A DNA stretch of 34,037 nucleotides from positions 1 to 34,037 of the IMG/VR virus record IMGVR_UViG_3300022707_000420, one strand, 5' to 3'. Of the stretch, positions 1 to 34,037 are shown piece after piece. Each line of letters begins with the position of its first letter. Positions within the stretch are counted from its first letter, which is position 1. A model generated the notes under the pieces. It saw nothing but the letters and a program-made list of their open reading frames with translations. It was not told where the DNA came from and made no database searches. The position numbers and the translations under genes were made by a program. The DNA comes from a virus.

Positions 1-2
1 AA

Positions 3-119
3 GATCCGCAGTGGAACAGGGACGATGGCAAGTGGATACCATATCCAGCGACATGGCTGAATGCAGAGGGATGGCTGGATGAATACAAGGTCAAGGTACA
101 AAAAAGGATCATCACATGA
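3..119 (+). CDS. Phage replication-initiator-like protein, C-terminal fragment (5' truncated)
   Basis: The window opens inside a plus-strand reading frame that runs to a stop at 117-119, leaving 38 residues. The tail holds the motif WIPYPATWLNAEGWLDE. This resembles the C-terminal signature (phenylalanine/tryptophan-isoleucine-proline-histidine/tyrosine-proline-alanine-threonine-tryptophan-leucine-asparagine) common at the end of winged-helix phage replication proteins and of related DnaT/DnaD-like loaders. The stop overlaps the start of the helicase gene as ATGA, which indicates translational coupling and fits a loader-helicase pair. The N-terminal DNA-binding part lies outside the window, so the exact family cannot be decided here. 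Confidence 0.6.
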   Translation, partial: DPQWNRDDGKWIPYPATWLNAEGWLDEYKVKVQKRIIT

Positions 120-1078
120 ACGACAATTACGACAAGTCTGAACTCAGAAACATGATGATTGAAAGCATAGATGACCCTAGAATCAAGTCTAGGCTGACTG
201 AGGAATGGGGAAAAGAGATCATTTGTGCCTCAGATATCCACAATGAGTTATTGAAATTCATGGAGGAAGGGTTCCAGCCGGGGTTGAGTATCGGAATATC
301 GGATGAATTCGATGAATACTACACAGTCAGAAAGAAAGAATGGACCCTTGTGACCGGAATCCCCGGTGCCGGAAAGACTGAGTTCCTTGATAACGTGGTT
401 ATCAACATGATCAGACTGCACGGCTGGAAATGGGGGCTGTTCTCTGCTGAGAATCTACCGTATTCCCGGCATTTCGGCGCACTCATGGAGAAATTCCTTA
501 AGGTACCTGTAAAGGATATTGGCGAGGATAAGGATCTATTCTTCAATGCTGAGGCTGAACTCGCTAAACACATATTCTTCATAAACCCCAAGGAGGACCA
601 GCTCAATATTGACCGGATATTGTATCTGGCTGAAATTCTTATCAAAACAAGGGATATTGACGCATTAATCATAGACCCTTGGAATGAAATAGATTACATG
701 CGAAAAGCGGGGCTGAATGATACTGAGAATATATCCAGAGCACTGACCAGAATCAGGCGGTTTGCCCGGATGCACGACATTCACATATTTGTGATTGCTC
801 ACCCGACCAAGCTCAAAAAGAAGGACGATGGTACGTATCCAGTTCCAACACCCTATGATGTCGCCGGGAGTTCTCACTTCAGAAACAAAGCAGATAATTC
901 ACTTACGCTGTGGTATGACCCGGATCATCCCGGCAGCGCAAAGATATATATCCAGAAAATCAGGTTTAAAGAGGTCGGAAAACTTGGGTCCGTTGACCTG
1001 AATTATGACGTTAGGACAGGAGTATACTCACCATTTACGGTTCCAAGCATAGGGGCCATGCGAAGGGGGGATTCATGA
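116..1078 (+). CDS. Replicative helicase, RecA-like domain (T7 gp4 / DnaB C-terminal type)
   Basis: This 320-residue protein is an ATP-driven DNA helicase core. It shows a Walker A motif GIPGAGKT (residues 81-88), a Walker B segment IDALIIDPWNEID (181-193), a sensor-like strand IFVIAHPTK (224-232) and a late basic motif KIRFKEVG typical of the hexameric helicase C-terminal domain. The phrases DPWNE, AHPTK and YDVAGSSHF match the Twinkle/T7 gp4-like helicases of phages. No primase or TOPRIM domain is present: the first 70 residues only form a linker, and a separate primase is not seen in the window. It follows the initiator-like gene by an ATGA overlap and overlaps the next gene in the same way. 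The assignment as a helicase is firm; a pure ATPase role cannot be excluded. Confidence 0.88.
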   Translation: MNDNYDKSELRNMMIESIDDPRIKSRLTEEWGKEIICASDIHNELLKFMEEGFQPGLSIGISDEFDEYYTVRKKEWTLVTGIPGAGKTEFLDNVVINMIRLHGWKWGLFSAENLPYSRHFGALMEKFLKVPVKDIGEDKDLFFNAEAELAKHIFFINPKEDQLNIDRILYLAEILIKTRDIDALIIDPWNEIDYMRKAGLNDTENISRALTRIRRFARMHDIHIFVIAHPTKLKKKDDGTYPVPTPYDVAGSSHFRNKADNSLTLWYDPDHPGSAKIYIQKIRFKEVGKLGSVDLNYDVRTGVYSPFTVPSIGAMRRGDS

Positions 1079-1290
1079 GAACTGTTGTTGTTTTAAGGGA
1101 GCATGATGGGGCGAGGACAGATGAAATCGATTATTACGGGTATTTTCTTGATTTTGGCATTCGGGCTGGACCATATGGAGATTCAAGCACTAGTTTTGCC
1201 ATAATTGAGCATATGGACGGTACGGTTTCTCTTGTTCCGCTTCATCTTATGCAATTCTGCAAGGACGAACATGGTCATAAATACGCATAA
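1075..1290 (+). CDS. Small hypothetical protein (71 aa)
   Basis: I do not recognise this protein. Its start overlaps the helicase stop by four bases (ATGA), which supports a real coupled gene. It is a mixed alpha/beta-looking protein with an N-terminal strand (TVVVLREH) and no cysteine pair, signal peptide or membrane segment. Its 3' end overlaps the next small gene by 20 bases. Confidence 0.6.
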   Translation: MRTVVVLREHDGARTDEIDYYGYFLDFGIRAGPYGDSSTSFAIIEHMDGTVSLVPLHLMQFCKDEHGHKYA

Positions 1291-1444
1291 GCTGTTGAAG
1301 GACTACGTGAAAGATCGAGTTGTACAGTCCAGTGATCATCAGCGATACGAGCATCACAAGGAGATGATAGACCTCCTGTGTGGTGGAAACAGCTACTTGT
1401 ATGAGCGATGGATCAAAAAGGTGGTTCACAAGATGGGTATTTGA
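1271..1444 (+). CDS. Small hypothetical protein (57 aa)
   Basis: An open frame extends upstream to 1205, but the ATG at 1271 is the better start because AAGGAC stands just before it and it keeps the overlap with the previous gene short. The product is charged and helical (HKLLKDYVKDRVVQ, YERWIKKVVHKMG) with no recognised domain. The stop codon forms the foot of a perfect hairpin (1442-1460), so transcript ending or stability may be controlled here. Confidence 0.5.
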   Translation: MVINTHKLLKDYVKDRVVQSSDHQRYEHHKEMIDLLCGGNSYLYERWIKKVVHKMGI

Positions 1445-1460
1445 CACCAAATAGGTGTCA
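1442..1460 (+). terminator. Short hairpin at the end of the 57-aa gene
   Basis: TGACACC pairs perfectly with GGTGTCA around a five-base loop (AAATA). The stem begins at the stop codon of the upstream gene and is followed by ATTTGTGG, a weak T-run. It could be a weak intrinsic terminator, an mRNA-stability element or an operator. The short stem and poor T-tract make strong termination unlikely. Confidence 0.4.
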
Positions 1461-1524
1461 TTTGTGGTCCGATTCATGGTCAGATTTGTACACTTATCCG
1501 TAAATCATAGGTGGAGGGGGGATT

Positions 1525-1719
1525 ATGGCAATGAAAGAAATGATTGAAATCGGCCTGTTACTAAAAGCATTGAATGATTGCATTGTGGCGATGCAGGAAG
1601 AAAGAATGTTCGCAGCAGATGAGGCAAGACTTCCGACCAAGCGGTACTTTGAAGCACTGAGTCAGGCTGAATTGCTCATGAGTAAGGAATGGTCCGAAGA
1701 TACTGAGACAAGCCCTTAG
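1525..1719 (+). CDS. Small helical hypothetical protein (64 aa)
   Basis: The gene has a very strong purine-rich ribosome binding site (GGTGGAGGGGGG) five bases ahead of the ATG at 1525; a second in-frame ATG lies two codons later. The product is acidic, predicted helical and rich in Glu/Ala (MIEIGLLLKALNDCIVAMQEE), without a recognised domain. It stands alone between the hairpin at 1442-1460 and the long untranslated leader before the recombinase-like gene. Confidence 0.55.
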   Translation: MAMKEMIEIGLLLKALNDCIVAMQEERMFAADEARLPTKRYFEALSQAELLMSKEWSEDTETSP

Positions 1720-1926
1720 AGAGCAACCTCAGACCTCTCAGGGCAGGGTATAGGGATGTTGACATAGGAGATTTGAATCAATTATGGCGGGCGTGACGTA
1801 TACGATAATACGTGCGAAACTGTGCGGGGGTGGTTCCTCGTTAGACAAGTATGCCAGTCCTGCTCACAGTGCTGTCGGGACTGCCACCCGCCTATTTAAA
1901 AGCCCAATAGGGCAGAAAGGAGTCAC
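1720..1926 (+). promoter_or_regulatory. Untranslated, structured leader upstream of the recombinase-like gene
   Basis: These 207 bases hold no credible plus-strand gene and are the longest gap in the left module. Several complementary segments follow one another. ACGTAT (1796-1801) pairs with ATACGT (1808-1813). GCGGG(GG)TGG (1824-1833) pairs with CCACCCGC (1884-1891), giving eight pairs with a two-base bulge. AGTCCT (1856-1861) pairs with GGGACT (1877-1882) inside that. GCCC(AATA)GGGC (1902-1913) sits directly before the ribosome binding site AGAAAGGAG. A TTGACA box is at 1759-1764 with only a weak -10 (TATGGC after 18 bases). The pairing is seen; a regulatory or RNA role is inference. Confidence 0.45.
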
Positions 1927-2838
1927 ATGAATCAAGCATTGGTAGAAGTAGGCGATCAGCCTATGGCTGTGCAGCAAATAAGGGAGCAGGTCAACCTCAT
2001 TCAGCATGTGTTGAAAGAGGTCATGCAGGATGGTCAGCACTTTGGGACTATCCCCGGTTGTGGGGATAAGCCGACCCTGCTGAAGCCGGGGGCTGAGAAG
2101 ATTCTCATGACCTTCAGGATAGCCGCAGAGCCAGAAGTTGAGGTTATCGAGTTGGGTGAAGGCCATAGGGAATATCGGGTAAGTACCCGCCTTACAAGCA
2201 TAAATTCCGGTACATTCTTGGGTAAAGGGGTAGGCACATGCTCTACCACTGAATCCAAGTGGAAATACCGGACTCAGGCTACAGACCGGGAAGTCCCAAA
2301 GGCATACTGGAAGTCCAGAGACAAGGAACTCTTGGGCGGTTCTCAGTATTCCACCAAGAAAGTGGACGGTAAATGGATGGTCTGTGAGAAGATTGAGCAT
2401 GACAATCCTGCCGATTACTGGAATACGTGCCTGAAAATGGGTAAAAAGCGTAGTCTGGTGGATGGAGTATTAACCGTTACCGCTGCCTCAGATATATTCA
2501 CCCAAGATTTAGAGGATTTGTCTGCTAATGGAGTGGTGAATGGTGGAGCAAAAGAGGCAAAGCCAGCAGCAGCCCCGGCAGAGGAAGAAAAGGTTGCAAA
2601 GCCAGCCGCAAAGTCGTCCACAACCATCAGCGAGTTGCAGAGAAAGCGTATGTTCGCCATCGCAAAGCGTAGAAACGGTACGGATGACGAGAAGGCAACG
2701 GCATGGTCTGATGATGAAATAAAGGCGTATTTGAAGGATATATGGGATATAGATAGCTCTAACGATATCAAAAAGGAAATTTATGAGGAAGTCTGTACTT
2801 TCATCAATACTCACACCGCAGACGGAAATAAAATTTGA
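1927..2838 (+). CDS. Candidate single-strand annealing / recombination protein
   Basis: This 303-residue protein belongs to a family widespread in phages, recognisable from DGQHFGTIPGCGDKPTLLKPG (residues 35-55), GHREYRV (79-85), GVGTCSTTESKW (101-112) and a helical block WNTCLKMGKKRSLVDGVL (165-182) ending in DIFTQDLED. After an Ala/Pro/Lys-rich linker (208-232) comes a C-terminal helical domain, ISELQRKRMFAIAKRR to EEVCTFIN. A comparable tail occurs on several phage annealing proteins. The next gene is a RecB/Cas4-like nuclease, the usual partner of an annealing protein. Function is therefore inferred from context and overall pattern; it could be another ssDNA-interacting factor. Its 3' end overlaps the nuclease gene by 56 bases. 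Confidence 0.6.
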   Translation: MNQALVEVGDQPMAVQQIREQVNLIQHVLKEVMQDGQHFGTIPGCGDKPTLLKPGAEKILMTFRIAAEPEVEVIELGEGHREYRVSTRLTSINSGTFLGKGVGTCSTTESKWKYRTQATDREVPKAYWKSRDKELLGGSQYSTKKVDGKWMVCEKIEHDNPADYWNTCLKMGKKRSLVDGVLTVTAASDIFTQDLEDLSANGVVNGGAKEAKPAAAPAEEEKVAKPAAKSSTTISELQRKRMFAIAKRRNGTDDEKATAWSDDEIKAYLKDIWDIDSSNDIKKEIYEEVCTFINTHTADGNKI

Positions 2839-3391
2839 TCCAGAGCATCACATTTACATGGTTGGCGGCAAGGTAATCAAGTCCGTTAATCAAATTCTGG
2901 ATCTGGCCGGATTGCAGCCGATGTTCGTCAAGCCCGATAAGTTAGCAAGGGCTGGCGATCTAGGCACAAACATCCATTTAGCCACTCAATTGTATGACAT
3001 GGGTGATCTGGATGAAAACAGTCTTGACCCGGATATATACCTTCAGGTACAGGCGTATAAGAAGTTCAGAAGTGATACGCATGTCAGGATATATCCAGAG
3101 GCGATAGAGTGCATGGTCTATAACCGGATGTATGGGTTCTGTGGTACGTTTGACCGGATTATAAAGATCAATGGCAAGTTCGGGCTTCTGGATATTAAAT
3201 CCGGTCAGCTTGCGAAATGGACCGGGCTGCAACTCGCGGCCTATGTCGAATGTCTGAGGCGCAGGATAGCAAGGTACGCCATTCAGTTGAAACCGAATGG
3301 CACGTATAACCTGAAGGAATACACAGACCCGCAGGATATCAATGTGTTTCTTTCAGCTTTAACTGTTGTTAATTGGAAGGGGGAAAATTGA
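2783..3391 (+). CDS. PD-(D/E)XK nuclease (RecB/Cas4/YqaJ-like)
   Basis: This is a 202-residue exonuclease candidate. Seen in order are FDPEHHIYMVGGK (18-30), a GTNIH motif (61-65) for the conserved His, an acidic residue in PEAIE (105-109), GTFDRI (121-126) with the catalytic Asp, DIKSG (137-141) as the D-x-K core, and QLAAY (150-154) for motif IV. This order fits RecB-like nucleases that resect DNA ends. The start at 2783 is chosen because AAGGAA precedes it and the conserved FDPEHH segment lies before the next usable ATG; this forces the 56-base overlap with the upstream gene. Together with that gene it probably forms an exonuclease/annealing pair for recombination or concatemer formation. 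Confidence 0.82.
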   Translation: MRKSVLSSILTPQTEIKFDPEHHIYMVGGKVIKSVNQILDLAGLQPMFVKPDKLARAGDLGTNIHLATQLYDMGDLDENSLDPDIYLQVQAYKKFRSDTHVRIYPEAIECMVYNRMYGFCGTFDRIIKINGKFGLLDIKSGQLAKWTGLQLAAYVECLRRRIARYAIQLKPNGTYNLKEYTDPQDINVFLSALTVVNWKGEN

Positions 3392-3651
3392 AACTATCTC
3401 GGAAGAAATGTAGGACATGCAAAAAGAACATAAGAGAATCATATTGGTTGCCTATAACTATATTTGTATACGGTAAAGAGACAAAGCACTGGTATTTTTG
3501 TTGTTGGAAATGTGTCATAAGGAAAATTAAAAAATTCAAAGGAGCAGCAGAGTGTCCGACTATTCATTTACCAGCAGTGGATTTTGATTGTAAAAGAGCA
3601 GGATGTGGAGCAAAAGACTTTTTCGATTTATTTAAAAAGAAAGGGAAATAG
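3388..3651 (+). CDS. Small zinc-binding protein (87 aa)
   Basis: A TTG at 3388 overlaps the nuclease stop as TTGA and follows GGAAGGGGGAAAA, so it is preferred over an in-frame TTG at 3373. The protein is very basic and has cysteine pairs CRTC, CCWKC and CKRAGC plus a single Cys between them, which suggests two zinc knuckles. No named family is recognised. The gene is richer in A and T than its neighbours, visible in runs of AAA, ATT and TTT codons, which may mark a recent acquisition. A nucleic-acid-binding role is plausible but not shown. Confidence 0.6.
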   Translation: MKLSRKKCRTCKKNIRESYWLPITIFVYGKETKHWYFCCWKCVIRKIKKFKGAAECPTIHLPAVDFDCKRAGCGAKDFFDLFKKKGK

Positions 3652-3654
3652 CTC

Positions 3655-4260
3655 ATGGAAGTAAACACACTAGCAGTAGACGAGAAGACCGTAGCACTGT
3701 ATCACGATGCACAGCAGATCGTTGTCACGGATAACGATGGGTATAACAATGCGGGTGAGTTCTTAAAGCAGATTAAGACTCTGGAAAAAGAGGTTGAGGC
3801 TACATTTGCCCCGGTTATTGCAGCAGCCGTTAATGCTCACCGGGAATCATTGGTTGCAAAGAGAAAGCATCTTGAACCCTTGCAGGATGCAGAGAAGATC
3901 GTTAAGGATACCATGAATGTGTATTACAGGGACCAACAGAGGTTGAAGGCCATAGAGGAAGCCAAGATCCGTAAGGAAGCCTTACGGCAGGAAAAGCTAA
4001 GACAAGAAGCAGAGAAAAAGAATAAGCCAGTGCCAGTGTTCAAGCCTGCCCCTGTTGTACAGACTGAAACCCCGGCTGTCAAGGGTGTGTCTCACAAGTC
4101 TAATTGGATGTTTGAGATCACAAATGCGAAGATCATTCCACGGGAATACCTTACGCCCGACACGGTGAAGATTGGGAAGATCGCCAGAGCATTAAAGTCT
4201 GAAGCACACATCAAAGGCGTGAGGATTTGGGAAGAAAAGACAATGGCTGTGAGGGGGTGA
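3655..4260 (+). CDS. Conserved phage coiled-coil protein of recombination regions
   Basis: This 201-residue protein matches a common phage family of unknown function. An N-terminal part reads VALYHDAQQIVVTDNDGYNNAGEFLKQIK. A long charged coiled coil follows (about residues 42-125, KAIEEAKIRKEALRQEKLRQ and on), then a Pro/Val linker. The C-terminal domain has WMFEITNAKIIPREYL and ends GVRIWEEKTMAVRG. Relatives usually lie beside annealing-protein and RusA genes, as here, so a role in DNA recombination or nuclease control is inferred. The ATG at 3655 is three bases after the previous stop, so translation is probably coupled. Confidence 0.72.
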   Translation: MEVNTLAVDEKTVALYHDAQQIVVTDNDGYNNAGEFLKQIKTLEKEVEATFAPVIAAAVNAHRESLVAKRKHLEPLQDAEKIVKDTMNVYYRDQQRLKAIEEAKIRKEALRQEKLRQEAEKKNKPVPVFKPAPVVQTETPAVKGVSHKSNWMFEITNAKIIPREYLTPDTVKIGKIARALKSEAHIKGVRIWEEKTMAVRG

Positions 4261-4266
4261 TAACTT

Positions 4267-4440
4267 ATGCTTGGGCAGAATTGGAGCTGGGAAATGATGG
4301 AAGCAAAGCTAGAAGCTAAAGAAAAAATGTTCGACGGTTGGGATCGAGTGAATGCCGTTGATCGTGCAGTGGATTTATTTAAACTCACCAAAACGCAAAG
4401 GACGGAGTTATTGAAAGACTTACGTAATGGGGTTTTGTGA
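4267..4440 (+). CDS. Small hypothetical protein (57 aa)
   Basis: This short gene starts at an ATG behind GAGGGGGTGATAA, six bases after the previous stop. Its product is helical and mildly charged (MLGQNWSWEMMEAKLEAKEK, then KLTKTQRTELLKDLRNGVL). The C-terminal half could form a helix-turn-helix-like pair of helices. There is no recognised family. Position and ribosome binding site support it as a real gene of the same operon. Confidence 0.55.
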   Translation: MLGQNWSWEMMEAKLEAKEKMFDGWDRVNAVDRAVDLFKLTKTQRTELLKDLRNGVL

Positions 4441-4458
4441 GACACGAAAGGGGGTGAT

Positions 4459-4791
4459 ATGGGAAACGATAGAGAGTGGCCCTGCAAACACATTTATAAA
4501 CACAGTGAAAAGTACTGGGCCTTTACTGTAGGGCATAGCGGTATTGGAGATCACGTAAATTACTGTTATTCTTGTGGAGCCAAACGCCCCAAAGAACCGA
4601 AGGCGTTGTGGGAATTACTTGAAGAAAGATTTGGATATTGGAGGGGCGGTGTCAGAGCAAAGGACTGTGCTGATTTCGTCATTGGGTGGTTCAGGAAAGA
4701 ATTTCCCGCTCAGGAAATGGGTGAATCGCACAATGATTATGCCATCAGGATTATCAAATGGTTCGACAATGAGCAGGAGAAATGCTCATGA
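4459..4791 (+). CDS. Hypothetical protein with a CxxC zinc knuckle (110 aa)
   Basis: The gene has a good ribosome binding site (AAAGGGGGTGAT) directly before its ATG. The N-terminal 40 residues contain CKH and YCYSCGAKRP, resembling a single zinc ribbon built from two cysteine clusters. The remainder is helical with many aromatic residues (ALWELLEERFGYWRGG, IGWFRKEFPAQE). The family is not recognised. The stop overlaps the next start as ATGA. Confidence 0.58.
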   Translation: MGNDREWPCKHIYKHSEKYWAFTVGHSGIGDHVNYCYSCGAKRPKEPKALWELLEERFGYWRGGVRAKDCADFVIGWFRKEFPAQEMGESHNDYAIRIIKWFDNEQEKCS

Positions 4792-4973
4792 CCTTCTACG
4801 AGGAAGATTACGAGTATTACGAGCAGGAAATGTGTGGGTGTATGCTGTACTGGCTTGAGGAACCGGATTGGGATGATGAAGAAATGCCCGAACCGGACAA
4901 GAAATTATTCTGTCATAACCATGCCATGATGGAGAAGGCAGATATGGAGCATGATAATACAAAGGAGGATTGA
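4788..4973 (+). CDS. Small, very acidic hypothetical protein (61 aa)
   Basis: I chose the ATG at 4788, which overlaps the previous stop (ATGA) and lies seven bases after AGGAGA; an ATG six bases earlier is too close to that site. The product is strikingly acidic (YEEDYEYYEQEMCGC, EEPDWDDEEMPEPD) with two close cysteines and a His-rich stretch CHNHAMM. An acidic surface of this sort is seen in some DNA-mimic phage proteins, but length and sequence give no firm assignment. Confidence 0.5.
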   Translation: MTFYEEDYEYYEQEMCGCMLYWLEEPDWDDEEMPEPDKKLFCHNHAMMEKADMEHDNTKED

Positions 4974-5375
4974 GTGGAAATACAGTTCACAATACCAATG
5001 ATACCAGTTGCAAAAGGTAGACCAAGGTTCAGGATGATCAAGAATAAGTTTGCGATTGCATACACGCCGAAGAAAACGAAGGATGCCGAAGATCAGATCA
5101 GGCGGTTGGCTATGCCGTATAAGCCAAAATCAATCATCGTTGATCCAATCCATTTGGTACTGTCATTCTGGATGCCCGTACCGAAGGGAACATCGAAGAA
5201 AAAACGATATTCTATGCGGTTTCATTCCAAACGTCCAGACCTTGATAATCTTGAGAAATTAATTATGGATGCTTTGACGGGTACATTCTGGAAGGACGAC
5301 AGTTTGATTTGGAGTAAAAAAACTGTGAAGATGTATTCAGACAATCCCGGCATATTGGTAGATATTTGTTATTAA
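4974..5375 (+). CDS. rusA: RusA-type Holliday junction resolvase
   Basis: This 133-residue endonuclease starts at a GTG after a strong AAAGGAGG site. The RusA family resolves four-way DNA junctions as a dimer with Mg2+. The characteristic elements are all present: a short N-terminal strand with IPMIPVAKGRPRF (residues 7-19), KRPDLDNLEK (86-95) with the catalytic Asp pair, D99 in MDAL, and the DD pair at 108-109 in FWKDDS. Its length is close to the usual 120-140. It is the last gene of the plus-strand replication/recombination module and faces the minus-strand operon, with only three bases between the two stop codons. Confidence 0.92.
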   Translation: MEIQFTIPMIPVAKGRPRFRMIKNKFAIAYTPKKTKDAEDQIRRLAMPYKPKSIIVDPIHLVLSFWMPVPKGTSKKKRYSMRFHSKRPDLDNLEKLIMDALTGTFWKDDSLIWSKKTVKMYSDNPGILVDICY

Positions 5376-5378
5376 CCC

Positions 5379-5465
5379 TTACTTGCCCTTACGTCCACCC
5401 TTTTTCCTGCCACCGTGTTTGCTGCCATGCTTGCTGCCGCCTTTACCACCACCATGCTTTGACAT
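5379..5465 (-). CDS. Tiny Gly/His/Lys-rich peptide (28 aa)
   Basis: On the minus strand an ATG at 5465 lies seven bases after GGAAAGGA, itself inside the end of the XhlA-like gene. It opens a frame of 28 codons ending at 5379. The peptide is MSKHGGGKGGSKHGSKHGGR followed by a Lys/Gly/Arg tail. It consists almost only of Gly, Lys, Ser, His and Arg. The ribosome binding site, tight spacing and non-random composition support translation. It may bind nucleic acid, metal or membrane, or be a short virion or lysis accessory peptide; the function is unknown. Confidence 0.55.
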   Translation of the reverse strand: MSKHGGGKGGSKHGSKHGGRKKGGRKGK

Positions 5466-5467
5466 GA

Positions 5468-5845
5468 TTATCCTTTCCATAAAAGCCCAACAGCCATTGC
5501 CAACAGGCCAATGAGTTGAGCGTAGATTGCAATCCTTCCCCTGAACTCACGCCGTTCTGCCTGAGTAAAACGAATGTTCACACTTTCCTTTATGCCATTG
5601 ATGCCACGGAATACTGAGTCAAAGATTTCCTCGAAGCGGTCAATGCGATCCACGTAAACCCGCATGGATGCTATCTCAGGGACAGCATCATCAACAATAT
5701 CACGCAGCCTGTCTACCTCTTTTTCAAGAATATTCACCGCGACCATTGACTGCATTTTATTACTGAGGTCATGCGATTTTTTTCTCAGGCCATTTATTTC
5801 GTTTTCGAAAAGAGCGAACTTACCTTTGATTTCAGAATCTTCCAT
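5468..5845 (-). CDS. Tail-anchored coiled-coil membrane protein, XhlA/holin-like
   Basis: This 125-residue protein has a long coiled-coil body (residues 1-95, heptad-like FENEINGLRKKSHDLSNK and on) and one C-terminal membrane helix IAIYAQLIGLLAMAVGLLW (105-123) ending in KG. This topology is that of XhlA-type phage lysis proteins, which work with a holin, and of some podovirus class III-like holins. It follows a lipoprotein gene and a small helical gene at the end of the late operon, the usual place of lysis genes. No endolysin was recognised nearby, so the lysis role is an inference from topology and place. Confidence 0.6.
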   Translation of the reverse strand: MEDSEIKGKFALFENEINGLRKKSHDLSNKMQSMVAVNILEKEVDRLRDIVDDAVPEIASMRVYVDRIDRFEEIFDSVFRGINGIKESVNIRFTQAERREFRGRIAIYAQLIGLLAMAVGLLWKG

Positions 5846-5967
5846 GTTGTATTTCTCTTTACACCGTTATTGATATGTTCTCTAACACGTTCACAATGAG
5901 CATCGAGAAGCCTGCCTTTTCGCTCAATAGCATCCAGTTTTTTTACAAACTCAGCGATATTAGCCAT
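5794..5967 (-). CDS. Small helical hypothetical protein (57 aa)
   Basis: The frame is open further upstream, but the ATG at 5967 overlaps the lipoprotein stop by eight bases and begins a sensible sequence, MANIAEFVKKLDAIERKGRL. The product is basic and helical with a Lys/Ser-rich end. It overlaps the start of the XhlA-like gene by 52 bases, which is unusual even here. No family is recognised, and the ribosome binding site (AAGGG, about eleven bases upstream) is weak. Confidence 0.48.
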   Translation of the reverse strand: MANIAEFVKKLDAIERKGRLLDAHCERVREHINNGVKRNTTWKILKSKVSSLFSKTK

Positions 5968-6535
5968 TGGAAAGCACACCCTTAGATTTAAGCCCCACCA
6001 AGTCTGAATGTATTTCCTTGAAAACTCCATGTGCCGATGCAGTGGTACGCATTGTATTCACTATTGCCTCATGCACATTCCCATCTTTGGCATCCTTGAT
6101 TATATTCTGAACGCCAGCATACACAGCAAGGAGTTTTTTATCAGCTAGTCTCTTTCGGACTATCGTAAGTAATCCACCACCAAGCGCAAGGATTGTAGTG
6201 ATCCAAGGAAACGGTGACGATGAAGCAACACCTTTTAGCCATCCCATGATTCCAGATTCAGCAGCATGTTCATCTTCAGCCTGCTTACGATACTGCGCTG
6301 ATAATAGAGGGGTGTATTCTCTGGCTGGCTTTACTGGTGCACCAAGATTCTTCATGAGACTGACAGCATTGTCAGCAGCATCCTTGCCAGCCTGTTTCAT
6401 CTCAGGTGAATCGCTATTGACATTAACATAATTCCCAATGTGGTGAACTTGTTCCATTAACAAACGATCACCTTCCGTAGCCTGCTGACAACCGATAAAC
6501 AAAACAGAAGCGAGACACAATGCGTATAACTTCAT
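5960..6535 (-). CDS. Lipoprotein with an internal membrane segment, possible lysis protein
   Basis: Start 6535 is chosen over an upstream frame because AAAGGGGGTG lies just before it and a lipoprotein signal follows at once: a basic N-terminus, hydrophobic LYALCLASVLFIGC with the lipidated Cys at residue 16. A second hydrophobic helix, WITTILALGGGLLTIV, lies at about 111-126, followed by RKRL. The C-terminal third is a soluble helical region. A lipobox plus membrane helix next to an XhlA-like gene suggests envelope disruption, for example an outer-membrane spanin partner. The protein is longer than typical outer spanins (191 residues), so a superinfection-exclusion or other envelope role is also possible. 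Confidence 0.6.
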   Translation of the reverse strand: MKLYALCLASVLFIGCQQATEGDRLLMEQVHHIGNYVNVNSDSPEMKQAGKDAADNAVSLMKNLGAPVKPAREYTPLLSAQYRKQAEDEHAAESGIMGWLKGVASSSPFPWITTILALGGGLLTIVRKRLADKKLLAVYAGVQNIIKDAKDGNVHEAIVNTMRTTASAHGVFKEIHSDLVGLKSKGVLSNG

Positions 6536-6545
6536 AACACCCCCT

Positions 6546-8357
6546 TTACGGATGAACTGGTTGATGAATGCCCTCATGAATATCCTTTTGGACATCCAAG
6601 TGTATTCCCATTACGTCAACACACGTTGCAGCATCGGTTATGGTCCCAATTATCGTCCCGGCAGTAACGGTGCTTCCGGTCACTCTGGTAAGCATTGCGC
6701 TTGGATCAATTGTAAGCACATCATCAATTGTCAAATCAAATCCATCGGTACACCATTGACCGTTATTGCCTGTCATGTCCCTGCCAGTATCATTCGTGAC
6801 ATTCGTTGTCTGCGCGATAATTCCACCAGTTTTATCCCATACGAGTTCGCACGAAAGCGTCCCTGCATTCTGCGTGAACGTCTGATCGCTAGGTCCAGCC
6901 ATTTTCAATGTCAGGTTGGCACCACCAAACGCATCAGTGGTACTCATTGAGAAATTGCCCTCAACGGTTAAAGTGAAAGCAGAAGACGGATCGGTGAATA
7001 TTCCATTGGTCCTTGTAAAATCTCCCAGTATGGTTACATCACTTCCAATGGTAAATGTTGCCAATACCTGTGGTTTGTTGACAACGATATTTCCCTCGAA
7101 AACCTGAGATGTTTGGAATAGCGTTGTGTCATCGGCTGAACCTGATCCAACAAATGCAATGGTAATTCCAGTTGTATCAAATGTTCCGTCATCCGTGAAA
7201 TCCATATCCATAGACATAGTGGTTCCACTATAGGTAATTGTGGCCCCGGCATTGTTTGCAAGTCCACAATCAATCATAATCCAATCACTACCGGAATGAG
7301 TAATTGTTCCGTTATTGGTAAAAGTCGCAGCACCTACAGAATTTATAGTCCACGTTCCAGAAGGTATCAGTATTGTCCCGTTGTTGATGAATGCATTTCC
7401 TATGGTTGACGAAGGACCTGCGGCTAAACTTATGGTGGTCCCGGAGGCGATTGTCACGCTTGCACCAGTACCCGTCTTACTAATAATTACTGTTGCCGCC
7501 AACACTCCGGGGTTTGTGATAACGACATCATCATTGGTTCCACCTCCGTCAAACGTGATTGTTATTCCGGAAGTATCGAATGTCCCGTTTTGAAGGAATG
7601 CTCTTTCTACGGACATTGTTGGACCGCTATAATTAATGGTAGCTCCAACCTTATTATCTATTCCGCTGTTATTCATATCCCACCCATCGCCCGAATGGGT
7701 AATGGTGCCATTATTAACCAGAGTCCCGCCAGAAGTGCCAGTGCCAGCGTGCGTCCATGTTCCAGACGATACCAATATCGTACCGTCGTTCGTAAATGCA
7801 CCAAGGATAGTAGTAGAAGGGCTGGCTCCCAAACTGATTGTTGTACCGGAAGCAACGGCAAAGGATGTTGCACCTGTTTTATTCATGTCTACAGTTCCGG
7901 GGACCGTACCGGAAAACGTGACAGTAGTTGAGTCATCACCACCGCCTCCGTCAAATATGATCGTATTGGAGTTATTGAATGTTCCGCCGGAGACATCGAA
8001 GTTTCTTTCGATGTTCATGTCTCCGCTTGAGTTTGTGAACGTGCCTCCGGTCTGGTTGAAGTCTCCATTATTAATATCAATATTGGAATCACCACCTGCG
8101 AAAGTTCCCCCTGCCTGTACGAAATCAGAGGAATTAATTGTTATGGTGCGAGTAGAATTTTGTGTTATCGTGCCAGAGTATGTAGATTCAATATTTATAC
8201 CTTGCCAATCTATATTTTCATCAATAGCGCAATCGGCTGTGCTTGTGGAATTGAAGGTACCTATATCACCAGATCCCGGCTTGGTATCACCAACCCAATT
8301 AAGATCATCGCTGACAATGTTAGTGCCATTTCCGTTATCAAATACAATGACAGCCAT
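6546..8357 (-). CDS. Repeat-rich beta-structured fibre/adhesin protein (603 aa)
   Basis: The protein is dominated by Gly, Thr, Ser, Asn and Ile in short strand-turn units (GTITQNSTRTITINSS, GTFTNSSGDMNIERN), typical of a right-handed beta-helix or autotransporter-like passenger. N-terminal units of about 21 residues (QAGGTF, QTGGTF, VSGGTF) are followed by repeats of about 133 residues starting at residues 123, 257 and 389, the last incomplete. The C-terminus is His-rich, DVQKDIHEGIHQPVHP. It probably forms a host-binding spike or fibre at the late end of the operon. The start follows GGGAGAG and overlaps the previous stop (TAATG). An enzymatic (depolymerase) activity cannot be seen or excluded. 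Confidence 0.68.
   Translation of the reverse strand: MAVIVFDNGNGTNIVSDDLNWVGDTKPGSGDIGTFNSTSTADCAIDENIDWQGINIESTYSGTITQNSTRTITINSSDFVQAGGTFAGGDSNIDINNGDFNQTGGTFTNSSGDMNIERNFDVSGGTFNNSNTIIFDGGGGDDSTTVTFSGTVPGTVDMNKTGATSFAVASGTTISLGASPSTTILGAFTNDGTILVSSGTWTHAGTGTSGGTLVNNGTITHSGDGWDMNNSGIDNKVGATINYSGPTMSVERAFLQNGTFDTSGITITFDGGGTNDDVVITNPGVLAATVIISKTGTGASVTIASGTTISLAAGPSSTIGNAFINNGTILIPSGTWTINSVGAATFTNNGTITHSGSDWIMIDCGLANNAGATITYSGTTMSMDMDFTDDGTFDTTGITIAFVGSGSADDTTLFQTSQVFEGNIVVNKPQVLATFTIGSDVTILGDFTRTNGIFTDPSSAFTLTVEGNFSMSTTDAFGGANLTLKMAGPSDQTFTQNAGTLSCELVWDKTGGIIAQTTNVTNDTGRDMTGNNGQWCTDGFDLTIDDVLTIDPSAMLTRVTGSTVTAGTIIGTITDAATCVDVMGIHLDVQKDIHEGIHQPVHP
7194..7991 (-). repeat. Two tandem repeats of about 400 bases inside the fibre gene
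   Basis: Residues 123-256 (7590-7991) and 257-388 (7194-7589) of the fibre protein align throughout. Both carry GTF, IxFDGGG, ASGTTISL, FxNxGTI, SGTW, NNGTITHSG, GATIxYSG and TMS in the same order. A third copy begins at 7193 with GTFDTTGITIAF and decays after about 40 residues. DNA identity is only partial, so the duplication is old or the copies are diverging. Confidence 0.65.
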
Positions 8358-8686
8358 TATAAATCTCTCCCTGCTTTTATAATATTCACCACATCAACAT
8401 ACTTGTCGACTGTTTCTACCCATGTGTGGAAACACCATTTATTGCCCACATACTTTTTATGGAATGCGTCTGTTCTGTCACCATTAATAGCAATCTCATA
8501 GATGGCGGGATCTCCATTTTTATCAGGACCATGATCAATGCCGCTGTAATACGCATGGACAATTAACTTCCTTTCAACTTTGTCGTTATGGATATATGTG
8601 CCAATAGTCCGGTCGGATTCCTTATTATCGGCCAGAAATTCCTCTTTGGTTGCAATCTGCCCATCCATTTTGTATAGCTTGCTCAT
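8357..8686 (-). CDS. Hypothetical protein between the two fibre genes (109 aa)
   Basis: The start overlaps the upstream fibre stop (ATGA) and its own stop overlaps the next start (TAATG), so it is translated in line with both fibre genes. The protein is soluble and looks compact: KMDGQIATKEEFLADNKE, then strands KVERKLIVHAYYSG and AIYEIAINGD, then a C-terminal helical part. There are no cysteine pairs or membrane segments and no family I recognise. Its position suggests a fibre-associated protein such as a chaperone or linker; this is inference. Confidence 0.6.
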   Translation of the reverse strand: MSKLYKMDGQIATKEEFLADNKESDRTIGTYIHNDKVERKLIVHAYYSGIDHGPDKNGDPAIYEIAINGDRTDAFHKKYVGNKWCFHTWVETVDKYVDVVNIIKAGRDL

Positions 8687-10398
8687 GCGTTCACTGGTAA
8701 ATGAAATGCTGATTGATGTATGTCCTGATGTACGTCACGGATGATCCTTGTGAATGCTGATCCGAAATTCCAGTTTGTATTGTTCTGTGCGGCACCAACT
8801 GAACCAACCGCCGAAACCTCAAGTCCTCCGCTGGCATCACTGTCCTGAACATCCACAAGATCAGCAAGCGTAGATGTGCCATTCAGCACAAGTGACCATT
8901 CAGTACCCGGTGTAGTTGATCTCAAGACAGATGGTGTTGCACTACTGGCTGCATTGCTTGACAAAGTGCCATTCACGGTGAGCGTTGCGGTGTCTGTCAC
9001 ATTATGAGTCTTGTCATCCCCCAACTCAAGATTGCCATAGGTGCTTGTGATGTTATCCATCACAGCGGCCACACCGCTGCTATAAAACTCCACGATTGAT
9101 GCATCATCAACTGATTCAGAGCCGCTTACCGTGACAGTCTCGTCACCTTTGGCTTTCAGCCTTGTTCCTGATGCCTTTGTGAATACATCTGCTACATTTA
9201 AATCCTGACCATTGAGATCAAGGATGCCATTCGTGAATGTCAAATCCTGACCCGTTCCGTCAAGAATTAGATTTTGTAGGAGTTGGAGTTCACCAGATGC
9301 TTTATTAATCGTAATAGTGCCATCCGTGAACCTGCCCAACCCCGTATTTGTTGTGATCGTTTGTGTGACTGTCCCGTTAATCAGAATGGCCGTGGTTCCC
9401 TGCCAGTTACCGGAACCGATATCTATGTTACCTTGCAGTTCAATCGTTCCACCATTCCACGCCCTCGCGTTTGTAACAGTAAGTTTGCCAGTGACAATAA
9501 TAGTCCCGGTTAAAGTACGCGTCCCTGTCTGCAAAATCTTCAGTTCCTTAATGGTATTCTCTGCACCGAAGTCAATCGTGTGGGTATCCGTGATCCCTCT
9601 AAAATCAAGGATGTTTCCAGCAGAATACACAACTGTACCACTGGTATATAACCATCCACCACCGATACGAACCTCATCACTGATGGTCAGAGTGCCACTG
9701 CAAGCAACCTCAATGTTTCCAGAGAATCCAATGATGCCCGTTGAACTTATTGTCTGGTCCGTACCGCCGAACTTGAATATACCAGTCTGACCACCACCGG
9801 ATGTAGATCCACCAGTGCCAACGACATTGCCCCTAATATCCATCGTGCCACTGACAAATCTAGTAAATATATTAATGTTTACATTTCCCTCAACGATGAC
9901 CGTACCCACAACCGTCATTAATCCACCGCCCGATGTGGAGAAGAAGAAATCATTCAGGTTATCATTTTGCAAATCAATGGTTTGGTTGCTTCCATCCGTT
10001 CTAAACTCACCATTGTTGTGTGCGAATGTTCCTCCCAATACCTTGAAGTTCACCCAAGTAATAAGGGTGCCAGATGTGCCCGTGACTGCACCGCCATTCT
10101 GCGTGTATGATCCTGAGAAGGTAGCAGTGTTGGTTCCCATCGTCAGAGTGCCAGCATCAATCACTGCATTGCCAGCCCTTACAATGGCTGTCTTGGTTGC
10201 ATAATCCAGTGTCCCTGCCCATCCTGTTTCTAGCTTCAGGCCAGATACATCACTGTTGACCTCAAGTGTGCAATTCCCTGAGTTGGTATCGAATCGTGCG
10301 ACATCAACGCTTGTCGGCACAGACGCACCACCAGCACCGCCAGATGACGTTGACCAGTATTGGACATCGTTCCAATTAGTTCCTGAGTCGCCTGTCAC
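8683..10398 (-). CDS. Second repeat-rich beta-structured fibre/adhesin protein (571+ aa)
   Basis: It is another Gly/Thr/Ser/Asn-rich beta-helix-type protein, with GSYTQNGGAVTGTSG and GNVVGTGGSTSGGGQ, and a C-terminal block DVQDSDASGG through NNTNWNFG. That block is a closing module I recognise from metagenomic adhesin-like proteins. The N-terminus YWSTSSGGAGGASVPTSVD also fits that group. The C-terminal tail DVHQDIHQSAFHLPVNA resembles that of the other fibre. The only standard start in this frame near the beginning is GTG at 10398, which has no ribosome binding site. Conserved-looking residues SDRFR continue upstream to an ATC at 10414-10416, which does have one. The gene may therefore begin at 10416. 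Confidence 0.68.
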   Translation of the reverse strand: MTGDSGTNWNDVQYWSTSSGGAGGASVPTSVDVARFDTNSGNCTLEVNSDVSGLKLETGWAGTLDYATKTAIVRAGNAVIDAGTLTMGTNTATFSGSYTQNGGAVTGTSGTLITWVNFKVLGGTFAHNNGEFRTDGSNQTIDLQNDNLNDFFFSTSGGGLMTVVGTVIVEGNVNINIFTRFVSGTMDIRGNVVGTGGSTSGGGQTGIFKFGGTDQTISSTGIIGFSGNIEVACSGTLTISDEVRIGGGWLYTSGTVVYSAGNILDFRGITDTHTIDFGAENTIKELKILQTGTRTLTGTIIVTGKLTVTNARAWNGGTIELQGNIDIGSGNWQGTTAILINGTVTQTITTNTGLGRFTDGTITINKASGELQLLQNLILDGTGQDLTFTNGILDLNGQDLNVADVFTKASGTRLKAKGDETVTVSGSESVDDASIVEFYSSGVAAVMDNITSTYGNLELGDDKTHNVTDTATLTVNGTLSSNAASSATPSVLRSTTPGTEWSLVLNGTSTLADLVDVQDSDASGGLEVSAVGSVGAAQNNTNWNFGSAFTRIIRDVHQDIHQSAFHLPVNA

Positions 10399-10438
10399 GC
10401 GAAATCGGTCTGAGATAACTCACCCCTATTTTTAAATA

Positions 10439-10465
10439 TATCCGTCTACTGTTGACAGACGGATA
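10439..10465. promoter_or_regulatory. Inverted repeat overlapping the -35 box (operator or leftward terminator)
   Basis: TATCCGTCT (10439-10447) and AGACGGATA (10457-10465) are perfect nine-base inverted arms around a nine-base loop. The right arm covers the last base of the -35 box and the first part of the spacer of the HNH gene promoter. Read leftward, the hairpin is followed by TATTTAAAAATA, so it could also terminate leftward transcripts just before the fibre gene. A second palindrome, ATACTA-TTA-TAGTAT, occupies 10463-10477 and overlaps the -10 box. Confidence 0.6.
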
Positions 10466-10480
10466 CTATTATAGTATAAT
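10452..10480 (+). promoter_or_regulatory. Consensus sigma-70-type promoter of the HNH gene
   Basis: TTGACA (10452-10457) and TATAAT (10475-10480) are separated by exactly 17 bases, a perfect match to the bacterial housekeeping consensus. The HNH ORF starts 30 bases after the -10 box. It is the best promoter visible in the window and the only one with a full consensus at both boxes. Confidence 0.82.
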
Positions 10481-10509
10481 TTGATAAACTTTTTCATAGG
10501 TGCTAAAGC

Positions 10510-11046
10510 ATGACTAATAGAATCAGATGTACTGCCTGCTGGCTGTTTTTCCCGCCTTCCAGATTCAGCAAAAACAAAAGGACCGCAAATGGATTTGAGT
10601 ATCGTTGCAAGGAATGTATAAGCGAAATGGGAAAGGCTAGATACGAGAAGCGGAAAAAAAACAAAGAGTTCATGGACCGCAAGAGAGCGACGGGGAGAAA
10701 ATATTATTATGCCCATATTGAACGAGAAAGGGAAAACAGTAGAATATACGCAGCTTCCGCGCAAGGGCAGAATATCAGGAAAGCCTACATGAAGAAATGG
10801 ATCAAAAGCAAGCGTGGAAAAATATCGATTAGAAAACGAAAATTTAAATACATCAAAAAAGTTAGAGCCAGAAAAGCTATTGGTGATGCAGTTAGGTCTG
10901 GAAAAGTATTCAAACCTGATTATTGTTTTCAATGTGAAAGCCATAAAAGAATCCAAGCTCACCATTACCTTGGCTATGAAAAAGAACGCCACCTTAATGT
11001 AATATGGCTATGTACTTCTTGCCATGCAAAGTCACATAGAATCTAA
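10510..11046 (+). CDS. HNH endonuclease, probably a mobile (homing-type) gene
   Basis: This 178-residue protein has an N-terminal zinc knuckle (CTAC at 7-10, CKEC at 33-36) and a very basic helical middle. The C-terminal HNH domain has C139-x2-C142, IQAHH (148-152), N163 in HLNVIWLC, and C168-x2-C171. The QAHH...NVIWLCTSCHAKSH pattern matches phage HNH enzymes whose metal-bound domain nicks or cuts DNA. It is the only plus-strand gene among about 25 kb of minus-strand genes and carries its own promoter. That is typical of an inserted homing endonuclease or moron gene. Lys/Arg codons are strongly A-rich compared with its neighbours. Confidence 0.85.
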   Translation: MTNRIRCTACWLFFPPSRFSKNKRTANGFEYRCKECISEMGKARYEKRKKNKEFMDRKRATGRKYYYAHIERERENSRIYAASAQGQNIRKAYMKKWIKSKRGKISIRKRKFKYIKKVRARKAIGDAVRSGKVFKPDYCFQCESHKRIQAHHYLGYEKERHLNVIWLCTSCHAKSHRI

Positions 11047-11060
11047 AGCGATCAGCCATG

Positions 11061-11294
11061 TTATGACCAGTTTATCTCTTTATGAGGTATAGGTTCTTTG
11101 TCTGCCTTTAATCTTTTTAGGAGGGCCACCGAAGGAGTATTGCCAATCAGGTTTGAAAGTTTCGCATCCATCTCCCTTTCCTTATCACACTTCTCGCAAA
11201 AAAATACCAGCTTGCCAGTGGGGCATAGATATATATCCACCATTCTTATGAAATTTATTCCGCAGTTACCACATCTAGCAATTACTTTACCCAT
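11061..11294 (-). CDS. Small zinc-ribbon protein (77 aa)
   Basis: The protein has two cysteine pairs, CGNC near residue 8 and CEKC near residue 33, separated by about 22 residues, which is the spacing of a zinc ribbon. A charged helical C-terminal half follows. The start ATG is preceded by GTGGGGTGAC. It lies one base after the previous gene in the fibre region. It could be a small DNA-binding or assembly protein; no family is recognised. Confidence 0.55.
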   Translation of the reverse strand: MGKVIARCGNCGINFIRMVDIYLCPTGKLVFFCEKCDKEREMDAKLSNLIGNTPSVALLKRLKADKEPIPHKEINWS

Positions 11295-11295
11295 G

Positions 11296-11532
11296 TCACC
11301 CCACTATTCTTTGACCCTCTGCTGGAAGATCAGCCTTAACGATAGTTCCCCTAGCAATCAGGGAATCAGCCAAATCCTTAAGGGTGAACGGCTTTGCTGG
11401 TGGTGGTCTATCTACAACAGAAATATGCTCATATAAATTAACATCACCCCAAGGCCCACCAAATGTTTTCAAATCACCTTCGTAATAATGAACAACGCTT
11501 CCATCACTCTTAAGCCTGATTTCAAATGGCAT
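11296..11532 (-). CDS. Hypothetical protein downstream of the fibre gene (78 aa)
   Basis: This small soluble protein begins MPFEIRLKSDGSVVHYYEG and has a Pro-rich centre (VDRPPPAKPFTLKDLAD) with a C-terminal helix. It starts two bases after the T7-type fibre stop, so it is translated with it. The place suggests a fibre assembly factor or a minor structural protein. No domain is recognised. Confidence 0.55.
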   Translation of the reverse strand: MPFEIRLKSDGSVVHYYEGDLKTFGGPWGDVNLYEHISVVDRPPPAKPFTLKDLADSLIARGTIVKADLPAEGQRIVG

Positions 11533-11534
11533 AA

Positions 11535-13130
11535 TTATAGCTCCGAATCAAATGTGGCTTGTGCCTTGCACTGATCCCCATCAGCCGTGGCATCATCAGC
11601 CGAATTAATCAAACTGACACCAAACTCAGATTCATCCTGAAAGTTTATAAGTCCAGTATGGTCTGTGCCATCGGTAAGATTTCTCCATTTCGCATTTGAC
11701 GATACTGGATTATATCCAACCATTGTGGGATCAACCCTTAATGGGACGGTGAATCTCATATATGTTTGAAGTTGACCAACAGCGTTATTCCCGGCAGCAC
11801 TTATAGCACCAGCTCCAACTCCTTGAGCTGGTGTGACATCAAGTCCAAATGATTTCTGGAAATATCGCAGGCAAATATCAAGACGGGTCTTAAACGGCAA
11901 CACTTCAAACTCAGTTACAACTTTATTCTGCTCAACTTGAATCTCCTTAAGAATCAGTTCATCACCACTCGCGGCATCGGTATCATCAACCCAAATGATC
12001 AGTGCCAGATTGTTTGCGCCAGCCGTATCAAAATCTATATTGGGAATGGTGAATTTCTGGTATGAGGTAGACAGAGCAAAGTCAATAGCGGTATTCTCAA
12101 AGGTCCAGTTTGCAATCAGCGTAGGATTAACTCCTTGTGCACCCCATGCAGAGATCATGTCAGATGTCAGAACATCTGCGGTGCTATCCCATGCCACGAT
12201 TGCTGCCCTGATATTGTTAATGAGTTTGGCAGCGGTCGTCTTTGCCCGGAATGATACAGACAACTTCTTTCCTCTCAGGGCAATGCTGTCATTGGCTTCC
12301 AAGTATTGAACAAATGCAAACTTCTTGTTTATGGTCTGAACAACTGCCTTCATCGCAAATCTTGAGTCACCGTCTATATCCACAATCCTTGATACATCTA
12401 CGATGTCGTTTCCATCAGACAACAGATTCCATCTATCCAGCATGTAGGAATCATCATTGTTATTGAATGATGTGGCTGCTGTGATTATAAGACCACGTTG
12501 CGCTATGGAGAGATCCCCATTGATCATCAGATTCTTGCGTGGGATAAGAAGCGTCTGCCTTGCCTCCAATGCATCCGCATCATCCACCAGTGTCTTTCCA
12601 AAGGCACTGACCGTAGTGCTGGAAGGCGTGAGATCGGTTGTCTCTACAAGGACGATGCCATCAGCCGTTGAGTTAATCTTAAAGATTTGATCAGCGACCA
12701 ATTCAGGAATGGTAATGTCTTTACTGTCGCTTGTGATTTTGAATTTCAATGCACGTTCTATGGCTTCCTCAAGTTCCTGAATCTTCATCGCGGCCCGGTC
12801 ATGTCGCTTCTCTATGTTGTCGGAGGGCAAATCTCCACCCTCAATCAGATCCAATGTCTGTGTCCGCGGTAACTTCCTTCGGATATGCAGTTTTTCATGA
12901 GTAGCCAAGACCGGGGCAGTGATCATGGTCACATTCCCGCCCGTTTCATCACCAACACCGGATACCGTGTAATTAGCACCTTCTTTTTGTAATTCTTCTA
13001 CTTTAGTAGTGGCATTAACAAGATTGACTTCCAAGTCTGCTTTGTCAAAAATCTTGAATGGATACGGGAATACCGTTGCTGATCCATTCGGTACATAAGC
13101 TATGTCAGTTACAGTTGTAGATACAGTCAT
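11535..13130 (-). CDS. Tail fibre with T7 gp17-type N-terminal attachment domain
   Basis: The N-terminus DIAYVPNGSATVFPYPFKIF (residues 9-28) matches the start of the T7 tail fibre family, the part that docks to the short tail. This family usually reads 'Y..dG....F..pF...d..dl.V'. Residues 107-130 form the usual EKRHDRAAMKIQELEEAIER coiled-coil trimer segment. From about residue 200 a second part begins with NLMINGDLSIAQRG. It leads into a beta-sandwich-like carbohydrate-binding region and a C-terminal receptor-binding domain common in phage fibres. The protein probably sets host range. Its start overlaps the upstream stop as TAATG. Confidence 0.85.
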   Translation of the reverse strand: MTVSTTVTDIAYVPNGSATVFPYPFKIFDKADLEVNLVNATTKVEELQKEGANYTVSGVGDETGGNVTMITAPVLATHEKLHIRRKLPRTQTLDLIEGGDLPSDNIEKRHDRAAMKIQELEEAIERALKFKITSDSKDITIPELVADQIFKINSTADGIVLVETTDLTPSSTTVSAFGKTLVDDADALEARQTLLIPRKNLMINGDLSIAQRGLIITAATSFNNNDDSYMLDRWNLLSDGNDIVDVSRIVDIDGDSRFAMKAVVQTINKKFAFVQYLEANDSIALRGKKLSVSFRAKTTAAKLINNIRAAIVAWDSTADVLTSDMISAWGAQGVNPTLIANWTFENTAIDFALSTSYQKFTIPNIDFDTAGANNLALIIWVDDTDAASGDELILKEIQVEQNKVVTEFEVLPFKTRLDICLRYFQKSFGLDVTPAQGVGAGAISAAGNNAVGQLQTYMRFTVPLRVDPTMVGYNPVSSNAKWRNLTDGTDHTGLINFQDESEFGVSLINSADDATADGDQCKAQATFDSEL

Positions 13131-15760
13131 TACCGACCCCCCCCAAATAAAAGTGTTTGTCCTTTTTCCTGTTCAAGAAACTTTTGTGATCTCTCCAAAT
13201 ATCCGGGGTCAATGTCTTGCATGATCCGGTCAAATACAAGATAGTTTAATCCTGCTCTGAAAAAGTGTGCATTAATAAATGGCGAATTGTCAAGCACGAA
13301 TCTGAATGCACGACCTCTGGTGTCCCTTCCCCGTGAAGTATCGAATGCAATGTTTATGGCTCTGTTAAACTCACCAGCAGCAGGACCGCCAACAGTTTCT
13401 AAGAATCCCTGCCCGTAACGATTGTACTCTGCAAATAAAAAATCTCCAAATATGCCAAGACCTCCACTTTGAAGCAGCATGTCTTGAGCTAACTTCACAT
13501 CTTTTTCTATATCGCCCGTGAATGGCTTTCTGATTGTTCTGCCTTTTACTAAATCTTTTAGAGCCAATGATACATACCCCCAAAGCATTCCGTTAAACAT
13601 CAACCATCCTGCACCGCGATAATCAAACTTTCCTCCCGGTCCTGAATGCAACAACATCTTCAGATGCTTTGTGGCTATGGTTGTGGAGAATGATTTGTAT
13701 TGTGTGAACAATCTTGCTGCCTCACCAAGCCATGTACCGGGCTTCGTTCCGAATCTCAGCAATGCCCTTTCTCTTGCTCCCGGTGTCGGAGTGCCAATAT
13801 TAACCTCATTGTAAAAGAAACTTCTGAAGTCAACTTCAATCCCACGCCTTGTTTCATGTCTCAACTCAGCGGCGTTTAAGGGGTTCTTCGGGATCTTCGT
13901 TCCCTTGCTTCGGAGATAAGCATTAATATCTTTGTCAGATACCCTCTTAATGCTTTCTGGAACAAGGAAATCACGACCATCTATTGCCCTTGTATCCAGA
14001 TCCTTGATCACAGTCCATTCCTCTGCCCCAATGCCATATACTCCCATCCTCTTTCTTAGATCAGTATGCAATGCGCCGAAAACTTTTGTGCGCTGCTTTG
14101 CTAATTGACTCCCAAGAAAAAATCCTGAACCAGTCTTAGCGTGATTTGTCCACCATTGAAAACCCGTTAAATTAAAAAATCTTTCTCGGTTTTTCCCAAC
14201 CCATCCAGAGATGCTATCTGCACCACCATTCCATCGTGCCATTGCTGCCGTTGCGCTGCTCGCTATATCAATATCAATCAAGCTCGTAAGTTCTGCTCTT
14301 GCTTTCTTTGTCGTTCCACTGAACAATTGCGATAATGAATCGCCAAGGAAATCCAAGGACGAACCACCCCATCGTCTTGCCATTGCTGATCCAAATGCCA
14401 AATCTGAGGGCTGAGAGAAAACCACTCTGCCCAACTTTGCCATATCAATACCTGCTCTGATTATTCTACCCCAAAGCGATAGGGTAGGATTCTCAACAAT
14501 ATTAGACAGTCCAGTGATTTCACGCCATTGGTTATTAAGGCTACTATTGTCATTCTTGAGTTGTGCCCTTGACTTTTTCGCTCTCTTGAGTTCTTTTGCC
14601 AGAGATTTCTTTTTGTCGGGGCTTGCTTTGGTAAGATCAGATTGCAACTTCAGGATTCTTGCCCTATTTCTTTTCAAGAGGCTGGCTTTTATAAAGGAGA
14701 ATGTTTCCTCCCAATCAGCACCCATTTCCCTGAGTAAGGTCTTTGTCCTCCCAAATCTCTGCATATCATTTGTCATGGCTTCAAATATCGTATGGTTTTT
14801 GCCAAGACCCATATATTTCTTTCTCATGAATATTTCTGCTTTAGCCCCATCCCAATGGAATGCGCGATGCCTACCAAGACGCTCCGCATTGGAAGCCTTG
14901 CCCTGATTGAATGCCTCTAAAGTTCCGGGTAGATCCCAATCATTTTCTCCCATCAGGATATTCTCTCTGCCTTTGCTAACGTATTCTACTCTCCAATCTC
15001 GTATCTCGTCAGGGGTCATGACGGAGCGATCTATGTCCCATATTCGCTCAACTTTTTTCCAGTTCATGTTATTCAGCGCATCGCTATTAAATTCTGTAGG
15101 ACTAATCTCTGTCATCGCCTCCATGTCGTATATCTGAGAAATCGTAAATGATTCTTCTTTCTTGATGTCAGCACCAAATTTATTTAATTCTTGCCTCATT
15201 ATTTCCCTGTGAACAATCACGGCTTTATGAGCCTGATTCGCATGGATATTCTTTGTTGTTTCTCCATGAGCAATCTCAATGATATTTTCATCAAGTGTGC
15301 TATCAGCAAATATCTTGTCAGTCCCATCAACCTCTTTAAGCATTCTGTTGAATGAACTTTCCATGTGTGAGGATTCAACTCCTGACATGGTGTCAAGATT
15401 CCGCTGAGTGCCGAACTCCCCCCTCTCAATATTGACAACCCACGAACTCAAGGCTTCAGCTTCATCTAATCCCTGTTTAATCCGTGAATCCATTTGAGCC
15501 ATTGTAGTTATTCTGGCCTTGCCATTACGGAGCCTGCGCCTTGCCACCTGTAATTTATGTAGTCCATCCTTCTCAATCCTCTCTTTTATTCCTCTACGTA
15601 ATCTGGCAGGCAAACTTTCATTGATTGCCTTTAATTGGCCCTCAAGAACCGCTATTGTTTTATCAGTCTCACGGGTCAATTCACGGATTCTGTCCTCGGT
15701 AATAATCCCACCCTTACGGGCTTCCATCAAAATATTAAGACACTTCCTTGGTGTAGCCAT
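13130..15760 (-). CDS. Large internal virion (ejection) protein, gp16-like position
   Basis: This 876-residue protein is mainly helical, with a charged first half (coiled-coil stretches around residues 20-90 and 370-410) and more hydrophobic segments in the second half. These include MAKLGRVVFSQPSDLAFGSA near residue 438 and GMLWGYVSLALKDLV near 722. It ends FLEQEKGQTLLFGGGR. In T7-like phages the last and largest ejection protein, encoded just before the fibre, is injected with the DNA and crosses the inner membrane. Position, size and membrane-like patches fit that. I see no clear lytic transglycosylase motif, so the enzymatic activity of T7 gp16 is not supported. Confidence 0.62.
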   Translation of the reverse strand: MATPRKCLNILMEARKGGIITEDRIRELTRETDKTIAVLEGQLKAINESLPARLRRGIKERIEKDGLHKLQVARRRLRNGKARITTMAQMDSRIKQGLDEAEALSSWVVNIERGEFGTQRNLDTMSGVESSHMESSFNRMLKEVDGTDKIFADSTLDENIIEIAHGETTKNIHANQAHKAVIVHREIMRQELNKFGADIKKEESFTISQIYDMEAMTEISPTEFNSDALNNMNWKKVERIWDIDRSVMTPDEIRDWRVEYVSKGRENILMGENDWDLPGTLEAFNQGKASNAERLGRHRAFHWDGAKAEIFMRKKYMGLGKNHTIFEAMTNDMQRFGRTKTLLREMGADWEETFSFIKASLLKRNRARILKLQSDLTKASPDKKKSLAKELKRAKKSRAQLKNDNSSLNNQWREITGLSNIVENPTLSLWGRIIRAGIDMAKLGRVVFSQPSDLAFGSAMARRWGGSSLDFLGDSLSQLFSGTTKKARAELTSLIDIDIASSATAAMARWNGGADSISGWVGKNRERFFNLTGFQWWTNHAKTGSGFFLGSQLAKQRTKVFGALHTDLRKRMGVYGIGAEEWTVIKDLDTRAIDGRDFLVPESIKRVSDKDINAYLRSKGTKIPKNPLNAAELRHETRRGIEVDFRSFFYNEVNIGTPTPGARERALLRFGTKPGTWLGEAARLFTQYKSFSTTIATKHLKMLLHSGPGGKFDYRGAGWLMFNGMLWGYVSLALKDLVKGRTIRKPFTGDIEKDVKLAQDMLLQSGGLGIFGDFLFAEYNRYGQGFLETVGGPAAGEFNRAINIAFDTSRGRDTRGRAFRFVLDNSPFINAHFFRAGLNYLVFDRIMQDIDPGYLERSQKFLEQEKGQTLLFGGGR

Positions 15761-17538
15761 TAGACCTCTGTTAAGCAGCGAATATAATCAGCGAGTAATG
15801 TCTGTTCCTGTTCAACTTCTTTGGAGATCCTTTCAGCAGTATCCAAATGTTCCTGCACCTGACGGTTGATCTCGGCAGTTGGTTCAGCTTCAACTCTCTC
15901 AGATGGAACTTGAGTTGTTTCTGCTACTCTTGGTACTTCTGGAACTTTCCTAACTTCCGCGAATTGCCCCTCAAAGAATGTCGTTAATTCTTTTGAAATA
16001 TTCCTTGGCCTAAAATCAGACTCCACATCCTTTGCAAAGAAATTGGTTAGATCAATAGTGATATTCTCTTGTGCGAATGGGGAGAATCTCCTGATTTGTC
16101 CTGCATTGACCCTTGCTACAAGATCATCCTGAACATCTTTGGCAAATCTCCCACTGTTTCTGATCCATCCAATCATAAATTCCTTGTCATCTATCTTGCT
16201 GGTGAAGCTGTGAAGGGATTCATGCAGTATGGCATTAGGGTCCGTATTGCCTTTCTCAAGTAAAACAGTCCTTGACCTTATATCAAATCTCCCACCTTCA
16301 CCTTTAAATTCTTCTTTGAATGTGGTTTCTTTGAATTTCTGAACATCTATACCCTCCCTGACCACCCTCGGAAGCCTGTCAATCTCAGCCCTCACGCGAT
16401 CAGGAACAACAACATCTGGTACGGTTTTCTCAAGTTTGATCGGTTTCGCTGCCTCTGGTGCTTCTGGCACTGCTTCAACCTTCCTGACAGCAGGCTTCTC
16501 ACGGATAGGCTCTACATCCAAGTCCTCAAAGGCTTCAGGATTGGTCCTAGCGTCATCCAAGGTCTTTGTGAAGGTTATATCCTCTGCTGGCACTTGCTTG
16601 GCTATAATGAGCTTTAAATCGTTCTCAGCCTTGATTGAGTCGGCATTACGGATTACGGGGGCATCTGTGGCAACGTCATACCTCAGATTTTCAACGCCAT
16701 CTGCCTTGGTGACTAAGGGACTTTCGGCCAATTCCTTCTGAACCATAATCCCCACATCCACATTCTTGCCATCCACGATCTGCCCCACTGATCTCTGGTG
16801 GGCAGCCATCAGGGTGCGATGCCTCAACCTTCTACCCATGATATTTCCAACGGTCCCGAATCCGGTTCCAATCCCGGTTGCAATGGCAATATTGGTTATA
16901 ACTGCTGCTGCTGAGATATCATCCTGAGATGTTTTTCTTTCCTCCACGAATAAGGGTGTAATGAGTGCGGTTGCCAATCCTGCATCCAAACCGCCTGCGA
17001 CTGCTGATCCCGCAACCCTTGCAGTCCTTAAAGCATTTGCTGGATTCTTGATGTAATTTCTTGTGAATTTTGAAACCTTGTTGATAATTCTCACTTTGCT
17101 TGCTGCCCCAATAACGGGAAAATAATTCACCGGATCAGGCACACCGCCAAACAATGAACCAGCTATCCCAACAGCAATGCCTGATGCTCCTTGTGGACCC
17201 CGTTCAATGACTTCTTCCCATGCCTTACGCTTGTCAAATTCGGATGCCAATTGAAAAGCATACATTCTTGTCATGCCCTCCACAAAATTAAGACCATCCC
17301 TGAAGTATTCACTGTTCACCCATTCCTCACTATTCAGCGGTTCACTTGCAATACCCGGCAGATATGACGATGCCCTGTAAATTGCAAGCCTCGCAAGTTG
17401 AAATGGGGCAATCTCGTTGAATCCATAGGATGCATGTGCTCCAAGCACATCAGCGATAGACGGTAGATTCTGAGATGATTCACGGATGAAGTCCTCATTC
17501 ACCCTTTCGCCAAATACAAGTGTTCCGGGCTGCGCCAT
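15760..17538 (-). CDS. Ejection protein with glycine-rich membrane segments and an HExxH motif
   Basis: The N-terminal half (592 residues in all) holds three Gly/Ala-rich hydrophobic segments: IAVGIAGSLFGG (121-132), AGSAVAGGLDAGLATALITP (176-195) and AAVITNIAIATGIGTGFG (211-228). These are suited to membrane insertion. After a Pro/Glu/Ala linker comes AILHESLHSFTS, an HExxH zinc-protease-type motif at 439-443, with possible third ligands in SKELTTFFEG (515-524). The C-terminus is a coiled coil. It lies between the gp15-like and the gp16-like proteins, with TAATG overlaps at both ends. A membrane-active ejection protein is likely; a functional metallopeptidase is inference from the motif alone. 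Confidence 0.6.
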   Translation of the reverse strand: MAQPGTLVFGERVNEDFIRESSQNLPSIADVLGAHASYGFNEIAPFQLARLAIYRASSYLPGIASEPLNSEEWVNSEYFRDGLNFVEGMTRMYAFQLASEFDKRKAWEEVIERGPQGASGIAVGIAGSLFGGVPDPVNYFPVIGAASKVRIINKVSKFTRNYIKNPANALRTARVAGSAVAGGLDAGLATALITPLFVEERKTSQDDISAAAVITNIAIATGIGTGFGTVGNIMGRRLRHRTLMAAHQRSVGQIVDGKNVDVGIMVQKELAESPLVTKADGVENLRYDVATDAPVIRNADSIKAENDLKLIIAKQVPAEDITFTKTLDDARTNPEAFEDLDVEPIREKPAVRKVEAVPEAPEAAKPIKLEKTVPDVVVPDRVRAEIDRLPRVVREGIDVQKFKETTFKEEFKGEGGRFDIRSRTVLLEKGNTDPNAILHESLHSFTSKIDDKEFMIGWIRNSGRFAKDVQDDLVARVNAGQIRRFSPFAQENITIDLTNFFAKDVESDFRPRNISKELTTFFEGQFAEVRKVPEVPRVAETTQVPSERVEAEPTAEINRQVQEHLDTAERISKEVEQEQTLLADYIRCLTEV

Positions 17539-19856
17539 TACCTGATCCCAATTAACGGAGTGGATATACTTCTTATATCTCTAAACAATTTACCTGCCTC
17601 AGACACCCTATCCTTCCATATCTGGAAGAATTGCTCTTTCTGCACATTCAGGCCACGATTAAAATTAATGATATCATCCATCTCAATCCTTATTGGAGCA
17701 TCGTTAAATTCAACATTTATACCTCTGCCATCGACTATGTTGTATCCATTCCCATCCGATGTAATCCTCAACGTACCGTTAGATAACAGGTCGGCGCGAT
17801 CAACAGCGTTCATGGATGCAAATATGGTCTTGACCGCATTGCTCTTAAACCATGCGCCAACATATTTCCTGACCATGCTTACATCAAACTTAACGAATTG
17901 ACCTCCATTCAAAACTCTCTTTGGCACTGCTGTAACCAATGGAGTTTTTAACCTACTAGCAAATATTGGTGTGGCTCCCCTAACGACAGGTATTCTAAAT
18001 TCACCAAACAATCCAACGTGATGGGTCTCAAAAAGTACACCATAGCTGTTCTCAAACGCGAATTTCACGGCTGCGTCTTCTGACAACTCTGGATTCAATG
18101 CTTTCGCTCCCAATGCCATTCTCTGTAAAAGCTCTCTGCGTTTGTCATGGTCAATGATGTGTGAGAATGCAGGCATGACATTGGTGTTATACAATACGGT
18201 TGCTTTGTCCGTGATCTTAGATCCTTTTTCAACCGCTGCTTTAAGCTCTGATAACTTCTTGCCCTGAGTCCTCTGAATGATATTAAGAGCAATTCCACCT
18301 ACCTGAATAGCTCCCTCCCTGCCAAGCAGGGATAGATTCGCCAGAAATTCTATAGATGCAGGAACCTTTCTGTTATCCACATTAGCCCACATATTGCTGA
18401 ATCTCTCGTCACCTAATTCATCACGCTTCACATTCAATATTTCACCCTGCTGTTCAACCGGAGCTTGATTCAACTGCGTCAAAAATGCTTCCATTTCAGT
18501 CTTGGTCTGCGTCAGAATTGGTCCGGGGCCACCATGAATCCTCAAAACGGCTTCTCTTTCTTCAGGAGTAGTGCGCTGAATATCCAACGGAGAAACTTCA
18601 TCCCCTGTTTTTGACTGCATCTCCAAGATGCCATGAGCAACAAAATTGTCAGCCCAATCTGCGGGATCTGATTGCCTGAGTACCCATTTTGCATTGAATG
18701 ACTTTTGGACAAACTCAGCCCTCTTTGTCAGGGTGTCGAATTTTGGTCCAAGCACTACCTCACCCTTGACCTGATCCACGAATTTTTTCCCATCCTCCTG
18801 ATTGAGATTCCAGACATTGACCTTGCCCCTGAATAACTGATTGGCAAAATCGGATTCCTTTTGTATTTTCTGTGCTTCATCAAGATCAAGTTTTGCCAGT
18901 TCACTTATAAGATTATCCCACTGAGGTATGCTCTGTCCTGTTTCTGCCTGTGCTGAAACTTGCGCTCCTTTTAAATCTGTTAGTTGTGATTTTATAGCAT
19001 TACTGCGCTGGCGAATGAGAGACTTCGCTCTGTCAATGAACGTACCTAATTCAAGTGGCGTGAGATTCAGTATCTTCTCTTTTTCCACGTTAAGCCCACC
19101 ACCTTCAGCGGCCTCAAGAAATAAAACGGGATTTTCTCTTAATTTTATCTCTGCATTGCTTAATCTCAGTACCTTGGCATGTCTTGATATCTCATCTCCC
19201 GCCTGATTCTGGTCTAACGCACCGCCACGAAAACCTTTTTCAGTGATCAAATCTACATAACCCTGAAAAATGGTATCGATAGGCTTCACGCCTTCTTGAA
19301 GCAGGCGCACACCTTCTTCTTCCTCCTTATCCTTTATTGCAAAGAATTCCGCTACATTGTGACGGTGTTCCTCATTTCTTGTATTGCTCTTGTGTCCATT
19401 CGTAACATCTCTCGCGTGTGCGCGAAATTTGGCCTCATTAAAGGAATCAGTGAATTTGAAATTCTGAACTACTTCATTTTGAAGATCATCCAGTCCCTTT
19501 TCGACTGTCGGTAAAAACTGTTCAATATCTTCCCGTGTATCATTACGAGCCTTTCTTACAAAAATATCAGCCTTATCATTAAATTCCTGTTTCGCCTTTG
19601 AAAGTCTGATTCCGCCTTTCAGAACCTTATTTCTGGCGTTCGCTTCTATAGCAATAGCGGCAATCTGTGCGCCTACCTTGGCAATGGCTCCACCCAATGC
19701 GCCAGCAGCCCCAATGCTTTCAAGTGGCGGCAAAGGTCTTAACGCCCCTGCGGGAGCTTGTGGCCTTCTGACTTGTGGAACGAATGAAAATCCAGCCACC
19801 TTACCACTTACAGGGGGCAATCCTCCCTCTGGTTTAATTTGTCTTACCTGTACCAT
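17538..19856 (-). CDS. Internal virion protein, gp15-like position
   Basis: This 772-residue protein has a Pro-rich N-terminus (SFVPQVRRPQAPAGALRPLP) and a Gly/Ala-rich stretch IGAAGALGGAIAKVGAQIAA (about 48-67). A long helical body rich in charged residues follows, with no cysteine pairs. It is placed exactly where T7-like phages encode gp15, the ejection protein that forms the periplasmic tube. Its length is close to gp15 (about 747 in T7). Sequence similarity cannot be shown by eye, so the name rests on gene order, size and composition. It overlaps the next gene as TAATG. Confidence 0.6.
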   Translation of the reverse strand: MVQVRQIKPEGGLPPVSGKVAGFSFVPQVRRPQAPAGALRPLPPLESIGAAGALGGAIAKVGAQIAAIAIEANARNKVLKGGIRLSKAKQEFNDKADIFVRKARNDTREDIEQFLPTVEKGLDDLQNEVVQNFKFTDSFNEAKFRAHARDVTNGHKSNTRNEEHRHNVAEFFAIKDKEEEEGVRLLQEGVKPIDTIFQGYVDLITEKGFRGGALDQNQAGDEISRHAKVLRLSNAEIKLRENPVLFLEAAEGGGLNVEKEKILNLTPLELGTFIDRAKSLIRQRSNAIKSQLTDLKGAQVSAQAETGQSIPQWDNLISELAKLDLDEAQKIQKESDFANQLFRGKVNVWNLNQEDGKKFVDQVKGEVVLGPKFDTLTKRAEFVQKSFNAKWVLRQSDPADWADNFVAHGILEMQSKTGDEVSPLDIQRTTPEEREAVLRIHGGPGPILTQTKTEMEAFLTQLNQAPVEQQGEILNVKRDELGDERFSNMWANVDNRKVPASIEFLANLSLLGREGAIQVGGIALNIIQRTQGKKLSELKAAVEKGSKITDKATVLYNTNVMPAFSHIIDHDKRRELLQRMALGAKALNPELSEDAAVKFAFENSYGVLFETHHVGLFGEFRIPVVRGATPIFASRLKTPLVTAVPKRVLNGGQFVKFDVSMVRKYVGAWFKSNAVKTIFASMNAVDRADLLSNGTLRITSDGNGYNIVDGRGINVEFNDAPIRIEMDDIINFNRGLNVQKEQFFQIWKDRVSEAGKLFRDIRSISTPLIGIR

Positions 19857-19865
19857 TTTTGCCTC

Positions 19866-20612
19866 TTACGCGAAAAGACCAATTCCAGTTCTTACTCCTT
19901 GCCCAATCCCGCTAATAAATCCAGCCTGACCCTGAAGTAACTGGACCTCTGCGGCTGCCTCACCAGTTTCCAACACAATCTCAGCCCTCTTTAGCAATCT
20001 CTCGGACTCCAAGAATCCCTGTTTTTCAATGATGTCTGCTTGATCAAGGAATCTCTGAAATCTGGAATCTGCCTCTATGCCCGTGATCTTCGCCTGACTC
20101 AATGCTCTCTCTGATCTGATTGCCCCGCCTCTCAGGATGTTGCTGACATTCTTCTTCAGGATTCTTTCAGAATCGGCAAGGATGACCAGAGGTGAACCGC
20201 TGAATCTGACACCAGATGCACCGAATGAAGCTCTTGCAGTTCCAATTATCCTGCCACCAACAACCTGTGCATTCCTCGCCCCTACATCTGCTGCCTCCAA
20301 TGCAGCGATAGAATCAGCCTCAAATGCCTCAATATTCAGATCCCCAATCTCCCTTATCGCATCCGCATCCTTCAGGGCAAGCTGTCTGTTAAGTTCAGCA
20401 ATATCAAGGACCGACTGTGCATCATCGCGCAATACTTCTGCATTAAGTTCTGCTTGTCTACGCAAAGCCCTAGCATTTCTTTTCCCGGCCTTCTTTTTGG
20501 ATATGCCGCCAAACGTGACGATATCCAAAGCAACATCGAAGTCTTTCCCGATGTCACTGAATTCTTGCGAGATGTCCTCGAAGCCTTCCTTGAAAAAGCT
20601 GCCAATTCCCAT
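19866..20612 (-). CDS. Internal virion protein, gp14-like
   Basis: This 248-residue protein is Ala-rich and helical throughout, with heptad-like stretches (AELNAEVLRDDAQSVLDIAE). At residues 127-145 it has ARASFGASGVRFSGSPLVI, a glycine-containing signature that I associate with the small ejection protein of podoviruses (gp14 family), followed by LADSERILKKNVSNI. In T7, gp14 lines the pore in the outer membrane during DNA entry. It is the first of the ejection genes after the tail tube genes, as expected. Confidence 0.74.
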   Translation of the reverse strand: MGIGSFFKEGFEDISQEFSDIGKDFDVALDIVTFGGISKKKAGKRNARALRRQAELNAEVLRDDAQSVLDIAELNRQLALKDADAIREIGDLNIEAFEADSIAALEAADVGARNAQVVGGRIIGTARASFGASGVRFSGSPLVILADSERILKKNVSNILRGGAIRSERALSQAKITGIEADSRFQRFLDQADIIEKQGFLESERLLKRAEIVLETGEAAAEVQLLQGQAGFISGIGQGVRTGIGLFA

Positions 20613-20616
20613 ATCG

Positions 20617-20808
20617 TTACCTCAATAGGCTTTTATTCCTGACTTTCCTGCGAAGCGTACCAGTAGATTTCGCCACATTTTTGAAGAATTGAATCTGTTT
20701 CTCACGCTTCTTCAACCCCTCAGATTCACGGCTTGCAAATTCCTTGCTCAATTTCCGTCCGGTGGTCCTGCTGAAAATTGCAAATCCGTCCACTTTTCTG
20801 ACAACCAT
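20617..20808 (-). CDS. Small basic virion-region protein (63 aa)
   Basis: This very basic protein reads MVVRKVDGFAIFSRTTGRKL, then KEFASRESEGLKKREKQIQFFK, ending in Lys/Arg-rich KVRNKSLLR. Short proteins of this type (a beta hairpin followed by a Lys/Glu helix with QIQFFK) often lie beside podovirus tail-tube genes, though their role is unknown. It starts one base after the gp12-like stop, so translation is coupled. Confidence 0.6.
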   Translation of the reverse strand: MVVRKVDGFAIFSRTTGRKLSKEFASRESEGLKKREKQIQFFKNVAKSTGTLRRKVRNKSLLR

Positions 20809-20809
20809 A

Positions 20810-22882
20810 TCAATCTCCTATCTCCAAACGGCCTGCAAGGGCAAGTATCGTACCGTCAAATGGCAATGTTGATTTAATAACAACCTGATTCTCGTCATCC
20901 CATCCAAGGTTGTGTGTCTTGGTTAAGCCAGTGAATACGGGCGGTGGAGAATCCATAGGATCTTCGCCCTTGAATGTGGTGATAACCTCACCATTCATAG
21001 TGATTCCAGCCTGTATCTTGTCCACTCGTAGCTGAATCTCTGCTGATCGTTTCTTACTGAGTGGCCTTGTCGGAAACGGCATCAACTTGGCTTCTGCGTC
21101 ATAATGTATGCCTACCTCTGCGTCAGTCACAGTACGGCCAACGTCAGCGATCTGATTGCCTGATACGGTGAATACCCCAAGGAATATCCCATCGGCAACC
21201 ACATCCACAACCTCGCCCTCAAGATGTGATAGTCCGGTCAATGCACTACCCCCAACAGCCGTGAATTTCTTTGCAGCATCGGTATTCAGGGCATCATCAA
21301 GAACCTCGATATATCGTTTGGTTCCACCATCAATCGTTCTTTTGACCGTTATCCATACCCTGTCCTTGATACCATCAAACGATGGAATAACTGCCACTGA
21401 TTCCACTACACCATTGGGGAATTTATATCTGTGCCATGCAACCACGTTCAATTCTGGATACAGCGTCATGGCAATTAACTCTCCATCACTCCTTATGGCC
21501 CAAACTGTATTGTTCGGTTCCTGACTGTAATCCAGTGTTTTTATGCCACCTATTGTTATATGCTCAGACAGGAAGGTCATGTCTTGAGCAATATAGTTAT
21601 CAAAGGTATCCGTAAAATCATACCTTCTGACTTTCCTGCCATCCCGCTGAATAAACATCACGGACTGTCCGATTCTCAATATGGAACTATCCTTGCTCCC
21701 GTATGCTGTCTGCTGCTTGATGTCCACGCTGGTAGGCGTTACAGGAGCATCAAATCCGGTCATTCGATACTCCGCACCTTCTGTTCCAATCAGTAAGACT
21801 CTCATTGGGATAAGCCATCTGATCGGGCTTACATCAGGAGCATCAAGCTCAAATTCATAACTTGATCCATCACCCGGATCTGAAAATGGCACACCATTGT
21901 CAAAATTCTCAAAATCTCCCGGCTTGCTTCCCCAAATCGTCTGCCGCCTTGTCAGAACATTTGCAAACAAAAGCCTGCTTTCAAACTTAGTGACTGCATT
22001 CGGGAAACTCGTTCTGGCATCGTGCCATGCGCCCCATCTGGCAATGCGTGTGGATATAGATGTGCTATATGCAGTCGAATCCGTGAGCATTTTTGCATTG
22101 ACTTGTGACGAGCTTATAAACGATGTGATTATCCAATAACCTTTATGACCAGCAGTTGTCGTTGCTGATTCCTTGAATATTGCGCCAATGTCAGAAGCCG
22201 AAAATGTAAACGCTGCTATCGCAGTCACAACCTGCTCTGTTGCAGAATCGAATGCAGCCACCGTAACATTGATTGATATGCTTATTGCAAATCTACCGGA
22301 TACACCCGGAAATAAATCACCGGGGAAATCGAAATATGGGGCTTTGGTTGCATTCTTCTTTTCACTCGTAGCGACAGGAGTCTGTTCTGGCTCTGGATTT
22401 AATATCTCATTCGCGTCATCGAATGAAGCAATCGTCCAGCTATTAAACGCCAGTTTAGTCACCCTTCGCGGAGCATGATTGTCATGTGTGATATAGATAA
22501 TGTCCTGATCTTGAGTGAAACTTAGATCGAATAATTCAGCTTCAAGATATGGCGTAACAAGACTGACCGCTGCTACGTGTTCAGGATCACCATTGGCATC
22601 GAATCTAAAAACGCGAATGAGCAAGTCAGAAAACTCAAGGACATATGCTTCAGTCCTGCTGAAAACGAATTTGATCAGGCGAGATACTTCTGAATTGTCT
22701 GCGACTTCCTTTACGAACTCCGATCCATTTCTTCGTTCAAATCCACCATAGGGAAGGATGGTCCAGTTTTCGCAAGTTTCCAAGCCATTCTGATAAATCT
22801 CCAAATCGAATCGTCCCTTAACAAGCGGAGATAATTCGCCAGCCGTAAAATTGGAATTTATAGGTTGCCCTTGACTCGGCAT
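20810..22882 (-). CDS. Tail tube/nozzle protein, T7 gp12-like (tail tubular protein B)
   Basis: The N-terminus FTAGELSPLVKGRFD (residues 12-26) followed by ENWTILPYGGFERRNGSEFV is the hallmark of the podovirus tail nozzle family (gp12 of T7). That family normally reads 'FtaGElSP...grfDl..Y..G...c.N......GG..rRpGt.fv'. The rest of the 690 residues is mostly beta strands, as expected of the beta-propeller nozzle. It sits directly after the gp11-like gene, as in T7, and forms the lower tube through which DNA leaves. This is one of the most certain calls in the window. Confidence 0.9.
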   Translation of the reverse strand: MPSQGQPINSNFTAGELSPLVKGRFDLEIYQNGLETCENWTILPYGGFERRNGSEFVKEVADNSEVSRLIKFVFSRTEAYVLEFSDLLIRVFRFDANGDPEHVAAVSLVTPYLEAELFDLSFTQDQDIIYITHDNHAPRRVTKLAFNSWTIASFDDANEILNPEPEQTPVATSEKKNATKAPYFDFPGDLFPGVSGRFAISISINVTVAAFDSATEQVVTAIAAFTFSASDIGAIFKESATTTAGHKGYWIITSFISSSQVNAKMLTDSTAYSTSISTRIARWGAWHDARTSFPNAVTKFESRLLFANVLTRRQTIWGSKPGDFENFDNGVPFSDPGDGSSYEFELDAPDVSPIRWLIPMRVLLIGTEGAEYRMTGFDAPVTPTSVDIKQQTAYGSKDSSILRIGQSVMFIQRDGRKVRRYDFTDTFDNYIAQDMTFLSEHITIGGIKTLDYSQEPNNTVWAIRSDGELIAMTLYPELNVVAWHRYKFPNGVVESVAVIPSFDGIKDRVWITVKRTIDGGTKRYIEVLDDALNTDAAKKFTAVGGSALTGLSHLEGEVVDVVADGIFLGVFTVSGNQIADVGRTVTDAEVGIHYDAEAKLMPFPTRPLSKKRSAEIQLRVDKIQAGITMNGEVITTFKGEDPMDSPPPVFTGLTKTHNLGWDDENQVVIKSTLPFDGTILALAGRLEIGD

Positions 22883-22884
22883 AT

Positions 22885-23502
22885 TTAGAATCCAAAAGGT
22901 CTTTGTTCTTCACCACTGGTTATACCTCGGACATTAATCAGATCATCCTCGGTCACTCTCTTTGGGCTTCCTTCGTGTGCATCGGCAATTCTGGCTTCTA
23001 TGATTCTACTCTCGAACAATTCAAATTGCTCTTTGCCCTTTGCGGTGTTATTGGTAACAGCATACGCGAACTTGGATGCCAGTCTGTGTTCAAGGGCTGC
23101 CCTGAATATCGGATCAAACAGGTTTACATCCGTAATTCTGGCAATGTATTCCAGAAATACATCGGTTGAATTTGTGAGCAGCTTATCTCCCTCTATGGCA
23201 ATCCGTCTTTCGCTGGACAACCTTTCCCTGTCCGATTCATTTATTTTGTTTGCACGAATGTTGTCAGAGGGAAGTTGATATTGCCGATCCCATCCGTGGG
23301 ATGGAGTGGTAGCCAATTCCGCAAGCTCAACCCTCTTGGTAGCGAAATTCCATAGGTGCATTCTCAGTATTTCATCCCTCGTATCCGCATACCACAGCCT
23401 TGCGAGTGTCGCATTGTTGGAAGTGTCATCATCAATGCTGGTCAGCAGATTCGCGCCAATCAGGGCTAACGCTGAATTTACAACATCTGTTTCTGAAGCC
23501 AT
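22885..23502 (-). CDS. Tail tube adaptor, T7 gp11-like (tail tubular protein A)
   Basis: I chose the ATG at 23502 because GGAG stands seven bases before it and the family start, VVNSALALIGA, follows at once; a frame extending to 23544 adds unrelated residues. Within the 205 residues are WYADTRDEILRMHLWNFA, near residue 40, and QYQLPSDNIRANKI, near residue 75, both typical of gp11-type gatekeeper proteins ('...r..ll..hpWnFA...v.l.......w...y.LP.dcl....'). It joins the portal to the nozzle. The gene follows a strong hairpin that may lower its transcription relative to the capsid gene. Confidence 0.88.
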   Translation of the reverse strand: MASETDVVNSALALIGANLLTSIDDDTSNNATLARLWYADTRDEILRMHLWNFATKRVELAELATTPSHGWDRQYQLPSDNIRANKINESDRERLSSERRIAIEGDKLLTNSTDVFLEYIARITDVNLFDPIFRAALEHRLASKFAYAVTNNTAKGKEQFELFESRIIEARIADAHEGSPKRVTEDDLINVRGITSGEEQRPFGF

Positions 23503-23521
23503 GTAGATTCTCCAAAGAATC

Positions 23522-23549
23522 GGTGGGTGAGGCCGAAACCCCACCCACC
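23522..23549 (-). terminator. Strong hairpin between decoration and gp11-like genes (terminator/attenuator)
   Basis: On the minus strand GGTGGGTGGGG, then the loop TTTCGG, then CCTCACCCACC form an eleven-pair stem with one G-U pair. It is followed by GATTCTTTGG, a short imperfect T-run, so termination may be partial. It lies just after the capsid/decoration genes and just before the tail tube gene, the same place as the T-phi terminator after gene 10 of T7. It is the most stable hairpin I noticed in the window. Confidence 0.68.
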
Positions 23550-23556
23550 TGTTTCC

Positions 23557-24048
23557 TTAATCTTCGATGACAAGCATATACCCTTTGAGGACAGCCGCAT
23601 CAGGAATGCCAGCAGCAAGCACCTTCGCCTGAATACCAACTTTCCCTTCACGCACTTCCTCATTGAACTTAAAGGATACAGGTTCGGCATTCGTGCCAGT
23701 ACCCATGAACACGGAACCAACCGCAGCCACATCCAGACCATCAAGGAATTTATCCACGATAGCGGCGATAGCTACGTTGTCTTTGTCGGTATGGGCCGTG
23801 AAGCCAATATCCAACAAAGTTGCCGCTCCAAGGGCAGTATGATCAATCAAGGATTGCTTCGGAATCACACGCGACCCCGGAGGAATCTCAAGCAAGTTGA
23901 TCAGACTGTTGGCATCACCTGCGCCAACCTGAGTATGGTTAAACTCGTAGTAGCGCAGTCTGCCACCCCACTTATCAACAGGATTCAGCACAACCGGATC
24001 TGCAACGTTGTTTGCAAATTCGGTGCTGTCTTGTGTAAGAACAGCCAT
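23557..24048 (-). CDS. Capsid-associated (decoration-like) structural protein
   Basis: This 163-residue protein starts MAVLTQDSTEFANNVADP and contains RLRYYEFNHTQVGAGDANSL and IPPGSRVIPKQSLID. It is a beta-rich pattern that I associate with the conserved protein encoded right after the major capsid gene in many podoviruses. A clear GGAGG site is five bases from the ATG. The protein is probably a head decoration or stabilising protein. Its exact role is inferred from place and family pattern only. Confidence 0.68.
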   Translation of the reverse strand: MAVLTQDSTEFANNVADPVVLNPVDKWGGRLRYYEFNHTQVGAGDANSLINLLEIPPGSRVIPKQSLIDHTALGAATLLDIGFTAHTDKDNVAIAAIVDKFLDGLDVAAVGSVFMGTGTNAEPVSFKFNEEVREGKVGIQAKVLAAGIPDAAVLKGYMLVIED

Positions 24049-24111
24049 AATATACCTCCAAAATTAACTTTAACTTTCAATGATACACAACAAGATCAAC
24101 TGCCTATGAAA

Positions 24112-24972
24112 TCATGTTTCCAAGCAGGCGATCTCTACAACTCCCTTATCCTCTACACGGACTGAGCCGACCTTGTTCCACAGATAAACATACAGGGAGA
24201 AGGATTTATCAGCACGTTCGGTGAGGCGTGAGGAATTGTCCTGCCACATTCCGAATCCGATAGCACTGCGATGGTAAGCCAGATTGAAACGATCATTCCC
24301 GGTCTTATCCAATCGCTCTGAACGAATCCACTTGAATCCCATGAAGGAATCAATTGAACCCTGCATCAGCAAGCGGACTGAATTGAAATCCTGACTTGTG
24401 ATTGTGGTATCGTTCAGCAGATTCGTGAGCTGTTGTGACCCATAAACCCAAAACCGATCATCTTCAGGAAATTCCGCATTGTTCAACTTCTCTGAGGTTT
24501 CCGTGATCTTGGAAAGGGTCAACCCTGCGGCAGCCACAGCGATCTTTTGTGCAGCAGGAAGTGCCTGTGATCCAGTGCCATCTTTACCTGTTTTGGCTGA
24601 ACCTCTTAGAGCAGTGATAACGGATGTATCTTTTGCCCTATTCAGTGCAGCAGCACCCGTCCTTGCGTAAGACGAGCCGGGACTGACGAGCAGTGATTTC
24701 TCGTCATCCTTATCCAACAATTCGCCCCATTCTTTTACCCTGCCAACAGCCCAACGCTTCGTGTGGACAGTGCCAACCAACGGGCTATCTGCATGGCGGC
24801 TAGGACGATCTTGAGCTTCGGTTTTATCCAAAAGCTCGAAAGAGGCCATTTCGCCAATAAGACCCCTTTTCATCATTGTAGTCATCGCCAACCGACTCTC
24901 GAACTGCTGAGACAGCAATTGAATATTGCTATCAAAATGGTCGGCAAATGCCTGATCAATAGTGAAAGACAT
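24112..24972 (-). CDS. Major capsid protein
   Basis: This 286-residue protein contains FDSNIQLLSQQFESRL (residues 13-28), then HTKRWAVGRVKEWGELLDKDD (70-90), and SYARTGAAALNRAKD (101-115) followed by ALRGSAKTGKDG. This is the pattern of the podovirus capsid family (Phage_capsid_2 type), with the HK97-like fold. The gene lies between the scaffold and the decoration protein, has a strong GGAGGG ribosome binding site and is preceded by an untranslated gap of about 140 bases. The length is on the short side but normal for this family. Confidence 0.86.
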   Translation of the reverse strand: MSFTIDQAFADHFDSNIQLLSQQFESRLAMTTMMKRGLIGEMASFELLDKTEAQDRPSRHADSPLVGTVHTKRWAVGRVKEWGELLDKDDEKSLLVSPGSSYARTGAAALNRAKDTSVITALRGSAKTGKDGTGSQALPAAQKIAVAAAGLTLSKITETSEKLNNAEFPEDDRFWVYGSQQLTNLLNDTTITSQDFNSVRLLMQGSIDSFMGFKWIRSERLDKTGNDRFNLAYHRSAIGFGMWQDNSSRLTERADKSFSLYVYLWNKVGSVRVEDKGVVEIACLET

Positions 24973-25115
24973 ATTACCCTCCGTATAAAAAAGTTACACG
25001 ACAACAACTTTTCTTCTATCGGAGAGTAATCGGGAACAATCCCGGCTCTGCCTTGCTTTTCGTCAGCCAACGGGTCAATAAGTTCGGGCCACGACCAATA
25101 GTAATCCGAACTGTT
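24973..25115 (-). promoter_or_regulatory. Untranslated gap before the capsid gene with a small hairpin
   Basis: This is the longest gap in the virion module. It contains CGGGA-ACAA-TCCCG (25031-25044), a five-pair hairpin with a four-base loop, and ends in a strong ribosome binding site CGGAGGGTAAT. I see no promoter close to consensus. On the minus strand the scaffold reading frame continues openly through the gap after its stop codon. Confidence 0.4.
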
Positions 25116-25919
25116 TTACAACGGTGCTGCTTGTTTCGGAACTAACATCTTGTGCAAATCAGCAAGCTCCTTAATCACTTCACCATGTTTAATGTGATAA
25201 GGATCTTTGTGTCTTTCGTCCTTCTGCAATTCCGCGATCTTCTCTTTGATCTGTTCCGGTGTAGAAGTCAATCCAGATACCCCCCTCTGAACACTGATGG
25301 AATGATCTTCCACATGCTGATCTGAAATCTTGATCATCATTCTCAAGAAACCCGGATCTTCACCCCATCCGTTGTTATTGATTTTTTCAACAAACTCTGA
25401 GTCAGCATTGGTAGCAATGAATCTTTTTGCCTGCTCCAATTTCCCTGGCAAAGAGTTCCCAAACTCAGATTCCAGTTTTGCTTTTGATTCTCCAAATGTC
25501 TTTTCATCTTCCAACTTTTCAGCCTTGAATGTCTCGATCTGCCGACCGTTCAAGTCTTGAAGCATTGCGTTTGCCTGTTTGTTGTTCAGGCGGTTTTTGT
25601 GGCATATATCATACCAGCCCTTTTCAAAATCATCATTCCAGCCCCACTCGCCTTCCTTCATTCCAGACTTGTCAATCCTTGAATAGCCTTCCACCTTCTC
25701 AGGCCATCCAATTTTCGAGTATAGGGACTTGTCCCATTCCTCTGGCTTTGCATCTTTCTCTGGAACTCGAATGGAATCACCTACCATCTTCTTGGTGTCG
25801 ATGTATGCCGTTGTTAAACCAGTTAAATCTTTAATGCCCTCAAGACTTGGATTGGATTTTAATTCATCCGATAATCCCGACTTCCAATCTTCAGTCGGGG
25901 TCGTAGGGTCATCTACCAT
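25116..25919 (-). CDS. Scaffolding protein
   Basis: This 267-residue protein is acidic and helical, without cysteine pairs or membrane segments. It holds DWKSGLSDELKSNPSLEGIK (residues 11-30), VPEKDAKPEEWDKSLYSKIG (53-72), a pattern typical of phage scaffolds, and a Lys/Glu-rich C-terminal helix ending HKMLVPKQAAPL. It lies just before the capsid gene. Such proteins guide procapsid assembly and leave before packaging. The conserved 'P.....eewd.....lG.Pe..egY' segment is clearly present (WPEKVEGY). Confidence 0.84.
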   Translation of the reverse strand: MVDDPTTPTEDWKSGLSDELKSNPSLEGIKDLTGLTTAYIDTKKMVGDSIRVPEKDAKPEEWDKSLYSKIGWPEKVEGYSRIDKSGMKEGEWGWNDDFEKGWYDICHKNRLNNKQANAMLQDLNGRQIETFKAEKLEDEKTFGESKAKLESEFGNSLPGKLEQAKRFIATNADSEFVEKINNNGWGEDPGFLRMMIKISDQHVEDHSISVQRGVSGLTSTPEQIKEKIAELQKDERHKDPYHIKHGEVIKELADLHKMLVPKQAAPL

Positions 25920-25934
25920 AACAATTTACTCCTT

Positions 25935-26270
25935 TCATGAAATTGGTTGATTAAGTGCCATTGAGGACAAAATATCCTCAACGGTATCCTCTTGCACTAC
26001 AATGTCGCGCTTCACGTATTCATCTGCATTTTTGTAGATCCATAGCATTGCGTAAATATGCTGAATAACATCTCTCGAACCTTCATTGTAAATGGTCTTA
26101 TGCGAATCAACTTTTCCATCCCCATCCTTTTCCAATGCGCTTGTAAACGGGTTAAAATAAAACTGATTCGATAAGTCAGCAAGAACAGCCTTCCCCGAAG
26201 GACTGGTGAAAAATTCTGAATATAGCTTTGCTATCTTAAGGTTTAGTTTCTTACGTTCCCGTGGTTCCAC
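25935..26270 (-). CDS. Bbp19-like conserved small virion-region protein (111 aa)
   Basis: Two GTG starts are possible, 26276 and 26270. The second is preferred because GGAGG stands six bases ahead of it, while it abuts the first. The protein has FFTSPSGKAVLADLSNQF and NEGSRDVIQHIYAMLWI, matching the small 'Bbp19-like' family of podoviruses, which is encoded between portal and scaffold. Its function is unknown. The 5' end overlaps the portal gene by about 20 bases. Confidence 0.66.
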   Translation of the reverse strand: MEPRERKKLNLKIAKLYSEFFTSPSGKAVLADLSNQFYFNPFTSALEKDGDGKVDSHKTIYNEGSRDVIQHIYAMLWIYKNADEYVKRDIVVQEDTVEDILSSMALNQPIS

Positions 26271-27933
26271 CTTCACCCTCCAATGCCTTTATTGCGGGGG
26301 CTGCTTTGCCAACCGCTTCCAATTCCGCATTCTCTCTTTCTTCGTTCTCTGCCGCTGCCTGTGCCTGTCTACGGTTAATCCGCATCTCGTCCACATCATC
26401 CTGATCTCTCGTTACCTGATCCGGTACGCCAAGATTCCTTGCACCGACATCCATCCATCCATCCAGATCAACTTTATCCGCTGCTTCAGGATTGATTTGA
26501 ATGGCAGGAATAACAAATTCCTGCATCCATCTTTCAGAGGCAACAATGTCATTAGTTTTCTGCGCTCTTGCCAGTGGTCCTTTGAACTCAACGCTGATCA
26601 CTGGTTGACCTGTTCGCTGCAAGAAATCCTGAATGACAGGCGAAGGCGGCAGGAATTGCCTTGCATTCACCATAATGTCAAACACGTTTTTGACCAGAGG
26701 CCGAAGTAATTCAACGGTCATCCTTCCAATCTCAGGGCCAAGCACACTCAACATCTGTTCCTGCCTGCGTGTAATCTCTGTTGCGGTCATCGGCGTATTC
26801 TGCGGAGGCGGCAACAATATCTGGTCAATGAAGAATGCCTTCCTGATAGCATCCATCAATTGCTCTTTCTTCAGGTTCACGACATCGAATCGACCTTTAC
26901 TCTCCAAATATTCCAGTCTTGAACCCTTGCGGATATAAGCCTGTCCACCCGGACGAATGATAATACTGCCACCCAATGCCCCGTCATCATCAGTCAGGAT
27001 CATGGGATTAACGGCCTTGATCAATGCCCTCAATTCCAACTCAATGATCCTGTTGAGTGTCATGATGTCGGGCAGCGTTTCCATTGCAGGACTTCTACCG
27101 TATTTCTCGCCCCATGTCTTTGACCAGCGGGGAACGAGATAGGGGAAACGATTGAAACCGGATTCCTCTATGACTTCCATTTCATCAAGCACCGTGTAGA
27201 TGCTGGCGAAAGGCATTCTGGTCTTTGGACCGCCTACTAGCGTGTTGCCTTCTCTCGGCTGAACCGTGTGGAGGATTTTAAACTTCTTCCTCGGCTCCAT
27301 TGTTTCGCCCTTCTTTTCCTTCAAAAATTGTTCTCTTATATTCTTTGACAGGTTATCGAATCCGAACCGCGCCATAGCCTCAGTTGCGGTAAATCTCTGC
27401 ATTCTGTGAATAGAGGTTATCTTTCCAAACCGATCTTCCTCAACCCAATATTCAACGATAGTGAATGTCTGGAAATTGAGGCCGCCGAATCCACCCCTGA
27501 CAATTGGACCTTCTTCAACAAGTGTTGAAAATATTCCAAATGATGTGAGACTGAGAAATCCCTCATTCAACTGAAGATCCATATTGGATGCCTGCATTGC
27601 ATCAAACATTCTGATTCCAGTATCAGTCAGCCAATTTCGCGTGGCTTCATCATCCATCAGCGATCTTTCGGTGGTGATAAGATCAAACCATCTTAAACTC
27701 GGATTGATTAAGGTAGATTGTAGGCTGGAAGCAAATCTCCGGTTTGACTGCAATCCCGTAGAATCAAACATCCTTTGTGTCTGAAGCGTTCCCGGTGATC
27801 TCCTGATAGTGATATTCGATTGCCGGGGAATCACGAAATCAGCGATGTCCTGATACAAGGCATCGAATACCTGTCTCTCTGCCTGCAATTCCTTGAATCG
27901 TCTTACAATGCTTTTACCAAGATCATTAGGCAT
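26251..27933 (-). CDS. Portal protein (head-tail connector, T7 gp8-type)
   Basis: The ATG at 27933 follows AGGATTAATC and starts MPNDLGKSIVRRFKELQAER, the family N-terminus. Residues that follow, DIADFVIPRQSN and MFDSTGLQSNRRFASSLQSTLINP, are characteristic of the 'head-tail connector' portal of podoviruses. They match the form '...dS.......laa.l.s.l..p...WF.l'. Later parts include MTATEITRRQEQMLSVLGPEIGR and LARAQKTNDIVASERW, also typical. The 560-residue product forms the dodecameric gate for DNA entry and tail attachment. An upstream frame to 27978 is rejected, since it adds unrelated residues. Confidence 0.92.
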   Translation of the reverse strand: MPNDLGKSIVRRFKELQAERQVFDALYQDIADFVIPRQSNITIRRSPGTLQTQRMFDSTGLQSNRRFASSLQSTLINPSLRWFDLITTERSLMDDEATRNWLTDTGIRMFDAMQASNMDLQLNEGFLSLTSFGIFSTLVEEGPIVRGGFGGLNFQTFTIVEYWVEEDRFGKITSIHRMQRFTATEAMARFGFDNLSKNIREQFLKEKKGETMEPRKKFKILHTVQPREGNTLVGGPKTRMPFASIYTVLDEMEVIEESGFNRFPYLVPRWSKTWGEKYGRSPAMETLPDIMTLNRIIELELRALIKAVNPMILTDDDGALGGSIIIRPGGQAYIRKGSRLEYLESKGRFDVVNLKKEQLMDAIRKAFFIDQILLPPPQNTPMTATEITRRQEQMLSVLGPEIGRMTVELLRPLVKNVFDIMVNARQFLPPSPVIQDFLQRTGQPVISVEFKGPLARAQKTNDIVASERWMQEFVIPAIQINPEAADKVDLDGWMDVGARNLGVPDQVTRDQDDVDEMRINRRQAQAAAENEERENAELEAVGKAAPAIKALEGEGGTTGT

Positions 27934-27935
27934 GA

Positions 27936-28250
27936 TTAATCCTGTGCAATTTGTCCACGAACTGCGGCTGAGGTCCAAGACGATATATTAATTCTCATGA
28001 AACAATCTGCTGGTACTTCACCAACCTTGAATGTGGCTGTGTCGGTGAATGTTTCCAATACGTGAAATTCTCCTGCGGCTTCATGAGGCAATCTGCATTC
28101 AACGTCAAATGTGGCTACAAATGAAGTTCCCGGTACGAATCCATCTATGATCAACAGGTACTTTCCCTTATGGATAAATACCTCACCGGATTGAAAAGTA
28201 GCTACCCTTGAACCAGTATCACTTAACGTTAGCGGTCTATTTCGTCCCAT
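27936..28250 (-). CDS. Hypothetical protein before the portal (104 aa)
   Basis: This small beta-rich protein contains SGEVFIHKGKYLLIIDGFVPG and FDVECRLPHEAAGEFHVLETF and lacks cysteine pairs or membrane segments. It is encoded two bases before the portal gene. Its strand-rich look and place suggest a minor structural or fibre-base protein. I do not recognise the family. Confidence 0.58.
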   Translation of the reverse strand: MGRNRPLTLSDTGSRVATFQSGEVFIHKGKYLLIIDGFVPGTSFVATFDVECRLPHEAAGEFHVLETFTDTATFKVGEVPADCFMRINISSWTSAAVRGQIAQD

Positions 28251-28261
28251 AAAAATTTCTC

Positions 28262-28549
28262 CTATGCAAGAATATTGCGTGAGGGCGTAATCTGTGCTGG
28301 CCTTGCACCCTGACGTAAAATGTTTGGTAACTGTATTTGCGGCAGAATACCGCCACGCCTTCGCCTGCGTCTACGTCTTAATACTTCAAGGTCACTGGTT
28401 GCAATGAGATTTCTTTGAGGGGTGATATTTGGCGGTCGAATGGCTGGCGCGGCAGCACCCGTTGACATTAAAGCACCAATCTGATTCTGCCGACCGCTGA
28501 TTTGAAGGCCGAATTTTATACGTCCGGCGAGTGAATCCAAATGTGGCAT
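28262..28549 (-). CDS. Small arginine-tract protein (95 aa)
   Basis: The protein has eight consecutive arginines (residues 58-65) followed by GG. A repeated motif, RPPNITPQRNLIA (38-50) and RPAQITPSRNILA (83-95), flanks the tract. The arginines use several different codons, so the run is not a simple DNA repeat. It lies between the large terminase and the small gene before the portal. A positively charged arm could bind DNA or RNA inside the head or at the portal; this is inference and no family is recognised. Confidence 0.6.
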   Translation of the reverse strand: MPHLDSLAGRIKFGLQISGRQNQIGALMSTGAAAPAIRPPNITPQRNLIATSDLEVLRRRRRRRRGGILPQIQLPNILRQGARPAQITPSRNILA

Positions 28550-28558
28550 ATACCCCTC

Positions 28559-29923
28559 CTAGTTGAAGATTGAGAAATCGTTTATGACCTTAATATTTGA
28601 TGTCGGTCTACGCCTCGTATCCTGCCATGAAGTAGAGAATATCCTGAATGCATCAGAGTAATGCGAACTCCAATCATGCTGCGGTCTAGGTGAAAACTTT
28701 TTCAGCTTATCATCCCACTTTCTTTGATAGTGCCTGAGTGCCTTCACGCCATCATGCGTTTTCTCTCTGTCAAAGTAGACTTGCATGATCATCCGTCTTG
28801 CTGCATCAATCCCATCCATCACGGGAAGCCTTGGCGCGATCTCAAACGTTATTCCAAGTCCTCTGGCGACCTCCCAAATTGAGCTTCCTGTTCCAAGTTG
28901 TGACTGCTCAAGATCATGTGGACCAACATGCTTTCCATAGGTGTAAGGCTTCTCATGGATTCGTTTGATATGATAACCGATGGACTTCCCATATCCTGAA
29001 TAGCAGTCAATAACTCTGATTTCTCCTGCATAGACTTGTACAAACCAAACTGCGGTATCATCTGATATACCAACATCCCAAAAGGTGTCCACGGGTTGAT
29101 CTGGGTTCCACCCAACTTTACAAATATGCTTCTCACGGTCGACTTGTTCAAAGGCATTGGAATAAAAAGATCCTATGTCACCTGCATCAAACGAACAGAA
29201 ATACTCCTGCTTGATCAATTCTTCAGGCATCCCCTCCCGTCTTTCCCTCTCGATTCTTTCATCTGAGATAATCGGGATAGGGTTGCCGTTACGATCAAAC
29301 CCCTTAAATGTGTCTTTTACCGTTAATCTTTCTAGATACCACTCCTTCGATTTGTATTTCGTAATCTGTTCAATGGCATTTTCGTACAAGTCAAACCCGT
29401 GATTTTTACCACGCGGAGTATAAATAAATATCGCCCACCCGTTATTGGCAGCAAGCATCGGTCTAAAAAAATTCCAAGCTGCTTCGTTTTGCAAAGCGTA
29501 TTCTGAGAAGACGATTCCGCTTGGATTTGTTCCCATGAGATGATTGAAGTTATCTGACCCGACAACTTGGAAGATTGAGGTTGCGGCTTTTCCATGCAGG
29601 TCAGTCTTGATCCTGATTTGCATGTCGTCTTCTTTGGGTTTTCCATCTATGATCTCCCTTGGGATGTAATCAAGAAACCGCCTGCTTTCGTTATCCATAC
29701 CTTCCCACAGTACCTTGCGGCCCTGTGCGAAAGTGGGGAACATGTAGTAATAAATACCCGGTTGCTGCGCTGCCCTTTTAATTACCTTGTTCAGCGTGTC
29801 CAGATCCTTGCCCGATCTCCGGTGATTTATCTGTACTATCCTCGTTGCCCCGTTCTCGAATGCATTCCACGTCTGTTCCTGATACAGCCTTGGTTTGTAA
29901 TTGAACGGCAGAATAACGTTCAC
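28559..29923 (-). CDS. terL: Terminase large subunit
   Basis: This DNA-packaging motor has the adenine-site region YKPRLYQEQTW (residues 9-19), a deviant Walker A HRRSGKD (34-40) and a Walker B GIVFSEY (136-142). The C-terminal nuclease has Asp in TFWDVG (280-285), PHD (335-337) and HYSDAFR (421-427). It is 454 residues long, within the usual range. The start is a GTG at 29923, placed because it gives the expected N-terminus and has GGAGG ten bases ahead. That makes it overlap the small subunit gene by 146 bases. Confidence 0.93.
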   Translation of the reverse strand: MNVILPFNYKPRLYQEQTWNAFENGATRIVQINHRRSGKDLDTLNKVIKRAAQQPGIYYYMFPTFAQGRKVLWEGMDNESRRFLDYIPREIIDGKPKEDDMQIRIKTDLHGKAATSIFQVVGSDNFNHLMGTNPSGIVFSEYALQNEAAWNFFRPMLAANNGWAIFIYTPRGKNHGFDLYENAIEQITKYKSKEWYLERLTVKDTFKGFDRNGNPIPIISDERIERERREGMPEELIKQEYFCSFDAGDIGSFYSNAFEQVDREKHICKVGWNPDQPVDTFWDVGISDDTAVWFVQVYAGEIRVIDCYSGYGKSIGYHIKRIHEKPYTYGKHVGPHDLEQSQLGTGSSIWEVARGLGITFEIAPRLPVMDGIDAARRMIMQVYFDREKTHDGVKALRHYQRKWDDKLKKFSPRPQHDWSSHYSDAFRIFSTSWQDTRRRPTSNIKVINDFSIFN

Positions 29924-30356
29924 CCGTTAATTTCCTCCATTCTGATTTTCTGTCGGCATACATATCCTTAAAGTTAATAATCGTAATACTGACATTACCT
30001 TTACCGCCCTTGTCATCTTCCTCAGATTTCAGGCCCAGCCACTTGCCAAGCTGAGTGAGTGCACTGACTCTGGCTGCCGTGGTCGATTCACTATCCTGTG
30101 CAATCTTCCACATTTCGGCAATGATCTTGTCGGTATTGACCTGTTCACGCTCTACGATCTCCTGCCTACGCAAATCAAGATATTTTCTGACGTAGACATT
30201 CCTCGCCAAGCGATTGCCCTGCCCCTGCTCATACTTGTTGCAGGATTTTCTTTGGTAGGCTTTGGAATATGATTGAGCGTTTGTACGTCCTGCGAGGATA
30301 GCTTCAGCGAAAATCTTTTGTGTTGGCGAGATAACGTATTGGTGTTCAGGTGTCAT
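29778..30356 (-). CDS. terS: Terminase small subunit
   Basis: This 192-residue protein has an N-terminal helix-turn-helix type region (SPTQKIFAEAILAGRTNAQSY, residues 10-30) for DNA recognition and a central coiled coil (LRRQEIVEREQVNTDKIIAE, 62-81). A hydrophilic, disordered-looking C-terminal tail is rich in Gly, Ser and Glu. It precedes the large subunit as expected. The tail from about residue 144 on is encoded in the overlap with terL. The ATG at 30356 follows GGAGAACA. The family is assigned from domain order and place. Confidence 0.82.
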   Translation of the reverse strand: MTPEHQYVISPTQKIFAEAILAGRTNAQSYSKAYQRKSCNKYEQGQGNRLARNVYVRKYLDLRRQEIVEREQVNTDKIIAEMWKIAQDSESTTAARVSALTQLGKWLGLKSEEDDKGGKGNVSITIINFKDMYADRKSEWRKLTGERYSAVQLQTKAVSGTDVECIRERGNEDSTDKSPEIGQGSGHAEQGN

Positions 30357-30405
30357 TGTTCTCCAACCAATTACATAATGTCACGGCACACCGGACTTGT
30401 TTCTT

Positions 30406-30603
30406 TTACTTGGATGGGATGAACAGCCGAAATAAAAGAATTTTCTTTGCATGCCGCAACACTATGTAATCGGTTCTTTTCTTTCTGAATTGGCTATTCC
30501 AGAAATTATCCCACCCGTCAGTGTCATCCAAGTAGGGGCCGTCAGTGTACAAGTCCGGGAGAAAAAAGGACGGTCGTTCCCCGTTTCTTTGATAGCTGTT
30601 CAC
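30406..30603 (-). CDS. Possible small hypothetical gene (65 aa)
   Basis: A GTG at 30603 opens a frame whose product looks protein-like in its first half (PDLYTDGPYLDDTDGWDNFW), then has a basic end. Its ribosome binding site is weak. It would be the first gene after the leftward promoter at 30684-30712 and before the small terminase. A plus-strand frame overlaps it. It is a plausible but uncertain gene. Confidence 0.35.
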   Translation of the reverse strand: MNSYQRNGERPSFFLPDLYTDGPYLDDTDGWDNFWNSQFRKKRTDYIVLRHAKKILLFRLFIPSK

Positions 30604-30824
30604 GGAACAACCATCAGAATCCGTTCGGGCTTTTCATTAAACCACAAGGGATGAAATCCGTTAAGACCCATACTTTCACAAGAAATAAACAACCTCGGAA
30701 GCACTTTGTCAAGAAAATTTATAAAATAGATTGTATAATTTACACTTCAGGCGGGAAATATGGTATGCTTAACTTTTAAAATTCGGGGTTAAAAATGGGA
30801 CTTATAATACTGGTAGGAACCCAC
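30604..30824. promoter_or_regulatory. AT-rich intergenic control region
   Basis: This stretch is clearly richer in A and T than its surroundings, above all around 30700-30790. It separates the run of small minus-strand genes from the terminase operon. It carries the leftward promoter-like sequence described separately. It may also hold a rightward one: TTTACA at 30739-30744, then TGGTATGCT (extended -10) with a long 19-base spacer. A 27-residue hydrophobic frame starts at 30795 on the plus strand. Confidence 0.45.
30684..30712 (-). promoter_or_regulatory. Leftward sigma-70-like promoter for the terminase/virion operon
   Basis: On the minus strand TTGACA (30712-30707) is followed after 17 bases by TTTATT (30689-30684). 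The -35 box and the spacing are perfect and the -10 box matches four of six positions. It points to the terminase and late genes, about 330 bases downstream. It could instead serve the small gene at 30406-30603. Confidence 0.5.
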
Positions 30825-30878
30825 CTACTTGCGTTTCTTCTTGGGGGGATTGTGGAGAATTGGACTCGCAAGAGATAG
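30795..30878 (+). CDS. Possible 27-residue membrane peptide
   Basis: A plus-strand frame reads MGLIILVGTHLLAFLLGGIV followed by ENWTRKR: one membrane-length helix and a positive C-terminus, so the C-terminus would stay inside. GGGGTTAAAA precedes its ATG, and a possible extended -10 promoter lies about 26 bases upstream. Its last 54 bases overlap the 3' end of the minus-strand zinc-finger gene in antisense. The composition could be a chance product of the opposite strand. Confidence 0.33.
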   Translation: MGLIILVGTHLLAFLLGGIVENWTRKR

Positions 30879-31037
30879 GGCTTCAAGCTCCAATTCAGGT
30901 CTTTCTTTCAGCAATCTCACCAGACCGATCTTCACCTTATTGTTGTAATCTATCTGGCACTGCTTGGAGCAGAATCGTTGATTCACTCTTGGAGTTCCAA
31001 ACACAGTTTTACAGCTTGGATTCTGGCAGTTAGGCAT
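30825..31037 (-). CDS. Small zinc-finger protein (70 aa)
   Basis: The N-terminus MPNCQNPSCKTVF to RFCSKQCQIDY carries four cysteines in the pattern C-x4-C-x13-C-x3-C. This resembles the small zinc finger in phage and bacterial proteins of the 'CxnpxC...FCS..C' kind. A helical part and a basic tail, PPKKKRK, follow. It overlaps the preceding gene by eight bases. A DNA- or RNA-binding role is likely but unspecific. Confidence 0.6.
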   Translation of the reverse strand: MPNCQNPSCKTVFGTPRVNQRFCSKQCQIDYNNKVKIGLVRLLKERPELELEALSLASPILHNPPKKKRK

Positions 31038-31437
31038 CAGTCACCGCTTTCAATGCAGCCTTGCAGATTGCTTCTTCGGCAGACGTTCCAATTGCACAAA
31101 CTTCTCCAAAATTACATTCCCACAATCTTTTGTAATTTACCTGTTTAAGATAATCTTGTTTAATTTCAAATATCCAAGATTCTGTTCTCATTTTCTCCAC
31201 CACCAGCCACGCACAATCAATAAATTGAGAATATTTCGGACACTCAATCCAGTGCCAACCATGACGACCATCCCCAACACTACCGGGAAAATGAACATAA
31301 ACAAAAGGCACTTTATTGGTTTGCGCATACATGGGCCTCTTTTCCCACTTGACCTTAAACTGCATCACGTGTTCAGCCGTCAACGCATTCAGCTCAGGAC
31401 CAGCCTTCATGGAATCAATCTCAATTTTGTCCGGCAT
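31030..31437 (-). CDS. Phage_ABA_S-like protein (135 aa)
   Basis: The start at 31437 gives MPDKIEIDSMKAGPELNALT, where 'AGPELNALTAEHVM' matches the opening of the phage ABA-sandwich domain family ('agpELdaLvAekVmg'). This family is common in accessory regions of phages. The remaining part has WHWIECPKYSQ and ends with a typical ATSAEEAICKAAL-like C-terminal helix (GTSAEEAICKAALKAV). Function is unknown. An upstream frame to 31476 adds a non-family N-terminus and was rejected. Confidence 0.68.
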   Translation of the reverse strand: MPDKIEIDSMKAGPELNALTAEHVMQFKVKWEKRPMYAQTNKVPFVYVHFPGSVGDGRHGWHWIECPKYSQFIDCAWLVVEKMRTESWIFEIKQDYLKQVNYKRLWECNFGEVCAIGTSAEEAICKAALKAVTDA

Positions 31438-31759
31438 CCACCGCCTCCGATACATCAAGATCATGCACCAGATCATAGACCTTGGATTTGAAATCTGAAT
31501 AATCTATACCCCCGACATCCTCGTTCGGGAATTTATCCTTGTATGCTTCCAAGGCTTTCATGCCCTGCAAAAGCAATCTGCCACAGGCATTGGCCTTAGA
31601 CATCGAATCATCAGCGGCCTTGCACTGTTCAGCCATGCCCTCTATGGCCCTGTCTCTTTCTCCCCGGAGCTGATCTTCCAGCAGTTCAATACGTGCATCC
31701 TTCGCGGAAATATCATTCTCTAATTCCTCAATCTTGGTCAACAATTCTTCGTTACTCAT
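31421..31759 (-). CDS. Coiled-coil hypothetical protein (112 aa)
   Basis: The start ATG at 31759 has GGAGGGACC upstream; a longer frame begins before this site. The first 50 residues form a coiled coil (MSNEELLTKIEELENDISAK, then RIELLEDQLRGERDRAIEG). The rest is helical and acidic, with one CGRLLLQGMKALEAYKDKF helix. There are no known domains. It overlaps the next gene by 17 bases. Confidence 0.58.
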   Translation of the reverse strand: MSNEELLTKIEELENDISAKDARIELLEDQLRGERDRAIEGMAEQCKAADDSMSKANACGRLLLQGMKALEAYKDKFPNEDVGGIDYSDFKSKVYDLVHDLDVSEAVDAGQN

Positions 31760-31822
31760 AATGGTCCCTCCTGCAAACAATCCAGATTATGAAAACAAAC
31801 CAAATCCATAACAGTATATCTC

Positions 31823-32008
31823 TCATTTCCAGTACACGATGTAGATATGAGTTATGCCATTCACACCCTGAACCGGGATGAATTGGGCATCCTTCACACC
31901 GTCAACGGTCAGCGCATCAAGAAAATGTCCAAACTCAGATAGACCAGCCTTGATGTACCGCCACCGTTCACGCTTTACTACCTCTCGCTTTGCCTTTTTC
32001 TTTGGCAT
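31823..32008 (-). CDS. Small basic hypothetical protein (61 aa)
   Basis: The ATG at 32008 follows CGGAGGACAAAG, so I prefer it to an upstream frame start. The N-terminus is strongly basic (MPKKKAKREVVKRERWRYIK) and the C-terminal half is beta-like (GVNGITHIYIVYWK). It might bind nucleic acid. It overlaps the previous gene by 41 bases. Confidence 0.52.
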   Translation of the reverse strand: MPKKKAKREVVKRERWRYIKAGLSEFGHFLDALTVDGVKDAQFIPVQGVNGITHIYIVYWK

Positions 32009-32219
32009 CTTTGTCCTCCGTTGGCCTAAGATCAATTACCATTTCTACCGCAGGCTTCGGCTTCATCCTTTCTAATTCACGTTTCACCAGCCATGCAATC
32101 AAGCGCAATTTCCAAGCATCAGGGCTTTCGTCAGAAAGTTCATCCCTCTCGATTCGCCCATCTACGTATTCCATGAATCTCATTGCATCATGCAGCGCAT
32201 CATCGTCCGTGTAGCTCAT
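31968..32219 (-). CDS. Small hypothetical protein (83 aa)
   Basis: The start overlaps the previous stop as ATGA. The protein is acidic in its N-terminal half (MSYTDDDALHDAMRFMEYVD), helical in the middle (WKLRLIAWLVKRELERMK) and ends in a Lys/Gly-rich tail. No domain is recognised. The overlap with the downstream gene covers this tail. Confidence 0.55.
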   Translation of the reverse strand: MSYTDDDALHDAMRFMEYVDGRIERDELSDESPDAWKLRLIAWLVKRELERMKPKPAVEMVIDLRPTEDKDAKEKGKARGSKA

Positions 32220-32488
32220 TTCTCCACCGTGGAAATCATTGGTATCGTTCCCTTGATGATTGATCCATCTTTTTTGCGTTTGATAATCGGCCTGTGTCCT
32301 GCCTTACGCCTGCGCTTCTCAGACCCACTCAGCCGTTTATTTCGTTTCTTCGGAGCTGCCTCTAAATATTTATGCCGTTCAATTCCGCGCTTGAGTTTGT
32401 TGCCATGCTTTCTGACTCTTTCGTACTTCTTTTTTTTCGGCTTGTCTTTGTCGGCTATGGCCTGCCTAACCAATGCAATGATGTTCAC
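32216..32488 (-). CDS. Very basic small protein, probable nucleic-acid binder (90 aa)
   Basis: A GTG at 32488 overlaps the previous stop (GTGA) and follows CCGGGGGGGATTGC, so it is preferred to an upstream ATG. The product is Lys/Arg-rich throughout (KPKKKKYERVRKHGNKLKRG, then KKRNKRLSGSEKRRRKAGHR) and ends with a short beta-like tail. Such charge suggests binding of DNA or RNA. No family is recognised. Confidence 0.55.
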   Translation of the reverse strand: MNIIALVRQAIADKDKPKKKKYERVRKHGNKLKRGIERHKYLEAAPKKRNKRLSGSEKRRRKAGHRPIIKRKKDGSIIKGTIPMISTVEK

Positions 32489-32745
32489 GCAATCCCCCCC
32501 GGAATAATCTCGCCATGATCCTTCAACCACGCGACACTCTCATTTATCGCTCCTATCGGCATATCCTCAATCGTAACCCTAGCCTTATGAATCCCGGCCC
32601 AAAAAGTGTGAGCACCGTCAGGAACAGGAACATGATATTTGAAACAGTATTGCTCTAATTTATCCTTGTCCATGCTCATGAAGGCGGCATACCTGTCCCG
32701 GCGAAACTGTTTGTACTCATGTTTTCCTACGGGTTTTTTTAGCAT
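32485..32745 (-). CDS. Conserved phage protein of unknown function (86 aa)
   Basis: I placed the start at 32745, where AAGGAAAGAG stands right before ATG; the frame is open to 32784. The sequence KQFRRDRYAAFMSMDKDKLE and HTFWAGIHKARV follows a pattern that I have seen in small phage proteins ('frrdRdaAl.slD...i..Y..ky....P.....FWagvHka'). Function is unknown. It overlaps the upstream gene by 29 bases. Confidence 0.6.
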   Translation of the reverse strand: MLKKPVGKHEYKQFRRDRYAAFMSMDKDKLEQYCFKYHVPVPDGAHTFWAGIHKARVTIEDMPIGAINESVAWLKDHGEIIPGGIA

Positions 32746-33133
32746 CTCTTTCCTTACAAAAAACATATCTCTTGGCAGCGACATTCCACATCTTTACCTG
32801 ATAATCTACTACCTTATCGAATGGATCTTCTACGTCTGAACAGTCACCCCACTGAATCTGTTTCGGACATCTATCGTCATCACAGTGAAAATGAAAATGC
32901 CACATCATATCAGAAGTCATGTACCTATACGCCTTCTTGATCTTAATGGTGATCTTCGGATACGATCCACAATTAGGACATTTTTCCACCCATAGACTAT
33001 CGCTTACGGTTTTCAAGGTTGTGATTTTAGGCCAGTCTTTATTGGTTGTCATGCGATCTCCATTTGAATAACGCCAGTTTTTAGGATCATGCAAAAACGA
33101 ATTTACTTTACTGTTTAATTTAATCAACGGCAT
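32717..33133 (-). CDS. Lar-like zinc-ribbon protein (possible restriction alleviation)
   Basis: The start at 33133 follows AAGGAGAGAAGG. The 138-residue product contains KCPNCGSYPKITIK (residues 51-64), then WHFHFHCDDDRCP (78-90), and a DKVVDYQVKMWN helix (106-117). This is the order of the Lar family, which reads 'PCPFCG.......v.C..C......eAi..WN'. In Escherichia coli the Rac prophage Lar protein eases type I restriction. The zinc ligands C52, C55, C84 and C89 are all present. An anti-restriction role is a family-based suggestion; members of this fold also occur in other contexts. Confidence 0.6.
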   Translation of the reverse strand: MPLIKLNSKVNSFLHDPKNWRYSNGDRMTTNKDWPKITTLKTVSDSLWVEKCPNCGSYPKITIKIKKAYRYMTSDMMWHFHFHCDDDRCPKQIQWGDCSDVEDPFDKVVDYQVKMWNVAAKRYVFCKERDAKKTRRKT

Positions 33134-33344
33134 CCTTCTCTCCTTCCTGCATGATGCGCTCAATATTTAAAAGACATTGCCCGATATATAAAATAATTTG
33201 TGTATGAGATTCACAGGAATATGCCTTATCTAAAATCAATTTAATATCCCTCACCGCCTGTTTCAGTGATTGGATTTCATTTTTCATGTCCTTGTTTTCG
33301 TGTTCTAGAAATTCAATATCTCCTTCATATTCGTCTGCTGTCAT
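33120..33344 (-). CDS. Coiled-coil hypothetical protein (74 aa)
   Basis: A strong AGCGGAGGGGGAA ribosome binding site precedes the ATG at 33344. The product begins with an acidic coiled coil (MTADEYEGDIEFLEHENKDM, then KNEIQSLKQAVRDIKLILDK) and ends in another helix. No domain is recognised. It overlaps the next gene by 14 bases and the previous one by four (ATGA). Confidence 0.58.
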   Translation of the reverse strand: MTADEYEGDIEFLEHENKDMKNEIQSLKQAVRDIKLILDKAYSCESHTQIILYIGQCLLNIERIMQEGEKDAVD

Positions 33345-33508
33345 TTCCCCCTCCGCTTTATCGTTATTTCAACCTCAACTGGTTCTGACCCAGATTCTAG
33401 TTTGAAAAATTGTTTTTCAAATGCAATGTGATCGACATATATCATATAACTCATATGTTCGGAATCTTTCAATATGAACGCCTTCATCGTGCCGGTTTTT
33501 TTGGGCAT
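33341..33508 (-). CDS. Small hypothetical protein (55 aa)
   Basis: The frame starts at an ATG overlapping the previous stop (TAATG) and ends overlapping the next start (ATGA). Its product, MPKKTGTMKAFILKDSEHMS through EVEITIKRRGK, looks like a compact beta-rich protein with basic ends. AAGAGATCATA lies before the start. The double overlap supports a real gene in the tight operon. Confidence 0.58.
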   Translation of the reverse strand: MPKKTGTMKAFILKDSEHMSYMIYVDHIAFEKQFFKLESGSEPVEVEITIKRRGK

Positions 33509-33726
33509 TATGATCTCTTGATTGCCTGCAATGTAATGTAAGAATATGGTTTATATTCTTGAGTTTGTTCCATGATGGCCCTGACCCAATGGGTGTCATG
33601 AGTTACCCCAAGCAGCTTGTTTGCCTGAAGCAAAGTTATCCTGAACTCCTTATCAACCTCGATCTGATCTGTTTCAGGCAATCCTACATCGCTGACAATT
33701 TTCTTTTTCCGGGGTTTCTTGGGCAT
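33508..33726 (-). CDS. Small hypothetical protein with a basic N-terminus (72 aa)
   Basis: Of the possible starts, the ATG at 33726 is preferred, just behind the preceding stop and after TTTAGGAATAA. The product begins MPKKPRKKKIVSDVGLPETD and continues with FRITLLQANKLLGVTHDTHW and a helical C-terminus. It looks small and helical and is not recognised. It shares the MPKK start with several neighbours, which may indicate a shared origin or simply a similar composition. Confidence 0.52.
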   Translation of the reverse strand: MPKKPRKKKIVSDVGLPETDQIEVDKEFRITLLQANKLLGVTHDTHWVRAIMEQTQEYKPYSYITLQAIKRS

Positions 33727-33727
33727 A

Positions 33728-34036
33728 TCAGTTATTCCTAAACCGACATTCCACGGCCCGGATGTAGGCCATGAACTGATTGTGAAGGCGGCCAAAAACG
33801 TTGTTCTTTCTGACGACAGTTATCCCCATCATTGTAGGCCATATATGATCAGGCTTTGCTTCAGGGATATGCTTGCACATCTGACCATATTGGTAGGTGC
33901 TTAGTTCCTTGATCAGACTGCTATGGTCGGGGAATTTGATCTGGTTGTTCAGGATAGCCTCTTGCAGCTTCTTGAAGGTCAAAGCCTTGTCGTGTTTTTT
34001 ATTGCTGTATGTTGTCATATCACTCAAGGCTGATAC
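33728..34036 (-). CDS. Hypothetical protein, possibly 5' truncated by the window edge
   Basis: The frame is open to the right edge of the window; an internal ATG at 34018 (MTTYSNKKHDKALTFKKLQ) could be the true start. The sequence FKKLQEAILNNQIKFPDHSSLIKELSTYQ loosely resembles the last part of some terminase/ATPase-nuclease proteins ('...l...i....i.iP....L..EL..y'), followed by HIWPTMMGITVVRKNN and a basic C-terminus. A classical large terminase is encoded elsewhere, so I do not assign a function. Confidence 0.45.
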   Translation of the reverse strand, partial: VSALSDMTTYSNKKHDKALTFKKLQEAILNNQIKFPDHSSLIKELSTYQYGQMCKHIPEAKPDHIWPTMMGITVVRKNNVFGRLHNQFMAYIRAVECRFRNN

Positions 34037-34037
34037 T

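Follow-up and report, generated by a model that had tools for sequence, protein, structure and literature searches.

Modules in which an annealing protein is combined with an exonuclease are known, and lambda Red (bet-exo-gam) and RecET are among the closest described systems to the phage locus analysed here. Seven families of annealing proteins are named in PMC8093625, where genes for YqaJ, DUF1351, Gam/Gp157 and SSB are described as neighbours of known single-strand annealing protein (SSAP) genes. For the Rad52 superfamily (RAD52, Mgm101, Sak, Red-beta/RecT), the residues K206, R210, N211 and S214 on alpha-3 of LiRecT have been matched to T148, K152, R153 and R156 of RAD52 (PMC9772228), and 3,143 unannotated proteins have been reported to have Rad52-like folds (PMC11783212). 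The mitochondrial nuclease MGME1 is described as preferring ssDNA, which it cuts in both directions, and as acting also on flaps, duplex and 5′-overhang DNA (PMC6237815).

The locus presented here resembles lambda Red and RecET in that a candidate annealing gene overlaps an exonuclease gene and in that Gam-like and SSB genes are found nearby in relatives. It differs from them as its annealer is not Bet/RecT by Pfam and its nuclease is of the MGME1 type and not of the YqaJ/lambda Exo type. From the genes, predicted folds, residue conservation, gene order and exchange with ERF and RecT, all of which were computed here, we consider it very probable that the protein encoded at 1927–2838 is a Rad52-fold SSAP of a distinct, apparently undescribed family, which would be part of a phage recombination module. 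The predicted core fold, the alpha-3 spacing and the phage recombination context are like those of the Rad52 superfamily, whereas the protein has motifs of its own and shows no sequence similarity that could be detected with the four family profiles tested.

Gene layout of the locus

The window, i.e., the whole stretch of 34,037 bases that was analysed, comprises positions 1 to 34,037 of the IMG/VR virus record IMGVR_UViG_3300022707_000420. It contains genes of a tailed phage (head-tail adaptor, major head protein, terminase, tail and internal virion proteins), and its left end encodes a helicase domain, a 303-aa ORF, a nuclease, an accessory protein and RusA:

116–1078, plus strand: DnaB/T7-gp4-type helicase domain (phrog_239, DnaB_C)
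1915–1922, plus strand: Shine-Dalgarno-like GAAAGGAG before the ATG at 1927
1927–2838, plus strand: candidate single-strand annealing protein, PHROG 10048 (303 aa, ATG)
2434–2451, plus strand: codons 170–175 (K170, K174, R175) on helix 161–185, proposed equivalent of T148/K152/R153 on alpha-3 of RAD52
2773–2777, plus strand: Shine-Dalgarno-like AAGGA within the annealing gene, 5′ of the nuclease ATG at 2783
2783–3391, plus strand: PD-(D/E)XK exonuclease of the MGME1/RecB type (202 aa, ATG), catalytic motifs intact
3655–4260, plus strand: accessory protein phrog_10477 (201 aa), weak Gp157/Gam-like similarity
4974–5375, plus strand: RusA Holliday-junction resolvase, GTG start (Pfam E 4e-32)

A preliminary description of this DNA had placed the start of the nuclease gene 56 bases inside the annealing gene and RusA 1.6 kb further on. 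Both ORFs are indeed in place, their overlap is exactly 56 bases (2783–2838), and RusA starts 1.58 kb after the end of the nuclease gene. A chance overlap of two ORFs was rejected as homologues exist for both. The only other in-frame start of the nuclease after 2783 and before 2900 is at 2858; it was also rejected, because it would remove residues 16–25, which are already aligned in relatives, and the gene thus likely starts at 2783. The two genes are probably translated in a coupled manner.

Between the nuclease and the accessory gene, positions 3373–3651 encode a 92-aa protein with two CxxC pairs and a weak DUF7576 match, the ORF call of which begins at TTG. Beside the tail genes, two long minus-strand ORFs (6546–8357 and 8683–10398) are repetitive and rich in Gly, Thr and Asn, a composition likely to be that of fibre or beta-helix proteins. 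A scan for promoters and terminators gave no clear excess over shuffled sequence, and a tRNA scan found no tRNA.

Gene neighbourhood across the family

The 303-aa protein matches PHROG 10048 (E 2e-53), to which PHROG assigns no function, and the relatives of this family that were found by tblastn in 15 phage and four plasmid records are all labelled ‘hypothetical protein’. A profile search with a 15-sequence alignment yielded relatives in at least 568 of 599 viral-contig stretches and in 331 of 443 genome-contig stretches, and the best 80 of the at least 568 viral and the best 80 of the 331 genome-contig relatives were retained as survey loci. The 176 loci were reduced to 154 representatives at 85% identity; for structure prediction, 136 of 141 eligible representatives (five were removed because of their length) were aligned together with the window protein, resulting in 137 rows. 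Some relatives lie on contigs that binning assigns to Thermoplasmata and Nanoarchaeota (L149 and L151 on one contig, JAHFTW010000006.1, and L152), where a binning error is possible; the two loci of JAHFTW010000006.1 are about 57 kb apart and have identical match statistics.

Neighbouring genes were searched with profiles of two exonuclease families and were counted as adjacent when located within 250 bp of the end of the annealing gene. An exonuclease was adjacent in 60 of the 154 representatives (window included), compared with matches to the nuclease families in six of 1390 other plus-strand ORFs (at least 100 aa) from the same loci, a background that is somewhat underestimated since the comparison ORFs are mechanical. 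Another 13 representatives contained the exonuclease elsewhere in the locus, and 81 contained neither nuclease family, five of them having less than 400 bp downstream. The annealer–exonuclease pair proposed in the preliminary description is therefore borne out by the adjacency, yet it is a common and not a universal feature of the family. In loci without a recognised nuclease, the neighbours were mixed replication genes (among 138 of 199 ORFs).

In 50 of the 60 adjacent pairs the nuclease start coincides with or precedes the end of the annealing gene, with 18 of these 50 showing an offset of -3, which equals a 4-base overlap. The adjacent partners fall into two nuclease groups, phrog_298/466 and YqaJ/lambda-Exo, and the YqaJ group is of the lambda-Exo type (LHK-Exo 7e-70, lambda Exo 9e-36). 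Among 131 downstream genes, the PHROG labels, the counts of which overlap, included phrog_298 (35), phrog_466 (25), phrog_149 (22) and phrog_434 (22), while Pfam matches were obtained to YqaJ (21), PDDEXK_1 (7) and DUF1351 (6). Upstream genes were mixed and included Gam-like (7 of 116) and SSB genes (4 of 116); Gam-like, SSB and DUF1351 genes recur as neighbours of the PHROG 10048 family, the Gam-like and SSB genes being separate from it. Relatives of the accessory protein (3655–4260 in the window) accounted for 70 ORF matches in the 176 loci. PHROG labels phrog_10477 as ‘exonuclease’, but the family matches Gp157 and Mu Gam, both weakly, and this label may derive from its neighbours.

The partner nuclease

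The nuclease of the window contains H65 (motif Ia), the acidic residues E109 and D124, D137-x-K139 and Q150-L-x-x-Y154, and thereby has motifs Ia, I–III and IV as described for MGME1 (PMC6237815). G61, H65, E109, D124, K139 and Q150 are invariant in all 40 aligned nuclease relatives, and D137 and Y154 are kept in 88% of them. An AlphaFold2 model of the nuclease (mean pLDDT 94.8) was matched by VIA-align to human mitochondrial MGME1 with Z 17.1 (2.1 Å over 161 residues), followed by weaker fold matches to RecE (Z 11.4), Cas4 (11.2) and lambda Exo (8.9). Searching the PDB with the nuclease profile gave MGME1 (8.9e-13), DNA2 (1.2e-4) and Cas4 (0.08), and RecE and lambda Exo were not found at E 1 or less. 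By profile as well as by fold, MGME1 is the closest solved structure. In Pfam the nuclease matches PDDEXK_1 only, and not YqaJ/lambda Exo (PF09588). Unlike MGME1, it is phage-encoded and paired with a candidate annealing protein, and it is known here from sequence and model.

The nuclease had previously been called RecB/Cas4-like. The assignment to PD-(D/E)XK enzymes holds, with MGME1/RecB as the type, whereas Cas4 identity was rejected, as the cas4 profile (E 0.073) misses its cut-off and both profile and fold favour MGME1. Cysteines that bind an Fe-S cluster are a feature of the Cas4 family; no cysteine is among the invariant columns of the 40 nucleases.

With an MGME1-type nuclease and the substrate range of MGME1, Red-type resection and trimming of flaps are both possible. 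One alternative to a Red-like order of events is accordingly that strands are annealed first and trimmed afterwards. The nuclease would then be a bidirectional, ssDNA-preferring enzyme that removes flaps and ends and not a processive 5′-to-3′ duplex resector like lambda Exo, and single strands would be provided by replication and by the DnaB/T7-gp4-type helicase. The better match to MGME1 than to RecE, Cas4 or lambda Exo, the preference of MGME1 for ssDNA and its cutting in both directions (PMC6237815), and the helicase domain at 116–1078 all agree with this order. However, a true lambda-Exo/YqaJ homologue fills the same slot in other members, which suggests that a resecting partner is acceptable; the substrates of MGME1 also include duplex and 5′-overhang DNA (PMC6237815), and a substrate preference is not readable from a fold. 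We therefore regard annealing before trimming as a serious alternative, though not as the favoured one.

The helicase is presumably Twinkle-like. It is conceivable, if rather improbable, that the combination of a Rad52/Mgm101-like annealer, an MGME1-type nuclease and this helicase is the phage equivalent of the MGME1–Mgm101–Twinkle set for genome maintenance in mitochondria, perhaps even related to the origin of that set, and that it acts by annealing and subsequent trimming instead of Red-type resection.

Sequence relationships of the candidate annealing protein

As had been stated for the window protein, obvious signatures of RecT, Bet or ERF are absent: none of the 137 aligned members matches Pfam RecT/Red-beta (PF03837), ERF (PF04404), Rad52/Rad22 (PF04098) or Sak3/DUF1071 (which we take to be PF06378) at E 0.01. 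The 137 members share invariant residues, and the family has its own conserved motifs, HYGxIPG...LLKPGAEK and SDIFTQDxED. Compared by sequence with the PDB, the 1927–2838 protein gave one chance match (E 0.68), the 137-row profile found no match in the PDB, and the NCBIfam search of the protein was likewise without a match. A Rad52 scan of the viral contigs found none.

The profile-profile comparison that the preliminary description had recommended did not reveal a significant link to ERF, Sak3, RecT or Rad52. Using hhalign, the core reached probabilities of 5.2–5.3 with ERF (18 sequences), 0.4–0.5 with Sak3 (26), 0.1 with RecT (26) and 0.7 with Rad52 (6), while 17 control clusters reached 1.3 at most. 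Pairs of known SSAP families scored 0.1–3.0, except for rad52–sak3 at 70. As the known families mostly miss each other too, the test has little power with these small profiles, and our claim is therefore limited to a shared fold and role, the family being separate by the present profiles.

These comparisons also bear on the idea that the 1927–2838 protein is a divergent member of RecT, ERF or Rad52 and not of a separate family. A viral homologue, A0A8S5UDN7, is already named ‘RecT family protein’, and the profile of the small C-terminal domain picks up L423, an ERF protein, in its final search round. Set against this are the lack of any match to the four Pfam families among the 137 members and the hhalign probabilities of 0.1–5.3 to the four families versus 70 for rad52–sak3, so that membership in a known family appears unlikely to us.

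The partner of LHK-Exo (Laribacter) is, we assume, the protein called ‘LHK-Bet’. Whether or not LHK-Bet belongs to the PHROG 10048 family, either of which may be the case, is a real gap in the claim of novelty. This claim is further limited as modules of annealer and exonuclease are known and as one homologue already bears the RecT name. No description of PHROG 10048 as an annealing family was recognised in the literature searched; its members may sit unnamed in the set of unannotated proteins with Rad52-like folds reported in PMC11783212.

Predicted fold and putative DNA-contacting residues

The AlphaFold2 model of the candidate annealing protein (137 sequences) has a mean pLDDT of 81.6 overall and of 84–98 per 10-residue block over residues 11–190. 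It predicts a Rad52-like core (residues ~10–195), a low-confidence linker and a small helical C-terminal domain (~236–296) of moderate confidence. Within the model, a helix, a hairpin region, a second helix, three long strands, further strands and the long helix 161–185 follow each other, an order that resembles the order of secondary-structure elements in Rad52.

In a Foldseek search against the PDB the top 15 chains were all RAD52 (best E 2.6e-3, probability 0.99), with no match at E 0.001 or better. VIA-align also placed RAD52 first (Z 9.2, 4.6 Å over 125 residues), followed by Mgm101 (7.1), 80alpha Sak (6.4), Gp77 (5.2) and Red-beta (4.6); unrelated ribosomal and dsRBD chains reached up to Z 7.0, approximately 2 below RAD52, and structures absent from these results were not counted as evidence. 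In the BFVD, the first match was A0A8S5UDN7 (30% identical), and the names at lower ranks included RecT, ERF, Rad52, SAK3 and annealing protein. The comparison with Rad52-superfamily folds that had been proposed thus led to RAD52 as the best PDB match and not to an unrelated fold. Based on the model, the assignment to a Rad52-type fold is good, although not overwhelming by itself.

On helix 161–185, the positions 170, 174 and 175 are basic in 137 of 137 alignment rows, and the 15-sequence alignment likewise has basic residues at all three positions in 15 of 15 sequences. The i, i+4, i+5 spacing of K170, K174 and R175 equals that of K206/R210/N211 in LiRecT and T148/K152/R153 in RAD52 (PMC9772228). 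We propose that these three residues are the equivalent of the DNA-contacting residues on alpha-3 of RAD52, a correspondence drawn from spacing and helix and not from a computed superposition.

Exchange with ERF and RecT beside the nuclease

A reciprocal search anchored on the nuclease (7-sequence alignment) yielded 30 viral loci, three of which (L486, L491 and L492) lie on contigs already covered by the first survey. The gene beside the nuclease belonged to the PHROG 10048 family in nine loci, to ERF in six and to RecT in five, and was unrecognised in ten. These counts indicate that the PHROG 10048 family, ERF and RecT replace each other in one slot. Members of the PHROG 10048 family were located upstream of the nuclease in eight of nine loci and downstream in L496, where the order is reversed (2501–3795, nuclease followed by the annealing-family gene, overlap of 19 bases). 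RecT genes were separated from the nuclease by 4 to 402 bp (five loci). The nucleases of L508, L509 and L510 are identical by 5-residue words. In L504 (512–1633) and L505 (1362–2483) a phrog_3657 protein is encoded immediately before a nuclease of the same family, and it may represent one more family of annealing proteins; L495 (1497–2423) contains another unlabelled occupant of the slot.

ERF (PF04404) not only takes the same place beside the same nuclease family, in one set of related contigs it also replaces the core. L498 and L501 encode a divergent PHROG 10048 member (E 1e-22 and 6e-24, match split in two pieces), and L508 encodes an ERF protein (E 2e-37). The DNA of L498 and L508 aligns in two flanking blocks, with 78.3% identity over 443 columns (938–1373 with 1029–1467) and 83.1% identity over 1062 columns (2105–3161 with 2117–3161). 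Between these blocks no DNA alignment was found at E 1e-5, and the unaligned gap holds most of the core matches (approximately L498 1619–2206 and L508 1503–2126). Both loci share the C-terminal part and the nuclease, and the whole-protein blastp alignment that bridges the gap (45% over 461 columns) is put down to the shared ends. Hence, a PHROG 10048 core has been swapped for an ERF core of different sequence between homologous flanking DNA, in front of the same nuclease. K170 and K174 are kept in L498, and R175 reads S.

A Gam-like or SSB-like accessory protein with a structural or DNA-end-binding role, which has by convergence the beta-sheet and helix arrangement of Rad52 and dsRBDs and does not anneal, would fit the modest VIA margin over unrelated chains and the missing sequence link to SSAPs, but is very unlikely given that Gam-like and SSB genes adjoin the annealing gene separately, that ERF and RecT take the place of the protein in one slot and an ERF core replaces its own core in one case, and that its basic residues fit the alpha-3 pattern of SSAPs. 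The earlier suggestion of a less described single-strand annealing family is instead supported by the RAD52-like predicted fold, the survey of adjacent exonucleases and the slot that the family shares with ERF and RecT beside the same nuclease family.

Proposed function and relevance

As a Rad52-fold SSAP, the 1927–2838 protein would act independently of RecA and oligomerise on single-stranded phage DNA. One strand would be held in a basic groove bordered by the helix carrying K170, K174 and R175; a complementary strand would then pair with it, and the annealed duplex would be released. The exonuclease encoded by the overlapping gene may expose single strands at breaks or replication ends or may trim flaps after annealing, and RusA would resolve the resulting branches. 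Annealer and nuclease may contact each other, and the module may serve in replication as well as in recombination.

In the Desulfuromonadia, the class of a Geobacter genome, the PHROG 10048 family occurs in 17 of 195 genomes (three of the 17 being the centre genome and two preselected carriers), compared with RecT in 24, ERF in two and Rad52 in one. In the class of a Pseudoxanthomonas genome it was found in 3 of 143 genomes, one match being split, compared with ERF in four (three over the cut-off), RecT in four and Rad52 in none. Both prevalences have a small bias since the centre genomes were picked because they carry the family.

If the assignment is true, phage recombination annotation and the choice of recombineering enzymes would gain one more annealing-protein family. 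The swap between the ERF core and the new core represents a natural test of their equivalence, and the MGME1-type partner directs attention to the way in which nucleases of this kind cooperate with annealing proteins.
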